Below, piece after piece: positions 1 through 64,000 of a stretch of 64,000 nucleotides of DNA. The notes under the pieces are model-generated. The model was not told where the DNA came from, made no database searches, and saw only the letters and a program-made list of their open reading frames with translations. Position 1 is the stretch's first letter, and each line of letters starts with the position of its first letter. The DNA comes from Streptococcus suis. GTDB lineage: Bacteria; Bacillota; Bacilli; Lactobacillales; Streptococcaceae. The stretch covers positions 1,860,001 to 1,924,000 of the forward strand of contig CP031970.1 in assembly GCA_022354845.1 (NCBI GenBank), read 5' to 3'. Made by a program: the position numbers and the translations under genes.

Positions 1-2075
1 TCAAACTTACCTGAAAACATATCCGATTTGAAATTGTATAATGCATCCACAAGGTATGCAACGTATTGTGAATTATTATAGTATCCTGTCCAGACATACA
101 TTTCTGAGTTGTCATCATTCCCCACCCATGTTCCTAAGGTTACTTTCGGAGTAGATAACATTAACCAAACATCATTTACCTCATTACTTGTACCCGTTTT
201 TCCAACGAAGTCAGATGTTGCGGCTTGAGGATTCAAACTACTTAATCGACTTTTGAATGTTGAGGTGTAACCAGAATTAATCACTTGTCGTAATAACATA
301 TTCATAATGCTTGCCGTAGCTTTTGAATACACTTGAACGGGAGCAGCTTCGTGCTGGTATACCACCGTTCCATCCGATGCAGTGATACTTTCAACAATAT
401 AGTGCTTATTATAAACACCGCCATTGGCTAAAGTCTGATAGCCGTTGGTATTCGTCAATACAGAGATTTCAACTCCTCCGCCTAATGGCACACTTTCAAT
501 ATCATACATTGGAATATGATAATTCATTTTTTCCATGTAATCCTTAGCATTAACCCCTGCGTTTTGAATCATTTTATAAGTCCAAAAAGCCGGGATATTT
601 ACAGACATATCAATAGCAGTCTTTAAATTCATCATACCAGTACCTTTACTACTGCCGTACATAATTGGCTGACCACTTGAGAAGTTTGTAGGATAATTAG
701 ATAGAATACTTGCAGACCCTAGCAATCCTTGATCAATAGCAATACCATAAGCTAACAATGGTTTAATAGTAGAAGCAGGTGACCGTTGTGTGTCGAAGGC
801 GTGGTTATTTTGATTTGTTGCAAAGTTCCTACCACCAATAAATCCTAGAATAGCTCCTGTACTATTATCAATCAAAACACTTCCTGTTTCAACATATTCA
901 TTTCCATTGTCTAGAACTGAACCGTAATTCGCTACGACAGATTGCATTGCAGAATAGATGCCTTTATCAACGGTACTCTTTATAATATATCCCCCTTGAC
1001 TTAATTCCTGAGTCGCCATCTCCTCATATGATGATTTTATATCATCATTTTTCAAGTCATTTTCAGAAACTGCATCCCGTTTAACGAGATAATCAAACAT
1101 GACCTGCTGTGCCTCCTCCATAACTTCATAATAGAGGTAATCTTTTGTATCTGAAGTAATGGGTGCAGGGGCGATAAAATCTTGCTTAATATCATAATCT
1201 TTATAAGCTTCGTATTCCTCTTTAGTCAAAAAAGAAGCCCGATACATATTATAAAGAACGTCCTGATAACGCTCAATTCCATAAATCATGTCATCATCCG
1301 ATTTCCGTGTTCCATCTGAAGCATACGGAGAATACACAATAGGACTTTGAGGCAATCCAGCGATATAAGCAGCCTGTGGGACGCTTAACTCCTTAGCCGT
1401 TTTTCCAAAGATCCCTCTTGCAGCTGCCTCTACACCTGCAATATTTTTACCCTGATTGTTTCGTCCAAAAGGAGAGACATTCAAATAAATTGTTAATATC
1501 TCATTTTTTTTCATATTTCGCTCTAAAGCTAAAGCAGAAACGATTTCATTAGCCTTTCGCGTAAAGGTTGGAGCATCACCCACCAATTGTTGTTTGATCA
1601 ATTGTTGGGTCAAAGTAGAGCCACCACTAGAAGATCCTAGTCCGATAGATCCTAAAGCAGCACGTAATACTGCTTTTGGTACAACACCATTATGCGTCTC
1701 AAAGGTTTCGTCTTCTGTAGCAATAACTGCCTGCTTTAGATAATCCGAAACCTCTTCAGACGTGACTGGTATACGTAATAAGTCAGAATTTACTTCTGAA
1801 ACTAAACTACCATCTGAATAAGTTATTGTTGAAATACGACTAACTTCCGATACCTTTTCAACCAACTCTTTTGTTTTTGGCACTTCAACTTTGTCGAAAA
1901 GACTAACAACAAAGCCTACTCCGACCCCACCACCAAAAATAGCAATTAAAAATCCTAAGACAACTATCGAATTAATCAATAATTTAAGGGTCCGAAGGAA
2001 GATTCCAAAACCATTCTCTAACTGATGAATATCAACTTTCTTTTTTAAATCTTGTTTTTCTGATTTGTTATTCAT
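1..2075 (-). CDS. pbp1b: Penicillin-binding protein 1B, bifunctional class A PBP (3' end outside window)
   Basis: About 690 residues are visible from the ATG at 2075; the C-terminus lies beyond position 1. The order is a basic cytoplasmic N-terminus, one transmembrane helix (about residues 33-58), a GT51 transglycosylase domain (ATEDETF and GGSTLTQQ motifs) and a penicillin-binding transpeptidase domain with the active-site STIK, an SVN motif and KTGTS. The family polymerises lipid II and cross-links peptidoglycan at the outer membrane face. It diverges from tyrS, a pairing typical of streptococci. It is complete except for the window edge. Confidence 0.95.
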   Translation of the reverse strand, partial: MNNKSEKQDLKKKVDIHQLENGFGIFLRTLKLLINSIVVLGFLIAIFGGGVGVGFVVSLFDKVEVPKTKELVEKVSEVSRISTITYSDGSLVSEVNSDLLRIPVTSEEVSDYLKQAVIATEDETFETHNGVVPKAVLRAALGSIGLGSSSGGSTLTQQLIKQQLVGDAPTFTRKANEIVSALALERNMKKNEILTIYLNVSPFGRNNQGKNIAGVEAAARGIFGKTAKELSVPQAAYIAGLPQSPIVYSPYASDGTRKSDDDMIYGIERYQDVLYNMYRASFLTKEEYEAYKDYDIKQDFIAPAPITSDTKDYLYYEVMEEAQQVMFDYLVKRDAVSENDLKNDDIKSSYEEMATQELSQGGYIIKSTVDKGIYSAMQSVVANYGSVLDNGNEYVETGSVLIDNSTGAILGFIGGRNFATNQNNHAFDTQRSPASTIKPLLAYGIAIDQGLLGSASILSNYPTNFSSGQPIMYGSSKGTGMMNLKTAIDMSVNIPAFWTYKMIQNAGVNAKDYMEKMNYHIPMYDIESVPLGGGVEISVLTNTNGYQTLANGGVYNKHYIVESITASDGTVVYQHEAAPVQVYSKATASIMNMLLRQVINSGYTSTFKSRLSSLNPQAATSDFVGKTGTSNEVNDVWLMLSTPKVTLGTWVGNDDNSEMYVWTGYYNNSQYVAYLVDALYNFKSDMFSGKF

Positions 2076-2094
2076 AAAAACTCCTTATCACTCA

Positions 2095-2124
2095 ATTATA
2101 CCAAATTTTGTATATTTTCCGCAA
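2095..2124 (-). promoter_or_regulatory. Putative pbp1b promoter
   Basis: Read on the minus strand, TTGCGG (2119-2124) is followed after 18 bp by a perfect TATAAT (2095-2100), about 20 bp before the pbp1b ATG. It overlaps the oppositely directed tyrS promoter. Confidence 0.55.
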
Positions 2125-2138
2125 TTTCATGGTATAAT
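2108..2138 (+). promoter_or_regulatory. Putative tyrS promoter
   Basis: TTGTAT (2108-2113) and a perfect TATAAT (2133-2138) are separated by 19 bp, slightly long. The leader to the ATG is about 75 nt. I see no T-box consensus in it, so T-box control is not supported. Confidence 0.5.
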
Positions 2139-2221
2139 AGGAGAGAATTTTTTAATGGTGAGATGCGGTTTTAGCTTGTAAAAAACTCAAAAACCAAAGC
2201 ATCTTGTTGAAGGAGAAACGC

Positions 2222-3478
2222 ATGAACATTTTTGAAGAACTAAAAGCACGTGGCTTGGTCTTTCAAACAACTGATGAAGAAGCCCTAGTAAAAGCATTAA
2301 CAGAAGGGCAAGTATCCTATTATTCTGGCTACGACCCAACTGCCGACAGCCTGCATTTGGGGCATTTGGTACCAATCCTCGTCTGCCGTCACTTGCAATT
2401 AGCAGGGCACAAACCTTACGCTCTAGTTGGTGGAGCTACTGGTCTGATTGGGGACCCTTCCTTCAAGGATGCGGAGCGGAGCTTGCAGACCAAAGACACC
2501 GTGGACGGTTGGGTTGATAAAATCCAAGGACAGCTTTCTCGCTTCTTGGATTTTGAAAATGGTGACAACAAGGCTGAAATGGTCAACAACTACGACTGGT
2601 TCTCAGACATCAGCTTTATCGACTTCCTCCGCGATGTCGGTAAATACTTCACTGTCAACTACATGATGAGCAAAGATTCTGTTAAAAAACGAATTGAAAC
2701 AGGAATTTCTTACACTGAATTTGCATACCAAATCATGCAAGGCTATGATTTCTATGAGTTGAATGATAAGCATAATGTTACATTGCAAATTGGTGGTTCA
2801 GATCAATGGGGCAATATGACCGCCGGCACGGAATTGCTACGTCGCAAAGCTGATAGAACTGGTCACGTGATGACTGTTCCGCTCATCACTGACTCAACCG
2901 GTAAGAAATTTGGTAAGTCTGAGGGTAATGCTGTTTGGCTTGATGCTGATAAAACTTCTCCTTACGAAATGTACCAATTCTGGCTCAATGTCATGGACGA
3001 CGATGCCGTTCGTTTCTTGAAAATCTTTACATTCTTATCACTAGATGAGATTGCAGAGATTGAAGAACAATTTAATGCAACCCGTCATGAACGTTTGGCT
3101 CAGAAAATTTTGGCTAAGGAAGTCGTGACATTAGTTCATGGTGAAGAAGCCTATAACCAAGCCCTTAACATTACTGAACAATTGTTCGCTGGCAATATCA
3201 AAAACCTATCCGCAAAAGAACTCAAACAGGGGCTTAGCAACGTTCCAAACTACGCTGTACAGGCTGAAGACAACCTCAACATTGTTGAACTCTTGGTTAC
3301 CTCTGGTATTGTTAACTCAAAACGCCAAGCTCGTGAAGATGTAGCAAATGGTGCCATCTATGTCAACGGTGAACGTGTGCAGGATTTGGACTACACTCTT
3401 TCTGACAGCGACAAGATTGACGGCGAGTTGACCATTATCCGTCGTGGTAAGAAGAAATATTCTGTTTTGACTTATTAA
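2222..3478 (+). CDS. tyrS: Tyrosyl-tRNA synthetase
   Basis: This 418-residue protein is a class I aminoacyl-tRNA synthetase that charges tRNA-Tyr in the cytoplasm. The HIGH signature appears as HLGHL (residues 45-49) and the KMSKS signature as KFGKS (229-233). The C-terminus (about 350-415) looks like an S4 RNA-binding domain. A TTG 18 bp upstream could extend the frame, but the AAGGAG at 2210-2215 fits the ATG at 2222. Length and motifs are normal for bacterial TyrS. Confidence 0.97.
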
Positions 3479-3486
3479 CATTTTTT

Positions 3487-3513
3487 AAGGAAATCCTATG
3501 TGATTTCCTTTTC
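3487..3513 (+). terminator. Rho-independent terminator after tyrS
   Basis: A 9-bp perfect stem (AAGGAAATC / GATTTCCTT) with a 6-nt loop ends in a short T run, just after the tyrS stop codon. Confidence 0.7.
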
Positions 3514-3534
3514 TGCTAACCTAGGAGAAAAGAT

Positions 3535-3912
3535 ATGACCTGCATTTTTTGCCACCAACTCAATGAAAATGCCATTCTCTACCAGACGAAGCATTTCAAA
3601 GTAGTCTGGGATATTGACCCTGTCCAAACTGCACATCTACTGATTATCAGCAAGAAACATTATGACACGCTCAGCCAAGTCCCTCCTGCTATTCGCTTTG
3701 AACTGTCGAACTTGGAAGTCTTGTTAACTGAAAAACTCTGTCAAGCATTGGCAATTGACGGTGTGACCATAGCTTGCAACGATCGCTTGTTTGACACTGG
3801 CACCCATTTCCACGTTCATCTCATCCCACGCTTTCAATCAGATGGCTTCTGGGACCAAATTTCGCTTGCACACGTGCAACTGGATTTGACTCATTTTCTC
3901 AAAGCATTATAA
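3535..3912 (+). CDS. HIT family nucleotide-binding protein
   Basis: This 125-residue protein has the histidine triad HFHVHLI (His91, His93, His95), which marks the HIT superfamily of nucleotide hydrolases and transferases. An N-terminal CxxC (Cys3, Cys6) may bind zinc. The start is supported by AGGAGAA seven bases upstream. It follows the tyrS terminator and probably has its own transcript or depends on readthrough. The substrate cannot be told from the sequence; related proteins act on dinucleoside polyphosphates or nucleoside phosphoramidates. Confidence 0.85.
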   Translation: MTCIFCHQLNENAILYQTKHFKVVWDIDPVQTAHLLIISKKHYDTLSQVPPAIRFELSNLEVLLTEKLCQALAIDGVTIACNDRLFDTGTHFHVHLIPRFQSDGFWDQISLAHVQLDLTHFLKAL

Positions 3913-3959
3913 AAAGCAGCCCGACAAAGATATTTTTCAGATAAGATATTCTGAGTTTA

Positions 3960-3989
3960 TTGATAAAAAGCTCACCAGTGCTCTATAAT
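3960..3989 (+). promoter_or_regulatory. Putative promoter of the PASTA-domain gene
   Basis: TTGATA (3960-3965) and TATAAT (3984-3989) are spaced 18 bp apart, about 35 bp before the start codon at 4024. Confidence 0.6.
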
Positions 3990-4023
3990 AATACATATAT
4001 GCTACAAGATTAAGGAGAGAAAG

Positions 4024-4734
4024 ATGGCTCAAAAGAATAACCTGCTAAAAAATTTGAATAAGCTTGTTGATATTATCCCTGATACTACAAAAATAATAGG
4101 GGATACTGTTCAGGCTGCAGCTCCTATTGTTGATAAAGCTTTAGACCGTCAACACGAAAAAAATCTGAGTCAAATTCAGGTACCTAATGTTATCGACTTA
4201 GATGTGGAGGAAGCCAAACGCCACCTTGAAGAAATTGGTTTTCGAGTCACTCTCACTCTGGTGAAACCGAATAAAAAATACCGCCAGGAAACTACTCGAG
4301 ACAATGAAGTAGTTGATATGATTCCAAAAGCAGGAAAATTCGATAAAGGAAGCCTCATCAAACTCTACTATATCAACCAAGAAATTATTGATGCGAGTAA
4401 TCAAGAAGTTACAATTCCAAATCTCATAGGACTAACCATTCCAGAGGCTCGCGACCACTTGCAGGAAGTCGGTTTCAAACCAGCAATGGAAATTCTCACA
4501 GCAGATGCCAAGTATGCAAAACAAAAAATAAATGTTGTGATTGATATGGAGCCAAAGGCAAACCTCTTTACAACAACAGCTGTGAAAGGTAGCCTCATCA
4601 AGTTAAAATATCTAGATGAAGAAACATTGGAACAAAGCCTACAGTTAGCTAGCCAAGCCGAAGAAAATCAATTAGATGTGGGGCAACTATTCAAACAGCT
4701 TCCAAATCTATTTGGAAACAAGGATATCGAATAA
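4024..4734 (+). CDS. PASTA-domain protein without a kinase domain
   Basis: This 236-residue protein starts after AAGGAGAG. From about residue 48 it carries two PASTA-like repeats, each with a [VI]PN[VL]IxLxxxEAxxxLxExGF core (starting near residues 51 and 137). There is no signal peptide, membrane helix or kinase domain, so it may be cytoplasmic, unlike the PASTA domains of StkP or PBP2x. PASTA modules generally bind peptidoglycan or partner proteins; the role here is unknown. It is monocistronic between a clear promoter and a terminator. Confidence 0.75.
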   Translation: MAQKNNLLKNLNKLVDIIPDTTKIIGDTVQAAAPIVDKALDRQHEKNLSQIQVPNVIDLDVEEAKRHLEEIGFRVTLTLVKPNKKYRQETTRDNEVVDMIPKAGKFDKGSLIKLYYINQEIIDASNQEVTIPNLIGLTIPEARDHLQEVGFKPAMEILTADAKYAKQKINVVIDMEPKANLFTTTAVKGSLIKLKYLDEETLEQSLQLASQAEENQLDVGQLFKQLPNLFGNKDIE

Positions 4735-4735
4735 A

Positions 4736-4777
4736 AAATAAGAAGAGATCATTTTAGAATCTCTCCTTATTTTTTAT
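4736..4777 (+). terminator. Terminator between the PASTA gene and copZ
   Basis: An imperfect inverted repeat (ATAAGAAGAGAT ... ATCTCTCCTTAT) is followed by a T run. It is flanked by A and T runs and could work in both directions, serving the convergent copZ as well. Confidence 0.65.
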
Positions 4778-4782
4778 CTCAT

Positions 4783-4992
4783 TTATACCAACTCTTCCAC
4801 TTCATAGATTGTATCATCCAGCACCTCTTGGTACCGTTTCAAGTCATAGGCCACAGAGGTTTCCACCTCCGCCAACTGCTGATCCAGCTGGATTTTCACC
4901 TCTTCCACCCCGTCCAAGTCCAAGAAATGATTGGTCACATGCTTCACACAGTTTTGACAAGATAAATTTTTCAATTTCAAGGTTTGTTTCAT
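4783..4992 (-). CDS. copZ: CopZ-like copper chaperone (HMA domain)
   Basis: This 69-residue protein is a single heavy-metal-associated ferredoxin-like fold with the metal site SCQNC (Cys12, Cys15). The family binds Cu(I) in the cytoplasm and delivers it to the CopA ATPase or the CopY repressor. The ATG at 4992 has GGAGAA upstream. It lies 167 bp downstream of copY on the same strand. The copA gene usually found in streptococcal cop operons is missing between them. Confidence 0.85.
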   Translation of the reverse strand: MKQTLKLKNLSCQNCVKHVTNHFLDLDGVEEVKIQLDQQLAEVETSVAYDLKRYQEVLDDTIYEVEELV

Positions 4993-5159
4993 GTTCTTTC
5001 TCCTCGTTCTTACACAATAAAAATAAAAAGTAGCACAACTCTAAAGGTTTGCAAATTGAGCAAACTCTGTTCACATCCTTAAGCCAAAGATTGAACTCTG
5101 GTACTTACTCATTTTCAAGTAACACCACCCAAATTTTACACTCATTTAATCAACACACC
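4993..5159. other. copY-copZ intergenic gap without copA
   Basis: These 167 bp hold no open frame of useful length and no recognisable piece of a P-type ATPase (no CPC, DKTGT or HP motif). The GC content is lower than in copY. It may be the scar of a copA deletion. Confidence 0.5.
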
Positions 5160-5609
5160 TTATGTCGATTTTTGAAGTGTGTGATGATGACCACAAGTAC
5201 ATTGACCTGGCAGACACTGACAGACAATACTCTCAGGTGCCGTCTTTTGTAACTGCGAGATTTTGCTGGCAATATTCTCAAGGCTTTTTTGGGAAAATGT
5301 CCCTGTGTCCAGCAGCTTTTCAACCAGTTGCCCCTGCTTCGTGGAGCATATGGTAGCCAATAAGAGCTCCACCTGCCCCTGCAAATGTTCCTCTTCACTA
5401 ATCAGCGGATAATAGTGATACTTGCTTGTTTCCTTGGCCATACGCAAATAGTTTTTCTTCCGTAGTCGCCCCAAAAGTGTCTTAACGGTCGTCGCCTGCC
5501 AATCAAATCCCTCCTGCAAGGCCTGAATAATTTCCTGAGAAGTCGTTCCCGGCTGTGCCCACAGAACCCGCATCACCTGCCACTCTGCAGCTGAAATAGT
5601 TTGCTCCAC
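5160..5609 (-). CDS. copY: CopY/TcrY family copper-responsive repressor
   Basis: This 149-residue protein has an N-terminal BlaI/MecI-like winged helix (about residues 1-75) and the metal-sensing C-terminal pattern CxCxxxxCxC (Cys130, 132, 137, 139), followed by three histidines. CopY proteins repress cop genes when zinc-loaded and release DNA when Cu(I) displaces zinc. The start is GTG at 5609, with GGAGGTGA upstream. A cop box lies 38 bp upstream, consistent with autoregulation. Confidence 0.9.
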   Translation of the reverse strand: MEQTISAAEWQVMRVLWAQPGTTSQEIIQALQEGFDWQATTVKTLLGRLRKKNYLRMAKETSKYHYYPLISEEEHLQGQVELLLATICSTKQGQLVEKLLDTGTFSQKSLENIASKISQLQKTAPESIVCQCLPGQCTCGHHHTLQKST

Positions 5610-5647
5610 AATCTCACCTCCATGAATCTATTTCTACAATTTCAGTT

Positions 5648-5657
5648 TACAACTGTA
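5648..5657. promoter_or_regulatory. cop box (CopY operator)
   Basis: TACAACTGTA exactly matches the TACAnnTGTA operator recognised by CopY proteins. On the minus strand a TTGACT -35-like hexamer (5657-5662) abuts it, so a bound repressor would block copY transcription. Confidence 0.8.
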
Positions 5658-5709
5658 GTCAAAAAATGTCAAGAAGAAAGACTGAACCTCTCGTCCAGTC
5701 TTTTTTCTC

Positions 5710-7218
5710 TTAATGAGCCAGCATTTCCTGACCAATTTCCAAACCAGTCAAACCAACAAGGTAGTAAGTCGGCCAGTTTTCCAATTCTTCCAAAAGCTTA
5801 TCTTGACTCTCTCCACCAAAGTAGATATGGAAGTGACCGGTTTTTACTGGTGCAATATTGTGATCGCTAAATTGAACATACTTGTAGTTTCCAGCATTTG
5901 CATCTGTTGCCTCAAACAAGAAACGAACGCCACGATTTCCTTTTTTGTAAGTCAAAATCTTATAACCCACATACTTATAAGTAAATTTCTCTTTCTTATC
6001 ACCTACCACAAATTCCATGGTATTATCTGTAATATTAATTTGATCAACATCCGTTTTGTACCCAGTATCATAATATGCCTTATACTCATCAAATGTCATA
6101 TCGCCTTTCAGTTTAGCCTTATAATCCCAGACTTGATCAAAGGTCCCATCAAGCCAATATGGATAAACAGATTTCCATTCGCCTGCATAGTCTGAGAGTG
6201 TGCGATCTTTTACAGCACTGTCTTCAAAATACCCATTATAGACCGTTTGTGGAGTCTCAGCCCCATCCTCTGGTAAAATTTCGGAACCAGCTTGAGAAGT
6301 TGTTTTTTCAAGGGCAGTCAGATTATCTTCCATAACAGAAATATAATCCTTACCATTTTTCATATCTTCATCTGTCAAACTTTCAAGAGGATTCAGAACA
6401 TCCAGCTGAACACCTGTTTCATTTGCGAGTGTTTCAGCAACAGATTTCGACGTATTTTCTTCAAAGTATATATACTTGATTCCATATTCGTTGATATAGT
6501 CGGTTAATTCGGCCAACCGCGAAGGGGTAGAATCTTCATCCGCAGCAACACCCGTGATTGAAACTTGTCTCAAACCATAATCTAAAGCCAGATAAGCAAA
6601 AGCTGTATGTTGTGTAACAAAATACTTTTGTTTAGCGGCAGATAATGTCTCAGAATATTTAGTATCCAAAGCATCTAATTTCTCAATATAGGCTGCCGCA
6701 TTTGTTTCAAAAGTCTCTTTCTTTTCTGGGTATTTAGCTACCAAACTATCACGAATAGTTTCTACAAGAGTAATTGCACGTGCAGGAGACAACCATACAT
6801 GCGGATCATAAGGATGGCTATGCCCCTCCTCACTCTGGTCGTGATCCTCACCTTCTTCACTACCGGGTAACAAGAGCATCCCTTCCGTTGCTCTAATCAC
6901 ACTGACCTTTGAGGTGTCAATAGATTCCTCAACATCATGAACCCATGTTTCCATATTTTTATTTTCGTAAACAAAAACATCAGCTTCTTGAATTCGAGCA
7001 ATATCTTTTGCTGAAGGTTCATAATCATGAACTTCTGTTCCAGCCTTAACCAACAGATCAACATTTGCCTCATCACCTGCCACCTGCTTAGTGAATTCAT
7101 AAACAGGATAGAAGGTTGTTACAATATTTAGCTTCCCATCTTCAGAAGCTGTGCTATTGCCACATGCTCCTAAAAGCAAAGCTGAAATAGACACGAATAT
7201 CAATCCAACTTTTTTCAT
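5710..7218 (-). CDS. adcA: AdcA zinc-binding lipoprotein with ZinT domain
   Basis: This protein of about 502 residues is the substrate-binding part of the Adc zinc ABC importer. It has a lipoprotein signal peptide ending in LGAC, a ZnuA/TroA-type domain (about residues 30-315) with an acidic histidine-rich loop near residues 125-145, and a C-terminal ZinT domain (about 330-500). The two-domain form is typical of streptococcal AdcA. Two tandem ATGs exist (7221 and 7218); AAGGAG is best spaced for the second. It is the last gene of adcRCBA, 9 bp after adcB. Confidence 0.93.
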   Translation of the reverse strand: MKKVGLIFVSISALLLGACGNSTASEDGKLNIVTTFYPVYEFTKQVAGDEANVDLLVKAGTEVHDYEPSAKDIARIQEADVFVYENKNMETWVHDVEESIDTSKVSVIRATEGMLLLPGSEEGEDHDQSEEGHSHPYDPHVWLSPARAITLVETIRDSLVAKYPEKKETFETNAAAYIEKLDALDTKYSETLSAAKQKYFVTQHTAFAYLALDYGLRQVSITGVAADEDSTPSRLAELTDYINEYGIKYIYFEENTSKSVAETLANETGVQLDVLNPLESLTDEDMKNGKDYISVMEDNLTALEKTTSQAGSEILPEDGAETPQTVYNGYFEDSAVKDRTLSDYAGEWKSVYPYWLDGTFDQVWDYKAKLKGDMTFDEYKAYYDTGYKTDVDQINITDNTMEFVVGDKKEKFTYKYVGYKILTYKKGNRGVRFLFEATDANAGNYKYVQFSDHNIAPVKTGHFHIYFGGESQDKLLEELENWPTYYLVGLTGLEIGQEMLAH

Positions 7219-7227
7219 CATTACTCC

Positions 7228-8040
7228 TTATTTTCTAAATTTTTGAACAACATTCACCAGTAAGAAAAAACTAATGAAAATCAAGGTAATACTTGCACTT
7301 GCTGGGGTTTCTGCATAATAGGATGTCATCAAACCTGTCACCATTCCTAAAAAGCCAATTGCCATCCCCGTAAAGATAACAGCTTTAAAACTCTTACCAA
7401 GTTGTAAGGCAATAGAAGCAGGTAGAACCATAATGGTTGAAACCAATAAAGCCCCCGCAGCAGGAATCATAAGAGCAATCGCAACACCAGTAACTACATT
7501 AAAGGCAATAGACATGGCTCTAACAGGCAATCCATCTACAAATGCGGTATCTTCATCAAAGGTAAGAATATACATAGGACGTAAAAATAACAACGTCAAT
7601 AGAATGACAATCAAAGCAATCACAAATAAAGCAACTACTTGTTCTTGACTGATTGTTACAATCGAACCAAAAAGGTATTGTTCCAGACTAAGTCCAGACT
7701 TTCCTCCTGATTTATTCATAACAATTAACGAAATCGCCAAACCAGTCGACATGAGAATTGCCGTTCCGATTTCCATAAAGTTTTTATAAATAGTCCTCAA
7801 ATATTCCAAAAATACAGCTGCTACAATTACAACAAGTACTGTTGAAAGAGTAGGCGAAATACCCAAAACCAAACCGAATGCAACACCAGCTAAAGAAACG
7901 TGACTGAGGGTATCTGACATTAGGCTTTGACGCCTAAGGATTAAGAAAACCCCTAGGATTGGTGAAAAGAAACTCATGGCAATAATCGCCAGAAAAGCGC
8001 GTTGCATAAAGTCGTAATTAAATACAGATAAATCAAACAT
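7228..8040 (-). CDS. adcB: AdcB zinc ABC transporter permease
   Basis: This 270-residue polytopic membrane protein of the ZnuB/TroC (ABC-3) family has about eight or nine hydrophobic segments. It forms the zinc channel with the ATPase AdcC and receives metal from AdcA. The frame extends 20 residues upstream, but the start at 8040 ([11 protein letters not shown]) overlaps the end of adcC by 8 bp and fits translational coupling and the usual family length. Confidence 0.92.
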
Positions 8041-8737
8041 GGACAACCTCCTCATCTGTTTCATGAACATTGAAACAACGCCAAGGAGACTGTTGATCAC
8101 GAACCAGGTGAATATTACGATCAGCGTATTTATTCAATTCATCGGGATCGTGAGTAATCATCAATACAGATTTACCATGCTTTTTGGCTGAGTGATGCAT
8201 GAGCTGGTAAAAGGCATCCTTTGTCCCTACATCCATACCAGTAGTAGGCTCATCCAAAATAAAAATATCCGGATCCGAAGCAAACATACGTGCTATTACA
8301 GCTCGTTGTTTTTGACCACCACTCAATGCTCCCAAACGTTTTTCACGATGCTCCCACATCCCTACAGATTCCAGACTTTTCCGAACATGTTCCTCATCAT
8401 GGGCTGTCAATCGACGGAACCACCCTTGCCGAGGATAACGACCAGATTTTACAAACTCATAAACTGTACTCGGAAAGCCAGCATTAAAACTTGCTATCTG
8501 CTGAGGTAAGTAAGCCATACGTAATTTCTTACCTTTTATACTTTTTTCTGCAATAATGACTTTTCCATGTTTTGGCTTTAATATCCCTAAAGTTGCTTTA
8601 ATTAGAGTAGATTTCGCCGCCCCATTCTCACCAGTTAATGTAACGAATTCACCGCTATCTAAATGGTAGTGAATATTTTCCAAAACCGGCTCCTTGTCGT
8701 AGTAAAACGACAAATCTTCCACAGTAATATATCTCAT
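8033..8737 (-). CDS. adcC: AdcC zinc ABC transporter ATPase
   Basis: This 234-residue ABC ATPase has a Walker [10 protein letters not shown] (residues 36-44), where alanines replace the usual small residues before the lysine, a signature LSGGQKQR, a Walker [11 protein letters not shown] and a switch histidine in MITHD. It powers zinc uptake through AdcB. The start codon directly follows the adcR stop, indicating one transcript. Confidence 0.93.
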
Positions 8738-9181
8738 TTATTTTCTAATTTTCTCCACTAACTCATTCAAAAATCTTGCAATAAGCTCTTGTTCGTCAAG
8801 ACTATAATTATCTAACAGTTCTTCATATGCTTCCAAAGTATGTGCATGATGATGCGCATGCTCCGCAGCAATAGGCTTTGCAGCCTCAGTCAGACTAAAA
8901 CGAACAATACGTGCATCCTTTGAATCCTTTACTGCTACTAATAAGCCCTGAGCAACCAAAGATTTAGTAGCCTTTGTAATAGCAGCTTGACTAACATTCA
9001 GCTGCTTTGCAATTTCAGTATTAGTATACGCAGCTTTTTCAATAAGCATCAAAATATGCTCCTGCGTATTCGTCAACTTCGCCGTACTTTGACAAGAACC
9101 AACCAATATTTCCAACTGGTTCTCAGAACTCAAAACTATATCATGCAAACACTTCTCAATATCTAATGCAAATTGGTTCAT
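8738..9181 (-). CDS. adcR: AdcR, MarR-family zinc-dependent repressor
   Basis: This 147-residue protein has a winged helix (about 30-100) and a histidine cluster (His108, 110-112, 114) matching the zinc site of AdcR. In streptococci the zinc-loaded dimer represses its own operon and other zinc genes. The ATG at 9181 has AAGGA seven bases upstream; an in-frame GTG six bases earlier is less likely. An AdcR-type operator lies 23 bp upstream. Confidence 0.92.
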   Translation of the reverse strand: MNQFALDIEKCLHDIVLSSENQLEILVGSCQSTAKLTNTQEHILMLIEKAAYTNTEIAKQLNVSQAAITKATKSLVAQGLLVAVKDSKDARIVRFSLTEAAKPIAAEHAHHHAHTLEAYEELLDNYSLDEQELIARFLNELVEKIRK

Positions 9182-9203
9182 AAGCACATCCTTAACCTTT
9201 TAA

Positions 9204-9215
9204 TTAACTCGTTAA
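9204..9215. promoter_or_regulatory. AdcR operator
   Basis: TTAACTCGTTAA is a palindrome (TTAAC-2-GTTAA) differing at one position from the known TTAACYRGTTAA AdcR box. It sits just upstream of adcR. Confidence 0.8.
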
Positions 9216-9531
9216 GTATATCATACTAATAAGAAAAAAACAAGAAAAAAATAAAAAATATTTAAAAGCTAACTTGTCAAAGTAAGTTCTAGTCTGACTC
9301 GAAAACTATAAACTAGACTGAGACGAAAAAATAAGGTAGAACTTGAGAACATTAAACTACATTTAGAATTAAAGAGTTTAGTTGAAAATGGTGAATAAAA
9401 ATCAGAAAGTTGTACATGTTTTACTCCGTCAGATTAACCAACTAGATAAAGAGATTAGTAATTTTTAGTAACTCAACTGAAAATTTTAAAACCTCAAAAC
9501 AAAAAGACAAGGCTTAGAAACCTTGTCTTTA
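9216..9531. other. Chromosomal spacer before the IME
   Basis: No convincing gene is seen; the longest frames are short and AT-rich without ribosome binding sites. Near its right end is the terminator-like hairpin at 9503-9530. Confidence 0.5.
9503..9530. terminator. Terminator next to the attachment site
   Basis: A 10-bp perfect stem AAAGACAAGG / CCTTGTCTTT with an 8-nt loop is flanked by A and T runs. It directly abuts the tRNA-like repeat at 9532, and may originally have terminated a gene that stood here before integration. Confidence 0.6.
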
Positions 9532-9548
9532 ATACTATACCGGCGGCC
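9532..9548. repeat. Left IME attachment repeat
   Basis: ATACTATACCGGCGGCC is identical to 20186-20202. It carries only the last 11 bases of tRNA-Leu, so it is the site left after integration, not a functional tRNA. Confidence 0.85.
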
Positions 9549-9642
9549 TACAAACTAGCGTTAAAATAAGTTAAAATAGATAACAAAAATGCGTTTAAAT
9601 CAAGATATTATCACTCGCTAGTTAGTATAAAAATTGGTAAAG

Positions 9643-9661
9643 TTGACCAACTATTGACCAA
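9643..9661. repeat. Paired TTGACCAA repeats, left end (candidate integrase arm sites)
   Basis: TTGACCAA occurs at 9643-9650 and 9654-9661, an 11-bp period. The same pair with the same period occurs near the right end (20126-20144). This suggests arm-type binding sites for the integrase or its excision factor. Confidence 0.55.
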
Positions 9662-9738
9662 GCTATTTTTCAATTTTAAAAAGAAAATTTTTCATTACTA
9701 AGTTACTTTTCTTAAATTTCATACAATTAGTTTAGTAC

Positions 9739-9871
9739 CGACCTCGACTTTTGAGGTCTATACCAATATGGCATATATTTTATTCCCAAAAGTTGTTGAA
9801 ATAGCGTAGTCTTTTCAATGAGTTTTGGGAATCCAAAAAATCTTCCTACTATATTAATAGTAAGAAGATTT
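9739..9871. other. Cluster of three hairpins in the IME left end
   Basis: The stretch holds GACCTC-7-GAGGTC (9740-9758), a 10-bp perfect inverted repeat ATTCCCAAAA/TTTTGGGAAT (9782-9791 and 9823-9832), and a terminator-like stem AATCTTC...GAAGATT followed by T's (9839-9871). The last probably terminates the minus-strand operon or insulates the element. The others could be a single-strand origin or a structured RNA. No credible gene is present. Confidence 0.45.
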
Positions 9872-9880
9872 TTTTTATTA

Positions 9881-10459
9881 CTATTTTCTTGTATGGAATC
9901 TATAAGCAAAGAACCACCCAATTATAATAGATAGCATCCATCCACCCCATAAGGCAAGTATGAAAAGCATTACTGGTACGACTGTTAAGGATAATCTTAA
10001 AATCAGATAATCGGATGCCTTCGTGATAGCACGCGGTTTTGCTCTATCATATTTCGGAACTACACCAACAGGATAGCCGTATGAGTTATAAGTCACCTCG
10101 TGATGCGTATAGATATCTCCTCTTTCAAGCTCAGCCTTATAAATTGTTATGCTATTACGTACCATTCCACGAAAGAGAATATTACTACCGAAGAATCGTC
10201 CTGCTACTCTCAAAATAGCATCGAATACATAGGGATAAAGCAAGATATTAAATGTAATCCAAATGATTGTTAGAATTGTACTTGGAATCAACTCAAATTG
10301 ATTATGATAGTGCTTGACGTTATAAGCTTCAAATTCTGCTATTTTAGCAGATAGACTTTGCCACTTCATATATTCTATGAAAATCATAAAACATGCACCA
10401 AATAGATTAACAGGATTCAAATAATACCGCAACGGAAAATGGAATAATACTTTTTTCAT
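9881..10459 (-). CDS. Hypothetical membrane protein of the IME surface operon
   Basis: This 192-residue protein is not recognised as a named family. It has hydrophobic segments near residues 17-30, 58-78 and 152-186, and a polar central loop with a YNSYGYPVGV motif that may face one side of the membrane. Its ATG lies 2 bp from the stop of the 50-residue gene upstream, with a GGTGGTGA ribosome site inside that gene. It is probably co-transcribed with the surface exclusion gene and could assist it. The function is unknown. Confidence 0.6.
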   Translation of the reverse strand: MKKVLFHFPLRYYLNPVNLFGACFMIFIEYMKWQSLSAKIAEFEAYNVKHYHNQFELIPSTILTIIWITFNILLYPYVFDAILRVAGRFFGSNILFRGMVRNSITIYKAELERGDIYTHHEVTYNSYGYPVGVVPKYDRAKPRAITKASDYLILRLSLTVVPVMLFILALWGGWMLSIIIGWFFAYRFHTRK

Positions 10460-10460
10460 T

Positions 10461-10613
10461 TCACCACCACCAACGTCTAGGAGATGGAGATACTACATCT
10501 TTCACTACTCGAGTTGTTTCTTCTTCAAGATAGTTGAAAAGTATTCTCATTGCAGACATAGAAAGCAGTGTAAATTTCAAAAGAAATTTTACAATCAGAT
10601 TTACAATGTTCAT
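10461..10613 (-). CDS. Small 50-residue protein between the exclusion gene and a membrane protein
   Basis: The frame starts MNIVNLIVKFLLKFTLLSM and ends in SPSPRRWWW. It has one hydrophobic amphipathic N-terminal stretch and a charged tail. The ATG at 10613 is 3 bp after the stop codon of the LPXTG protein, and its own stop nearly touches the next gene. This tight packing argues that it is translated. The function is unknown. Confidence 0.5.
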   Translation of the reverse strand: MNIVNLIVKFLLKFTLLSMSAMRILFNYLEEETTRVVKDVVSPSPRRWWW

Positions 10614-10616
10614 TTC

Positions 10617-13085
10617 TTACCCTCTACGTTTTCTTCTTGCACCAGTTAAACCAAGGCTTGACAATACCGTTACACCAAAGAGTGCCAATAGGCTTTCTTG
10701 TTCTCCTGTTTGTGGTAATGCTTTGGCTCGTGCAACACGTGAATAGGTCACTTCCTCACCTGATGTTGTTTGTGTAACAGTGATACCTGCTTGGTTTGTG
10801 TTATTGGCAGTTGTAGTTGGTGTATCAGCTTTCTTAGTTGATAAAGTCAAAACAGGCTTCTCATCAACAGTTGTAGCATCTTTTGGTACTGCAATGACTG
10901 TACCGTCAGGAAGAACAGTAATCACATTATCTTTTGCTTTGTCTTCAAGGTCTTTGAGACGGTCATATTCTGCTTGAAGTTCAGCCAATTTGCTTTCTTC
11001 TTCGGCAAGTTTGACGCTCAAGTCTTTAAGGGCGTTGTGTGCAACCTCAGCTTTAGCAATTGCTTCTTTAAGAGCAGCTTCTTTATCAGACAACTTAGCT
11101 TTTGCTTCTTCTAGCTTAGTACCAGCTTCAAGGTAACCTTTCAACTCAGTAGCAAGTGCTTTAGCTTCTTCAACCAAGCGGTCTTTTTCTGCAAGAAGAG
11201 CTTCTTTTTCAGCATTCAAGCTTGCAAGAGTTGCTTCTTGTTTTGTGAGTTCAGCTTTTGCTACTTCAAGTGCAGTTGCTTTACTTGCTTGAACAGCTTG
11301 TGCATCAGCAAGTTTAGCTTTTGCGTCATCAAGTGCTGCTTTCTTAGTTGCAAGGTCTGCTGAGAAGTTATCAACAGCTTTTTGTGCTTTAACTTCACGA
11401 GCTTGTGCATTTTGAAGAGCAATCTTCGCAAGGCGTAGGTTATTTTCTGCGACTTGTGTTTGAAGTGGAGTGGCAGTAGCTTCAGCCAAAACTTTTTCGG
11501 CTGCTGTTTTTACTTCAAGAGCGGTTGCATAATCTGAACTTGCTTTAGTCAATTGAGCCTTAGCTGCGTCAGATGCGGCTTGAGCTTGAGCTTGGTCAGC
11601 TTGTGCTTTCACAAGTGTGGCTTGAAGTACAGTTGGGTCTTCTGGGTTGGTGATTGGGGTGCCGTCGTTAGTGAATGCTACGACCAACCAATAATCACTA
11701 TTGATATTTGCAACAGCAATACCAATGTTGTTTGCGAAGTTTAAGTTCGCTTGCAAGTGACCCCAGTTTGATGGGGCATCTGCAAATGATGTTACCAATA
11801 AAGCATTGTATACTGCACGCTTCAAATCTTCTTCAGTTTGAACGGTTGATTTTGAACCTAAACGAATTAGGTTTTCAACACCAGCACCGATATGTCCATC
11901 TGTTAATGGACTTGTTCCACGAGCTTTGTATTGGTCAGCACGTAATTGTGCTAAATCAATCGCTGCTTGTGTTACAGCAGTTGATGTCAAACCATTTAAC
12001 GCTTGACGGATTTGAGTTAGACCTTGTACATATAATTGTGAAGCTGAAATCTTTTGTTCGTTTGTAAGATTATCAATATCGACAAGTACTGATTTGCTGT
12101 CTTTACCGATTGATACCGTTGATTGCTCAATAGCAGTTGCACCAGAGTCAGTCATAAAGTCTGAGTCGCCTTCGGCTTTGTCAGCTTTGAATTGAGTCAA
12201 GTCTGCAATTGTAACAGTATCCACATTTGCTAAAGCGTCTTGTGCATCATTTACTGCGTCAGTTGTTTGGTTTAAGGTATTAGTTGTTGAAACAACATCA
12301 TCTTGAGCTTTTGTAAGAACAGCTTTAGATGTGTCAACAGCGTCTGATTTTACTGCGACATCAGTTGTTGCTGCATCAATTGCAGTTTGACGGTCAGCGT
12401 CAGCTTGTTTTGCTGTTGAGACTGCATCAGTTGCAGTTGCCACATTTGTTTCAGCATTTTGGACATCAGCTTTAGCTTGGTCAAGATTAGCTTGAGCTTC
12501 AGCGAGACCAGTACCAGAAATAGCGTCTTGTGCTGATTTGACGTTGTCTTCAGCAGCTGTCACGTCAGCATCAGCTGTGTCTTTTTCTGCTTGAGCAGTA
12601 TCAACAGCAGTTTTTGCATCAGCAACAGTTTGAGTTTGTGATGCGATTTCAGCGTTAACTTCATCTGTTTCAGTAGCGTTAGCTTCTTGGTCTGCAAGAT
12701 TAGCTGCTTGGTCAGCTTGGTTAGCTTCAATGTTTTCTGGTGTTGCGTTTGCAGCGTTAGCTTCTGCTTCAGATACAGCTTCAGTTGCAGTCGCAACGTC
12801 AGCTTCAGCAGTAGCCTGTGCTTGGTCAGCTTGTGTTGCTGCATCTTGTGCAGTATCTACTTGACCTTTAACGTCAGAAACAACTTGAGTCTGAGCATCA
12901 AGTGCTGGTTTAACATCAGCAGAAGTCTTAGTTGCTTCCGCTTTAGGTGCTTCTGTTGTAGAAACAACAGTGTCATTAGTTGCTTCAACTGTTGGTGTTG
13001 TTTCCTCAGCGAATGCTGGTGTACCAACTGTTGCAAGGGTGATTGCAGTTGTTGCTGCAAGGGATTTAAATGTGCTCTTTGCCAT
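10617..13085 (-). CDS. Sec10/PrgA-like surface exclusion protein, LPXTG anchored
   Basis: This 822-residue protein has an N-terminal signal peptide (cleavage near AFAEE), a long alanine-rich coiled coil (about 40-280), a globular CAP-like domain (about 290-480, with GHIGAGVENL and WGHLQANLNF), a second coiled coil (about 490-720) and an LPQTG sortase signal with hydrophobic helix and basic tail. This layout matches Sec10/PrgA of enterococcal conjugative plasmids, which reduces entry of the same element into a cell that already has it. GGAGAA supports the ATG at 13085 over the frame's upstream ATG. It leads a three-gene operon. Confidence 0.85.
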   Translation of the reverse strand: MAKSTFKSLAATTAITLATVGTPAFAEETTPTVEATNDTVVSTTEAPKAEATKTSADVKPALDAQTQVVSDVKGQVDTAQDAATQADQAQATAEADVATATEAVSEAEANAANATPENIEANQADQAANLADQEANATETDEVNAEIASQTQTVADAKTAVDTAQAEKDTADADVTAAEDNVKSAQDAISGTGLAEAQANLDQAKADVQNAETNVATATDAVSTAKQADADRQTAIDAATTDVAVKSDAVDTSKAVLTKAQDDVVSTTNTLNQTTDAVNDAQDALANVDTVTIADLTQFKADKAEGDSDFMTDSGATAIEQSTVSIGKDSKSVLVDIDNLTNEQKISASQLYVQGLTQIRQALNGLTSTAVTQAAIDLAQLRADQYKARGTSPLTDGHIGAGVENLIRLGSKSTVQTEEDLKRAVYNALLVTSFADAPSNWGHLQANLNFANNIGIAVANINSDYWLVVAFTNDGTPITNPEDPTVLQATLVKAQADQAQAQAASDAAKAQLTKASSDYATALEVKTAAEKVLAEATATPLQTQVAENNLRLAKIALQNAQAREVKAQKAVDNFSADLATKKAALDDAKAKLADAQAVQASKATALEVAKAELTKQEATLASLNAEKEALLAEKDRLVEEAKALATELKGYLEAGTKLEEAKAKLSDKEAALKEAIAKAEVAHNALKDLSVKLAEEESKLAELQAEYDRLKDLEDKAKDNVITVLPDGTVIAVPKDATTVDEKPVLTLSTKKADTPTTTANNTNQAGITVTQTTSGEEVTYSRVARAKALPQTGEQESLLALFGVTVLSSLGLTGARRKRRG

Positions 13086-13097
13086 AAAGTTCTCCAT

Positions 13098-13239
13098 TAT
13101 TGTTTTATAGAACCAACCTTAAAAGGTTTCTCATTTCCGATTTTATCATATAAAAACAACCTTGTAAAGTTGCAAACAACCTTTTGAGAGCTTAATAAAT
13201 GCAGATAAAACCTGTATTATTGCTAATAAGAGGTGCATA
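13098..13239. promoter_or_regulatory. Divergent control region of the surface operon and XRE gene
   Basis: For the minus-strand operon, TTTACA (13163-13168) and TAAAAT (13140-13145) are spaced 17 bp. Two direct AACAACCTT repeats (13155-13163 and 13175-13183), 20 bp apart, overlap this promoter. They are good candidate operators for the divergently encoded XRE protein. Confidence 0.5.
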
Positions 13240-13575
13240 ATGGAAGAATCATTACAAAAGTTTATTGGCAAACGTATTCGCCTTTTAAGGTTGCAAAAAG
13301 GGCTAACACAAGAACAAGTTGAAGAAATGGCTGATTTGGGTACTAATTACGTCTATAAATTAGAACACCTAGAAACTAATATTAAAATCAATACGCTAGA
13401 AAAAGTTATGACTGCACTGGATTCTGATATCGCATCATTTTTTGATATTACTCCAAAAGATGAAGATCCAAACATAGCTGACCTAGTTAGCAACCTAAAG
13501 AACTTACCTGAAAAACAGCAAAAAGAAATACTATCAGCTTTTAACACTATCATCAATCAATTTAAGCAAAAATGA
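13240..13575 (+). CDS. XRE-family transcriptional regulator
   Basis: This 111-residue protein has a helix-turn-helix in residues 9-63 (IRLLRLQKGLTQEQVEEMADLG) and a C-terminal helical tail. It is transcribed away from the surface exclusion operon and probably controls it through the repeats in the shared spacer. The start has AAGAGGTG upstream. It ends in a strong bidirectional terminator. Confidence 0.85.
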   Translation: MEESLQKFIGKRIRLLRLQKGLTQEQVEEMADLGTNYVYKLEHLETNIKINTLEKVMTALDSDIASFFDITPKDEDPNIADLVSNLKNLPEKQQKEILSAFNTIINQFKQK

Positions 13576-13605
13576 ACCGCTAAGAATAAATCCTAGCGGT
13601 TTTCT
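13575..13605. terminator. Bidirectional terminator
   Basis: AACCGCTA / TAGCGGTT with a 11-nt loop, then TTTCTTTC. It overlaps the stop codon of the convergent 13593-14444 gene and separates the two transcripts. Confidence 0.75.
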
Positions 13606-14444
13606 TTCTTTTTATATAGTAGATCAACATGCCATCTACTTACATTATCAACTAGTTTCACTTCTCCCTCCATTTGCGCTTGATAATCAATGAGCGATTG
13701 AATAAAAGTATCTGTTGATTTCACAAAATCAAATTGTGGTCGATACTCACTATCACTAAATGGATGAGGTAGTGCATCAAATGTCATATCCGTTGCCAAA
13801 GTCAAACTATCTGAAATTAAATCATAATATTGTTTCCCCCTATTAAATAAAGCACCTTTTTCTAGAATAGCTAATAACTTTGTTTCAAAAAACAATTTAA
13901 TATGCTCTTCCAATTTTTTTGTATAGCGTTTCCCAAAATAAGCAAAGTGTTCTATTGCAAATTCAGATTGATAATGATTGTACAGAACTTGGGTCGCTAA
14001 CAATCTCTGATCTTCACTTTCTGTATAATCAAACCTTGGTAACAACAAACCAATACCGTTGCCATATTTAGTCTTCCATTCTTTCAGGGCTAATTGGTAA
14101 GCAAATGGTACATAATAACACAAGGCTTGCTCTACAATAGTTGGATATTTTTTCATTAGATAATCAATTCCAACAAAAAACAACTTGCCAAAATAGGCTT
14201 CACGTTCTTGTTCGTTACCCCAAATAAGAGTGTATGAAGATTCAAAATATAAACTCTTAACAATATCATCCGCATACGATGGAGTCAACAAATATGGATT
14301 TTTTTTATAACGTTTGTTATTAACAATGTTTGTAACTACATTAGGATCAGATAATATCACATCTCTATTTTGATATCTTTTTTCTTTTTTCCTCTTTTTA
14401 ACTCGTTGACTAATCATGTAATAGATTGCTTCATCTGTATTCAT
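13593..14444 (-). CDS. Hypothetical protein with basic N-terminus, possible DNA-binding
   Basis: This protein of about 283 residues is not recognised. The first 60 residues are rich in Lys and Arg and predict helices that could form a helix-turn-helix (DEAIYYMISQRVKKRKKEKR...VVTNIVNNKRY); the rest is mostly helical and aromatic-rich, without membrane segments. GAGGTG is well spaced for the ATG at 14444; a GTG at 14453 is an alternative. It diverges from the mobilisation genes. A regulatory or element-maintenance role is possible but unproven. Confidence 0.6.
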   Translation of the reverse strand: MNTDEAIYYMISQRVKKRKKEKRYQNRDVILSDPNVVTNIVNNKRYKKNPYLLTPSYADDIVKSLYFESSYTLIWGNEQEREAYFGKLFFVGIDYLMKKYPTIVEQALCYYVPFAYQLALKEWKTKYGNGIGLLLPRFDYTESEDQRLLATQVLYNHYQSEFAIEHFAYFGKRYTKKLEEHIKLFFETKLLAILEKGALFNRGKQYYDLISDSLTLATDMTFDALPHPFSDSEYRPQFDFVKSTDTFIQSLIDYQAQMEGEVKLVDNVSRWHVDLLYKKKENR

Positions 14445-14606
14445 TTCTTTCACCTCTTTTCTAGTTCAATCAATTTTATCATGACTTGGGTTGTTTTTCA
14501 AATATTTTTCATCTGTTGTTCCCAATCCACCACCCAATAAATTGTTATAATAGATGATGTAAAAGATAGTTAATCGCTATCTAAGATTTTAGAAAGGGCT
14601 GACTTT

Positions 14607-15056
14607 TTGTCAGCAATGGTGACTTCTATGTCAAATGCTTTAACTCAATCTGGATTGTTTGGAAACAATTCTTCAACATCAACTAGCGAGATCATTAACG
14701 ATCGTCGTATTGCTCCTGAGCGCAATGATATTACTACTTGTGTAGCTATCAGCGTTTCTGAACCACAGCCATTTTTCCCAATTGTTGGTTTTGAAAAAAA
14801 CAAGAACGGTAAAAATGCACCCGTATTTTCGGATCAATCCATCGGATATGAAGTCTTTCTTACCATGCCGAAAGAAGATGGAGCGGTTAAGTTAATCAGT
14901 TTAGTTGTACCAACTCTTGCGATTGCTCAAAAAATTCAATTCCGTCATCTCTATCAATTGGTAAACCCTCGGGGTCGTTATAAATATAAAAGTTTTGATG
15001 TTCTCGAATTATGGGCTGAAGATGTCAAAGAAGTCAAATTGGGAGGGGGACAATAA
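14607..15056 (+). CDS. Hypothetical IME protein, first gene of the mobilisation operon
   Basis: This protein of about 149 residues is of unknown function and begins a run of closely packed plus-strand genes leading to the coupling protein. AAAGGG is spaced 8 bp from a TTG at 14607; ATG codons at 14616 and 14628 are alternatives. There are no membrane segments. Position and size recall the small accessory proteins upstream of TcpA in Tn916-type modules (Orf22/Orf23), but I cannot confirm homology. Confidence 0.65.
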   Translation: MSAMVTSMSNALTQSGLFGNNSSTSTSEIINDRRIAPERNDITTCVAISVSEPQPFFPIVGFEKNKNGKNAPVFSDQSIGYEVFLTMPKEDGAVKLISLVVPTLAIAQKIQFRHLYQLVNPRGRYKYKSFDVLELWAEDVKEVKLGGGQ

Positions 15057-15057
15057 T

Positions 15058-15297
15058 ATGAAGGATATCCACGAAGAACTAGCAGACTTATCAGCTGATG
15101 ATCTCCCTCTTGACCTTCGAAACATGTTCGCAAGCTATCTACGTACAGAAGACAAAGAAATCATTGATTCCTTTATTAATTTAAGCCTAGCTTATTCCAA
15201 CGGTCGCTATACTGATTTTATTCGTGCTTACATGTACTATGAATTGATACGTCGTAAGATGTGGGCTGAATTGGAAGAACTCTGTAAGAAGTTATGA
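15058..15297 (+). CDS. Small acidic hypothetical protein
   Basis: This 79-residue, largely helical acidic protein starts at an ATG 1 bp after the previous stop, with a strong GGGAGGGGG ribosome site. The stop overlaps the start of the FtsK-like gene (ATGA), indicating coupled translation. It is perhaps a mobilisation accessory factor; no family is recognised. Confidence 0.65.
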   Translation: MKDIHEELADLSADDLPLDLRNMFASYLRTEDKEIIDSFINLSLAYSNGRYTDFIRAYMYYELIRRKMWAELEELCKKL

Positions 15298-16733
15298 TTA
15301 GATATCGTTTAAACTCACATCTAGGCTATATGATGAGAGCCTACCCTAGTGTAGTAACCCTGCTTCAATTACTTGGAGTAGGGCTACTAGTCACAGGGTT
15401 GATTGGTGAATGGTTAATTAGGAAAGCAGTTGAACTAGAGCTGATTATGGCTCCCAGTAAATGGGCATTCTATCTAATGATATTTGGTTCAGCTGTCTTG
15501 CTTCTTGTTAATGGTTCATTACTCTTGCATTTTCTGCATCGTGTTAAAGCAGCGGATTCATTTTCTCAATATCAACAATTAAGATTAATAGAGCGTCAAG
15601 CTCACAAAGCATTGAAAGATTCAGCAACAGCTAATCGCAAAGTCGGCAGCAAATTCATAGATGTTTCCAAAGCGCATGCGTGCTTCTCGAAGCAAAGCAG
15701 GCGCATTACTGTTACGATCAATAAATTAGCTGATCAAACTACTGATGATTTAGAAAAATTTGCGGATATGCTCTCATCTATTTTAGTGGGTAAAAACCGC
15801 TCATTGATTGTTCTTGACTATTGGATATCATTTGATAATACTGAATTTACCTATCTGCTAGATAGCATTGATGATGCACAAGCAAGACAGCTGAAACCTA
15901 AATGCATCACAGAATTAAAGCCAGCTAATGACTATGAAATAACAGTGGAAACAGGATTGACCTTTTCAATGGTTAAAAATATTCATTTACTACTGGTTGG
16001 CAATACTTCATCATCAAAGACCACTTTTCTAAAATCTATGCTAGCTCAAGTATTTATGTTTGATTCTGAAGTTGACTTAACAATATTTGATGTCAAATCC
16101 GAATTCAGTTCGTGGGACTTTTTACCTAAAGGTACTATTATTTCAGATAGTGACGAAATTCTAGCTTATTTTGAAACTTTACTTGATTTAGTTATTCAAC
16201 GTGAAAAAGAGATTGCTCAATTAGCTGCAAGGGATGATATAACTGGTGCTACATTTATCAATTTCGGTCAAGAAATGAGAATGAAACTCGTTATCATTGA
16301 AGAATATTCTGCAATGTTAAGTAGTATTACTGATGCCAAAAAGCGGAAAAGGGTTCAAGATCTAGTTTTATCCGTGGTATCTCGCTCACGTTCTAGTGGG
16401 GTCTATATGTGTATCTGTATGCAGCAACCACGTTCAGAACTACTTTCTACTGCTGTTAGGGACAATCTTGGTGTCCGTATATGTCTATCAAATGGAGCTA
16501 TTACCGACGAGCTTGCACGTATGGTTTTCGGAGAAGCTGATAATATTGAAAACCATGCCCCACGCTTTAGTGGCTACATCATGACCTCTGACGGTCAATT
16601 CTCTAAGCCAAGACGATTTTGGAACATTAACATGCACGAACATGGACTTGAAAAGATCAGTATTTTTGAAAAAGCTTATCTATACGGTATCAAGAAACGA
16701 AAATCATTAAAACAATCCACGTCTAACCCTTAA
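15294..16733 (+). CDS. FtsK/TcpA-like coupling protein of the IME
   Basis: This 479-residue protein has two N-terminal transmembrane helices (about 22-42 and 58-80) and a cytoplasmic FtsK/HerA ATPase domain. Walker A is atypical, GNTSSSKTT (about 236-244), with Ser in place of the usual Gly before Lys. Walker B is LVIIEEYS (about 331), and a later QQPRSE resembles the FtsK sensor region. Such proteins bring the relaxase-DNA complex to the helper's secretion channel. It sits directly upstream of the relaxase. Confidence 0.85.
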   Translation: MIRYRLNSHLGYMMRAYPSVVTLLQLLGVGLLVTGLIGEWLIRKAVELELIMAPSKWAFYLMIFGSAVLLLVNGSLLLHFLHRVKAADSFSQYQQLRLIERQAHKALKDSATANRKVGSKFIDVSKAHACFSKQSRRITVTINKLADQTTDDLEKFADMLSSILVGKNRSLIVLDYWISFDNTEFTYLLDSIDDAQARQLKPKCITELKPANDYEITVETGLTFSMVKNIHLLLVGNTSSSKTTFLKSMLAQVFMFDSEVDLTIFDVKSEFSSWDFLPKGTIISDSDEILAYFETLLDLVIQREKEIAQLAARDDITGATFINFGQEMRMKLVIIEEYSAMLSSITDAKKRKRVQDLVLSVVSRSRSSGVYMCICMQQPRSELLSTAVRDNLGVRICLSNGAITDELARMVFGEADNIENHAPRFSGYIMTSDGQFSKPRRFWNINMHEHGLEKISIFEKAYLYGIKKRKSLKQSTSNP

Positions 16734-16789
16734 AATTTGGAACATCATTTGAATCTGTGTTGTGCCAAATTTTGAACCCTATTTGATGA

Positions 16790-16881
16790 TTTTGGACGCC
16801 ACATAAATCTCCGTCAGTGGCGTCCAAAAAACAATCAAATCTATCCCAACAAAAATGACACATTATAATCATTTTGTGTCA
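16790..16881. repeat. Inverted repeats before the relaxase gene: candidate oriT
   Basis: A perfect 13-bp stem TTTTGGACGCCAC / GTGGCGTCCAAAA with a 14-nt loop (16790-16829) is followed by TGACACA / TGTGTCA (16856-16862 and 16875-16881). The pair lies in the 174-bp gap between the coupling and relaxase genes, where nick sites of Rep-type relaxases are often found. A terminator role for the first hairpin cannot be excluded. Confidence 0.5.
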
Positions 16882-16907
16882 AAAATAATTCACTACGGAG
16901 GTCAAAT

Positions 16908-18266
16908 ATGACTAAAAGAAAACCTATTAATCCTAACGATCGAAAACGGAAATTTTTCGGTCAAATTTCTTATGAATATGAGAAAAACGCTAATCCTGAT
17001 CTAACAAAAGATGATTTCAAGAAATCAGTTGAAAAACGTATTAAAGAGCTATGTAAAAATGATGATGACATCTATTACTTGATTTTTCATGATAAGGATA
17101 TCAATGAAGACGGAACACCTAAATGCCTACATGTGCATTTCGTAATTATATTCAAAAATCCCCATACCTATCAATCAGTTTACAAAAGCTTACAAATTTC
17201 ACGACAAGAAAATTTAGAGTTTGTTCGTAGCTCAATCAAAGCTTGTAGGTACTTGACACATAGAAATGAGCGAAATATGGCTCAGGGCAAATTCCCATAC
17301 AATGTTGATGAAGTTATTCAATCACCAAATGGTAACTATATCAATTCAATTATGGGTGAAATCAAAAAACACACCAAAGAACAATCTGAAGATGGCTCAG
17401 AAGTTGAGGAGTATTGCTTGGATCTTAGCTATCAAATATCATCAGATGGATTACTACCTCTAGAAGCAAAAAAAGCTTTGTTTGAACAATTCACTCAACG
17501 AACCGCACAAAAAGCATGGAATCAAAATAAACGTCAATTTGAAGAAAATCGTCAAGAATACATTCAAAAAGAGTTTGAACGTATGAGTCGTGGAGAACGG
17601 AACCATAATAGTATTTATATCCAAGGCGATGGAAATAGTGGAAAATCTTTCTTAGCACGACTCATTGCAGAACAACATGATCGTCTAGGAGCACATACCC
17701 CATCTATCAATAAAAAACGGTTTGATTTAGGTTCTGGTTACAAGGGTCAAAAAACAATGATCATCAATGAATTTGATGCATCATGTGGCATGGCTTACCG
17801 TGAACTCTTTCAAATCCTTGAACCAAATTCGGCTAATCAGCTCAGTTCTCGTTTTAAAGATGCTTATATTATCAATGATTTGACAATTATAACTAACTCT
17901 AAAACTTACGGGGATTGGGTAGATGCTTGGTTTCCTAAGAAAAAGGAATACCATCAGTTAATGAGGCGAATTCGTTATATCGTAAAAATGTATCATGACG
18001 ACCATAACAAACTCATTATTGAATTATGGTACTACCATGCTATCCGTGATTTAAAAGAAAAAGCAAAGCTGCAATTCAATAAAATCAAGGAATGGAAATT
18101 AGACAGCATCACTGAGGATTCAGAATCCGATTTGACGAAGGTTGCCCAAGAAATATTAGCTGAAATTCTAAACAATCAGTCAAATTCTAAACAAACACAA
18201 AAAGTTGCCGTAAAATCCACCGACCAAAGCGATTCAAACGACAACCTAGAAGATTTAGAAGATTAG
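16908..18266 (+). CDS. Rep-type relaxase/replication initiator with SF3-like helicase domain
   Basis: This 452-residue protein begins with a rolling-circle Rep domain: metal-binding LHVHFVI (about residues 73-79) and a conserved ACRYLTHRNE with a candidate catalytic tyrosine region (about 110-120). From about residue 230 there is a P-loop ATPase domain with GDGNSGKSF (about 240) and a Walker B MIINEFD. This Rep plus helicase layout is the relaxase of many streptococcal IMEs; it would nick oriT and perhaps allow circular replication. The start has ACGGAGGTC upstream. Confidence 0.85.
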   Translation: MTKRKPINPNDRKRKFFGQISYEYEKNANPDLTKDDFKKSVEKRIKELCKNDDDIYYLIFHDKDINEDGTPKCLHVHFVIIFKNPHTYQSVYKSLQISRQENLEFVRSSIKACRYLTHRNERNMAQGKFPYNVDEVIQSPNGNYINSIMGEIKKHTKEQSEDGSEVEEYCLDLSYQISSDGLLPLEAKKALFEQFTQRTAQKAWNQNKRQFEENRQEYIQKEFERMSRGERNHNSIYIQGDGNSGKSFLARLIAEQHDRLGAHTPSINKKRFDLGSGYKGQKTMIINEFDASCGMAYRELFQILEPNSANQLSSRFKDAYIINDLTIITNSKTYGDWVDAWFPKKKEYHQLMRRIRYIVKMYHDDHNKLIIELWYYHAIRDLKEKAKLQFNKIKEWKLDSITEDSESDLTKVAQEILAEILNNQSNSKQTQKVAVKSTDQSDSNDNLEDLED

Positions 18267-18324
18267 TCAAGTAAACCAACCCCTTTCTTGATTATCTCAT
18301 ATCATGACAATGAGGTAAAGCAAA

Positions 18325-18591
18325 ATGATAAAACTAACAACAAACGATCTGATTTGTTTATTACAAGAAATTGAAAATATGGAAGCCACTCTTGAACTAG
18401 AAACAGGATTCAACTCCTATGATTACTTTTTAACTGATATTCTTAAGATGAACTCTGAACAAGTTTTAAAATGTTTGAATTCTCAAAAGGATAATCATAG
18501 GTGGTTAATGAACCGCCTAACGGATTTTGTCAGTGAGTATTTCAATATTCAATATCAGTATGATCCTAAAGATGAAAGGAATAAGCTATGA
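18325..18591 (+). CDS. Small hypothetical protein
   Basis: This 88-residue acidic helical protein is of unknown function, between relaxase and DUF771 genes. ATGAGGTAAAGC provides the ribosome site. Its stop overlaps the start of the next gene by 4 bp. Confidence 0.6.
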   Translation: MIKLTTNDLICLLQEIENMEATLELETGFNSYDYFLTDILKMNSEQVLKCLNSQKDNHRWLMNRLTDFVSEYFNIQYQYDPKDERNKL

Positions 18592-18926
18592 TTACACAAC
18601 TTAAATTAGACCTTAACCCTATAACGATACAACTCCCAGAGAGTCATATCATCATTTCTAAAGATGATTATAACCATTTAACAAAGGAAGCCACTCAAGG
18701 GCGCTACATGACCTTAAATGATGTTTTAGAAATGCTTTCAGTTTCTCGACCGTGGCTCTTAGAAAACGTTCTATACAAGCCAACAATTCGCTCAAAAATT
18801 GATATTGACCAAAATAAAGAGGGATTTGTGAAATATCCTCAAAATCAAGGCGGACGATACTATTTTTTAGCGAGTAAAACCAAAAAATATTTTGAAGAAC
18901 ATTTTGCAGAAATTTTTGATTTGTGA
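18588..18926 (+). CDS. DUF771-type protein, probable excisionase/directionality factor
   Basis: This 112-residue protein has a winged-helix-like region (YMTLNDVLEMLSVSRPWLLENVLYKP, about residues 40-65) and an ending typical of DUF771 proteins. These are commonly encoded just before tyrosine integrases in Gram-positive elements. The position immediately upstream of the integrase supports a role in excision, which is inferred. Confidence 0.7.
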   Translation: MITQLKLDLNPITIQLPESHIIISKDDYNHLTKEATQGRYMTLNDVLEMLSVSRPWLLENVLYKPTIRSKIDIDQNKEGFVKYPQNQGGRYYFLASKTKKYFEEHFAEIFDL

Positions 18927-18977
18927 TATGATAACCAAGATAATATCTTGGTTATCGCTTTTAGAAAGAGGTAATCA

Positions 18978-20126
18978 ATGGCAATTTCATATAGAAAAAG
19001 AGGTAAAAATAAAACTTGGGACTATCGTATCTTTGATAAGAATAAAAAAGTAATTGCATCTAATTCAGGATTCAAAACTAAACGTGAAGCCGAAATTGAA
19101 GCACTTAGCATCGAAATAAAATTAATGCAGGGCGCAATCATAGATAAAAATATTACATTTTATGATCTATGGGAAAAATGGCTAGAATTAACTGTAAAAC
19201 CACTTGGTAAAGCTGATACAACCTTAAACAAGCATATGCTACGTGGAAAATTTATCAAAACACAATTTGAAGATAAACCAGCGATTCAGATAAAAGCTAG
19301 TGAATATCAAGCTTTTATCAATAAATACGCTGAAACAAATTGTCGTGATAACGTAAGTAGAATGAATGCGGAAATCCGTAATGTCATTATCTTTGCTAAA
19401 CGTGATAAGCTAAATATTGAAGATTTTACAGAAGGGGTTATTTTATCAGGTCGCCCTCCTAAGAAACGGAAAGAAGATAAATATATTCATAGTTTTAAGG
19501 ATTATCAAAAATTAGTTAGTTATTTAGAAGAAAATTTAGACTTATCAACATCAATCATTCCTCACTTACTATTGATCCAATTAAAAACTGGATTACGTGC
19601 AGGTGAAGTTGCAGGATTAACATGGGATTGTGTTTTATGGGATACATTAGAAATTAAAACGTACCGCCGATACGATACAGTTAGACAACGTTGGAGCAAA
19701 GCCAAAACAGAAGATTCAATACGGACAATACCTATTGATGCAGATACACTGAAAATCCTTAAAAAACTCAAACAAGAACAAGATGTATTTATTGAAGATG
19801 GTACAATTATAAATAATGAAAACATGATCTTTGTAGATGTAAATTATAACATTGTAACTAATGCAGGTATCAATAAACATCTAAAACAAATATTAAAAAC
19901 ATTACGCATCTTTCCTCAAAATATGACAAGTACAGGTTTACGTCATACATATTGTTCCACAATGTTAGCCATGGGCGTAGATATTTGGGCTGTATCAAAA
20001 TTAATGGGACATAAAGATATTACTGAAATTACAGAAACATATGGACATCTGATTAAAGAAAAAGCAGAAATTGAAAACAATAAAGTCCGTTCAGTATTAA
20101 ATAGTTTAATTGAAAATGATAAATAG
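18978..20126 (+). CDS. int: Tyrosine integrase of the IME
   Basis: This 382-residue phage-type integrase has an N-terminal AP2-like arm-binding region (about 1-60), a SAM-like core-binding domain (about 60-160) and a catalytic domain with Arg in TGLRAGE (about 207), HxxR-type GLRHTY (about 322) and the nucleophile Tyr in ETYGHL (about 354). It lies 60 bp from the attachment site, as expected for an element using a tRNA 3' end. Confidence 0.95.
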   Translation: MAISYRKRGKNKTWDYRIFDKNKKVIASNSGFKTKREAEIEALSIEIKLMQGAIIDKNITFYDLWEKWLELTVKPLGKADTTLNKHMLRGKFIKTQFEDKPAIQIKASEYQAFINKYAETNCRDNVSRMNAEIRNVIIFAKRDKLNIEDFTEGVILSGRPPKKRKEDKYIHSFKDYQKLVSYLEENLDLSTSIIPHLLLIQLKTGLRAGEVAGLTWDCVLWDTLEIKTYRRYDTVRQRWSKAKTEDSIRTIPIDADTLKILKKLKQEQDVFIEDGTIINNENMIFVDVNYNIVTNAGINKHLKQILKTLRIFPQNMTSTGLRHTYCSTMLAMGVDIWAVSKLMGHKDITEITETYGHLIKEKAEIENNKVRSVLNSLIENDK

Positions 20127-20144
20127 TGACCAAAAGTTGACCAA
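20126..20144. repeat. Paired GTGACCAA/TTGACCAA repeats, right end
   Basis: Two copies at 20126-20133 and 20137-20144 keep the 11-bp period seen at the left end. They begin at the integrase stop codon and lie 42 bp from the core repeat. Confidence 0.55.
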
Positions 20145-20152
20145 AAGACAAA

Positions 20153-20178
20153 AGAAACGCTGATAAATCAACGTTTCT
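20153..20178 (+). terminator. Terminator after the integrase
   Basis: AGAAACG...CGTTTCT forms a roughly 12-bp stem with one mismatch right after the integrase. The T run is weak. Confidence 0.5.
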
Positions 20179-20185
20179 AATGCTT

Positions 20186-20202
20186 ATACTATACCGGCGG
20201 CC
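20186..20202. repeat. Right IME attachment repeat
   Basis: The 17 bp are identical to 9532-9548. Here the repeat continues into a longer stretch of tRNA-Leu sequence (20192-20244). Confidence 0.85.
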
Positions 20203-20244
20203 GGGGTCGAACCGGCACGTCCTTGCGGACACTGGATTTTGAGT
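20192..20244 (-). pseudogene. Orphan 3' half of tRNA-Leu(CAA)
   Basis: Read on the minus strand, the sequence has the anticodon loop CTCAAAA, the 3' anticodon stem TCCAG, a long class II variable arm (TGTCCGCAAGGACG), the T arm GCCGGTTCGACCCCGGC and acceptor CGCCGGTA. The match ends at about tRNA position 31. No D arm or 5' acceptor follows to the right. It is the attachment copy of a tRNA-Leu, not a functional gene. Confidence 0.85.
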
Positions 20245-20351
20245 TTGGTTCTTGTAGTTTTTTAAACACAAAAATCCCATTTTATCATTATTATAGAAGC
20301 TTTTTCACTCTATAAATAAGGTATAATTTCTAAAATTAGTTACTTTGTAGT

Positions 20352-20447
20352 AATGCTTACTTTATTACAATGTCATTAAAGGAACATTATGATGGTAAAC
20401 AAAGCAGATCCAAATGATTTTACCCTTACTGAAGTGAAGTAAGCATT
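20352..20447. repeat. 11-bp inverted repeat enclosing a truncated reading frame
   Basis: AATGCTTACTT (20352-20362) and AAGTAAGCATT (20437-20447) are perfect inverted copies 74 bp apart. Between them, a frame with AAGGA and ATG at 20389 encodes MMVNKADPNDFTLTEVK and stops at 20442. A TATAAT precedes the pair. It may be a gene start cut by rearrangement, or an ICE end sequence. Confidence 0.4.
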
Positions 20448-20467
20448 CAATACGAATCAATACTTAA

Positions 20468-21667
20468 GGGCACCTCTAATAACTACCAATTAATTCACCT
20501 CTAAATGAAATTAGAAAAAAACACAGAAAACTAAGCATAGTCTACTGTGTTTTTCTTTATGTTACAGACGCCACTTGACTGTTTATTCTTATTTTAGACA
20601 GATTACCGCCATGTTTTGAGATTTAAACGTTTAACTTGTTCGTACCTCAATAAGTTATAAGTCAGATTTGTAAGGTCAGTATTTAAAACAGCTCGATCGA
20701 ATCCAATAGAACGTAAACTAGAACCATGCATTGAATTTTCAACAAAGCCAAATACATGTTCAATACGGACACGTATTTTCGAAATGATTTTATTAAACAT
20801 TTTATCGTCTGCCTTAAGAGATTTACAACGTGTGTTTTTAAGACAGGTAAAAAGTTCAGCACCTTTAGGTGTTGCTTGATTTTGATAAGCTGAGTCTGCC
20901 AAGGTGATCTCATCGGGATCAACAAGAACGCCTATTACTTGAGAATCATGCACATTTGCAGGCGTTGTTTGATAATTCTTTACGAATTTTGATTTGGTAT
21001 CTATAGCAATATGATTTTTGTAGCCATAGTGTCTCTCATTACCTTTAATTGTCCAGCGAGCAGCTGTATCCTTCTGTGCTCTTTTGTTCTTCGTCCAATT
21101 CACTGGTACCCTATTTGCTTTAATCAATTCATTTTCGTCTTTTGGATTACGTTGTTTAGGCGCCTCTATGAATGTTGCATCAACAATCTGTCCTTTATGA
21201 GCGATCATCCCTTGTGATTCAAGTTTTTCTTGAAAGGCAGAAAAAAGCCAGTTTCCTCTATTAGATTTTGATAGCTGATTTCTAAAGTTCCAGATAGTCT
21301 TTGCGTCTGGTACCTTGTCATCAATCTTAAGGAATCTTCTAAACGAAATCCGGTCAATCATTTGATATTCCATTGCATCATCAGATAGATTGTATAAGCG
21401 TTGTAAAATTAGAATTTTCAACATCAAAACAAGGTCATAGGGCGGTCTACCACCATGAGATTTGTTTTATAAATCATACTTAAAAATCCGGTTAAGAGTT
21501 GGGCGAAAACACTCGAAATCAACCACTTTTTCTAGCCGCTCAAGAGGGTCTCCTTTTAAACTTAATTTTTCAAGATAGTCGCTATCTCCAAATAAATTCA
21601 TCTTCAATACCTCGTTAGCTTATTTTTAATCTATTATACCTCTTTTCATACGTTTTTAGAGGTGCCC
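20468..21667 (-). mobile_element. IS5-family insertion sequence, copy 1
   Basis: This 1,200-bp element has perfect 12-bp terminal inverted repeats GGGCACCTCTAA / TTAGAGGTGCCC. I see no clear target duplication. It is closely related to the fragments at 36353-37228. Confidence 0.85.
20603..21601 (-). pseudogene. IS5-family transposase with a nonsense codon
   Basis: The 332-codon frame runs from the ATG at 21601 (after GAGGT). It has an N-terminal DUF772-like part (FECFRPTLNRIF, YNLSDDAMEYQMIDRISFRRF) and a DDE domain (GQIVDATFI, TLADSAYQ, RIEHVFGFVE). Codon 46 is TAA (near 21464-21466) where the second copy has an AAA lysine codon, so copy 1 is disrupted unless it restarts downstream. A frame of 274 residues from 21427 remains open. 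Confidence 0.85.
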
Positions 21668-21828
21668 TATAAAGATTTTCTTTTTATTCTATTTTCTAGT
21701 AATTTATAATAAATATCATTAGCAAACAAAGTCAATAGAGCACCTAGTATCAAATACTTCATCTTAACTGGCATTTTATCTATACTAGAAAAAATATTAT
21801 TTATTATATTTAAGTGTTCTTTCATCAT
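21667..21828 (-). CDS. Small putative membrane peptide at the IS5 junction
   Basis: A 53-residue frame starting MMKEHLNIINNIF has one hydrophobic segment (MKYLILGALLTLFANDIYY) and a basic tail. AAGGGA precedes the tandem ATGs. Its stop codon is completed by the last base of the IS, so the native C-terminus may have been cut off. The function is unknown. Confidence 0.4.
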   Translation of the reverse strand: MMKEHLNIINNIFSSIDKMPVKMKYLILGALLTLFANDIYYKLLENRIKRKSL

Positions 21829-21987
21829 CCGTTCCCTTCTTTTTTTATTATATCACTAAAAAAATAAAATACGGTATCTTAAAAAAATATTTCCGTAGAT
21901 GATTTTATATAAAATATATTAAAAAATTTTTTAGATTATCTTACTTTTGATAATCAACTAAAATTAATATATACATCTTTTGTACAA

Positions 21988-22007
21988 TACTCAAATACAT
22001 TTGAGTA
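21988..22007. repeat. Palindrome TACTCAAA-4-TTTGAGTA
   Basis: This perfect 8-bp inverted repeat has a 4-bp spacer. Its TACTCA/TGAGTA outer halves are the same as those in the ICE operator at 51399-51414, but the spacing differs. It is a possible operator. Confidence 0.4.
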
Positions 22008-22129
22008 CTCTAAAAAAGGCATATCTTGTATTTCTTCAATAACTTATTTTGTTCTAGAATTGTTCTAGTAAAGTCATTTATAAAATCTAATTTTTAGTAA
22101 TAAAAGTTGGTTTTTATTTAGGTACTAAA

Positions 22130-22151
22130 AAAACGCTTTAAGAAGCGTTTT
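22130..22151. terminator. Hairpin terminator
   Basis: AAAACGCTT / AAGCGTTTT with a 4-nt loop and flanking A/T runs. It would end minus-strand transcription from the CPBP gene. Confidence 0.65.
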
Positions 22152-22309
22152 AAAAAGCATCATATTTCGTACTGTTTGCTTCAAGAGCTGTCTCAACCTT
22201 TGTTCTAAATTATCCTTTGATGGCTGTGACTATTTGTCCTGATATAGCTGTGATACTAGCTTTTTCCGTGCTGGCTGTAGTCACAATCATATTATCTTCA
22301 TAAGTCTTA

Positions 22310-23140
22310 TTAACTTCTCTTAAGTTCACTGTATGCGTAGTAAGCCACAAGACTATAGCCCAATAGTGCTATTAGTGATGATTCAATTCCAAATTGACCA
22401 CCAGTTATTAAGAAGGACTTTGTTCTTAGTAAATAGTGACTAATGTTATAGGGATCGACTTTAGTTGATATTGTAAAGATACCACTAATAATCACACTAT
22501 TCCATAATGAATGAACTAATGCATTATTCCATACAGTTTTACTCTCATAAGCAATAAGTGAAAACATAACACCTACCATTGTTCCAGCAAGCATCACTAA
22601 TAAAATACTTAAAAGATTAAATGACATCCCAATGATATGAACTAGTCCAAAAAGTAAGGAGGGAATAACTATTGAAATCATCATTCCCCACTTTTCTTTA
22701 ACTAAGGTCATGATAATACCACGAAAAACCATCTCCTCTACAAAACCTGCACCAAAACCTGTGAAAAAGATTCCTCGACTAATGACTGCTAAGGTTTCTA
22801 ATGTGGACTTGTGAGTTGAAATAAAGTGACCAGGAATAGATAGATAAATAACTGTAACCACAACTGGTAATAATAAACCAATGATGACCCACTTCCACTT
22901 TACATGAAAATGTCCGATTCCAAAGTCATTTAAATTCCGATGAAAGAATTTTATCACGAATTGTTTCAGTAAAAAATAAGTTAAAAAAATATAAATGATT
23001 CCAGATATCGCAATTGAAATAAATTCTGGAACTTTAAAGAGAACTAACAGTGTTTCTATTAATTCAGCTGACACCTGTGAGAAAATGAGTATGAGTATGG
23101 ATCCTATTATTCCTAAACTAACTTTTTTCGTCGTTAACAA
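22310..23140 (-). CDS. CPBP-family intramembrane protease (Abi domain)
   Basis: This 276-residue protein has about seven or eight transmembrane helices and the CPBP motifs EEMVFRG (about residues 141-147), FGLVHI (about 169-174) and HSLWN (about 213-217). The family (Rce1-like) includes bacteriocin self-immunity proteins and other membrane proteases. The start is TTG at 23140 with AAGGAG seven bases upstream. No bacteriocin gene is seen beside it. It lies inside the IS-bounded accretion zone. Confidence 0.8.
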   Translation of the reverse strand: MLTTKKVSLGIIGSILILIFSQVSAELIETLLVLFKVPEFISIAISGIIYIFLTYFLLKQFVIKFFHRNLNDFGIGHFHVKWKWVIIGLLLPVVVTVIYLSIPGHFISTHKSTLETLAVISRGIFFTGFGAGFVEEMVFRGIIMTLVKEKWGMMISIVIPSLLFGLVHIIGMSFNLLSILLVMLAGTMVGVMFSLIAYESKTVWNNALVHSLWNSVIISGIFTISTKVDPYNISHYLLRTKSFLITGGQFGIESSLIALLGYSLVAYYAYSELKRS

Positions 23141-23299
23141 TTGATATCTCCTTATTATTTTAACTTACTAGCGTGATCAAAATCTTTTTATCAGTATATA
23201 ATATTGTATTTAATAAAACAAACGATTTCTCATCATATACATCATTAATGGTGATTTTATATAAAATATTATTAATTGTCAAATTAAGTTAGACAATTC

Positions 23300-24108
23300 G
23301 GTTCTGTTGCAAAGTTTCAATACTGAGTACAAAAGTCCCATTCTGATACTTTGACTATGCTGGTATACCCATCAAAACTTTAATTTCAGTAGATACCGAA
23401 AAGCCGAAGAGCGTTCCATTTCTTCGGTTCTTTTTGTATATGCCTCTCAATGCTTCTATGCCCTTAATCGTAGTTGATGCAGTACGAAGACTTTGATAAA
23501 GTTTATTTCGACGTTTAACAGGTCTATGATCTTGCTCAATTAAGTTATTGAGATACTTGACCGTCCGGTGCTCAGTTTCGCTGTATAGCCCCTGCTTTTG
23601 TAACTTCCTAAAAGCACTAGCAATTGATGGTGCTTTATCTGTCACGATAACTTTCGGTTCCCCAAACTGCTTGTATAGTCGTTTAAAGAAAGCATAAGCA
23701 GACTGAGTATTTCTCTTTCGTCTTAGCCAAATATCCAGTGTCATGCCTTCTGAGTCGATTGCACGATAGAGATAATGCCACTTCCCTTTAATTTTAATAT
23801 AAGTTTCGTCCATTTTCCACGAATAAAAGGACTGTCTATTTTTCTTTTTCCAGATTTGATAGATCAGCTTACCATATTCTTGAACCCAACGGTAAATTGT
23901 TGTGTGAGAAACGTTAATGCCACGATCATATAACATCTCTTGAACATCACGATAACTCAAATTATAGCGAAGATAATACCCAACAGAGATAATAATCACG
24001 TCTTTTTGGAATTGTTTGCCCTTAAAATGATTCATCTGTTGTCCTCGCATTCTTTTTTATTACATTTTACAATAAATCAGGTGTTATGGGGAACTTTGCA
24101 ACAGAACC
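23300..24108 (-). mobile_element. IS6-family insertion sequence (left copy)
   Basis: This 809-bp element has terminal repeats GGTTCTGTTGCAAAGTTT / AACTTTGCAACAGAACC typical of IS1216/ISS1-type elements. It has cut the IS3 orfB on its right. There is no 8-bp target duplication, suggesting a recombinational history. Confidence 0.92.
23355..24035 (-). CDS. IS6-family transposase
   Basis: This 226-residue DDE transposase has an N-terminal helix-turn-helix (SYRDVQEMLYDRGINVSHTTIYRW) and the D-D-E core with WKMDETYIKIKGKWHYLYRAID, VTDKAPS and NNLIEQDHRPVKRR. It appears intact. It is related to, but clearly divergent from, the copy at 27108-27788 (for example GIEALRGIYKKNRRNG versus GMEAIRGLYKKTRKEG). 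Confidence 0.92.
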   Translation of the reverse strand: MNHFKGKQFQKDVIIISVGYYLRYNLSYRDVQEMLYDRGINVSHTTIYRWVQEYGKLIYQIWKKKNRQSFYSWKMDETYIKIKGKWHYLYRAIDSEGMTLDIWLRRKRNTQSAYAFFKRLYKQFGEPKVIVTDKAPSIASAFRKLQKQGLYSETEHRTVKYLNNLIEQDHRPVKRRNKLYQSLRTASTTIKGIEALRGIYKKNRRNGTLFGFSVSTEIKVLMGIPA

Positions 24109-24588
24109 GTATGCCTTCTTCCCGGCACCATATTTGAACTCGGTGACGTCGGTGCACCATTTCTCGTCCGGTCGGGACGCGCTGAACTCTCGGTTCATCA
24201 GGTTCTCGGCCACGTGCTGCGGCGTTGACTTCTTATGCTTCTTCCGCTTCCGGCGGATGACCGATTGGATCCCATGGATATGCATCAAGCGATAGACTCG
24301 CTTTTCATTGAACGGGGACAGGCCTTGTTGCCGGCGCAGCCGGTTGATCGTCATCGTGATCCGACGGTACCCGTATGTGCCGTTCGCCTGGTCATAGAGT
24401 AGACGGATGTCCTCCAGAAGCTTCTCGTTCTCTTCTTGACGCACCGGTATGGTGCGATTCAACCATTTGTAATAGGCCGCCCGTGAGATGCCGGCGACTC
24501 GACAGAGGAGCACGATCGAAAGGGCCTCCTCTTCGTTCAATTCTTTGATGGCGATATATCGTTGCTGTAGCCGTACCTGGCTGATCAT
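24109..24588 (-). pseudogene. IS3-family OrfB, 3'-truncated
   Basis: About 160 residues remain, with the HTH_21-like region (RLLYDQANGTYGYRRIT) and the start of the rve domain (RPDEKWCTDVTEFKY, first catalytic Asp). The DDE domain is cut by the IS6 insertion, so this protein should be inactive. The start overlaps the orfA stop, as in IS3 elements. Confidence 0.85.
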
Positions 24589-25259
24589 GACCTCCTCTCG
24601 ATCTCCTCTAACTTTTTTAGAAACAAGATGTCCGCACGAAGAAGTTCGTTCTCAAGATCCATTTGCTGGATCCGGCGTTTCAGCTTCTCTTCTTCGCTTA
24701 GTTCGTCCTCTGGCTTCGTACGACCACGGCGGTCCACGAGCGCTTCTGCCCCGTTCGTGTCATACTTTTTGATCCAACCATAGACCTGGGCATAGGACAC
24801 CTGAAATTGTTCCGCGGTCTGCTGGTAGTTGCGTCCATTCTCCAAACAATATTTCACGATCTCAAGGCGCTCTTCGAATGTAGTTTTTCTTCCTTTTGTC
24901 ATAGCTCGATCCATCCCTTTTCTCGAATCTGTTAACTCGCTATGACTAGTATACTTCTTAATCCATTTACGAAGAACAGACCAATCACTGATCTGATACT
25001 TGGAGAGTACCTCCATTCTAGTGAACCCATCGAGATAGTCGCGGACGGCCGCGATTTTCAGTTCCTTGGTGTACAGTTTCCATGCCTTCGATTCCTTCAA
25101 CGCATCGATCCCACCGGTATCGAATTTCACTTTCCACACCTGGAGGGTGTGCCTAGAGACGCCATGAGCCTCCATGATTTCTTTCCAAGTATATGTTTCT
25201 TCTTCCATCATGCGCAGCGCACTCAATTTTTGTTCGATCGTATGCCGACTTCTCGCCAT
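24585..25259 (-). CDS. IS3-family OrfA
   Basis: This 224-residue DNA-binding subunit has repeated helix-turn-helix units (KEIMEAHGVSRHTLQVWKVKF; RNYQQTAEQFQVSYAQVYGWIKKY) and a C-terminal leucine-zipper-like helix (EEEKLKRRIQQMDLENELL). It is intact but orphaned because OrfB is truncated. Confidence 0.85.
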   Translation of the reverse strand: MARSRHTIEQKLSALRMMEEETYTWKEIMEAHGVSRHTLQVWKVKFDTGGIDALKESKAWKLYTKELKIAAVRDYLDGFTRMEVLSKYQISDWSVLRKWIKKYTSHSELTDSRKGMDRAMTKGRKTTFEERLEIVKYCLENGRNYQQTAEQFQVSYAQVYGWIKKYDTNGAEALVDRRGRTKPEDELSEEEKLKRRIQQMDLENELLRADILFLKKLEEIERRS

Positions 25260-25323
25260 AAAAAAACACTCCCCAATCAGATAAACAGATTTGTTATTTC
25301 GTCTGTCTACCTATTGGGGAGCA

Positions 25324-25624
25324 TATCAATTATTGGAAGGATTATCTATTCATTTATACTAAATAAGAGTTTTTTGTCATTCGACAAACAAAACATCTAG
25401 TTAAACTGATTTAAAAAAAATGGATGACTAATCCTATATCTTAGTACTTTGAAACTTATTCATTTCAAATTAGAAGAATACAGATTAGTTAATTATCTTC
25501 CACCCAGTAGTCCATTCATATTTGAAGAAAATACTAGCATAATTGAGTTATCAAAATAATATTAATTGCATTAATATTATTTAAAAATTCACCTTATTAT
25601 ATCAGCTATATACCTTGTTCAATA
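25324..25624. other. Spacer between the IS3 remnant and cfr
   Basis: This AT-rich stretch has no reading frame I can support. It is downstream of cfr. Confidence 0.5.
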
Positions 25625-26674
25625 CTATTGGCTATTTTGATAATTACCATATAATTGACCACAAGCAGCGTCAATATCAATCCCAAATTGACTTCTAATT
25701 GTGACATGGATACCAGCAGACTTCAAAACTTTGTAAAAGGCTTCTACCTGCCCTTCGTTTGCTTCTCCATACATCTCAGGTGCACTTATTGTAGGATTGT
25801 ATCGTATCAAATTTACATGATATAACTTCCCTGATTTATAGCGACTTTTAAGAAGGCTAACAACTTCGTTTGCATGCTCAAGAGAATCATTTACACCAGG
25901 CAACATGATATAAGCTATATATACTTTCCTTGAAGTTAATCTTATATGTTCATCGAGTATATTCATTACCTCATCTATTGGGTATCTATCATTTATTGGC
26001 ATCAATTTGCTGCGTTCCTCACTATAAGGTGAGTGTAATGAAAATGTAAGATTTACTTGAGGATATTCCTGGGTTATTTTTTTGATACTAGGTATAATAC
26101 CAATCGTTGATATAGAAAGTCTACGAGGACTTAATGCAAATAAATTAGGATCCGTAAACGAATCAAGAGCATCAAATACTTGACGGTTGGCTAGAGCTTC
26201 ACCCATTCCCATAAAAGAAATGCTATCAATTTGATGACCTAATAAATGGAAGTATAAAACTTGATCTGTTATCTCATCTACAGTTAGGTTTTTTTTCAAT
26301 CCAATGTTGCCTGTAGCACAAAATTTACACCCAAAATTACATCCGCATTGTGATGATATACAAAATGACTCCCAACCTGCTTTATACTTCATGTTTACCG
26401 TTTCTACTCTCTTATTCTTTGATACTTCAAAAAGCACTTTCGTAACTTGCTCTGAATTTTGCTCTGCTAAGAGCTTGATATTCAAAACTGTTTCTCCAAA
26501 ATTATTTATTAAATCCTCCCTAAGTAATTTTGGAAGAACCTTCATATCCTCAAATCGACTAATTCTTTGTTTAAAAATCGCATTGGTTATTTGTTTTATT
26601 CTATAATCAGGCTCATTATTACTTCTTAAAAATTCCTGTATTTTACCATACTTTGTTTTATTATTAAAATTCAT
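25625..26674 (-). CDS. cfr: Cfr, 23S rRNA (adenine-2503-C8) methyltransferase; multidrug resistance
   Basis: This 349-residue radical SAM enzyme matches Cfr essentially throughout as I recall it. It has the CxxxCxxC cluster ligands (Cys112, 116, 119) and the two catalytic cysteines Cys105 and Cys338. Cfr methylates C8 of A2503 in 23S rRNA and confers resistance to phenicols, lincosamides, oxazolidinones, pleuromutilins and streptogramin A. The ATG at 26674 has AAAGGA eight bases upstream; the frame extends 30 codons upstream to a GTG without a good site. It differs from the housekeeping RlmN, which adds a C2 methyl. Confidence 0.96.
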   Translation of the reverse strand: MNFNNKTKYGKIQEFLRSNNEPDYRIKQITNAIFKQRISRFEDMKVLPKLLREDLINNFGETVLNIKLLAEQNSEQVTKVLFEVSKNKRVETVNMKYKAGWESFCISSQCGCNFGCKFCATGNIGLKKNLTVDEITDQVLYFHLLGHQIDSISFMGMGEALANRQVFDALDSFTDPNLFALSPRRLSISTIGIIPSIKKITQEYPQVNLTFSLHSPYSEERSKLMPINDRYPIDEVMNILDEHIRLTSRKVYIAYIMLPGVNDSLEHANEVVSLLKSRYKSGKLYHVNLIRYNPTISAPEMYGEANEGQVEAFYKVLKSAGIHVTIRSQFGIDIDAACGQLYGNYQNSQ

Positions 26675-26996
26675 TTCTTTCATCCTTTCACAATTTGCTC
26701 TAGTGGTAATTAGAATAATTGGAAAGGAGTAGCAGTCCCTAAGAATCAATTTCTTTTTGCACACAAAAAAAACACAGATAAAAATTACCGGTGCCGAAAG
26801 TCAAAACATACAAATATGCATATTTCACTACATAAAACAAGTATGTTGATGATCTTGTTTTAAACTTATCCATAGTAGAGGCAAAGCTCCGGCAACTGTT
26901 TTTATATCATTGTTTAGTTTAAAAAAGGACAGACTACTCCCTTTAATAGCTAAAATAGCTATTACCTCCTTTCACTAATTAATATACTTAGCCTGT
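26675..26996 (-). other. Long cfr leader
   Basis: About 320 nt separate the promoter from the cfr start. The leader contains an AAAGGAGGT (around 26970) not followed by a usable ATG, an inverted repeat AATAGCT...AGCTATT (26945-26961) and other short stems. It could regulate cfr by attenuation; no leader peptide is certain. Confidence 0.4.
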
Positions 26997-27025
26997 ATTG
27001 TAACATTTTAATATTCAAATGTAAA
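26997..27025 (-). promoter_or_regulatory. Putative cfr promoter
   Basis: On the minus strand TTTACA (27020-27025), a 17-bp spacer and TACAAT (26997-27002). It lies 29 bp inside the IS6 right copy's end, so cfr keeps its own promoter. Confidence 0.6.
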
Positions 27026-27053
27026 TATTAAAGTTAGCAACATAATGTGAACT

Positions 27054-27862
27054 GGTTCTGTTGCAAAGTTTTAAATAAAGAATAAAATCCCTTACGGTAT
27101 CTATGATTTAAGCTGGGATTCCCAATAATACCTTGATTTCAGTACAGACCGAAAACCCGAAGAGAGTGCCTTCTTTTCGGGTTTTCTTATATAATCCTCG
27201 GATGGCTTCCATACCTTTAATCGTGGTAGAGGCAGTGCGTAAACTTCGATAGAATTTATTGCGTCTCTTTACTGGACGATGGTCTTGTTCAATCAAATTA
27301 TTCAGGTATTTAATGGTACGATGTTCTGTCCCTTGATAAAAGCCGTATTCTTTTAGTTTCTTAAAGGCACTTGTAATAGAGGGGGCTTTATCTGTGACTA
27401 CAACCTTCGGTTCATCAAACTGCTTCACTAACCGCTTAAGAAAAGCATAGGCTGCTTGTGTGTCCCGTTTTTTACGTAACCAAATATCCAAGGTTAAACC
27501 ATCTGCATCGATGGCTCGATACAAATAATGCCATTTTCCTTTAATTTTGATGTACGTTTCATCCATTTTCCATGAATAAAAGGATTTTTTATTTTTCTTT
27601 TTCCAAATTTGATAGAGTCGTTTGCCATATTCTTGCACCCAACGATAAATCGTCGTATGAGAAACGTTAATGCCACGATCATATAAGATTTCTTGAACTT
27701 CACGATAGCTAAGGTTATAACGAAGATAGTAGCCCACGGCTACAATAATCACATCCTGCTGAAATTGCTTTCCTTTAAAATGATTCATCGTCATTCCTCC
27801 TGCTATCTTTTTCTATTATTCTACCTTATTTGATAGTAGATTTAAAACTTTGCAACAGAACC
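27054..27862 (-). mobile_element. IS1216-like IS6-family insertion sequence (right copy)
   Basis: This 809-bp element has the same terminal repeats and orientation as the left copy. Flanking 8-mers do not match (TGTGAACT versus ACTAAAAC), so it was not a simple recent insertion. Confidence 0.93.
27108..27788 (-). CDS. IS1216-like transposase
   Basis: This intact 226-residue IS6-family DDE transposase closely resembles IS1216E. Motifs are as in the left copy. Together the two can form a cointegrate-based translocatable unit with cfr. Confidence 0.93.
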   Translation of the reverse strand: MNHFKGKQFQQDVIIVAVGYYLRYNLSYREVQEILYDRGINVSHTTIYRWVQEYGKRLYQIWKKKNKKSFYSWKMDETYIKIKGKWHYLYRAIDADGLTLDIWLRKKRDTQAAYAFLKRLVKQFDEPKVVVTDKAPSITSAFKKLKEYGFYQGTEHRTIKYLNNLIEQDHRPVKRRNKFYRSLRTASTTIKGMEAIRGLYKKTRKEGTLFGFSVCTEIKVLLGIPA

Positions 27863-27948
27863 ACTAAAACAATAAATATCATCCTGAAAACAGGTTTATT
27901 TATATTTTTTTTAAACCAACTAATGTAATTTTTTAACATAATGATCAT
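27863..27948 (-). pseudogene. 5' fragment of a small gene cut by IS1216
   Basis: An ATG at 27948 with AGGGATG upstream opens MIIMLKNYISWFKKNINKP and a hydrophobic stretch, which runs into the IS end. It looks like the start of a membrane protein; its identity is not known. Confidence 0.4.
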
Positions 27949-27970
27949 CCCTCTTTTTAAATAAAAAATA

Positions 27971-28561
27971 TTATCCAAAATCTATTTGGTCTAACATATT
28001 CTCTCGACTGGCTTGATCTAAACCGAGATAAGCTAAAGTCATTGCTTCGCTTGAATGGTTTAGTAAATGCATCACTAAACCAATATTATAGTTTGACTGC
28101 GTATAGACCCGATAAGCGCCTGTTTTACGCATGGTATGCGTTCCTAGATAGTTAATTCCTAAAAGATCACCAACTCGTGCCATAATCTTATAAAACTGTT
28201 TCTCGGTAATAGGACGATCAGGACGAGAAGTTGAAGGAAATAACCACTCTGAATTCATATTTTGTTGGATGAGCCATGCATGATAAAGCATTAAATCTTG
28301 TTGGACAGGTTTCAAATATAACGTATTTTTCTTACCTGTTTTTTGATCATGAATAAATGCAGTTTGTTTGACTGTTCCATCAAGATTAAAGACATCTGTT
28401 TTTTTTAATTTCATGACGTCACTCACACGTAGCAAGGTCGCTTTCCCAACTTGGAAAATTGTATAGTTGCGACGACCAGCACGAAAACTATCAAGTAGTG
28501 TATCCTGCACCATTTTTAAGACGTTCGAATCTTTGATGGGAAGAACGATTTGTTGAACCAT
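27971..28561 (-). CDS. Short tyrosine recombinase linked to the type I restriction locus
   Basis: This protein of about 196 residues is a catalytic-domain-only XerC/XerD-like recombinase: Arg in LLRVSDVMKLKK, HTMRKTGAY (HxxR) and a C-terminal LAYLGLD tyrosine, with HSSEA before it. Stand-alone short recombinases often sit by hsdS genes and shuffle target recognition domains; here it is the last gene in line after hsdS. AAAGGTGG supports the ATG at 28561. Confidence 0.8.
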   Translation of the reverse strand: MVQQIVLPIKDSNVLKMVQDTLLDSFRAGRRNYTIFQVGKATLLRVSDVMKLKKTDVFNLDGTVKQTAFIHDQKTGKKNTLYLKPVQQDLMLYHAWLIQQNMNSEWLFPSTSRPDRPITEKQFYKIMARVGDLLGINYLGTHTMRKTGAYRVYTQSNYNIGLVMHLLNHSSEAMTLAYLGLDQASRENMLDQIDFG

Positions 28562-28566
28562 ATGAA

Positions 28567-29400
28567 TTACCACCTTTCAAATATAACTTTTTTTCCAGTC
28601 AGTTCAGCTAATTTTTTGATTTGATTGTATAAGCCTATTTTTGAAAAATTAACATACATATGGTATTTAGTTAGTTCTATTGGTTTAGTCAACTTCGTCC
28701 CTCTAGCTGATATATGTTCTCTATTGCCAAGTATTTGTACTGTATTGGGTTCATTAGGACTCATTAAAGGAATCAATTTATCCAACTCTGCGGATAATAC
28801 TAAATTAGAAACTAATTGCGTAAATACATCTCTATATGATTTCCCAGTATATAATGATTCTCCAAATATGATTGATATATGACTATTTAGAGTTGTGTTG
28901 TCACTATTATCTTCAGTTTGAATGTGTTCTGAATCAAATAAATCGATATTGGCAACATCATTCAATAGTTTCTCAACCTTATTCCATAATGACAGAGCTG
29001 AAAATTTGCTTAATTTATCAATATAGCTTTTATTTCCTTGAGTGCTATTATCTAAATCAATATTAGCAGTATTCATTTTTTCAATGATTAAACGTTCTAA
29101 AAGATCTAGTTGTGCTTTAGATAGATGCCCATCTTCACGTCCAAAAAATATTAATTTGTTCCACCATGGTTTATTTGTATTGTGTTGTTGTAACCTAGAA
29201 AAAATAGAATTAGAGGCTTGACCTACATAACGTTTATTATCTCCTAGTAATATATATATACCTGGTTTTTGAGATTCCTCAATTAATTGAATTGCTGGTA
29301 AATCGTCTTTATTGGCAATAACTACAAAAGTAGGTTCATCATAAAAAATAGAAATATTATCATTTCCAGATTCTCGATTAATAAATATATGGTATGGCAT
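28567..29400 (-). CDS. GIY-YIG nuclease-family protein
   Basis: This 277-residue protein has a GIY-YIG core at about residues 46-105: PGIYILLGDNKRYVGQASN, the arginine in SRLQQH and the glutamate in LLERLII. The C-terminal half has no recognised domain and may give specificity (about 170-277). The family cuts DNA. It overlaps the recombinase start region and lies downstream of hsdS, suggesting a defence accessory or a selfish passenger. Confidence 0.8.
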   Translation of the reverse strand: MPYHIFINRESGNDNISIFYDEPTFVVIANKDDLPAIQLIEESQKPGIYILLGDNKRYVGQASNSIFSRLQQHNTNKPWWNKLIFFGREDGHLSKAQLDLLERLIIEKMNTANIDLDNSTQGNKSYIDKLSKFSALSLWNKVEKLLNDVANIDLFDSEHIQTEDNSDNTTLNSHISIIFGESLYTGKSYRDVFTQLVSNLVLSAELDKLIPLMSPNEPNTVQILGNREHISARGTKLTKPIELTKYHMYVNFSKIGLYNQIKKLAELTGKKVIFERW

Positions 29401-29442
29401 AACATCCTCCTTTTAGGGTTATTATATCATTAAAACAAATAA

Positions 29443-29484
29443 ACAACCCCTATAATCTAGAATTTGGATTATAGGGGCTGTTTT
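29443..29484 (-). terminator. Terminator after hsdS
   Basis: CCCCTATAATC / GATTATAGGGG, an 11-bp perfect stem with a 9-nt loop, T-rich on both sides. Confidence 0.75.
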
Positions 29485-29522
29485 TATTTGATTTCTTAGG
29501 GGTTATTATCTAATTATAGACC

Positions 29523-30761
29523 CTAAACAAACATCTTTTGTAAAAAGCCTTTTTTCTGTTCTTTCAATAAATCTAACTTACGTTGATGAAGAGCGATAAT
29601 CTCATCTAACTTCTTGAAGAATACCCCTATTTTTTGTTGCTCCTGAACTAATATGGGAATCATAAAATTAAACGAATCAATTTCTTTTGACGATACGTTT
29701 GGCTGAGCGCCTGAAACTAGAACAGACTCAAGTTGCGTCATGAATAATTCTGAACGGACGATTGTGGAAATAAACCCGTAGTCAATATCGTCTACAGACT
29801 GAAAATAACCAACTCGCTGGTTTTGATAGACCTTGTCATAATCAGTTAGAAATAGTATAGATACCTTACCTGTTGTTGCACCCGACATGGCTAAGACTGC
29901 TGATTTATCTGGAAGAATATATTTGTCATCCTTATCCTGTTCATCATAATATACAAAATCTCCACCTACCTCCCCGCTGGAAAGAATATTTGAAATTCTA
30001 ACAATTGGTACACCAGTGTTCCTGAATTTAGAGCTTTTGAATGCAAAACCGCCACGTAAGGGAGCTATATCACCCAACTTACGTTCTTCCCAATCGTCAG
30101 CAAACCCCGCAAATCGCAATTCAGGAACTTTGGCACCATTTTTAGGGAACATCTTTTGTAAAAAGCCTTTTTTCTGTTCCTTGAGTAAATCTAACTTACG
30201 TTGATGAAGAGTGATGAGGTGATCTAAGTTAGAGAAATACTCTCCAATTTTTGTTTGCTCTTCTATCGTAGGATATAAAACTGTTGTTCCACCAACGAGC
30301 TCTTTATTGAGATTGTTAACAGTGCTTCCAGCTGCCATAGCTTTATATTGGTTGAGCATATTTCCGGTACCAAGTAACGTACAAAGAAATCTTAATTCAA
30401 AAATTTTTTTAGTATCTCTGATGGCAAGCCAACCATCATGAATACAACCATCAATTGCCATTATATAGGGTTTCCCGAAACTCATGGAATTTGATAATAT
30501 CAAATCTCCAGGATGAACTTCTCTAGTCTTTGAAAGTCCCTCAGGTTTAATTTTTTCTGCTGTTTTAGTAATATAATTTCCTTGTTCTGGAGCATCACCA
30601 ATTTTTACCCAATTCAAACCATTTACATCTTTTGTAATGAACTTATCTATGGGCCTTGGAGAACCTCCACGCTCAATGGTAACAACTTCACCAAACTTAC
30701 GCTGTTCCCAATCATCCGTGAATCCTTTAAATCGCAATTCTGGAACTTTCTTACTCATCAT
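29523..30761 (-). CDS. hsdS: Type I restriction specificity subunit HsdS
   Basis: This 412-residue protein has two target recognition domains, each introduced by VPELRFxGFxDDWE (near residues 5 and 215), and two conserved helical spacers, LHQRKLDLLKEQKKGFLQKMF, repeated at the middle and the end. It sets the bipartite DNA target of the methylase and nuclease. Its ATG overlaps the hsdM stop. The near-identical spacer DNA repeats (about 29530-29610 and 30150-30230) allow domain exchange by recombination. Confidence 0.93.
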   Translation of the reverse strand: MMSKKVPELRFKGFTDDWEQRKFGEVVTIERGGSPRPIDKFITKDVNGLNWVKIGDAPEQGNYITKTAEKIKPEGLSKTREVHPGDLILSNSMSFGKPYIMAIDGCIHDGWLAIRDTKKIFELRFLCTLLGTGNMLNQYKAMAAGSTVNNLNKELVGGTTVLYPTIEEQTKIGEYFSNLDHLITLHQRKLDLLKEQKKGFLQKMFPKNGAKVPELRFAGFADDWEERKLGDIAPLRGGFAFKSSKFRNTGVPIVRISNILSSGEVGGDFVYYDEQDKDDKYILPDKSAVLAMSGATTGKVSILFLTDYDKVYQNQRVGYFQSVDDIDYGFISTIVRSELFMTQLESVLVSGAQPNVSSKEIDSFNFMIPILVQEQQKIGVFFKKLDEIIALHQRKLDLLKEQKKGFLQKMFV

Positions 30762-32346
30762 GCCCACCTCCCAAAAGAAGACGCATCGATTCAATCAAGG
30801 CTTTATTCTCTTCACTTTCTGAAAAATCGTCAATCAAAGATAAGAGCGTTTGTTCTTGTTGAACTAATTGTTCATTGATCTTAAGGAGATTGGTATTCAC
30901 CTCAACCAAATCAACCGGTTCTTCTTCCTCAAAGGTATCGACATAACGAGGGATATTTAAGTTAAAGTCATTTTCTTGGATCTCCTCAAAACTTGCAACA
31001 TGAGCATATCTTTCAATATCTTCTCGTTTTTTGTAGGTAGAAACAATTTTATCAATATGTTCATCCAGCAGGACATTTTTATTTTTTTGTTTTTCAAAAT
31101 CTTGAGAAGCATCGATAAACAAGACATCACGACGAGAACGGTTTTTCTTCAAAATAATAACCGTTGTCGGAATACTCGTTCCAAAAAAGATATTGGCCGG
31201 CAATCCAATGACCGCATCAATGGCTCCCATTTCTAAAAGGGCTTGACGGATGGTTCCTTCCGCGGCTCCTCTAAAGAGAACGCCATGCGGCAGGACAATC
31301 CCCATTGTTCCCGATTCTTTCAAATGGTAAAAACCGTGAAGGAGAAAGGCAAAGTCCGCTTTAGATTTAGGCGCTAATTTTCCAAAACGCTCGAAACGAG
31401 GGTCAGAGAGAAACTTATCTGCCGCTGACCATTTCGCAGAGTAAGGAGGGTTCATGACCACAGAATCAAACTGATAAGGCTCTTCTGAGGGCCAATCGGC
31501 GTCTAAAGTGTCCCCGTTATTCAGGTTCATGCGTTCTTTATCTACTCCATGAAGAATTAAGTTCATACGTGCTAAGTTAAAGGTCGTCGTATTTAACTCT
31601 TGGCCATGATAATGAACTTGATTTGGATTGATGAGATAGCGACGGATATTAAGCATCAAAGAACCTGATCCCATCGCAGGATCGTAAATATGAAAAGGCG
31701 CACGGGTTTCTTGCCCGATCGACGTAATTTCTGACATGATGCGTGAAACAGCTTGAGGCGTATAAAACTCGCCTGCTTTTTTTCCTGCACCTGCCGCAAA
31801 CATCCCGATTAAATACTCATAAGCGTCCCCAATCACATCCCCATTGTGTTCAAATAAATCAATCTCATCTAAGGCACGCAAGACCTCAGTAATCGTCACA
31901 TTACGTTGTTGTGCATTTGAGCCTAATTTTGTGGAGTTTAAATCAATATCCGCAAACAAACCACTAAATTCTTCTCCTTGACGTTCCAACTCATTAAAAC
32001 CTGCTTGTAAGTCGGTCAAGTTAAATTCATAGTTATCAGCTTTGATGCGGTAGTGATAAAACAATTGATCGGGTTGGATAAAGTAGCCTTGTTTGGGTTG
32101 GATATTTTCGATTAAATCGTCTTTGTCTTCTTGGTACCACTCCATGAATCCTGCATACTGAGTGGAACGTTCTGGGAAGGTATCTGTTTTGCCATTTTCT
32201 TGTTCATAAACTTCTCTCAGCTGCGCATCAGACAAGTACTTATAGAAAATTAACCCTAGTAAGTAGTTTTTGTACTCACTTGCATCCATCTTCCCACGTA
32301 AGATATCCGCAGAAGCCCATAGTTGTTGATTTAAACCTGTCGCCAT
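30751..32346 (-). CDS. hsdM: Type I restriction adenine methyltransferase HsdM
   Basis: This 531-residue protein has an N-terminal HsdM helical domain and an N6-adenine methylase domain with GEFYTPQAVSRIM, DPAMGSGSLML (SAM binding, about 214-225) and the catalytic NPPYSAKW. It methylates the target and forms the complex with HsdS. Its ATG overlaps the stop of hsdR (TAATG). Confidence 0.95.
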   Translation of the reverse strand: MATGLNQQLWASADILRGKMDASEYKNYLLGLIFYKYLSDAQLREVYEQENGKTDTFPERSTQYAGFMEWYQEDKDDLIENIQPKQGYFIQPDQLFYHYRIKADNYEFNLTDLQAGFNELERQGEEFSGLFADIDLNSTKLGSNAQQRNVTITEVLRALDEIDLFEHNGDVIGDAYEYLIGMFAAGAGKKAGEFYTPQAVSRIMSEITSIGQETRAPFHIYDPAMGSGSLMLNIRRYLINPNQVHYHGQELNTTTFNLARMNLILHGVDKERMNLNNGDTLDADWPSEEPYQFDSVVMNPPYSAKWSAADKFLSDPRFERFGKLAPKSKADFAFLLHGFYHLKESGTMGIVLPHGVLFRGAAEGTIRQALLEMGAIDAVIGLPANIFFGTSIPTTVIILKKNRSRRDVLFIDASQDFEKQKNKNVLLDEHIDKIVSTYKKREDIERYAHVASFEEIQENDFNLNIPRYVDTFEEEEPVDLVEVNTNLLKINEQLVQQEQTLLSLIDDFSESEENKALIESMRLLLGGGHDE

Positions 32347-35300
32347 TATAATTCTTCTTTCCATTTTTGAAGTTGTTCAAATTTTTGTTGTAGTCGTTCT
32401 TCTAAAACTTTTGTTCTTCTTCTGTATTTTTCACCCGTTTTGGCTTCAAACTCTTCTTTACTGAGGGTCATCGAATCCAGTAAATGGGTTAAATAAGGGA
32501 TTGTTTTCTTATCGCCTTGATACTCATTCATTGCAGACTGTAAAAAGTCGAAGGATAATCCAAATTCTTCAGCTTCTTTTTGAAGTTGTCTTTGAATTTC
32601 ATTTTGGATCGATGTCTCTTTTAATTGAGCTACATCAATCTCTTCAACAGTATTGACGAGTTGATCTTTCAAGGTGTGATACATCTTTTGGATTTGAGGA
32701 TCCTTTTGTTGGATTTCTTTTTCAAATTTTTCAACGGCGCCTGCTTCGTTTAATTGGATCGCTTTCAAAAGTTGATTAATATAAAAACTATCCACGACGT
32801 CTTTATGTGTCGCATTGAGCTGCGAAGAAAAAGCAATCTCTTGTAAAAGATTCTCGAAGTCCTCCTCAGAATGCTCCTCATCCTCGAGCATTTCTTTAAT
32901 CTGCGCTTTAACGTTTTCCATTTTACCTTGATATTGTTGCAACTGCTCCACCACTTCTGAAAATGCTTCAAATTCCTCTTCGTATTGATCATAGCTTCGG
33001 AGCGCTTTATAACTCTTTTCTAGCTTTTGATAAGCACTCACTTGTGCAATCATCGTTTTAAGATCGTTGGGATTATCCGATAGCTCGGCTTCGCTTTGTT
33101 TATAAAGTGTTGAACATTCGATAAATTCTTTTTTGACTTCTTCATATTCTCTTGGAATCAGTTGATCAAAGTTTTGATTTTCATTTGAGAATAGACGAAA
33201 CGTGTTTTTCACATTCTCTTTCATGGTGAAGGGTTTTCTAAAAGAGACAATCAACCCAGAATCTTTTCCTGTATAAATACGGTTGGTTCTTGAGAACGCT
33301 TGAAGGAGCTTTTGATAGTTCATTTCTCGATCAATATATAAGGTTTGAATCGTTGGAGAATCAAAGCCTGTCAATAAACGATCGACAACAATGACAAAAT
33401 CTAGCCACTGACCATCCGATTGATATTGCTTTTCCTTACGGGCCAACCGTTTATTAATATTTTGATTGTAGAGTTTCTCATCTTGATAAGGAGAAGCATC
33501 AAACTGTTTCGCATACTCTTTCATGATCTCTGCTAATTCATCGTCTTGTTCATTTTTTTCTAATTGATCCGGATTGGTTGAGAAGGTAATAGCTACTCTT
33601 GGGAAATCTTTATCAATCAGTTGATGACGTTCATCAAATTGTCGCCCATTCAAGAGTGTCCCATTATCTTTCATTTCCTTTAAAATCCGGTAAATATGTT
33701 TGGCTTGGGCAATCGAGTGAGTGGTAAGAATGGCTGACATCGTAGGAAAACCATTCTTTACCTTGAACTTTTTGACCACACTTCTCCGATTAAAGATTTT
33801 TTGTAACATGGTACGAATATGTTCATCTGTTTCATAAAGTTTCGTAGGCAACAATTTTTCTTGTTGGAGGGCATCGTCTGGCAACTTTCCTTTATTGAGT
33901 TGGGTGACAATCACCTCTTGATCCTCTTCTGAAATCAGTGAATGATACTCGACTTGAAAGCCTAACACAGCCCCATCATCCATGGCATTTTTGGTTGTAT
34001 AGGAGTGAAGGAGTGGCCCGTACTGCTGGCTCGTTGTTCTAGCAAAAGTTCCATTTTCTTGCTTTTTATTTTCTTCAAAAATAGGCGTCCCCGTTAATCC
34101 AAACCAGGTTGAATTGGGTAATATTTTCTTAATCCGCTTCATTTCCTCATCACTAACCGCACGATGAGCCTCATCAACAATAAAAACAATATGTTCTTGC
34201 CGTAGCTTTTCAAATTGATTCGAGCCTTTTTCTTCACTCTCTTGTTGGGCACTCCGCATAGCCGCAGAGAGTTTTTGAATCGTGGTCACTAAAATCGTAT
34301 TATTATTTTTTGATGAAAGGAGGTTTCGAGCCAGCTGTTTTTGATTTTTGATCCCAACAATCAAAGTATTGGCTACCGAATTTCCGGTCGTTTGTCCGGT
34401 ATGATATTCCGAGGCAAACTTAGTAAACTCATCCTGCGTTTGAGCATCTAAGTCCGTTCTATCAACAACCATGACCGTACGATCGACACCGATCGCATTT
34501 TGTGCTAATAATTTCGTTGCGACAAAACTGGTAATGGTCTTTCCTGAACCTGTCGCATGCCAAATGAATCCTCCTTCATGCTGTGCCGCTTTTTTACGAA
34601 TCTTACGAATAGCATGAATTTGGTAAGGCCTTAAAGCCATGAGGAATTTTTTATTTTTTTGATCATCGACGAGAATGGTATACTGGCTAATCAATTCATG
34701 GGCATCGGGTATCCGCAAAACTGTACGAGTAAAATCAAACAAATCGGAAACCGTTTGATTGTCTTCAGTCCGCCAATTAAATAAAAACTTCTTCATCTGA
34801 GCATAGGCTTCAGCGGTATCTTCACTAGGTCTTGCAAAGTATCGGGTATCGACTTTATTTGAAATCACCATGATTTGAGTAGTTGCGTAAATCCCTTTAA
34901 AAAATCCATCTTCTGCATAACGCTGAATTTGATAATAAGCTTGCATGAAACCGTCTTTAGCGGACTCTTTTTTGAGCTCAATATGAATGATTGGGAGCCC
35001 ATTAATCAGCAAGCTCACATCTCCACGATCTACTCTAGAGGAATCTGGGACCACTTGGTGAACTACCTCATAAGAAGAAGTTCCTCCTGAGATATCCTTA
35101 TTTCTAAAGGCTTCTAAAGTCACTTTTTTCCCATTTTCTCGCTCTAATAAAACTTGAGCCACCCCGTTTTCTCCTCTAAGCCATTGAGAAGCTAAAAAAG
35201 GCGTTCCGGTCAAACGTGAAAACTCGACTTTGACTTGCTTGAATTCTTTGTCCGTTAATAGTTGCTCTTCCAATACTGCTAAATTTATTCGGTTCAAATG

Positions 35301-35423
35301 GCCTCTAAAGTTTTGCCAAAGTGCTTCTTCCGACTTCAAGTCCGGACGATAAGTCCACTGATTTTCTTTCTCACTTAAGATCTGTATGAACTGGTTTTCA
35401 ATCATTTGTTCCGAATGACTCAT
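32346..35423 (-). CDS. hsdR: Type I restriction endonuclease/translocase HsdR
   Basis: This 1,025-residue protein starts with a PD-(D/E)xK nuclease region (LLINGLPIIHIELKK, about 155-170), then an SF2 helicase core with Walker A HATGSGKT (about 285-292), DEAH box VDEAHRA and later motifs (LTGTP, VVDRLLTGFDSP, QAFSRTNR), and a helical C-terminus. It cuts unmethylated DNA after translocation. The start has GAGGGGAAT upstream. The operon order is hsdR-hsdM-hsdS. Confidence 0.95.
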   Translation of the reverse strand: MSHSEQMIENQFIQILSEKENQWTYRPDLKSEEALWQNFRGHLNRINLAVLEEQLLTDKEFKQVKVEFSRLTGTPFLASQWLRGENGVAQVLLERENGKKVTLEAFRNKDISGGTSSYEVVHQVVPDSSRVDRGDVSLLINGLPIIHIELKKESAKDGFMQAYYQIQRYAEDGFFKGIYATTQIMVISNKVDTRYFARPSEDTAEAYAQMKKFLFNWRTEDNQTVSDLFDFTRTVLRIPDAHELISQYTILVDDQKNKKFLMALRPYQIHAIRKIRKKAAQHEGGFIWHATGSGKTITSFVATKLLAQNAIGVDRTVMVVDRTDLDAQTQDEFTKFASEYHTGQTTGNSVANTLIVGIKNQKQLARNLLSSKNNNTILVTTIQKLSAAMRSAQQESEEKGSNQFEKLRQEHIVFIVDEAHRAVSDEEMKRIKKILPNSTWFGLTGTPIFEENKKQENGTFARTTSQQYGPLLHSYTTKNAMDDGAVLGFQVEYHSLISEEDQEVIVTQLNKGKLPDDALQQEKLLPTKLYETDEHIRTMLQKIFNRRSVVKKFKVKNGFPTMSAILTTHSIAQAKHIYRILKEMKDNGTLLNGRQFDERHQLIDKDFPRVAITFSTNPDQLEKNEQDDELAEIMKEYAKQFDASPYQDEKLYNQNINKRLARKEKQYQSDGQWLDFVIVVDRLLTGFDSPTIQTLYIDREMNYQKLLQAFSRTNRIYTGKDSGLIVSFRKPFTMKENVKNTFRLFSNENQNFDQLIPREYEEVKKEFIECSTLYKQSEAELSDNPNDLKTMIAQVSAYQKLEKSYKALRSYDQYEEEFEAFSEVVEQLQQYQGKMENVKAQIKEMLEDEEHSEEDFENLLQEIAFSSQLNATHKDVVDSFYINQLLKAIQLNEAGAVEKFEKEIQQKDPQIQKMYHTLKDQLVNTVEEIDVAQLKETSIQNEIQRQLQKEAEEFGLSFDFLQSAMNEYQGDKKTIPYLTHLLDSMTLSKEEFEAKTGEKYRRRTKVLEERLQQKFEQLQKWKEEL

Positions 35424-35433
35424 TTGATTCCCC

Positions 35434-35808
35434 TCATTTCCATAGTTGCCACCATTTTTTAGATTCTGTTTTTACCGGGTCTTTTTCTTTTGCCTTGTTT
35501 CGTTCTTCTTCTGATAACTTCAATTGAACTTTCTGTCGTTCAATTTCTTCCTGCGCCTCACCCCTTATCGACGAGCCATCTTTCATATCCTCCTGAGGCA
35601 TTTTAAGAGCTTTCAATTCATTGATTTCTGATTTATACTCTTCTAGTACTTTTTTATCCTGTAAGGCTTGACGTTGTTGGTGGTCTAAAAGATTTTGCAT
35701 ATTACTTAATTGTTTAAATTGTTCATCTTTAGTGTTTTGTAAATCTTTTATCTGCTCTTTTTGATACTCAATTATATCTATTATACCCGAATTGCTAGTT
35801 GATTTCAT
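35434..35808 (-). CDS. Coiled-coil protein ending SKKWWQLWK, DUF536-like C-terminal remnant
   Basis: This 124-residue, strongly charged coiled-coil protein ends in SKKWWQLWK. That ending recalls DUF536 proteins encoded next to repB on lactococcal and related plasmids, which are often followed by hsd genes. The usual N-terminal helix-turn-helix is missing because an IS982 fragment abuts at about 35811, so it is probably a 5'-truncated gene. It supports a plasmid origin for the restriction system. Confidence 0.6.
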   Translation of the reverse strand: MKSTSNSGIIDIIEYQKEQIKDLQNTKDEQFKQLSNMQNLLDHQQRQALQDKKVLEEYKSEINELKALKMPQEDMKDGSSIRGEAQEEIERQKVQLKLSEEERNKAKEKDPVKTESKKWWQLWK

Positions 35809-35810
35809 TG

Positions 35811-36352
35811 AAAAATATATAAGTCGTGCTATCCTAAGCTTAAACCACTAAGAATTAGAAAGCGCACGACCTATATGACTTATAATAGCACACTTACAAA
35901 AGTTTTTGTTTATTTACTGACAAGCATTGAAGCGATTTATCAAACAAGCGTTCCACTCGAAATACAAAATCGAAAGAACGTCCATCTTGCAACATCTGAC
36001 TGTTTAGTGATTACTTGTTACCTGTGGGGAGTGCTTCATTTTAGTGAAACACTTAAAGCAAAGCACCAATTGGCTCAAAGTCTATTCCCTAATTTTCTAG
36101 AATATTCTCGCTTTGTTCGTCGTTGTAATGCACTCTTACCGAGTATTCAACTCATTCGCCAAGCTCTCGTCTTTAAAGAAGTTGAAGGGATTGATGTGTC
36201 TATTATTGACAGCTTTCCCATTCCTTTGTGTCAGCCGATTCGTAATTTTAGAAGCAAAGTTTTGGGCGACTATGCAAATATTGGCTACAATGCTACCAAA
36301 GGTCAGTACTTTTATGGCTGTAAATGTCATGCTTTAGTCAGTGAATCAGGCT
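35811..36352 (+). mobile_element. IS982-family remnant
   Basis: The left end carries inverted TATAAGTCGTGCT / GCGCACGACCTATA segments before the transposase start. The element is cut at about 36352 by IS5-derived sequence. The left boundary is approximate. Confidence 0.65.
35875..36352 (+). pseudogene. IS982-family transposase, 3'-truncated
   Basis: About 159 residues remain, including LATSDCLVITCYLWG and the first catalytic aspartate region IDVSIIDSFPIPLC. The second half is lost at the junction with the IS5 fragment, so it should be inactive. Confidence 0.75.
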
Positions 36353-36553
36353 AAAATGTTTAATAAAATCATTTCGAAAATACGTGTCCGTATTGAACAT
36401 GTATTTGGCTTTGTTGAAAATTCAATGCATGGTTCTAGTTTACGTTCTATTGGATTCGATCGAGCTGTTTTAAATACTGACCTTACAAATCTGACTTATA
36501 ACTTATTGAGGTACGAACAAGTTAAACGTTTAAATCTCAAAACATGGAGGTAA
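36353..36553 (+). pseudogene. IS5-family transposase 3' fragment, inverted
   Basis: It encodes the C-terminal part (MFNKIISKIRVRIEHVFGF...) with the last catalytic Glu region, identical to the end of copy 1. No start or DDE core remains. Confidence 0.8.
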
Positions 36554-36689
36554 TCTGTCTAAAATAAGAATAAACAGTCAAGTGGCGTCTGTAACATAAA
36601 GAAAAACACAGTAGACTATGCTTAGTTTTCTGTGTTTTTTTCTAATTTCATTTAGAGGTGAATTAATTGGTAGTTATTAGAGGTGCCCT

Positions 36690-37171
36690 TTAATCAATTC
36701 ATTTTCGTCTTTTGGATTACGTTGTTTAGGCGCCTCTATGAATGTTGCATCAACAATCTGTCCTTTATGAGCGATCATCCCTTGTGATTCAAGTTTTTCT
36801 TGAAAGGCAGAAAAAAGCCAGTTTCCTCTATTAGATTTTGATAGCTGATTTCTAAAGTTCCAGATAGTCTTTGCGTCTGGTACCTTGTCATCAATCTTAA
36901 GGAATCTTCTAAACGAAATCCGGTCAATCATTTGATATTCCATTGCATCATCAGATAGATTGTATAAGCGTTGTAAAATTAGAATTTTCAACATCAAAAC
37001 AAGGTCATAGGGCGGTCTACCACCATGAGATTTGTTTTTTAAATCATACTTAAAAATCCGGTTAAGAGTTGGGCGAAAACACTCGAAATCAACCACTTTT
37101 TCTAGCCGCTCAAGAGGGTCTCCTTTTAAACTTAATTTTTCAAGATAGTCGCTATCTCCAAATAAATTCAT
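36690..37171 (-). pseudogene. IS5-family transposase 5' fragment
   Basis: About 160 residues from the ATG at 37171 (after GAGGT) match copy 1, without its nonsense codon (YDLKNKSHGG is intact), and end at ENELIK, where the sequence joins the inverted fragment. Inactive. Confidence 0.8.
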
Positions 37172-37392
37172 CTTCAATACCTCGTTAGCTTATTTTTAAT
37201 CTATTATACCTCTTTTCATACGTTTTTAGAGGTGCCCTTATGAATAATATTCTTAACAAAGAGAGTAAATTTTTCCGAAAAATAGATATTTTTAGGAAAG
37301 ATTGTGATACTATCTTAGCTAAAAAAATACAACTACTATTTATTTACGGTATAATAGCTATATAAAATTAACTAAATTTCAGGAGAGAAAAT

Positions 37393-37683
37393 ATGGAAGA
37401 ATTATATGATAACCTTTATGACTTTATTAAAAACTTTGAAATTTTACTTACCAAAAATATCTTTAATGGCGAATTTCAGCAAGAAATTAAAACATTTGGT
37501 AACGAATTACACAAATTATGTGAACAAAAGCAGTTTAATGTTGATTTTTCAGATATCCTAGCTATGACCTCTTTTGTAGAATTATTAAATCATACTCCTA
37601 ATAAGTCACAAGAATATTTAACTAGTAGTGTCGAAAAGTTCTATTCTGATATTATAGAACCAACTAAATTTGAAATCCAATAA
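37393..37683 (+). CDS. Small helical protein, paralogue of the ICE gene at 62014
   Basis: This 96-residue acidic helical protein has AGGAGAG upstream and a TATAAT at 37350-37355. It aligns along its length with the 99-residue protein at 62014-62313 (N[IV]F[NK]GE, LxxxCEQKxFxV, SxxxLLxxTPxxSxEY, S[VI]K[SF]FYxDxIEPTKxE). The function is unknown; the paralogue lies inside the conjugation operon. Confidence 0.65.
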   Translation: MEELYDNLYDFIKNFEILLTKNIFNGEFQQEIKTFGNELHKLCEQKQFNVDFSDILAMTSFVELLNHTPNKSQEYLTSSVEKFYSDIIEPTKFEIQ

Positions 37684-37715
37684 TGCAAGTCTGTTTTCTT
37701 AACTTTTATAAAAAA

Positions 37716-37753
37716 AAGTTACCGATCAACGGGGTCTCCCCTAGCGGTAACTT
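37716..37753. terminator. Bidirectional terminator
   Basis: AAGTTACCG / CGGTAACTT stem with an inner GGGG/CCCC hairpin, between the convergent 37393 and 37761 genes; T-rich on both sides. Confidence 0.8.
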
Positions 37754-37760
37754 CTTTATA

Positions 37761-38285
37761 TTACTCCAATTCCTCTACCTTTTCAATCCTTTTTTTAACT
37801 TTATTGTTAAGATTTGAAAATTTATGTACTAGCTCTCTTCCTAATATCGCTATTTCTTTCGCCTCGATGAGAATTTCTTCAAAACTCATACCTTTTCTAT
37901 AGTGACCCATTCTATGTACCACTGCATTTCTTCTCACGCGGAATACACTCAATAAATCATAACATTTTCTATAATCTACATGGGACTTATAGTGATTCGT
38001 TTTCTTGATTATCGGTAAACCTTGACTACTATCAGCTAGTCTTCTGATTAATAAATTGCGTATCTCTGAATATTCATCTTGTTCATTACTATTCATAAAC
38101 TCGGCAAGTAAAGAACTTTTTATATATAATTTATCCGAGTCCTCTAAATCTAATTTCAATAGAAGGCTACTTACTCTATCTTCAAGCAATGCAAACTCGA
38201 TTGTAATTGCTTCAAAATAATTTTCATTATTTATTGAATTCTCCATGCTATGTTTTAATGCGTCTACATATTCTGTATGATTCAT
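37761..38285 (-). CDS. HEPN-like helical protein of the Sau3AI locus
   Basis: This 174-residue, all-helical acidic protein contains RRNAVVH (Arg119-Asn120...His124), the Rx4-6H pattern of HEPN ribonucleases, within a helix-rich C-terminal part. The N-terminal EAITIEFALLEDRVSSLL is similar to other HEPN-like proteins. HEPN RNases are common toxins in defence loci. It is third in a minus-strand operon, 10 bp after the 38296-39090 gene. The assignment is by motif only. Confidence 0.6.
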   Translation of the reverse strand: MNHTEYVDALKHSMENSINNENYFEAITIEFALLEDRVSSLLLKLDLEDSDKLYIKSSLLAEFMNSNEQDEYSEIRNLLIRRLADSSQGLPIIKKTNHYKSHVDYRKCYDLLSVFRVRRNAVVHRMGHYRKGMSFEEILIEAKEIAILGRELVHKFSNLNNKVKKRIEKVEELE

Positions 38286-38295
38286 AACACACTCC

Positions 38296-39090
38296 TTAAT
38301 TTAAGTTACTAGAAAAAATTGATAATCTTTCTAAATATGGTCTCTTTGCAATTGTAATATTTAGAGGACATTCACTTTTTACTTCCTCTGACGTATAAAC
38401 AATTTTAGGACCTTTTCCATCTACTTCATTAAGATTCAATAAACTTAGATATAAACGCCCACTTTGTAGTTTAACATTGAGATTATTAAATCTATAAACT
38501 CCATCTTGATTTCCCCTTAAAGAATTAAAAGTATTTTTCATCCATATATATAAGTTAGAAATCCTTTCTTGATTTAACTCACCAATATATCCGTTATTTG
38601 TCAAATTAGGAAACAGGTTAAAGGGATTCTGAATAAAGTGAAGCAAATCTCTCTTAGGAATAATTTTTACCTCAATCCTTGCTATATTTTGTATTGATAA
38701 ATCCCAAGTGTTATTTCGAGTAAAAATCCACTGAAAGCAGAAGTATTCAGTGTTCTTATAGTAACTCTCATTATCGATTGCCCAACCTTCTCGATAATTG
38801 CCATTCTGTAAACTTGCCAATTCCATTGCAAATGTTGGGAGCCCGTCACTTCTACCATCTATAACAATATAATCCGTTGCTGCTTTTGCATCAATCGTAT
38901 GAAAATTATTATCACCAAATACTTGAAGTGATTTCATTAGAAAATCGGATCCTTGCAGTTGCTCCTCTCGTGAATTTGTAAATCTTATTTCAGCATCTGG
39001 TAACTCTCTTTCAAGAAATTCTTTCAGAATAGGGAGTAACGCTCTTTCTTTTTGTGAATCATTAAATCTTTGTGTCATATTATTCATCAT
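38296..39090 (-). CDS. Putative nuclease-fold protein co-encoded with the Sau3AI-like enzyme
   Basis: This protein of about 264 residues is not recognised. Near its N-terminus it has GSDFLMKSLQVFGDNNFHTIDAKAA, where D...IDAK looks like a PD-(D/E)xK nuclease core (ID-x-K), followed by beta-rich sequence. The ATG at 39090 lies 2 bp after the stop of the Sau3AI-like gene; longer in-frame starts overlap that gene. It could be a second nuclease or an accessory subunit. Confidence 0.55.
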   Translation of the reverse strand: MMNNMTQRFNDSQKERALLPILKEFLERELPDAEIRFTNSREEQLQGSDFLMKSLQVFGDNNFHTIDAKAATDYIVIDGRSDGLPTFAMELASLQNGNYREGWAIDNESYYKNTEYFCFQWIFTRNNTWDLSIQNIARIEVKIIPKRDLLHFIQNPFNLFPNLTNNGYIGELNQERISNLYIWMKNTFNSLRGNQDGVYRFNNLNVKLQSGRLYLSLLNLNEVDGKGPKIVYTSEEVKSECPLNITIAKRPYLERLSIFSSNLN

Positions 39091-39092
39091 AA

Positions 39093-40583
39093 CTAATCCC
39101 ATTTCCCTTCTAGCACTTCTTTTAGGAATTGTTTTGGAATCCAAAACGAATGTTTTGTAATATGTCGTCCGTCGGGTAATTCATCAGTATCAGATAACTT
39201 TCCTTTACCGACAAACCCTCCAGGGGTTATCTCATATAATGTATTTTGAGCATGAATTTTGGTAAAGATAACTTTATTAATTCTACTTTGCGGAAAATTT
39301 GTTGATACCTTATTTCCATTCTGAGTTAATTGAACTCCTTCAGCTAGAATTCTTTTTGTTTCCTGCCAAACTCGTTTTACTTCATCTATTTGTCTATCAG
39401 GAAATCCCCAGAACTTTATCCTATCCAATATAAATGTTTTTGGATTTGTCTCTTTGAAAACAACAAATAAAAATCTTTTGTTACAGATTTCTTGGAATGG
39501 ATGAGATTCCTCCCACTCATCATTAGCCACTAGATTTTTAAAATTATATGTTTTAAATGGTGAATCCTCTTTCGGAAGACCATTTTTATCAACACGAATG
39601 ACACGCAAATTCATGTTAGCTTTTTGAAACTCTTGTGTCTTATCTATGTCACCTGTAAGGCCAATTATTTTCCGAATCAGTGAACTGTTTTTCCCTTTGG
39701 CTTTTGGATTAATATCAAATGTTTTATATAATTCTGCTTCTGTCCAACCTTGGTACTTTAAAATTTTATCAGATATTATCTCTGTAAAAGTTTTCTTTTC
39801 CCCTTTAGCGGTTGCGACTACACTCTCTTGGTCCTTCTGATTAAAAATTTTGTTATTAATCAGATAAGTCATGTAACTAGATTTTAGTTCCCATGCTCGT
39901 TGTTTTGCGGGTTCATCACTATACGGTTGACTTCGAAAATCTTTGCCTTTCCCAGCTCCTTTAGTACAGGTAGAAAGGTAATTACCATCTGATTCTGATA
40001 ATTCGTGAGCCTTACCTTGTTTAATTTTATCAGTGATTCTTTTATAATCCTCCAGTATTACATCCATGTCCTCAGTGAACCATTCAAAAAGAAATACCTT
40101 TTCAATAATGTAATCAGCCATCGTTTGACTAGGGATTAGTCCATTATAAAATAGTAATAGGATTTTTTGACATTTTTCCCAGAGATGGGTCGAATAAAAA
40201 TCATCTAAATTTTCTTCCATATAATTTAGAATTGTAAGGACTAGTCTTTCTTTAGCGCTAATACTGCCGTTTTTATTAACTTTAAAAGGGGTTACTTTTA
40301 GCTCAATCCCAACTTTTTCAAAGTCAGCAAGTCTATCACTATTTGGATTATAACCATAAAAATATTTCTCAATATAATTTCCATACTGCCCTTTTGACTT
40401 CATGCTGATTTCTTTAAAATCTTTTTCAGAAATAGTATTTGTTTGAAAATCATCATAACTTTTATATACAGAATTTTGATACTTATCAATAATATCAATA
40501 AATTTTTCGCCAACTATACCTTCTGTATACTTTAAAATACTATCTACATTGGCATCATCGTAATCAAAAAGTGAAAATTCCAT
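39093..40583 (-). CDS. Sau3AI/MutH-family type II restriction endonuclease (GATC)
   Basis: This 496-residue protein has the size of Sau3AI (about 490) and its duplicated MutH-like layout. The active site is seen as D87...E94-L-K96 (ADFEKVGIELKVTPF). The C-terminal half looks like the second, catalytically inactive MutH fold used as an allosteric DNA-binding domain. It should cut unmethylated GATC. It diverges from its methyltransferase. Confidence 0.85.
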   Translation of the reverse strand: MEFSLFDYDDANVDSILKYTEGIVGEKFIDIIDKYQNSVYKSYDDFQTNTISEKDFKEISMKSKGQYGNYIEKYFYGYNPNSDRLADFEKVGIELKVTPFKVNKNGSISAKERLVLTILNYMEENLDDFYSTHLWEKCQKILLLFYNGLIPSQTMADYIIEKVFLFEWFTEDMDVILEDYKRITDKIKQGKAHELSESDGNYLSTCTKGAGKGKDFRSQPYSDEPAKQRAWELKSSYMTYLINNKIFNQKDQESVVATAKGEKKTFTEIISDKILKYQGWTEAELYKTFDINPKAKGKNSSLIRKIIGLTGDIDKTQEFQKANMNLRVIRVDKNGLPKEDSPFKTYNFKNLVANDEWEESHPFQEICNKRFLFVVFKETNPKTFILDRIKFWGFPDRQIDEVKRVWQETKRILAEGVQLTQNGNKVSTNFPQSRINKVIFTKIHAQNTLYEITPGGFVGKGKLSDTDELPDGRHITKHSFWIPKQFLKEVLEGKWD

Positions 40584-40611
40584 AAATCACCACCAAATCT
40601 ATATTATAGAT

Positions 40612-40659
40612 ATTATACCAAATGTTTTACTTGATCGATTGTCATAAATGCGATATAAT
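40612..40659. promoter_or_regulatory. Divergent promoters of the Sau3AI-like locus, with a GATC in the -35
   Basis: For the methyltransferase, TTGATC (40631-40636), 17 bp and TATAAT (40654-40659). The -35 hexamer itself includes GATC. For the endonuclease, TATAAT is read on the minus strand at 40612-40617. Methylation of this GATC could feed back on expression. Confidence 0.5.
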
Positions 40660-40688
40660 GGTTATATTATTAAATTTAGGAGTTATTA

Positions 40689-41951
40689 ATGAAAGTTCTA
40701 GAACTGTTCGCTGGAGTTGGGGGGTTCCGTATCGGTCTTGAAAATGCCGATAAAAATTACTTCCAAACAAAATGGGCAAATCAATGGGAACCCTCACGTA
40801 AATCTCAAGACGCTTTTGAAGTATATGACTATCATTTTCCAGATAGTGAAAACATCAATATTAGTATTTCTGATATTAGCGATGAGAGATTTGCTGAAAT
40901 GGATGCGGATATGATTGTCGGTGGTTTTCCATGTCAAGATTATTCAGTGGCCCGTAGTAAAAAAAATGAACAAGGTATTGAGGGTAAAAAAGGAGTACTT
41001 TTTTGGGAAATTATTCGGGCTACTCGTATCATTAAACCGAAATATTTAGTTTTGGAAAATGTAGACCGCTTATTAAAAGCTCCATCTAAACAACGTGGAC
41101 GTGACTTCGCAATCATGCTAACTGCTTTTAATAACCTTGGTTATTCTGTAGAATGGCGTGTGATTAATGCTGCTGAATATGGCCGTAGTCAACGTCGTCG
41201 ACGTGTCTTTTTCTTTGTCTATCGAAATGATACCGACTTTGCTAAAAGTATCGATAATAAATATGAAACAAATGATCTCGTATTTGATGACAATAGATAC
41301 GATGACTACATCTATCATACAGGTTTATTTGCTACCCAATTTCCTATCAAACATTCTCCAGTAAAAAAACGACAGGTCTTTTATGAATTAGCAAATGATA
41401 TTGTTGAAGTCTCAGATAACTTTACAGGTACCGTTTGGAATACAGGTGTTATGCGACATGGAAAATATTATTCTATTGACACTGAACCTGATTATGATGG
41501 AAATCCTATTACACTAGGGGAAATTTTACAAGTTGAGAAAGACGTTCCAGAAAAATACTTTTTGACAGACCAATCTAAATTAGAGAAATTTCAATATTTG
41601 AGAGGACCAAAAAGAATTGAGAGAACTTCTGCTGATGGTCATTCATACATCTATTCTGAAGGGGGGATGTCACCGACAGATGATCTCAATCTTCCTGGCC
41701 GTACCATGTTAACTTCAGAAGGAACAGTTAACAGGTCCACTCACTTCCTTAAAGTTAATAATCGTTACCGTCTCATTACACCAGTAGAGGCTGAAAGATT
41801 ACAAGACTTCCCTGATAATTGGACTGCTAAGAAAAAGCTCTCTGATGGTTCAATTGTTGAGGTATCAGATAAGATGCGTATGTTTTTTATGGGAAATGCA
41901 CTTGTTACTGAAATAGTGAGAAAAATTGGAGAATATATTAGACAATGGTAA
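40689..41951 (+). CDS. DNA cytosine-5 methyltransferase, M.Sau3AI-like
   Basis: This 420-residue protein has motif I LELFAGVGGFRIGLE, motif IV GGFPCQDYS with catalytic Cys82, motif VI LVLENVDRLL, motif VIII QRRRRVFF and motif X FFMGNALV near the end. It probably protects GATC at cytosine against the neighbouring endonuclease. AGGAG lies before the ATG. Its stop overlaps the next gene's start. Confidence 0.92.
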   Translation: MKVLELFAGVGGFRIGLENADKNYFQTKWANQWEPSRKSQDAFEVYDYHFPDSENINISISDISDERFAEMDADMIVGGFPCQDYSVARSKKNEQGIEGKKGVLFWEIIRATRIIKPKYLVLENVDRLLKAPSKQRGRDFAIMLTAFNNLGYSVEWRVINAAEYGRSQRRRRVFFFVYRNDTDFAKSIDNKYETNDLVFDDNRYDDYIYHTGLFATQFPIKHSPVKKRQVFYELANDIVEVSDNFTGTVWNTGVMRHGKYYSIDTEPDYDGNPITLGEILQVEKDVPEKYFLTDQSKLEKFQYLRGPKRIERTSADGHSYIYSEGGMSPTDDLNLPGRTMLTSEGTVNRSTHFLKVNNRYRLITPVEAERLQDFPDNWTAKKKLSDGSIVEVSDKMRMFFMGNALVTEIVRKIGEYIRQW

Positions 41952-43129
41952 ATAATAATAGTATGGAACGTAAAGACAAATGGTTAAATATCTTTGATAA
42001 GCTTTCCGGGTCTGTAGGCAAAGCCAATATTTCATTAAACAATTATCTAGAAGAGTTCCTGAAATCTGAAAGTTCCAGTAGAATAATTGGTAAACAAAAC
42101 AGAATTAAATCCGATGTGAGTTTCGCTGATAAGCTCATAAGGAGTGATTGTATTAGTAACTGGACTTACATTGATAATGACGATGAAGCAAATATGAAAA
42201 CTCTTAGCAAAAGCCTTCATGACTATATTGGATTTAGAATTACTACATTATTCTTCAATGAAGAGGAAAAATTTGCTAATGCCTTAATTGACTTTTTAAC
42301 AAAAAAACAAAACGTTGAAATCCCTGAAACCCAAAAAAACCCAAAAAATTTGCAAGTAAATGGTCACTCAATAATGAAATTCCAGGGTTTTATCACACCA
42401 GAAAATGACACACCTCTAAAGTTTGGTTTTGAAATACAAATTAAATCTTCAATTCATAATTTGTGGGGTGAAGTAGAACACAGTTCAATTTACAAACCTA
42501 GTCAGTTTGATTTCAGAATTAATCAAAAGAAAGAAAGTGTTGAAAACATTTGGGAAACTCTCACTAGTTCTGATAAACAACTATTTCATCTAAATAAAGA
42601 AACATATAAAAAAGAAGATTTATTAAAACAGTTATTTACAACCTACCTTGAAGAAATTAACTTCTTAGAACCATTGAACTCTCATTACTATTATTCAATC
42701 TTCTTCAATGTTTTCATTTACAGAAATATAAATACTTTAGAAGATTTAGTATCCCAATTAATTGTTAAAAAAAATATCGAATCAAAACTCCAATATTCAA
42801 TTTCAAATCTAAAACAAAATTACACATACTCAAGTTTAAAAGAAATATTATCAGGTATACTTTACCAAAACGAAATGGAAACTATTAAAAAAATTTTTGA
42901 TTATTGCTTTAATATAAAGGAAACTGAATTTCTAGATACTTTAATATTTTCCATAATAAAAAATATGGGTTTGGATGAGACAGATGATCCAGAATTATTT
43001 GGTTCTGATATCGATGAGGATGAAGATGAACAAAACGATTTAATTACAGAGGATAACGCTGAATTTTTGGGAATGTTATCGAAGTTAGGTTTTAAAACAG
43101 AAAGGTTTGAAAAAAATGTCAACAAGTAA
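41945..43129 (+). CDS. RelA/SpoT-domain nucleotidyltransferase-like protein in the defence locus
   Basis: This 394-residue protein has RelA/SpoT synthetase motifs: R53-x-K55-S, DYIGFR (93-98), FEIQIKS (162-168), then HNLWGEVEHSSIYK (171-184), the counterpart of the EVQIRT...AEH...YK region. There is no HD hydrolase, TGS or ACT domain. The C-terminal half is a helical repeat with an acidic tail. Small RelA/SpoT proteins include (p)ppGpp synthetases and toxins that modify tRNA or NTPs. The ATG overlaps the methyltransferase stop, so the two are one operon. Confidence 0.8.
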   Translation: MVNNNSMERKDKWLNIFDKLSGSVGKANISLNNYLEEFLKSESSSRIIGKQNRIKSDVSFADKLIRSDCISNWTYIDNDDEANMKTLSKSLHDYIGFRITTLFFNEEEKFANALIDFLTKKQNVEIPETQKNPKNLQVNGHSIMKFQGFITPENDTPLKFGFEIQIKSSIHNLWGEVEHSSIYKPSQFDFRINQKKESVENIWETLTSSDKQLFHLNKETYKKEDLLKQLFTTYLEEINFLEPLNSHYYYSIFFNVFIYRNINTLEDLVSQLIVKKNIESKLQYSISNLKQNYTYSSLKEILSGILYQNEMETIKKIFDYCFNIKETEFLDTLIFSIIKNMGLDETDDPELFGSDIDEDEDEQNDLITEDNAEFLGMLSKLGFKTERFEKNVNK

Positions 43130-44150
43130 GATAAATCAAATCCATTCAGAATTAGATTGGATTGAATCACAAAATATTACGTTGGAAAAATTAATTCGCT
43201 CAACAAAAGTTGATGTTTTCGATTCTATAAATTTCACTGGTTACCAGCGTGAAATTAATGAAAAACATGTTTTAAAAATTGTAAAATATATCACTGATGA
43301 ATTTAGACAAGGCAACTTTCTTTTCCCTAGTCCAATTATCTGTTCTAGACGAGATGGCGATTCAAACTTATTCATTGTAGATGGTCAGCATAGGGTTAGT
43401 GCATTTAAAAATATCCAAGACAACAAACCTGAGCTATTTGAGATGATTAACGACTTTGAACTTAATATTATCGTTTTAGAAAAACCAACAATAAAACTCG
43501 AAGTAGATACATTTATTACCATTAATAAAACTTCTAAAAAAGTTGACACATCGTTAGCCCTCATTGCTAAAACTTTACATTCTGGCCTAGACTCGAGTGA
43601 CCAAACAGCAAAAAAACAATTTATTTTGGTAGAAACTGCTCGAAAAATGGATACCACTGATGGTTCACATTTCTTAAATAATATTGCCTGGGAAGGTACA
43701 CCTCGATCAACTGGAAAAACAATCTCTCTCAATACATTTGTCAGAGCTTACATGCCAATTGTAAATTATTTAGTAAAGCATAATCTTATTGATTTAAGTG
43801 AAAACTCAGACTTAGTTAAATACATAAATCTTTGTTTCAACATAATTAATTCCATTTGGGATTCATTTGAGAAAAAATGGCCTCAACTTTTCAATGAAGG
43901 AAAGAATAGCATTGTTCAAGGAACTATTGGTTCAAGTGCAATTATTAAGTTCCTGATTAACTATTTAAACAAGGATGAATCAAGAGGTACAGTTGATGAT
44001 AAAATTCTTATAAAAGAAATAAAAACTGCAATCGAAAGGATAAATGACAATTATGAAAACTGGGTGCCGAATGGTACGTATTCAAATTATTCTTCTGGAG
44101 CTGGACATACAATTATATCCAAAATTTTAATGGATAGTATTGATAAATAA
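43116..44150 (+). CDS. DGQHR-domain protein (DndB/ParB-like fold)
   Basis: This 344-residue protein has the signature VDGQHRVSAF (DGQHR at residues 89-93) and a preceding YQREINEKHVLKIVKYI, as in DGQHR proteins such as the phosphorothioation regulator DndB. The fold is ParB/Srx-like and may bind nucleotides or DNA. The start overlaps the RelA/SpoT-like gene by 14 bp, so the two are translationally coupled. Its role here is unknown; regulator or sensor are possibilities. Confidence 0.8.
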   Translation: MSTSKINQIHSELDWIESQNITLEKLIRSTKVDVFDSINFTGYQREINEKHVLKIVKYITDEFRQGNFLFPSPIICSRRDGDSNLFIVDGQHRVSAFKNIQDNKPELFEMINDFELNIIVLEKPTIKLEVDTFITINKTSKKVDTSLALIAKTLHSGLDSSDQTAKKQFILVETARKMDTTDGSHFLNNIAWEGTPRSTGKTISLNTFVRAYMPIVNYLVKHNLIDLSENSDLVKYINLCFNIINSIWDSFEKKWPQLFNEGKNSIVQGTIGSSAIIKFLINYLNKDESRGTVDDKILIKEIKTAIERINDNYENWVPNGTYSNYSSGAGHTIISKILMDSIDK

Positions 44151-44245
44151 AGACTACTTTCATATCTATTATCTATCTAGTCTTCACACAATTCATACTA
44201 AACTCCTTTAATATGAATTGAATTTTTCTATGTGTAACTAAAATG

Positions 44246-44277
44246 ATGACTTAGAGCAGTTCCTAAGTCATTTTTTT
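44246..44277 (+). terminator. Terminator downstream of the DGQHR gene
   Basis: ATGACTTAG / CTAAGTCAT, a 9-bp stem, 8-nt loop and seven T's. Confidence 0.8.
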
Positions 44278-44488
44278 AAAGTGATAATCCGACATTTTAG
44301 CAGTTTTGAATTTAGCTTGAACAATGCCTTTTATAACGGATTTTTCTTAAAATTTCCATTATAACCAAACTAAATTGTTTAACAAAGCGAAAAAGCCAGT
44401 ATAGTATACACTGACTGCTTCAAGAAGATTATATGTAAAATTTTGTATTAATTAGAATATATATGTAAGAAAAGACCTCAAATACAAC
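44278..44488. other. Spacer between the defence locus and the UmuC module
   Basis: No gene is seen. It contains the near-palindrome CAGTATAGTATACACTG (around 44398-44414), which may be a regulatory site. Confidence 0.4.
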
Positions 44489-44788
44489 TTAAATTACTTT
44501 TGGATTTGTACTATGTCCCACGTATTGAAACGTCCTAACATTTTTGTTATCTCTCTCCAAAGATACTTGGAAGTGGAAATAATGGTCTCGTCCATCAATT
44601 GACCTTTCCTTATTGAGCTTAAAATAGTTTTTATGAGATAATGCCATAGATAATAGTATATCATCAATGATAAATGTTAAGGGAGTTCCATCTGCTGAGT
44701 GACGATAAAAATCTTCTTCAAACTTGATATAGCTTTCTGAAAAATAGTCTATCTGTAGCTTATCTTTATAAAGTTCATTCCTATCCAC
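44489..44788 (-). CDS. DUF5960-like small protein of the UmuC operon
   Basis: This 99-residue protein is similar in length and context to DUF5960 proteins found after umuC and the YolD-like gene in streptococcal elements. It overlaps the YolD-like gene by 8 bp. There are no membrane segments or catalytic motifs. Confidence 0.6.
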   Translation of the reverse strand: MDRNELYKDKLQIDYFSESYIKFEEDFYRHSADGTPLTFIIDDILLSMALSHKNYFKLNKERSIDGRDHYFHFQVSLERDNKNVRTFQYVGHSTNPKVI

Positions 44789-45146
44789 TTTCCATTCCTC
44801 CTTCTGCTAATTGAATATCTAGGATAGTCTCAACTTCAACCAAATGAAACTTACTATCCGATTTAATTACAATTCCATCTTTGGATATTTCCGTCACCTG
44901 TCCATGATAGGTGACTTTTTGATTGTGTTTTTTTACAGTAAATTGTCCTTCAAGTTGACCTGCATAGAGTTGTGAGATAAGTGTTAGCTTATCAAGCAAA
45001 CTAAGCTCATCTGAAAATTTTATTTTATATTTCTCTTCAACTAGAGATGTAGTATGCTCAGATAAGAAAAAGCCCATCCATTTCATCATACCACGGTCTT
45101 GATGATCTCTAGCTGATTGAAAAGGTAAATAACTTCTATCTATCAC
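44781..45146 (-). CDS. YolD-like protein
   Basis: This 121-residue protein has the N-terminal YolD pattern DRGMMKWMGFFLSEH and a beta-rich C-terminal half. YolD-like proteins are often encoded next to Y-family polymerases and are thought to act like UmuD partners, although this is not well proven. It overlaps the umuC stop by one base. Confidence 0.75.
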   Translation of the reverse strand: MIDRSYLPFQSARDHQDRGMMKWMGFFLSEHTTSLVEEKYKIKFSDELSLLDKLTLISQLYAGQLEGQFTVKKHNQKVTYHGQVTEISKDGIVIKSDSKFHLVEVETILDIQLAEGGMESG

Positions 45147-46561
45147 TAGTTTAATCCATCTAATCCTCCAGCTGAATGACCACCAACTAATTTACTTCTT
45201 GCGATTACTCGTGACCCTTCTGCTAAAGCATTAGCTTTTAGTAAAGAAGTAAAACCAAATTCTTGTCTGATGGTATCAATTGCTGACTGGAGCCTTTCTT
45301 CTTTCTCAATTTTTTCTACGTCATCAAATAATGAAATAAGTCCAAAAGATTCGTCTACTAATTGTGAATAATAAACGCTAATACTTCTAACCGCTCCTGA
45401 ACTATACTTCTTATGAAACAGAACCAGAACATGATTCTTCAAGGTTTCTGTTTGATTTGTTGGTTCAATCTTCATCTGAGCATGAATACTTTTCTTGCCT
45501 TCACTTCGAGAATAACCTACGCCAATAGAAACACAAGTCGTCTTCTTGCCTGTTTTTCTGAGACGGACAGCTACCTGCTCTGCCATTTCCGAAAGGACTA
45601 TCTCAATTTCTTTCTGTCTGACATAATCTCTTGGCAATACTTGAGAATTGCCTATGCCATTAGATTTTGGTTTATAGGGTTTATGGACGTTACTTTCATC
45701 AATTCCATTAGCGTGAAAGAAAAGGTCAACACCATTGACTCCTAGATGAGCCTTGAGGACATCAGGATTACTATTAGCTAGTTCCTTGATAGACATAATT
45801 CCCAAAGCATTGAGTCGTTTCTTCATGCGACTGCCTATTCCCCAAAAATCTGTCATTTCCTGAATACCCCAGACCTTGGTTTCTACGTCCTCATAAGACC
45901 AATTTGCACGCATGGTTTTCGTCTTCTTGGCTTCATTATCCAACGCTAACTTAGCCAAAAGTGGGTTACTGTTAGACATGCCTACGGTTGAGTAAACGCC
46001 TGTCTGTCGGAAAATATCGTGTTGAATTTTACTTGAAATCACATCCAGCTTTTCTTTTCTGGACAAGTTTTTGTTAGGAACAAAGTAATTTAGAGAGCCT
46101 GTCAGGTCAATAAATCCCTCATCAATCGAATAAGGGAGAATATCTTCTGGACTGCCATAGTTTTGTAGAATACGCTGGATTTCTAGGTTCTTTTCGATAT
46201 AGAGACTCATTCTTGGTGGGACAATAAAGGTCACCTTTGCCCATTCTTCGACAAATTGAACATACTCAGGTGTAATTTCAATCCCTTGACGTTTGGCATT
46301 ATAGTAAGAAAACTTTCGAGTATGTATATCAAAGGGTAAGTCATATACTCTTCCGACATTCTGCTTACCAAAGACCTTTTTAAACATAGGTGATGAAGCA
46401 AGAATCAAGCCGTTTGAATTATCCGCTCTGCTCATGACACAAAGAGACGTTTTTAAGGGGTGAAGCCCTCGCTCGACACACTCAACGCTGGCATAGAAAG
46501 ACTTCATATCAATAAAGGCAATATCACTTTTAGGCTCTCTTGAATAATCAAAATAGCCCAT
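45146..46561 (-). CDS. umuC: UmuC-like Y-family translesion DNA polymerase
   Basis: This 471-residue polymerase has the catalytic acidic residues in FIDMKSFYASVE (Asp18) and YSIDEGFID, a helix-hairpin-helix region (WGIGSRMKKRLNALGI) and a little-finger domain. It replicates damaged DNA error-prone. Related genes are carried on many streptococcal ICEs with an S24 repressor upstream, as here. It starts 4 bp from the repressor's stop. Confidence 0.9.
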   Translation of the reverse strand: MGYFDYSREPKSDIAFIDMKSFYASVECVERGLHPLKTSLCVMSRADNSNGLILASSPMFKKVFGKQNVGRVYDLPFDIHTRKFSYYNAKRQGIEITPEYVQFVEEWAKVTFIVPPRMSLYIEKNLEIQRILQNYGSPEDILPYSIDEGFIDLTGSLNYFVPNKNLSRKEKLDVISSKIQHDIFRQTGVYSTVGMSNSNPLLAKLALDNEAKKTKTMRANWSYEDVETKVWGIQEMTDFWGIGSRMKKRLNALGIMSIKELANSNPDVLKAHLGVNGVDLFFHANGIDESNVHKPYKPKSNGIGNSQVLPRDYVRQKEIEIVLSEMAEQVAVRLRKTGKKTTCVSIGVGYSRSEGKKSIHAQMKIEPTNQTETLKNHVLVLFHKKYSSGAVRSISVYYSQLVDESFGLISLFDDVEKIEKEERLQSAIDTIRQEFGFTSLLKANALAEGSRVIARSKLVGGHSAGGLDGLN

Positions 46562-46565
46562 AGAT

Positions 46566-47252
46566 TTATCCTCCCACTACTGGCATAAAGTGACCAATGA
46601 TTTTTCCTACAATCCTTGGATTGTCTTCTGCGGAGGCAAACATGTCTGAATAGTCAGGATTGAGAGATACTAAGCGGTAGCCATCTTCTTCTAGGTAAAC
46701 CTTCTTGATATAAGCTCTCTCATTCCAGACCACAGCGTAAACTGCTCCGTCATAGTCAAAGCCACCCTCACGGATAAGAGCAACTTCCCCACTCGCATAG
46801 ACAGGCTCCATAGAATCCCCTTTAATCCATGTGGCAATATCATACTGGTAATCTGTTTCTGAAAAGACTTCTACGGTATCAGTTTCATCATAGGTACTTT
46901 CCCCTAGACCAGCAGACAGCTCAACATCATCAATAACCTTGATACTGTATAGTTGAACAACTTTACTTTCCTCTTGGACAGTAAGCAATTCTTCTGCATA
47001 CTCCTCAACCTTTACACGGTTAATATCATTGAGTTTCAGATAAGTCTCTACAATCCTATGTTCTGATTCAAAATAGCCCGTTGACACACCCAAAATATCT
47101 GCCAACTTTTCGATGTTATGACTGTTTGGTTTTGTCTTTCCACTTTCCCAAGTGAAATAGGACTGACGGGAAATATCAAGCTTTCTAGCCATGTCAGCTT
47201 GACTGATTTTTAATTCTGTACGTCTCTTTTTGAGAGCTTCTGATGAAAACAT
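46566..47252 (-). CDS. XRE-S24 LexA/HdiR-like SOS repressor
   Basis: This 228-residue protein has an N-terminal XRE helix-turn-helix (about 6-60) and a C-terminal S24 autoprotease domain with Ser in KGDSMEP (about 145) and Lys in AYIKKVY (about 181). The cleavage site may be in SAGLGE (about 112-117, in place of Ala-Gly). Proteins of this type cleave themselves on RecA activation and derepress the operon, linking DNA damage to polymerase expression and possibly to element transfer. Confidence 0.88.
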   Translation of the reverse strand: MFSSEALKKRRTELKISQADMARKLDISRQSYFTWESGKTKPNSHNIEKLADILGVSTGYFESEHRIVETYLKLNDINRVKVEEYAEELLTVQEESKVVQLYSIKVIDDVELSAGLGESTYDETDTVEVFSETDYQYDIATWIKGDSMEPVYASGEVALIREGGFDYDGAVYAVVWNERAYIKKVYLEEDGYRLVSLNPDYSDMFASAEDNPRIVGKIIGHFMPVVGG

Positions 47253-47262
47253 AGTTACCTCC

Positions 47263-48117
47263 TTAACTTAAATAATATATGTCTTTCGCTTTTTGATAAG
47301 CTTGACCCTCTGTCAACTTTTCTTTATTCCAAGCATAAAAGATTGCTATGCCTTTGTCATAATACGCCCAAGTTCCTACGCTGGTCGAGGAAACAGTGCT
47401 TCTGAATTTTGTTTGAGATAATTCTGCCACCTCTTTATCAGTAACAAAATCTTTTTGACTCAGAAGATAGGATAACTTTTCCACTGGTCTAGGATCATAA
47501 GAGTTGTACTCCGAGACAATGCTATCATGAACTCTAGCAAAACTTTCTAGAATTTTTCTATTATCTCCTGATTGATAGTGATGAACAGTTTGAATAAATG
47601 AGTCTTTGCTCTCACCCGTCAAGTAAGTTAGCAAGTCTATAAGACGGATATTCAATGCTTCATAGGACACATGAAGAGAATTAGCAACTTCCTGAAAGCT
47701 CGATTTTTTGTAGTAAATCTTAGACAACAAGACTATATCAGGCATAAGCAAACAAGCTGAGAAATAATTAGCTTCAACTTCCTCAGGGGCAGTCTGATTT
47801 TCTTTTAGTTCGGTAAAGACTGTACCATGGTGACTCAGCAAAAAATGCCCCAATTCATGACATTTGGTAAAATTCTGACGTACTTTTGGATTCTCTTTTT
47901 CGTAGGAAAGCGAAATTCCTACTGAATCTATTAAGGTAAGACCATCAATCTGACGATTGGAAAAATGATGTCCTAACACCTTAATATCATTCTCAGAGAT
48001 AACAAAGTCAAAGAAATCTTCAAAAGTATAGGACAAGAGAGATAATTTTCTTAGTTTGATAAAGGGATAAAGTTGTGATTTAACAACTGAACTAATCTTT
48101 GAAAGGGTGTCTCCCAA
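47263..48117 (-). CDS. ImmA/IrrE-family metallopeptidase
   Basis: This protein of about 284 residues has the zinc motif HELGHFLLSHH and EVEANYFSACLLMP downstream. ImmA-type proteases cleave XRE repressors and trigger excision of elements such as ICEBs1. The frame opens at a GTG at 48126, but the AAGGAGG overlaps that codon; a TTG at 48117 has proper spacing. It is the first gene of the SOS-like operon and directly precedes the XRE-S24 repressor. Confidence 0.85.
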   Translation of the reverse strand: MGDTLSKISSVVKSQLYPFIKLRKLSLLSYTFEDFFDFVISENDIKVLGHHFSNRQIDGLTLIDSVGISLSYEKENPKVRQNFTKCHELGHFLLSHHGTVFTELKENQTAPEEVEANYFSACLLMPDIVLLSKIYYKKSSFQEVANSLHVSYEALNIRLIDLLTYLTGESKDSFIQTVHHYQSGDNRKILESFARVHDSIVSEYNSYDPRPVEKLSYLLSQKDFVTDKEVAELSQTKFRSTVSSTSVGTWAYYDKGIAIFYAWNKEKLTEGQAYQKAKDIYYLS

Positions 48118-48132
48118 ATACTTCACCTCCTT

Positions 48133-48182
48133 GTCAGTTAAAAAACTGACTATATTGTACTAAAAAAGCGGACGATTGTCCA
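48133..48182 (-). promoter_or_regulatory. Promoter and dyad operators of the SOS-like operon
   Basis: On the minus strand TGGACA (48177-48182), a 17-bp spacer and TACAAT (48154-48159). A palindrome GGACGATTGTCC (48170-48181) overlaps the -35. A second dyad GTCAGTT-4-AACTGAC (48133-48150) covers the expected transcription start. Both are candidate sites for the XRE-S24 repressor. Confidence 0.6.
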
Positions 48183-48189
48183 CTGATAG

Positions 48190-48354
48190 TTATATATATT
48201 GCTTAGTCGAATTGTTTAGACCTAACTTTACCTTTATACCATTCGCCTCTATATCTAGACCTTTATAGCTTAAAAAGACTACTAATCCAGAAGCAAGTAT
48301 AACATAGAATTTTGCATCACTTGTTTTTAGAAATTCAATCATATTTTTATCCAT
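48190..48354 (-). CDS. Small membrane protein downstream of the PIN gene
   Basis: A 54-residue frame (MDKNMIEFLKTSDAKFYVIL...) has one hydrophobic helix (about 16-32) and a polar tail rich in Asn. GGAGTG lies six bases before the ATG. It begins 22 bp after the PIN gene's stop, so the two form an operon. No family is recognised. Confidence 0.5.
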   Translation of the reverse strand: MDKNMIEFLKTSDAKFYVILASGLVVFLSYKGLDIEANGIKVKLGLNNSTKQYI

Positions 48355-48375
48355 TTTTGTCACTCCAATCTTAAA

Positions 48376-49035
48376 TTATTTAACGATTTTTCCTAATCTA
48401 AACCCTACTAATAGCAAACAGGCACCGAAAAAACAATTTTTGATAGTATTTCTAGCAGGTGTACCAGGTAATTCTTCTGTTCTATCTGCAAAAGAGTTTT
48501 CATAAGCTTCTACTGTTTTATTCTCTCTCTTTTCTAAAGGTTCTGTTATTCCCTTATGCAATTTCCCGTTTCTATTGATATAACAAACCATTATTTGTTG
48601 CCCTTTACAAGAATTTAAAGTGTTTAGATTAAAGGCATCTATACACAAGTTCTTATCATTTGTAATAAGTAATTGCTTATAATCTATTTTACTTTTTGTC
48701 ATTCTAGAAAGTAATTCTGAATCTGCAAAAGCAAAATTAGCTTCATGACTAGTTAGATTCTCATCTTCAAAAATAAAAATGGTGTTAAAATTTTTGAAGA
48801 TATCTATTACACGTTTAGCCTTTGTCTGCTTCTCAATGTGTTCTGAACTTAGATGCTTTACGATTTCCAAGCACACTTCTCTAGTAACTGTAATTTTCAT
48901 TCCAAAATTAAGAAAATCTTCGCTATATGATTCAATAAATACCTTAAATTCTTCAACATTCATTAAAGAAGAAGTGTCAATATAGATAATGTCGTTGGCT
49001 AATAATAAATTTTGCACGTATTCCTTGTTAGTCAT
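48376..49035 (-). CDS. PIN-domain protein with a C-terminal membrane anchor
   Basis: This 219-residue protein has PIN-like acidic positions: IIYIDTSSLMN (Asp near residue 20), TREVCLEIVKHL, FADSELLSRM and LLITNDKNL. PIN domains are metal-dependent RNases. A C-terminal helix (NTIKNCFFGACLLLVGFRLG, about 195-215) would anchor it to the membrane, with the PIN domain in the cytoplasm. The linker (about 160-195) is charged. Together with the 54-residue membrane protein it could be an RNase effector pair. Confidence 0.65.
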   Translation of the reverse strand: MTNKEYVQNLLLANDIIYIDTSSLMNVEEFKVFIESYSEDFLNFGMKITVTREVCLEIVKHLSSEHIEKQTKAKRVIDIFKNFNTIFIFEDENLTSHEANFAFADSELLSRMTKSKIDYKQLLITNDKNLCIDAFNLNTLNSCKGQQIMVCYINRNGKLHKGITEPLEKRENKTVEAYENSFADRTEELPGTPARNTIKNCFFGACLLLVGFRLGKIVK

Positions 49036-49098
49036 TGCTATTTACCTCTTTTACTTTATAGATTTATTCTACAAATTAATTCGATATTCGACAATGCA

Positions 49099-49124
49099 AA
49101 AACGGGACTTTTGAGTCCCGTTTT
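49099..49124. terminator. Bidirectional terminator
   Basis: AAAACGGGACT / AGTCCCGTTTT, an 11-bp perfect stem with a 4-nt loop, just after the 49131-50708 gene. Confidence 0.8.
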
Positions 49125-49130
49125 CTATAT

Positions 49131-50708
49131 TTATAACTCTTCATAAATTTTTAATGAATCAAGATATTTTAATTTGAATTTACAAATTTCTTCAACATCA
49201 TCTATCCCAAGCTCAAAAGCAAATTTTAAGTCCTCCTTTCTTAATCTCACCTTTTGGTTATTATATTCAAATTCTGCTTCATCCTTTTGTGCCTCAATCC
49301 ACGTAAAAATATCGTAACCCAGAAAATCACTTATTTCTTTTCCATCGTCTACTCCGTATTTCGCATCAAATGGATTTTCCTCTTTGTATACTTCCATTTT
49401 TTCTTCACACTCAAATTCTTCTATAACGTTATAAAATTCATAGATTCTCCAAGGCACATTATCAAAACATTCATCAAATTGTCTGATATATTCTTTTCTT
49501 TCTTTCAAATTATTAGCAAGTTCTTCTAGAACTTTCTTTAATGTTGAAAAATAACTGCCGTAGGCTGAATTCGTATATGGACTAATATAATTTTTGTTTT
49601 CACAAAAATCCCTCAGACTTTCAAGAGAAGTAAAACTGATTCTATTTCTCTCTGACATATATTGTTTTTGTGGGTAATACTTTTCAAACTCCATTTTATC
49701 TAGGTAACGACACATAAATTGACTCTTTTTCAAAATAGTAAAAGTAAAGACTCCTTTAGATAGTTCGGCGTAAACATATTCATTTCGTTGCGGTTGAATA
49801 TAATTATAAGATTCTGCAAATAAAACAATACTCCCATCAATGTATTTTGCACTTTTTCTCATACCATGATTTCTAGAATCAAAATCGACTTCATAATATT
49901 TTCTTAGTTCCCTTAGGTTAGAATCTTTTATATGGCTGGAAAATAGGTCATACAGCTCAGAGTCTTCCTCTAAAACGTCTCTATCCACTGCGCTTTTGTA
50001 TCTGTATAATCTATCATCATTGCTCTGACAAACTAATGTAGTGTCTTCCTTATTTTCTTCAAATATTTTCATATAGCTTCTAGCACTATAATGCATCGGA
50101 TTATAAAGTTCACACAATGAGTTTTGATAAAAATATTGACTCGAACTTATTTCAGTTTCTACTTTATAATCCGTATCATATCTTGATTTAATTGGTATTA
50201 TTTGAGCTTCCTTGGTCTTGATTCGATTAGATAGTCTTAGTTCAGAGAATTGGTAATAACTTAACTTTTTGTTGATATTATTCACACCCTCCATTAAGTC
50301 AGTTTCTCTATCAAAATTTGCTTCTAGAGTTTCGATAATAAAAAAATCTCTACAACCAGTTGAATCATCTAATTTTGGCAAATCATCGTAATAGAACAAG
50401 GCTTTATTAGTTTCACTCGTTGATAAGAATAATGCTGCACATATCGCTATGATACAATCTCGAGGCTGGTTTGGTTTAGTTTGGTTTAGTATTTTCCTAA
50501 ACATCTCATATTCTATTCCCACTCTACAAGCTAATTCCTGAGTCTTTACACCCCATCCACCACTATTATTTGGTTTCTGTTTGGATAAATTCCTTATGTA
50601 TTCATTAAAAGTTTGGTCATGCTCTTTTCTTTTTATAGTGCTTACGAACACTTTTTTTGGGTCACTTTTAAAGATACTATCTTTCATTGAAAATACCATT
50701 GCCTTCAT
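49131..50708 (-). CDS. Large hypothetical protein, N-terminal helix-turn-helix-like
   Basis: This protein of about 520 residues is not recognised. Residues about 20-110 resemble a helix-turn-helix domain (ELACRVGIEYEMFRKILNQTKPNQPRDCIIAICAAL). The rest is long, acidic and aromatic-rich, without membrane helices or catalytic motifs I can name. The start is uncertain (50708, 50699 or 50687); a TATAAT on the minus strand at 50726-50731 fits any of them. It lies alone between two terminators, next to the ICE repressors. Confidence 0.6.
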   Translation of the reverse strand: MKAMVFSMKDSIFKSDPKKVFVSTIKRKEHDQTFNEYIRNLSKQKPNNSGGWGVKTQELACRVGIEYEMFRKILNQTKPNQPRDCIIAICAALFLSTSETNKALFYYDDLPKLDDSTGCRDFFIIETLEANFDRETDLMEGVNNINKKLSYYQFSELRLSNRIKTKEAQIIPIKSRYDTDYKVETEISSSQYFYQNSLCELYNPMHYSARSYMKIFEENKEDTTLVCQSNDDRLYRYKSAVDRDVLEEDSELYDLFSSHIKDSNLRELRKYYEVDFDSRNHGMRKSAKYIDGSIVLFAESYNYIQPQRNEYVYAELSKGVFTFTILKKSQFMCRYLDKMEFEKYYPQKQYMSERNRISFTSLESLRDFCENKNYISPYTNSAYGSYFSTLKKVLEELANNLKERKEYIRQFDECFDNVPWRIYEFYNVIEEFECEEKMEVYKEENPFDAKYGVDDGKEISDFLGYDIFTWIEAQKDEAEFEYNNQKVRLRKEDLKFAFELGIDDVEEICKFKLKYLDSLKIYEEL

Positions 50709-50752
50709 TTCATTAGGTTAAGTAAATTATACAAGATTTTTGTCGAAAATAA

Positions 50753-50788
50753 AAAAGAATTCGGGAATATTCAGTCCCAAAATTCTTA
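50753..50788 (-). terminator. Terminator after the small XRE gene
   Basis: AAGAATTCGGGA / TCCCAAAATTCTT stem with a small bulge, followed by T-rich sequence on the minus strand. Confidence 0.6.
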
Positions 50789-50800
50789 TATAGGTGTAAA

Positions 50801-50980
50801 TCACCTCACAAACTCATCCATTGTTACATCAAAATACTCCGCAAGTTTAATTGCATTCTTAAGAAGCATATCTGTCTCACCTTTTTCCCAACGTGAGATT
50901 GTCCTAACAGGCACGCCAATATCATCTGATAACTGCTTATGAGTTATCCCTTTTTCAATTCTCAACTCTTTTAATCTCAA
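50801..50980 (-). CDS. Small XRE-family helix-turn-helix protein
   Basis: A 59-residue frame, almost entirely a helix-turn-helix (LKELRIEKGITHKQLSDDIG, then SRWEKGETDM). The start is TTG at 50980 with AGGAG eight bases upstream. It lies 11 bp after the larger XRE gene, so the two are co-transcribed and probably act on the ICE promoters. Confidence 0.75.
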   Translation of the reverse strand: MRLKELRIEKGITHKQLSDDIGVPVRTISRWEKGETDMLLKNAIKLAEYFDVTMDEFVR

Positions 50981-50991
50981 AAGTCAATCTC

Positions 50992-51345
50992 CTATTTCTT
51001 ATCCTCATCAAACAACTTCTGACGTTCCTTCATGAACTCGAGAAGTTCTTGCTTGAAAATAGCTTTTTCTTCATCAGTCATGTCTAAAGATGTTGCACGG
51101 AAAAGCATACTTACTTCCGCAAGCTCATCTTCTTCAACTGCTCGATTATCAGTATTACCTAACAAATAATCGGCAGATACTCCAAAGAAATTAGAAAACT
51201 TTTCAATAGTATCAAAACCTGGTTTTCGTTTTCCACTCTCCCATTGCTGGTAGTTAGGTTGCTTTATACCAAACTGCTCAGCAATTTCTTTTTGAGTTAA
51301 ATTTGCCTCTAAACGTAGGGCTTTTAAGCGTTCTGGGAATCCCAT
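50992..51345 (-). CDS. XRE-family repressor of the ICE
   Basis: This 117-residue protein has a classic helix-turn-helix (TQKEIAEQFGIKQPNYQQWESG, about 17-40) and an acidic helical C-terminus (DEEKAIFKQELLEFM) like ImmR/cI-type element repressors. It diverges from the conjugation operon and probably binds the palindromes in that promoter. Confidence 0.85.
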   Translation of the reverse strand: MGFPERLKALRLEANLTQKEIAEQFGIKQPNYQQWESGKRKPGFDTIEKFSNFFGVSADYLLGNTDNRAVEEDELAEVSMLFRATSLDMTDEEKAIFKQELLEFMKERQKLFDEDKK

Positions 51346-51390
51346 GATAGACCTCTTTTAAAATTTTTTTCGATTTTTTTATAAAAAGGG

Positions 51391-51441
51391 TTGACAATAT
51401 ACTCATTTGAGTATATAATATAAATATATTCAGTTGAGTAT
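51391..51441 (+). promoter_or_regulatory. Main conjugation promoter with two palindromic operators
   Basis: TTGACA (51391-51396) and TATAAT (51414-51419) are perfect consensus hexamers with a 17-bp spacer. The spacer is a perfect palindrome ATACTCA-TT-TGAGTAT (51399-51414). A second, one-mismatch copy ATATTCA-GT-TGAGTAT (51426-51441) lies at the expected start site. A repressor bound here would shut off transfer genes. Confidence 0.75.
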
Positions 51442-51953
51442 GCTGGTTTCAAAAAATAATAAGCATTATCTGAAACCAAACAACGTCCCTTGAAATCTTT
51501 AATAAAAAATGTGCGTCTGACAACCAGAGGACTGACCGACAAACACACAATAAACTTCGTACCTTTATTGTATCACACATGACAAAAATGTCAAGTCCGT
51601 ATCCTGGTTGGAGTTGAATTCTCTATTTGGGAGATACCCACACGCATATCGGACTTTAGCACTTTTCCGAATAGTAAAGTGAACCGGCTTTGCCAAAAGG
51701 CATAAGAGAATCTTCTGGATACGAGTATCGGTCTAGCGGATTGGCTGGGACAGCGATGGTAATTGACGCAATGCACCTTGCTAAACGTTGCCACCGTGAG
51801 AAAGGAGTTCTTCTTTTCTCAACCAAATAACCATTGATGAAGACTTGCCATGACAGGACTGGAAATCTTCGAGCAAGTTTCATCTCTTAACACCTAAGCT
51901 ACTAGTCTGACATCACCTTCTACTAGTAGCTTTTACTATTTAGAAAGGAAGTT
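51442..51953 (+). other. Long structured leader of the conjugation operon
   Basis: About 500 nt with no plus-strand gene. It holds nested stems GGTTTC...GAAACC with inner ATAAT/ATTAT (51446-51477), AAGTCCG...CGGACTT (about 51593-51657), and a terminator-like CTACTAGTAG-type hairpin near 51899-51934. GC content is higher than in flanking genes. It may act as an antiterminated or attenuated leader. A minus-strand 75-codon frame (51656-51883) has an AGGTG site but is doubtful. Confidence 0.5.
51656..51883 (-). CDS. Possible small protein antisense to the leader
   Basis: A 75-residue frame beginning MKLARRFPVLSWQVFING has AGGTG seven bases upstream, and its composition is not unlike a real protein. 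It lies inside the leader on the opposite strand. I cannot exclude a chance frame within a conserved RNA. Confidence 0.3.
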   Translation of the reverse strand: MKLARRFPVLSWQVFINGYLVEKRRTPFSRWQRLARCIASITIAVPANPLDRYSYPEDSLMPFGKAGSLYYSEKC

Positions 51954-52193
51954 ATGACTTATTGTGAACAGAAACTAAAACAGATTTATACCAATTTTAC
52001 TTTCTCAGCAGGTGTCTATGGTTATGATAAACACTTACTGAGGCTCTTGTATGTAGATACTTTAGAACACTTAAGCGATCAATTAAAGTGTTTAAAAAAA
52101 GCACATTACCCACATGGGGAATTAACTTTTTACGGCAACTACTATCGCCGTTTAATTACACAATATTATCACTCTCATCAAGCTATGGCTTGA
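51954..52193 (+). CDS. Small hypothetical ICE protein
   Basis: This 79-residue protein, rich in Tyr and His, is the first gene of the conjugation operon. AAAGGAAG precedes the ATG. No family is recognised. Confidence 0.65.
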   Translation: MTYCEQKLKQIYTNFTFSAGVYGYDKHLLRLLYVDTLEHLSDQLKCLKKAHYPHGELTFYGNYYRRLITQYYHSHQAMA

Positions 52194-52220
52194 TTTTTTT
52201 ATACCCTGAAAGGAACTATT

Positions 52221-52514
52221 ATGATTAAAGAAACACTTAAAATGAACCCTAATTTTATTGGAACAGCTATCTATGAAAAACTAGGAACAGCTCCCCGTAC
52301 GGTCTTTGGGAAACAAGGACAATTTCAACGTCATGAAGTAGTCAATGAAAAGCATCTTCAGTTTTATGTGATTACTCCCGCTACTGCTGAAGTTTTTGAA
52401 GAGGATGCCGAGGTGGAATTGGTTAACCCAATTTTCTATCCAGATGCCATTAATGGTCGGGATATGGCACCTGCTCTAAACGTCTATGCTGACAAACTCA
52501 TTGTGAAAAAATAA
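52221..52514 (+). CDS. Tn916 Orf23/DUF961-like protein
   Basis: This 97-residue beta-rich protein lies where Orf23/Orf22 pairs stand in Tn916-type elements, before the coupling protein gene. The exact biochemical role is unknown; it is presumed to be a transfer accessory protein. Confidence 0.65.
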
Positions 52515-52543
52515 AAAACAGAAAGAAAAGAGGAAAATAAATT

Positions 52544-52990
52544 ATGGCAAAAGTTGGATTAAAATTTGATAAAGTAGAAATTACAGATAAGCGTTATTTG
52601 GACATTACATCAGCTCTTAACATTCCAGAAGTCTTTGGTAAATTGACCTGGCGTGGGATTAATGAAGTGGAACAAAAATACGAAGATGATACCACTCAAC
52701 CTCGAAATATGGACGGTTCTTATCCCCAAGTCGCAACAGGGGAAATTCTTGCTACTAAGGTGGCTATTAAATCAGCTAACCAGCATGGTACAGAAGAGTT
52801 CTCAATTATTGGTATGCTACCAAGTGAGGTAGAAAGCCTTGGTCTTAAATTTGGTGATGAAGTGGAACTTTCTGGTATTATCGTGACTTACTCCAGTGTA
52901 TCTGGTGGTGTTTACAAGCTCTTTGCCCAAACCATTTCAAAGAAAGGCTCTCCTGCTCCAAAACCTGAACAAGCAAAGGCTAAAGACTAA
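52544..52990 (+). CDS. Tn916 Orf22-like (DUF961) transfer accessory protein
   Basis: This 148-residue protein looks like DUF961 (ICEBs1 YdcP, Tn916 Orf22/23), with the LKFGDEVELSGI pattern and a Lys/Pro tail. Its stop overlaps the coupling protein start (TAATG). YdcP-like proteins are reported to assist processing of element DNA; this role is inferred here. Confidence 0.7.
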   Translation: MAKVGLKFDKVEITDKRYLDITSALNIPEVFGKLTWRGINEVEQKYEDDTTQPRNMDGSYPQVATGEILATKVAIKSANQHGTEEFSIIGMLPSEVESLGLKFGDEVELSGIIVTYSSVSGGVYKLFAQTISKKGSPAPKPEQAKAKD

Positions 52991-54636
52991 TGCTTTGGAA
53001 AAAGCGTGGCCGAAGAGTCAGAAAGTACCATAAACACATTAAAGGGATTACCTTGCTAATACTTTACATGCCATTTCTCCTTGGAAGTGGCTTTTTTCTT
53101 TGGTTGGAAAAAGATAATTTGCTCCTAGAGCCTGTCTATTACAGTCTCACAACAGGAACTATTTTAGTCATCGGCTTAGGGCTGGTCTTTATCCTGAACC
53201 AACTAGGCTATCTAAATCTGTTGGTATTCTCAAAATGGAACAACCTGAGAATCATGGCAAACTTTCTCTTAGAAAACGGTTATTATACTACAAAGAAATT
53301 CAAACGAGATAAACAAGTCCAAGAAAAAATCATTCTCCCTAAAGTTTACCTCAAGCAAAGTAAGTACGGCCTGAAAGCTTCATTCATTCTTCAAGGAAAT
53401 AAATTCCAGGATCGTTTTCTTAATCTCGGAAATACACTTGAAATCCAACACGATGGAGACTTTACGGGTAAGAAATTCACCAAAGGTTTTGTCACTTACG
53501 AGATAGCTATAGATCAGTTTGCAGGACGTTTAAATCTAGAAGAGATTAAAGTTACAAAACAAGGCCTCCGATTAATGAAAGACGTCTATTGGGACTTTGT
53601 AAAACAACCTCACTTACTGATTGGGGGTGGTACTGGTGGTGGGAAAACCGTTCTTCTCATGACTCTTCTCTATGGACTAGCTCCGATTTCTGATATTGAT
53701 ATTTGTGACCCGAAACAATCTGACCTCTCTTCTTTTGCGGACGTGCCAATCTTTAAAGGACACGTCTTCATCACTAAGGAGGAAATTGTAGACTGTCTCA
53801 AAAGCAATGTCGAGGGAATGGAAGAGCGTTACCGCTACATGAAAAGTCAGCCTAACTATGTGGCTGGGATGAACTTCTCTCAGTTTGGCTTACGTCCTAA
53901 ATTCATCTTCTTTGATGAGTGGGCAGCATTCATGGCAAAACTAGAAGGCAACTACCAACTCCAACAACAGGTCAATAAATACCTCACACAATTGATTCTA
54001 GAAGCTAGACAAGCTGGCATCTTTGTCATCATGGCCATGCAACGGCCTGATGGTGAATATATCAAAACAAGCTTACGGGATCAGTTTATGAAACGTCTCT
54101 CAGTAGGACACTTAGAAGATACTGGCTATACCATGATGTACGGAGATGCCAATAGAAACAAAGAGTTCAAATACATTGATGAAATTGACGGGAAAAAAGT
54201 TGTCGGACGGGGTTATATTGCTAACGCTGGTGAGATTGCCCGTGAGTTCTTCTCTCCCAACGTCCCTTTTGATAAAGGATTCTCTTTTAAAGATGCATTT
54301 CTCAAGATGACACCTCATCAAGATTCAGTGATTACATCTACAGAGAGTGAACTTGTAAAAACATTTGTGGATTTTGAACCTGAACAATTCACTATTTCTG
54401 AAATGAAAATAAAACTCGATAAAACCTACGACCAGGTGAAAAAACTGGTCAATCTCATAGAGAAAGGAGGCTATTCTACTTTCACCAAAAAAGATGGAAA
54501 AATGCTATTTGGTAAGGATGACCTCTATACACTAGGGGTTATTTTTAATTCTATTGACGACACCAGCACGACCTATAAAGAGGCAGTTGAGGCCTATTAT
54601 CAGTCTCAAAAGGAATCAGCGGTTGAGGTGAGTTAA
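52990..54636 (+). CDS. tcpA: TcpA-type FtsK/SpoIIIE coupling ATPase of the ICE
   Basis: This 548-residue protein has two N-terminal membrane helices (about 19-39 and 52-78) and an FtsK-like ATPase with GGGTGGGKT (about 214-222), Walker B FIFFDEWAA and MAMQRPDGE. It corresponds to Tn916 Orf21 and ICEBs1 ConQ and delivers the relaxase-bound strand to the channel. The ATG overlaps the previous stop by one base. Confidence 0.92.
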   Translation: MLWKKRGRRVRKYHKHIKGITLLILYMPFLLGSGFFLWLEKDNLLLEPVYYSLTTGTILVIGLGLVFILNQLGYLNLLVFSKWNNLRIMANFLLENGYYTTKKFKRDKQVQEKIILPKVYLKQSKYGLKASFILQGNKFQDRFLNLGNTLEIQHDGDFTGKKFTKGFVTYEIAIDQFAGRLNLEEIKVTKQGLRLMKDVYWDFVKQPHLLIGGGTGGGKTVLLMTLLYGLAPISDIDICDPKQSDLSSFADVPIFKGHVFITKEEIVDCLKSNVEGMEERYRYMKSQPNYVAGMNFSQFGLRPKFIFFDEWAAFMAKLEGNYQLQQQVNKYLTQLILEARQAGIFVIMAMQRPDGEYIKTSLRDQFMKRLSVGHLEDTGYTMMYGDANRNKEFKYIDEIDGKKVVGRGYIANAGEIAREFFSPNVPFDKGFSFKDAFLKMTPHQDSVITSTESELVKTFVDFEPEQFTISEMKIKLDKTYDQVKKLVNLIEKGGYSTFTKKDGKMLFGKDDLYTLGVIFNSIDDTSTTYKEAVEAYYQSQKESAVEVS

Positions 54637-54719
54637 CGCCCCACCCCTGGGAGCGAGCCGGAGGCGAAGCGAACAGAGCAGGGTGGGTAAGGCGAAAACT
54701 CACTTCAATCGTGTTCACA

Positions 54720-54743
54720 ACCCCCAGATTATAATATGGGGGT
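54720..54743. repeat. oriT-like hairpin
   Basis: ACCCCCA / TGGGGGT with a 10-nt AT-rich loop resembles the oriT inverted repeat of MobT-type elements, which is CCCCC...GGGGG near the nick site. It lies just upstream of the cognate relaxase. Confidence 0.7.
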
Positions 54744-54812
54744 AGAGATTTGAAAAAATCACGTAGTGAAACCTCCATAAGCCTTGTGGGTCAAGGGATT
54801 AGAGAATTAAAC

Positions 54813-54844
54813 AACTGTACACTTTTTTGCCAAAAACTGTACAC
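54813..54844. repeat. Direct repeats AACTGTACAC before the relaxase
   Basis: Two identical 10-bp copies (54813-54822 and 54835-54844), 22 bp (two helical turns) apart, each with a TGTACA palindrome. They could bind the relaxase's helix-turn-helix domain or a helper protein. Confidence 0.55.
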
Positions 54845-54866
54845 CTACTCTCAAAAATAGAAAGGA

Positions 54867-56138
54867 GTGACTATTATTGATGGCAAACAACTAAGAAAAT
54901 TTAGAGCTAGTCTTGGACTAAAACAAAAGGAATTTGCAGAAGTTGCTGGAGTAAGCTTATCAAGTCTAAAATCCTATGAAACAGGAAGACGAGAATTTAC
55001 TCTCGAAAAATTCAAGGAAATCAAGACCAAGATGGGATACTCCTTCTCAGACAGCCCTCATCCTCTACGTCTTATGATTGACTATCTGCGAATCACCTTT
55101 AAAGAAGTCCGTCATTTAAAAGACTTTGTTGAAACTTACCTCTATGTTAGCTTTAATGAGTTCACTTCACAAGAAACAACCATGATGACCTATAATCACC
55201 TCTACAAGCGTGGTGATATTTGGATATTTGATTACTTTGATAAAGAAGATCGAAACAATTACCAAATCACCTTACAACTCTCTGGTCAAGGGTGTAGACA
55301 GATGGAACTGGTTCTTGAAAGAGAAGGGATCTCTTGGAGGGAATTCTTGGAAAAAATACTTTATGAACGTTCTGACATGAAAGTTACTCGGATAGACTTA
55401 GCATTAGATGAACTCTACCGTGGGTATGATCAAGAAGAAACACACTTTCATCTATCAGATATGATTAACAAAGTTTACCAACACCTTGTTACATTTGACC
55501 GCCTTAGAACTTGGAGTCATATCGGTGGTGGAAATCTAAACAGTCATTCTGAGAATGAGGATAGACAAGGAATATCGCTTTACTTTGGATCACGTAAATC
55601 CAATATGTTTTTTAACTTTTATGAGAAACGATATGAATTCGCTCAAAAGGAAGGGATAAGTGTTGAAGAGGCTCTAGAAATATTTGGCGTCTGGAATCGA
55701 TATGAAATTCGTTTGTCACAAGCAAAAGCTCAAAAGTTAGTTGAACACTACGTGCTAGGTCAAGATTTAGGAAACTTAGCCCGTGGATTAATTAATCAAG
55801 AAATGGAGGTGTTTGAAGGCGTTGGGAAATACGGAGCCTACATCCCTGATCCTAAATGGCAAGATATGTTCGGATCAGCTGACCCATTAAAATTATCTGT
55901 CCAACCAGAACCTTATTCCATTGATCGAACAGTTCGTTGGTTGCTTTACCAAGTTTCCAATTCGCTATCATTTGTGGAAGAGGCAGATAAAATCATGAAT
56001 ACCCAATACCTGGAAATGATTCGAAATACTGGAAAACTAACAGATCGGATGGAAACCGAACTAAAGTATTTAAAAGAAAGTTATGTTTCTCATCAGAATG
56101 AACTTGTGAAAGGAGGTAAAGAGTGGCAAGTAACTTAA
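54867..56138 (+). CDS. mobT: MobT-type relaxase (Rep_trans family)
   Basis: This protein of about 423 residues has an N-terminal helix-turn-helix (LKQKEFAEVAGVSLSSLKSYETG) and a Rep_trans domain with VTRIDLALDELY and NFYEKRYE motifs, as in Tn916 Orf20 and ICEBs1 NicK. It nicks oriT and pilots the strand. The GTG at 54867 overlaps its own GGAG; an ATT at 54876 would have ideal spacing, so the true start may be non-standard. The 3' end overlaps ardA. Confidence 0.9.
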   Translation: MTIIDGKQLRKFRASLGLKQKEFAEVAGVSLSSLKSYETGRREFTLEKFKEIKTKMGYSFSDSPHPLRLMIDYLRITFKEVRHLKDFVETYLYVSFNEFTSQETTMMTYNHLYKRGDIWIFDYFDKEDRNNYQITLQLSGQGCRQMELVLEREGISWREFLEKILYERSDMKVTRIDLALDELYRGYDQEETHFHLSDMINKVYQHLVTFDRLRTWSHIGGGNLNSHSENEDRQGISLYFGSRKSNMFFNFYEKRYEFAQKEGISVEEALEIFGVWNRYEIRLSQAKAQKLVEHYVLGQDLGNLARGLINQEMEVFEGVGKYGAYIPDPKWQDMFGSADPLKLSVQPEPYSIDRTVRWLLYQVSNSLSFVEEADKIMNTQYLEMIRNTGKLTDRMETELKYLKESYVSHQNELVKGGKEWQVT

Positions 56139-56602
56139 AAATCTGTATTCAAAATATACAAACTGGCCTATATAAATGGTTTGAATTCCCGGAATCAGAA
56201 CAAACCATTCGAAAAAGTTTAGGCCTATCAGATCACGATGAGTATCTAATTGCGGATTGGGATGATTTTAACGGTATCATCAATGAATATACCTCTATTA
56301 GTTCTCTTAATCGTCTTGCTGAGAAGTTACAAGAAATCCCTGATAATTACAGCTCTCTGATAAATGATTGGATTATCCACTATAATTCTATCGATAACTT
56401 TATTGAAGAGTTTGATATCAATAATTGGACTGTTGCTGAAGTTAGTAGGGATGAAGATTTTGGAGCCTATCTCATTGAAGAATTAAGCGTCATTAAAATC
56501 CCTGATAATATCCAACCGTATTTTGATTATGAAGCTTATGGTCGTGATGCACGCCTTGAACTAAACTGTGTCATCTCAGATCAATACTATGCTTGGCAAT
56601 AG
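56123..56602 (+). CDS. ardA: ArdA anti-restriction protein
   Basis: This 159-residue acidic protein ends with the ArdA hallmark FDYEAYGRDARLEL, and its beginning (ICIQNIQTGLYKWFEFP) matches the family. ArdA mimics DNA and blocks type I restriction enzymes when an element enters a new host. Tn916 Orf18 is a homologue. The start is GTG, after AAAGGAGG, overlapping the relaxase gene by 16 bp. Confidence 0.93.
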   Translation: MASNLKICIQNIQTGLYKWFEFPESEQTIRKSLGLSDHDEYLIADWDDFNGIINEYTSISSLNRLAEKLQEIPDNYSSLINDWIIHYNSIDNFIEEFDINNWTVAEVSRDEDFGAYLIEELSVIKIPDNIQPYFDYEAYGRDARLELNCVISDQYYAWQ

Positions 56603-56613
56603 AAAGGAAACTT

Positions 56614-56850
56614 ATGGAAATATATACTGCTCGTTCTCGCTATCGTCAAGAAGGCGTTACCTGGGTTTGGTACCGTAACGATGAAGAAGAAATTCATACG
56701 GATCTCCAACTCAGCGAAGTTTTTAGACTAATACGACGAGAACTAGAAAAATTTGTGGACGAAGGAATTCTCACAAAAGAACAAGCCTTTGATCTCTCAA
56801 ATGATTGGCTCGCTTATGACGAGTTTGTGGAAGGACTGATGTATGGATGA
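56614..56850 (+). CDS. Small acidic hypothetical protein next to ardA
   Basis: This 78-residue acidic helical protein starts at an ATG with AAAGGA. Its end overlaps the next gene (ATGA). It is perhaps a second DNA mimic or an accessory factor; no family is recognised. Confidence 0.6.
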   Translation: MEIYTARSRYRQEGVTWVWYRNDEEEIHTDLQLSEVFRLIRRELEKFVDEGILTKEQAFDLSNDWLAYDEFVEGLMYG

Positions 56851-57326
56851 TTGGAACCATTCGAATCCTACAAAACGGACAGTCTAAAGAGCTGGCTCAG
56901 GTAGATCTTATTCGCTTTAATGAGGAGGCTATCAGACAACGCTTGGTTGAAAAAGGCTATTCTTATGATAGTCAATTAGTTATCACTGAAATTGTTGATT
57001 GGGGAGTAACCACAAATTTAACTTTTCAGGAAATTGAATTACTAAAGCTCTGTCTCGAAGGGTTATACGATAATGACGAATACATCATTGTTTACCTCTT
57101 AAAGCGTCACTGGAAAGTGAAAGACATTGTGACGGTTTATTACCGCTTTGCAAGTCAGAATGAGGTAGAAGCCCTGTGCGAACTTCTAAAAGACTATGAC
57201 AATAACGAGGTTATTCACATCTTCTATCAAAACAACAATTGGGTCAACTGTATACAGAAGTATCTCTCTTCTGGTGAATTGCTCAATACACCCAAAGGGT
57301 TTTACAAACGAATCTTACCAAACTAA
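56847..57326 (+). CDS. Hypothetical acidic protein of the conjugation operon
   Basis: This 159-residue protein has many Asp and Glu residues and aromatic residues (DNDEYIIVYLL, DNNEVIHIFYQNNNW). Size and acidity resemble ArdA, though the ArdA hallmark is absent, so it may be a divergent anti-restriction protein. Translationally coupled to the previous gene. Confidence 0.55.
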   Translation: MIGTIRILQNGQSKELAQVDLIRFNEEAIRQRLVEKGYSYDSQLVITEIVDWGVTTNLTFQEIELLKLCLEGLYDNDEYIIVYLLKRHWKVKDIVTVYYRFASQNEVEALCELLKDYDNNEVIHIFYQNNNWVNCIQKYLSSGELLNTPKGFYKRILPN

Positions 57327-57338
57327 TAGGAGGTCATG

Positions 57339-57611
57339 ATGACACAAGGAAAACTAGAAAAAGATATTCTATCAGCGATAGCTGAATTTTCAACACTACT
57401 AACCAGTTACAAATTTGATGAAGCTTGGACAGTTGCTGGACGGCTTAACGGTCTATTGAAGACTGAAGAAGTCATCCAACTCCCAGCAGATCAACTGGAT
57501 AGTATCCGAACCGAACTAAAAGGTTATTATGCCACAAATAATGAGATTAATAGCTTACATAAACGTTTGGTTGCTAAGGGGCATAAGCTCTTAGAACTAT
57601 CTCAACAGTAA
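57339..57611 (+). CDS. Small helical hypothetical protein
   Basis: This 90-residue helical protein starts at the second of two tandem ATGs, which best fits AGGAGG. The function is unknown. Confidence 0.6.
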   Translation: MTQGKLEKDILSAIAEFSTLLTSYKFDEAWTVAGRLNGLLKTEEVIQLPADQLDSIRTELKGYYATNNEINSLHKRLVAKGHKLLELSQQ

Positions 57612-57620
57612 GGAGGTCTA

Positions 57621-57884
57621 ATGGAAATAGAAATGCTGAGACAAGATACAGGTGAGTTTAGAGCTCGCCTGTCTTATTTTGTCAAAGAGTTCTTAACAGA
57701 AAATGCCACCCAGATAGACAAAATGGTCAAAGGTGAAGTCTTCCAAAAAAGAAAGGAAATCACCATTGAACAGGAAGCTCAATATTATGATATGACCTTT
57801 ATCTTCCGAAAAGGTGGTTTGATTAAGAAATCAACTCTAGAAGTCATTGTTAATGGTGCAATGACAGCTAAGATATTAATTTAA
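57621..57884 (+). CDS. Small hypothetical protein of the conjugation operon
   Basis: This 87-residue protein with mixed helices and strands is unknown. AAGGAGG precedes the ATG, and it is 9 bp after the previous gene. Confidence 0.6.
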   Translation: MEIEMLRQDTGEFRARLSYFVKEFLTENATQIDKMVKGEVFQKRKEITIEQEAQYYDMTFIFRKGGLIKKSTLEVIVNGAMTAKILI

Positions 57885-57896
57885 GAAAGGAGTTCA

Positions 57897-58838
57897 ATGA
57901 AAAACATAAAACCAACTTTCCTGAAACGACGAAAACCAAAACAAAAGATTGAAATGAAACAGGTTGATCAAAAATGGATGAATCGATTATTTCTAGGAGG
58001 CTTAATAGCCATTGTTGTGCTTGCAACACTTTCTATTATTGTAAGCCTAACTCGCTCTAACAAGCCTCAAACAATCATTCAGGAAGTTTCAAAAGATACG
58101 ACAACAACTGACTACCACCTTCAATACTACCTTAACGATTATGTTAAAGCGTACTTCAATTTGTCTGAGGACAATGCAATTCAGCTAGATGAAATTGAAA
58201 AGCTCAATAGCTTCTATGATAGTGTTCCAGAAACAAGAAACCAAGGACATACCAAATCACCTTCATCCCTTGTCAGTGCTCGTTTATTAAGTATTAAGGA
58301 CAATACAGCTACCTATCAAGTGACATACTCTGTAGGTAAGGGAGATGATGTTAAAGAAATAACAACTGGTTTTGCGATTCCTTTTGGGGTCAAAGAAAAC
58401 CAATACTATATTTCTGGCTTGCCTTGGTTCATCCCTCTCACGGAGCAACAAGCCACAGGTTTTGCTACTCAAGACAAATTGAAATTAATTGATGATACAG
58501 AAACAGAAAGTGAGAAAAAAGAGGATTTGGACAGCTTTCTAAACCTCTTCTTCACTAACTATACAACTAATCAAGAAAATCTAGACTTGTTAGCTAAAGA
58601 CATCTCAGCACTAGAAAACACAACGTACAAAAGTTTGGATTATTCTTACTACAAAAGTGATGGCAAAAAAGTAATGGCCTTTGCACAAGTCACGTTTGAA
58701 ATTGCTGGTAACACCCACAGTGAAAACTTCACTTTATCGCTTCAACCAAAAGATGAGTCCTACTTTGTTCAATCTTTAAAACACACTATTCCTAAAAACT
58801 ACACAAAAACTAACACAACTAAAGGAGAAACTAAATGA
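57897..58838 (+). CDS. tcpC: TcpC-like conjugation scaffold protein
   Basis: This 313-residue protein has a short basic cytoplasmic N-terminus, one transmembrane helix (about 32-52) and an extracellular part with two NTF2-like domains, as in TcpC of pCW3, Tn916 Orf13 and ICEBs1 ConG-type VirB8 proteins. It assembles the channel. The stop overlaps the next start. Confidence 0.85.
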   Translation: MKNIKPTFLKRRKPKQKIEMKQVDQKWMNRLFLGGLIAIVVLATLSIIVSLTRSNKPQTIIQEVSKDTTTTDYHLQYYLNDYVKAYFNLSEDNAIQLDEIEKLNSFYDSVPETRNQGHTKSPSSLVSARLLSIKDNTATYQVTYSVGKGDDVKEITTGFAIPFGVKENQYYISGLPWFIPLTEQQATGFATQDKLKLIDDTETESEKKEDLDSFLNLFFTNYTTNQENLDLLAKDISALENTTYKSLDYSYYKSDGKKVMAFAQVTFEIAGNTHSENFTLSLQPKDESYFVQSLKHTIPKNYTKTNTTKGETK

Positions 58839-59053
58839 CATTACAAAATCTTTTTCAATGGTTCGTAACAAACATCGGAATCTGGATTGTTGCAGGTTTC
58901 GCAGGTTGGAAATTTATCGAGGCCGTTCGTGATCAACGTATTGGACGGGCCATCATGGCAATTGGTATTGGAGGAGCTACTGTTTACTTTCTAAATAATC
59001 CTACAACTGTCCTTAATAGCGTTTCAGACATCATGGCTCAGATCTTTGGATAG
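58835..59053 (+). CDS. tcpD: TcpD-like small membrane protein
   Basis: This 72-residue protein has two transmembrane helices (about 12-30 and 37-55). It matches the TcpD position and size in Tn916/pCW3-type systems and is part of the secretion channel. Confidence 0.75.
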   Translation: MTLQNLFQWFVTNIGIWIVAGFAGWKFIEAVRDQRIGRAIMAIGIGGATVYFLNNPTTVLNSVSDIMAQIFG

Positions 59054-59061
59054 GAGGTAAT

Positions 59062-59478
59062 ATGAGTGACCAATTAAAGGATAAACAGCTCTATTCCTAT
59101 AAGCAAGCTCTCAGTCAACCCTACTGGATTCAAAAAATAAATGATGATTTCTCACTGCAATCACCAATAAAATTTTCGCGCATTGTCTATACTGTAACAA
59201 TTTTTAGTCTCCTATTTTTCCCATCAGAAAAGGTATTAGCCTTTCTTCCGATGGGACTGAGACTAACAGTGTCAGCTCTAATTGCCTGGGGATTATCAGA
59301 GACACTAGCTAATCTTATTATTGATGGTAAAACCTTTATCGTTTATCTTTGGGACTATTTTAAATACTACTTCCAGTATGGCATGAGATACGATACTGTC
59401 TACCTCAATAAAGGATTGCTTTATAAGCGTCCCCAAAATATAACAAAACGAAAGGAGACCAATGAATTATCAAAATAA
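59062..59478 (+). CDS. tcpE: TcpE-like membrane protein
   Basis: This 138-residue protein has two hydrophobic segments (about 38-58 and 63-85) and corresponds to TcpE/Tn916 Orf17. It precedes and overlaps the VirB4 gene by 17 bp, as in related modules. Confidence 0.75.
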   Translation: MSDQLKDKQLYSYKQALSQPYWIQKINDDFSLQSPIKFSRIVYTVTIFSLLFFPSEKVLAFLPMGLRLTVSALIAWGLSETLANLIIDGKTFIVYLWDYFKYYFQYGMRYDTVYLNKGLLYKRPQNITKRKETNELSK

Positions 59479-61960
59479 TATCTGGGATATTAAAGACAAT
59501 CTCATTCTTCGAAAGGATGGTTCAGTATTTGCTATTTATCAGATACCTTCTAAAGTGATTAATTCTGTTGATGGTAAAACCAAAGAAAAACATAAAGATT
59601 TAATCTACACAGCCCTTAGCCATTTAAGAAGTTATCATGATTTTGAGATTCGGATGATTCCTATGGATTTAGACCTTTACAGTCGTTATCAAAAACTAGC
59701 GCTTGATATTGATTGGGAATCACAAGTTGGAGACTTAGCCGACTATGTCTTAAACAAAACGATTGACTATCTGGAAACAGATATTGGCCAACTTTATGAA
59801 TATCAATATTTTCTTTTGGTACCTTTAAAATCTTTGACTGTTTCAATGGATCTCAAATCAGTGGTTTATGAAGGTTATCGTTCTTCCAGAAACTTAGTAC
59901 TAAACACCCTCGGCATTGGCGAGACCGTACCAAGTAATTGGCAAGAATCTTATCAAGGTCAAAAAGAAATCCTTGAGAACAATCTATCCCTTCTAAATGC
60001 TCGACCACTCTCCACTAATGAAAATATCTTCATCCAACGTCACCAATTTCTAAGAGGTCAGCTTTATCAGAAAGACACTGAAATAATGCGAATTACTAAC
60101 TCTATAGAAAATCTTGATGAGACCAACATTGAGTTTGAACATATCAATATCCTCAAGTTAAACAATCTAGGAGAAAGTTCTTATGTCGCTTTTTTGCCAA
60201 TCAACAGTCTGCCTGAGAATATGTCTTACTTACACCTTCAAGAAGAGTTACAAGCACTTCGCTTTCCGGTTGAGTCGGATTTTAAAATTCAATTCTCTTT
60301 ACCTAAAGGCGTCTTCTCACTGTTAGGAAAGGCAAAGCGTGCAAGACAACGACTAAAAAACACTATCTCAGAAGCAGAGGAAGTTGAGGACGTTCAAAAA
60401 GGGTCTGTCATTAAGAGTAAATTCCTCTTAGAAGACCTACAAGGAAAATTTGATAAGAACGAACCATTAGTAACTTATTTACACACTCTAACAATCACTG
60501 CTTCTACTTTAGATGAGTTGAGAGCCAAATACGACCTTCTCTATGCGACTTTAAACCAACTTTCTGTTGAAGTTGTTCGGGCAAATGCAGATCAAGTCTA
60601 TCTGTTTTATAAGAATCGAATGACTGAAACTTTATCCAGTGAAGATAGAAACTTCCTCCAGGCGATGTCCTTGGAAGCTTTTTGCGAAAATCTTTTCTTT
60701 ATGACAAAGAAGGTAGGTACAGATATTGGGTTTTCTATTGGGCGTATCGACAACCAAATCGATTCCTGGCAAGGAGATTACAAAAAAGCTATTGAAGCCT
60801 CTTCAATACCTGTCTTTACAAACCTTCTTCAAGCCAATAAATTAGGAGTCAAAGATAAGTCTACAAATAACCCACATGTAGCCATCATCGGTGAAACAGG
60901 TACAGGAAAGTCCTTCTTGACCAAATTACTATTCACATATCATTCATTTCTAAAAACGAAAATCCTCTACATTGATCCCAAAGCAGAAATGCGGAAACAA
61001 TATGAAAAAGTTCTAAAAGAACATGAGGAATCAGGCGATTTTGAAGAACTTCAGAATTACATCAAATCGATTAACTTTATTACTTTGGATGCTCGCTATG
61101 ATAAGAACCACGGTGTCTTAGATCCAATTGTCTTTCTAAAAGGTCAAGAGGCTCGTGACCTAGCAGACTCTATGATCGATACCCTTCTAGGCAAAGACAA
61201 TAGCTTACGAATCCGAAATGCTTATTTAAAGAGTTTGGATAAATACCTTGCCAAACGGGAACGTGGCGAAAAGGTTGGCATGATTCATGTCTTTAAGGAC
61301 CTAATGAAACATGATGACAAATCTGTTCAAGAGGCTGGGGATTTCCTCTTAACAGCAGTCAATCAATCTATTCTAGCGCTTGGATTCTCAAATGGTCAAA
61401 ATGAGGCTATTTCAGTTGATTCAAAAATTACAATCTTAGAAATCAATGGCCTTAACCTACCTAATGATAAATCCAATATTGAACTAACGCCTGATGATAA
61501 GAAAAGCCTAACAATTATGTACGCTTTAGGGTATTACTGTACCAAATTTGGAAAGCAAGATCGAACAGTTGAAACGATTGAGTTTTTCGATGAAGCATGG
61601 TTTTTCAATTCAACTACAGTTGGAAAACAAATTCTAAAACGGATGAAACGTGTTGGCCGATCTGAAAACAACTTCCTAGTATTTATCACCCAATCCGTCC
61701 ATGACTTATCTAGTGAAGAAGATGGTACTGGTTTTGGTTCTGTCTTTGCTTTCTTAGAGGACACTGAAATTGATGCAGTGTTAGAGTATCTAAAGATACC
61801 GAAAAACACTACAACATCTGAATGGCTAGGCAATATGACCATGGCTCAATGTATTTTTCTAGATACCTTTGGTCGAAAAGAACGAATTACGGTTGATGGC
61901 ATGTTCCCTGAAATCACCCAACTCTTTGATACTGTCGAAACAAAGTTGAAGGCTATTTAA
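59462..61960 (+). CDS. virB4: VirB4/TcpF-type conjugation ATPase
   Basis: This 832-residue protein has an N-terminal VirB4/CagE domain and a C-terminal P-loop ATPase with GETGTGKSF (about 477-485) and Walker B IEFFDEAWFF. It powers the type IV secretion channel (Tn916 Orf16 counterpart). Its presence shows that this element, unlike the IME, carries its own transfer machinery. Confidence 0.95.
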   Translation: MNYQNNIWDIKDNLILRKDGSVFAIYQIPSKVINSVDGKTKEKHKDLIYTALSHLRSYHDFEIRMIPMDLDLYSRYQKLALDIDWESQVGDLADYVLNKTIDYLETDIGQLYEYQYFLLVPLKSLTVSMDLKSVVYEGYRSSRNLVLNTLGIGETVPSNWQESYQGQKEILENNLSLLNARPLSTNENIFIQRHQFLRGQLYQKDTEIMRITNSIENLDETNIEFEHINILKLNNLGESSYVAFLPINSLPENMSYLHLQEELQALRFPVESDFKIQFSLPKGVFSLLGKAKRARQRLKNTISEAEEVEDVQKGSVIKSKFLLEDLQGKFDKNEPLVTYLHTLTITASTLDELRAKYDLLYATLNQLSVEVVRANADQVYLFYKNRMTETLSSEDRNFLQAMSLEAFCENLFFMTKKVGTDIGFSIGRIDNQIDSWQGDYKKAIEASSIPVFTNLLQANKLGVKDKSTNNPHVAIIGETGTGKSFLTKLLFTYHSFLKTKILYIDPKAEMRKQYEKVLKEHEESGDFEELQNYIKSINFITLDARYDKNHGVLDPIVFLKGQEARDLADSMIDTLLGKDNSLRIRNAYLKSLDKYLAKRERGEKVGMIHVFKDLMKHDDKSVQEAGDFLLTAVNQSILALGFSNGQNEAISVDSKITILEINGLNLPNDKSNIELTPDDKKSLTIMYALGYYCTKFGKQDRTVETIEFFDEAWFFNSTTVGKQILKRMKRVGRSENNFLVFITQSVHDLSSEEDGTGFGSVFAFLEDTEIDAVLEYLKIPKNTTTSEWLGNMTMAQCIFLDTFGRKERITVDGMFPEITQLFDTVETKLKAI

Positions 61961-62013
61961 ATTTATGATAGACTACAATCATCTAATACTAAATATAAAA
62001 GGAGTTTACCTTT

Positions 62014-62313
62014 ATGGACACACAAGAATTGCTAGATAATCTTCAAGATGAACTCTACAACCTAGAAATTCGTATTTCTAAGAATGTTTTCAAGGGTGAG
62101 ACCCCTTCTGAATTAAAGAAATTTGTAGCAGATTTCCTGAAAATTTGTGAACAAAAAGAGTTTGATGTTGCTTTTGAGGTAATCGAGTCGATGTCTTCCC
62201 ACACTCTTTTATTAGAACAAACACCTCTAGCGTCAGTTGAGTATGTTTCAACATCTATTAAATCATTTTATGAAGATTTCATAGAGCCTACTAAAATTGA
62301 ATTATATGGATAA
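62014..62313 (+). CDS. Small helical protein between VirB4 and VirB6, paralogue of 37393
   Basis: This 99-residue acidic helical protein (MDTQELLDNLQDELYNLE...) has AAAGGAG upstream. It shares the N[IV]FxGE, CEQKxFxV and IEPTKxE features with the 96-residue protein at 37393. It is probably a transfer accessory or a regulator; the function is unknown. Confidence 0.65.
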   Translation: MDTQELLDNLQDELYNLEIRISKNVFKGETPSELKKFVADFLKICEQKEFDVAFEVIESMSSHTLLLEQTPLASVEYVSTSIKSFYEDFIEPTKIELYG

Positions 62314-62324
62314 CTAACTTATTT

Positions 62325-62350
62325 GCACCTTCATACAAGGTGCTTTTTTA
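62325..62350 (+). terminator. Terminator-like hairpin inside the conjugation operon
   Basis: GCACCTT / AAGGTGC with a 5-nt loop and seven T's, between the 99-residue gene and virB6. It may reduce expression of downstream genes. Confidence 0.7.
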
Positions 62351-62371
62351 TTTTAACTAGAAAGGAGTACA

Positions 62372-64000
62372 ATGAATCCAAAAAGAATAAAACCTATTAT
62401 TTTTCTATCGACTATCTTAACCTCGCTTGTTACAGGAATAAGTGTATTTGCTTCTGAAATTGATTACCAGTATGTCAAAGAGAATCTGTCACAAATTACT
62501 AGTAAAGTTTGGTTCAAAGATTCTTGGTTCGGTTTAGACACAACAATGCTATATCTTATTAACAAACTGGTCCAATCAGTCTTTTGGCTAGCTAAATTCT
62601 TCTTCACCATCTTTTCGTCTGTCTATGAAAAATTGGTTTACTCTGCTGAACTTTTTGCAACTTATGTATCAGATATCATCACAGCAACGGCTTCTATTTT
62701 TTCAAGTTTACAAGGAGCGATGTTACCGTTTATTGGTGCAAGTATGGCACTATATTTATCCTATGTTTATTTTGTTAAACACGGTTCTTTCTTTAGAACG
62801 TTGATTCGACTCTTATTGGTCTTTACTTGTGGTATACTCTTCTTTTCAAAATATAGTGATGGATCTTATGTTGTTTCTCGCTTTTACACGAATACAGCTT
62901 CTATCACGACAAACTTATCATCTACAGTTACTAAAAGTTTAAATGGGACAGCCATAGATGCACCTAATACAGATGGTGCACTAACTGAATACTCAAAGTC
63001 TGCTATTTGGGTACCCTATACCTACATGAATTCAGATACTTCAGGAACTGACGGAAAGTTTAAATTGTCCGAAGAGCAACTTAAAAGCTTAGTCGCATAT
63101 AACGATGGCGATGATGATTATAAAGTCAGTGATGGATCTGAAGAAACTAAAATTTCTGAGATGGCAGGCAGTGAAAAAGAACCTAAGAATAACATGTTAA
63201 AATCCAATTGGGGTGCTATGTTCTCATACGCCTTTGTAGCGGTTTTAGAGGCTTTACTAATGGGACTTATCTTAGTTTTCTTTGCAATTATGCAATTTAT
63301 TCTGAATATCGCTATTCTGATACTATTAGTCTTTACACCATTTACCTTAATCTTTTCAATGATTCCAACCTTTGAAAATATTCTCTTCAATATCATTAAA
63401 AAGCTTGGAGGAACAATCGTCCTAAGTGGATTAATGACATTTATTGCAACCATTGCTCTTTACTTCAATAGTGTCCTTACTGCTATCACAACAGCTATTG
63501 GCTTTGACAATATGATTGTTGGTTATGTTTTAAAAGCTATTGTCTTGGTTATCCTTTGGAAAAAGCGGAATTACTTCCTTTCTATTTTAACAGCAGATCG
63601 TATTCGCCATATCTCAAATCGTTTCACTCAGCGTGTTGATCAGGCTGGACGAAAGATACAAGAGAATACTTTAGGCAGAGTTCAGAAGAACTCTCAGGCC
63701 AAATTAGCAGTTGCAGGCAGTGTTCTAGCCGGTTCTACGACACTTGCTAAACAAGCAATCAAAACGAAATCAAGACAAGTTGCTGGTACTGCGTATCAAT
63801 CCTCATCTAAAGCCATTTCAGACTCTCTAGCGCATTCTAAAGCTAGACGTGCTGAGTCCTTAGGGGAAAGCTATGCAGTTACGTTTAAAGAAGAAAAAGC
63901 GAATCAAGCTCACCGATCTGAACAAGTTTCAAGTGCAGTCCTAAATGTCAAAAAAGGCCTTAAAAATGCAGAGCATGGTATCTACTATGCCAAGTCCATT
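62372..64000 (+). CDS. VirB6-like polytopic channel protein (runs off window)
   Basis: At least 543 residues are visible, beginning with a signal peptide (cleavage near VFASE), then about seven or eight transmembrane helices and a long polar C-terminus. The family (TcpH/Tn916 Orf15/VirB6) forms the inner membrane pore. AAAGGAG precedes the ATG at 62372. The 3' end is outside the window. Confidence 0.85.
   Translation, partial: MNPKRIKPIIFLSTILTSLVTGISVFASEIDYQYVKENLSQITSKVWFKDSWFGLDTTMLYLINKLVQSVFWLAKFFFTIFSSVYEKLVYSAELFATYVSDIITATASIFSSLQGAMLPFIGASMALYLSYVYFVKHGSFFRTLIRLLLVFTCGILFFSKYSDGSYVVSRFYTNTASITTNLSSTVTKSLNGTAIDAPNTDGALTEYSKSAIWVPYTYMNSDTSGTDGKFKLSEEQLKSLVAYNDGDDDYKVSDGSEETKISEMAGSEKEPKNNMLKSNWGAMFSYAFVAVLEALLMGLILVFFAIMQFILNIAILILLVFTPFTLIFSMIPTFENILFNIIKKLGGTIVLSGLMTFIATIALYFNSVLTAITTAIGFDNMIVGYVLKAIVLVILWKKRNYFLSILTADRIRHISNRFTQRVDQAGRKIQENTLGRVQKNSQAKLAVAGSVLAGSTTLAKQAIKTKSRQVAGTAYQSSSKAISDSLAHSKARRAESLGESYAVTFKEEKANQAHRSEQVSSAVLNVKKGLKNAEHGIYYAKSI

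Follow-up and report, generated by a model that had tools for sequence, protein, structure and literature searches.

The locus lies within the window, by which we mean the whole stretch of 64,000 nucleotides of Streptococcus suis DNA that was analysed, and its six open reading frames (37761..44150) are all open at the coordinates collected in Table 1. Its core has the makeup of a Sau3AI-type II restriction-modification system, wherein an endonuclease gene and a cognate C5 methyltransferase gene adjoin each other, diverge across a 105-bp intergenic region, and encode proteins that both score above curated cut-offs. This result bears out two claims of a sequence-only reading of the same DNA, which had described a GATC-type, Sau3AI-like endonuclease and a 5mC methyltransferase, and the residues E94 and K96 are likewise present where that reading had placed them in the endonuclease. 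Family membership suggests GATC as the probable target for cleavage and methylation by this system. The two genes had also been thought to diverge from a shared promoter. The intergenic region carries a promoter-like site facing the methyltransferase gene; that the endonuclease gene shares it is conjectural.

Table 1. Features of the restriction locus, numbered from the first letter of the window.
Feature	Positions	Strand	Basis
Orphan protein, 174 aa, with RNAVVH (RxxxxH) at residues 119-124; HEPN-like by motif only	37761..38285	-	motif
Orphan protein, 282 aa from TTG, downstream of the endonuclease; ATG candidates at 39084-39099	38296..39144	-	D...DxK pattern, by eye
Sau3AI-family type II restriction endonuclease, 496 aa	39093..40583	-	NF040973 (Sau3AI family) 536 bits, curated cut-off 300; PADLOC REase_II 767 bits
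Methyltransferase promoter-like site TTGATC-N17-TATAAT, with GATC within the -35 hexamer	40631..40659	+	sequence
C5-cytosine DNA methyltransferase of Sau3AI-type system, 420 aa	40689..41951	+	PF00145 (DNA_methylase) 211.9 bits, cut-off 22; TIGR00675 219.7; PADLOC MTase_II 701 bits
RelA/SpoT-synthetase-fold protein, 394 aa, module gene 1	41945..43129	+	PF04607 (RelA_SpoT) 34.5 bits, cut-off 27
DGQHR-domain protein, 347 aa from TTG (ATG at 43116), module gene 2	43107..44150	+	TIGR03187 (DGQHR) 76.9 bits, cut-off 58.85; DndB PF14072 40 bits

Two additional genes follow the methyltransferase gene, and their earlier assignment as RelA/SpoT-domain and DGQHR proteins agrees with profile scores that exceed the respective cut-offs. 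The overlaps that underlie the claim of translational coupling were also found: the first 7 nt of the RelA-like gene lie within the end of the methyltransferase gene, and the DGQHR gene, read from its TTG start, shares 23 nt with the end of the RelA-like gene. The RelA-like protein matches the synthetase fold, and PF04607 is its sole match in Pfam, wherein no hydrolase domain is seen. It has D93 and E163, and its donor-site residues R53, K55, S59, K63 and R66 are spaced like R64, K66, S70, K74 and R77 of FaRel2, and R53, K55, K63 and R66 are invariant across eight loci. By sequence alignment, the corresponding stretch NGHSIMK (residues 139-145) has no G-loop tyrosine, a residue that cannot be replaced in FaRel2 without impairing it (PMC11782079); two HMMER alignments place the canonical tyrosine differently, and neither pairs a tyrosine with it. 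Some relatives carry a tyrosine three residues further along (NGHKIYK).

The DGQHR protein exhibits a QR motif (residues 47-48), the DGQHR motif (92-96) and an FxxxN motif (136-140), all of which are invariant in eight loci. These are the three family motifs given in PMC4619093, which relates the family to GmrS and the ParB/Srx fold and ascribes NTPase and nuclease activity to GmrS-like proteins of the ParB/Srx type. In Pfam and NCBIfam, the protein matches DGQHR/DndB models, weakly GmrSD_N, and nothing else. The predicted structure is poor (pLDDT 59.9), and thus the ParB/Srx-like fold is taken from the literature. Although its score and motifs place the protein in the DndB/DpdB/DGQHR family, it differs from DndB and DpdB of the Dnd and Dpd systems in having a RelA-like partner and in falling far under the equivalog cut-offs, so that identity with DndB (TIGR03233, 14.7 vs 328) and with DpdB (NF041060, 35.2 vs 300) was rejected.

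The two minus-strand genes had been labeled as a HEPN protein and a second nuclease. HEPN RNases carry the motif RX4-6H, and R119 and H124 do stand in the 174-aa protein as had been noted, but this protein matches no family, HEPN or other, at an E-value of 0.1 in Pfam, NCBIfam or PADLOC, and its top sequence match in the PDB is a haemagglutinin (E 0.15). For the 282-aa protein, which was considered as a possible PD-(D/E)XK nuclease, Pfam returns two rows far under cut-off, neither of them a nuclease, NCBIfam and PADLOC return none, and the top PDB match (E 0.54) is no nuclease. Each protein matches one of 246 genomes of the order, which is the window's own. Neither has a match in plasmid records, in any other locus with the RelA-DGQHR pair, or in the 17 other streptococcal Sau3AI loci. 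Given that both family matches and relatives are lacking, we treat the two labels as motif readings only.

The RelA-like and DGQHR genes, by comparison, recur side by side across lineages, and the suggestion that the locus holds more genes than an ordinary type II system needs is well founded. The genome searches of this analysis covered samples of 395, 247, 398, 82, 246 and 246 genomes; together with a scan of genome contigs, plasmid records and viral contigs, the searches gave 11 loci with the pair: the window, L016 (genome G159, Streptococcus suis HN129), L004, L005, L013, L014, L015, L131, L136, L137 and L148. Because L004/L005 and L013/L014 are near-identical pairs, these represent about nine lineages. 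This adjacency is more than chance would produce. In the sequence examined, no Sau3AI homologue was found at nine of the 11 loci, the window and L016 being the other two. RelA-DGQHR is a separate two-gene module that is found also away from Sau3AI. A named system with the gene set of the locus was not found in Pfam, NCBIfam 2026, PADLOC 2023 or the open-access papers searched, as had been supposed.

The settings of the module are diverse. Genome G159 has the order endonuclease, divergent methyltransferase, RelA-like and DGQHR, without the two orphan genes. Two Lactococcus plasmids carry the pair without Sau3AI, and three viral contigs carry it as well (L136 and L137, found via DGQHR, and L148, found via RelA). 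A LlaJI-type system lies downstream of the pair in L004, and by eye there are type I-like genes near the pair in L013 and McrBC-like genes near that in L131. The intergene distance ranges from a 29-nt overlap to a 10-nt gap in 10 loci and is 204 nt in L015, where a truncated RelA-like gene (312 aa, with repeats at its end) stands before a whole DGQHR gene, and where the ORF listing reveals no restriction gene beside the pair.

The RelA-like protein has few relatives, and only three of 395 genomes of the order matched (the window's, G159 and G279), of which G279 encodes an ordinary short synthetase. A search that began with DGQHR matched three of 398 genomes of the phylum: the window's own, G904 and G599. 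G904 has a RelA-like gene of 499 aa whose overlap with the DGQHR gene is 11 nt, and G599 has a weak DGQHR match without RelA. A scan of genome contigs, in which 80 of 129 confirmed loci were analysed with two search patterns that miss divergent relatives, found DGQHR adjoining the RelA-like gene in four loci (L013-L016) and no DGQHR by profile in the examined flanks of the other 76. Frequent neighbours of these DGQHR-less genes look like housekeeping genes.

The DGQHR proteins linked to RelA also form a group by score. All 11 reach 199 to 520 bits against DGQHR profile A6, including those of L005, L014, L136, L137 and L148, which are outside the profile, whereas eight other DGQHR proteins (L112, L132, L012, L143, L142, L135, L139 and L138) score 19 to 61 bits and have no RelA gene nearby in the sequence examined, which is short for L135. 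Pairwise identities of the RelA-like and DGQHR proteins correlate (r=0.97 for 28 pairs and 0.92 for the 21 pairs that remain without a near-duplicate), which can come from shared descent alone.

The locus resembles a typical Sau3AI type II system in its divergent gene pair, and loci of its kind differ in bearing strain-variable accessory cassettes at both gene ends. NF040973 matches 17 of 247 genomes of the genus, 14 of them over the curated cut-off. The 16 other Sau3AI loci from this sample include a methyltransferase gene in 15 cases, and all of them lack RelA (by profile), both orphan genes and any close DGQHR homologue, L112 having a single distant DGQHR protein (61 bits). Counting G159, which came from outside the sample, RelA-DGQHR is present in two of 18 streptococcal Sau3AI loci. 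Elsewhere the cassettes consist of a HamB-like helicase (L116, 198 bits), a PbeA-like helicase (L113, 208 bits) and a Ppl-like ATPase (L112, 107 bits), with the PADLOC match covering only part of the protein in the latter two, as well as PDC-M33 A/B/C (L115; 410, 215 and 171 bits), SIR2 with HerA (L125; 175 and 195 bits) and DpnI (L122, 284 bits). By eye, the cassettes of L118, L119 and L126 resemble those of L115, L116 and L113, respectively. No defence gene was identified at the gene ends of L114, L117, L121, L123 and L124, none is evident in L120, and L127 is a remnant only. L117 does carry a HATPase protein and a second C5 methyltransferase homologue. On a Lactiplantibacillus plasmid, a ParB-family and SNF2 pair beyond Sau3AI is like the L113 cassette by annotation.

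Alignment places the edge of the exchanged DNA near the end of the methyltransferase gene in both streptococcal carriers. The window and its sister L112 match over 39093-41930, a segment that starts at the endonuclease stop and ends 21 bases short of that of the methyltransferase; outside it, the only further matches measure 80 and 69 bases. In the second carrier (L007), the match to its sister L116 breaks off 15 bases short of the methyltransferase stop and resumes at 13570. These sister relationships are seen in the methyltransferase tree, which joins the window with L112 and L007 with L116 (97% identity in each case) at moderate fork support (94/97 and 93/88, under the starred level). The endonuclease tree, built for 12 of the 18 loci after setting aside those that were broken, weak or remnant (L122, L125, L126 and L127) or too divergent (L123 and L124), again joins the window with L112 and puts L007 into a clade of seven rows that includes L116. 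Tests chosen after the tree was seen reject the window and L007 as one clade (p-AU 2e-52 for the methyltransferase and 7e-45 for the endonuclease). The fact that the carriers are not sisters in either tree suggests that RelA-DGQHR probably filled the slot behind the methyltransferase gene twice; alternative histories, such as repeated loss or a fixed cassette whose restriction core was exchanged, are possible. In both carriers the cassette runs in the direction of the methyltransferase gene, and the first listed gene past the methyltransferase runs against it in 13 of the 15 other loci with a methyltransferase gene (the exceptions being L114 and L121).

The sequence TTGATC-N17-TATAAT precedes the methyltransferase gene in all 17 streptococcal loci that have one. 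Fifteen of these intergenic regions contain a single GATC each, and L117 and L126 have further GATC in the upstream stretch examined; the window as a whole contains 146 GATC per 64000 bases. Among three plasmid loci from other genera, two share the arrangement with GATC in the -35 box, and in the third (L150) the genes converge and the stretch examined lacks GATC. Methylation feedback in restriction-modification promoters is a known kind of control, with CfrBI and LlaDII named in the reference list of PMC3874152. Since the methyltransferase promoter carries the probable target site of its own system in the -35 box, expression of RelA-DGQHR may follow the methylation state, and methylation may control the pair through this promoter.

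We consider it about an even chance that the locus is a Sau3AI-type core with separately acquired cassettes, wherein RelA-DGQHR is a self-standing effector-regulator module that acts as a toxSAS-like defence or toxin-antitoxin unit. The accessory cassettes would have been acquired separately behind the 3' ends of the endonuclease and methyltransferase genes. We predict that the RelA-like protein is the effector, working as an ATP-dependent pyrophosphokinase whose acceptor site is unusual and whose action resembles that of a toxic small alarmone synthetase. Its partner would be the DGQHR protein, a DndB relative, which is predicted to keep the effector in check and/or to detect invasion by way of nucleotides or DNA. 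Within the window the two genes are coupled to that of the methyltransferase, and their expression may track the methylation state. Gene identities, adjacency, recurrence, the shared slot, the conserved residues and the conserved promoter site were observed, whereas toxicity, the choice of effector, a phage trigger, methylation control and co-transcription are inferred. Like the toxSAS systems FaRel2, PhRel2 and CapRel, the unit has two genes with adjoining partners, and its RelA-like protein combines a synthetase fold without a hydrolase domain with the donor-site spacing of FaRel2. It differs in lacking the G-loop tyrosine, in having a long C-terminal region, in that its toxicity is a prediction, and in its DGQHR partner, which is not among the toxSAS antitoxin families (pZFD, Tis1 and Panacea) that the excerpted sources describe. 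The RelA-like branch need not be toxic, given the 76 loci without DGQHR and their housekeeping-like neighbours.

A reading that makes all six genes one integrated defence system, with the extra genes as the backup arm of Sau3AI restriction, accords with the compact divergent operons and overlapping genes, and the GATC in the methyltransferase promoter could tie RelA-DGQHR expression to methylation. We nevertheless judge it very improbable, because the pair is absent from 16 of the 18 streptococcal Sau3AI loci and mostly occurs without Sau3AI, and because the minus-strand genes were found in none of the other 17. A role for RelA-DGQHR as a backup growth-arrest arm is possible, but the pattern is accounted for no less well by defence units that are co-localised and exchangeable.

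The pair might instead serve mobile-element addiction as a toxin-antitoxin unit, or be a physiological regulatory module in defence-rich sites, with no defence role of its own. Its presence on Lactococcus plasmids and in viral contigs fits this account, as does L015 with no restriction gene beside it. Yet in two streptococci the pair fills a slot that in sister loci holds known defence genes, which argues for a defence role, and the restriction genes near the pair in L004, L013 and L131 point the same way; we regard addiction or regulation as rather unlikely. The partner roles could also be reversed, such that DGQHR is the effector, an NTPase or nuclease like those of the ParB/Srx group, under the control of a nucleotide signal that the RelA-like protein produces or removes. 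The activities said of GmrS-like proteins (PMC4619093), the missing tyrosine that matters in FaRel2 (PMC11782079) and the persistence of related RelA-like proteins without DGQHR are consistent with this arrangement, whereas the truncated RelA-like gene beside a whole DGQHR gene in L015 would fit the loss of a toxin better than that of a signal-maker, an argument that is thin in coming from one locus where assembly error is possible. We hold reversed roles to be decidedly unlikely.

Returning to the RelA-like protein as effector, a bolder and doubtful proposal is that the module is a new conflict system, in which a ParB/Srx-like DGQHR sensor gates a pyrophosphokinase whose acceptor is something other than (p)ppGpp precursors. 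The module would have been captured twice in streptococci behind a Sau3AI-system methyltransferase gene with a GATC promoter, such that loss or inhibition of methylation would raise its expression and link growth arrest to modification failure. If this were true, DGQHR/DndB relatives would be an unlisted partner class for RelA/SpoT-type effectors, an alarmone-synthetase branch with a different acceptor would be suggested, and the locus would be a case of restriction loci that act as anchors for exchangeable defence cassettes, one possibly under methylation-sensitive control. Exchange of defence elements at fixed chromosomal sites is likewise a feature of the variable defence loci of Streptococcus suis (Okura et al. 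2017, PMC5398294), where the site described in detail lies between rpiA and trmE, whereas exchange here takes place at the 3' ends of the endonuclease and methyltransferase genes.

A GATC lies within the -35 hexamer of the methyltransferase promoter in every streptococcal Sau3AI locus having a methyltransferase (17 of 17: the window, at 40631-40659, together with L112-L126 and L007), and the same arrangement precedes the methyltransferase in two of the three plasmid loci from other genera (L149 and L151). The recurrence of this site inside the hexamer across these loci suggests that the promoter may be under methylation feedback.

Sau3AI systems of two genera are adjoined by a PLD/SNF2 helicase and a ParB-like protein. 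This is a further pairing of a ParB-like protein with an enzyme, occupying a slot of the same kind as that of the RelA-DGQHR pair.

A long RelA-like family, mostly about 440-520 aa, is common on Clostridia and Tissierellia contigs (L017-L092), where DGQHR is absent from the fetched flanks and, at some loci, the RelA-like gene has housekeeping-looking neighbors. The G-loop tyrosine that the window protein lacks is also missing from all 14 aligned sequences of this family. Conversely, RelA was not found with the distant DGQHR gene in the L112 island.

In the window, transposase-fragment-like ORFs separate a type I restriction R subunit from the Sau3AI locus. Elsewhere, the endonuclease gene itself is damaged: that of L122 is broken into two frames, and that of L125 is interrupted, despite which the methyltransferase is intact; SIR2-HerA genes come next.

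Features in and around Sau3AI-type loci
Feature	Location	Remark
Type I restriction R subunit	window 32346-35423	
ORFs resembling transposase fragments	window 35875-37177	read by eye
PLD/SNF2 helicase + ParB-like protein	L113:3401-7134	ParB-like motif DGNRR
PLD/SNF2 helicase + ParB-like protein	L126:3564-7324	
PLD/SNF2 helicase + ParB-like protein	L151:8659-11479	
Distant DGQHR gene	L112:15831-16883	61 bits; island of window's closest sister locus
DpnI gene	L122:11984-12748	adjoins Sau3AI-type system
IS30-like transposase ORF	L125:8792-9820	read by eye; interrupts Sau3AI endonuclease gene
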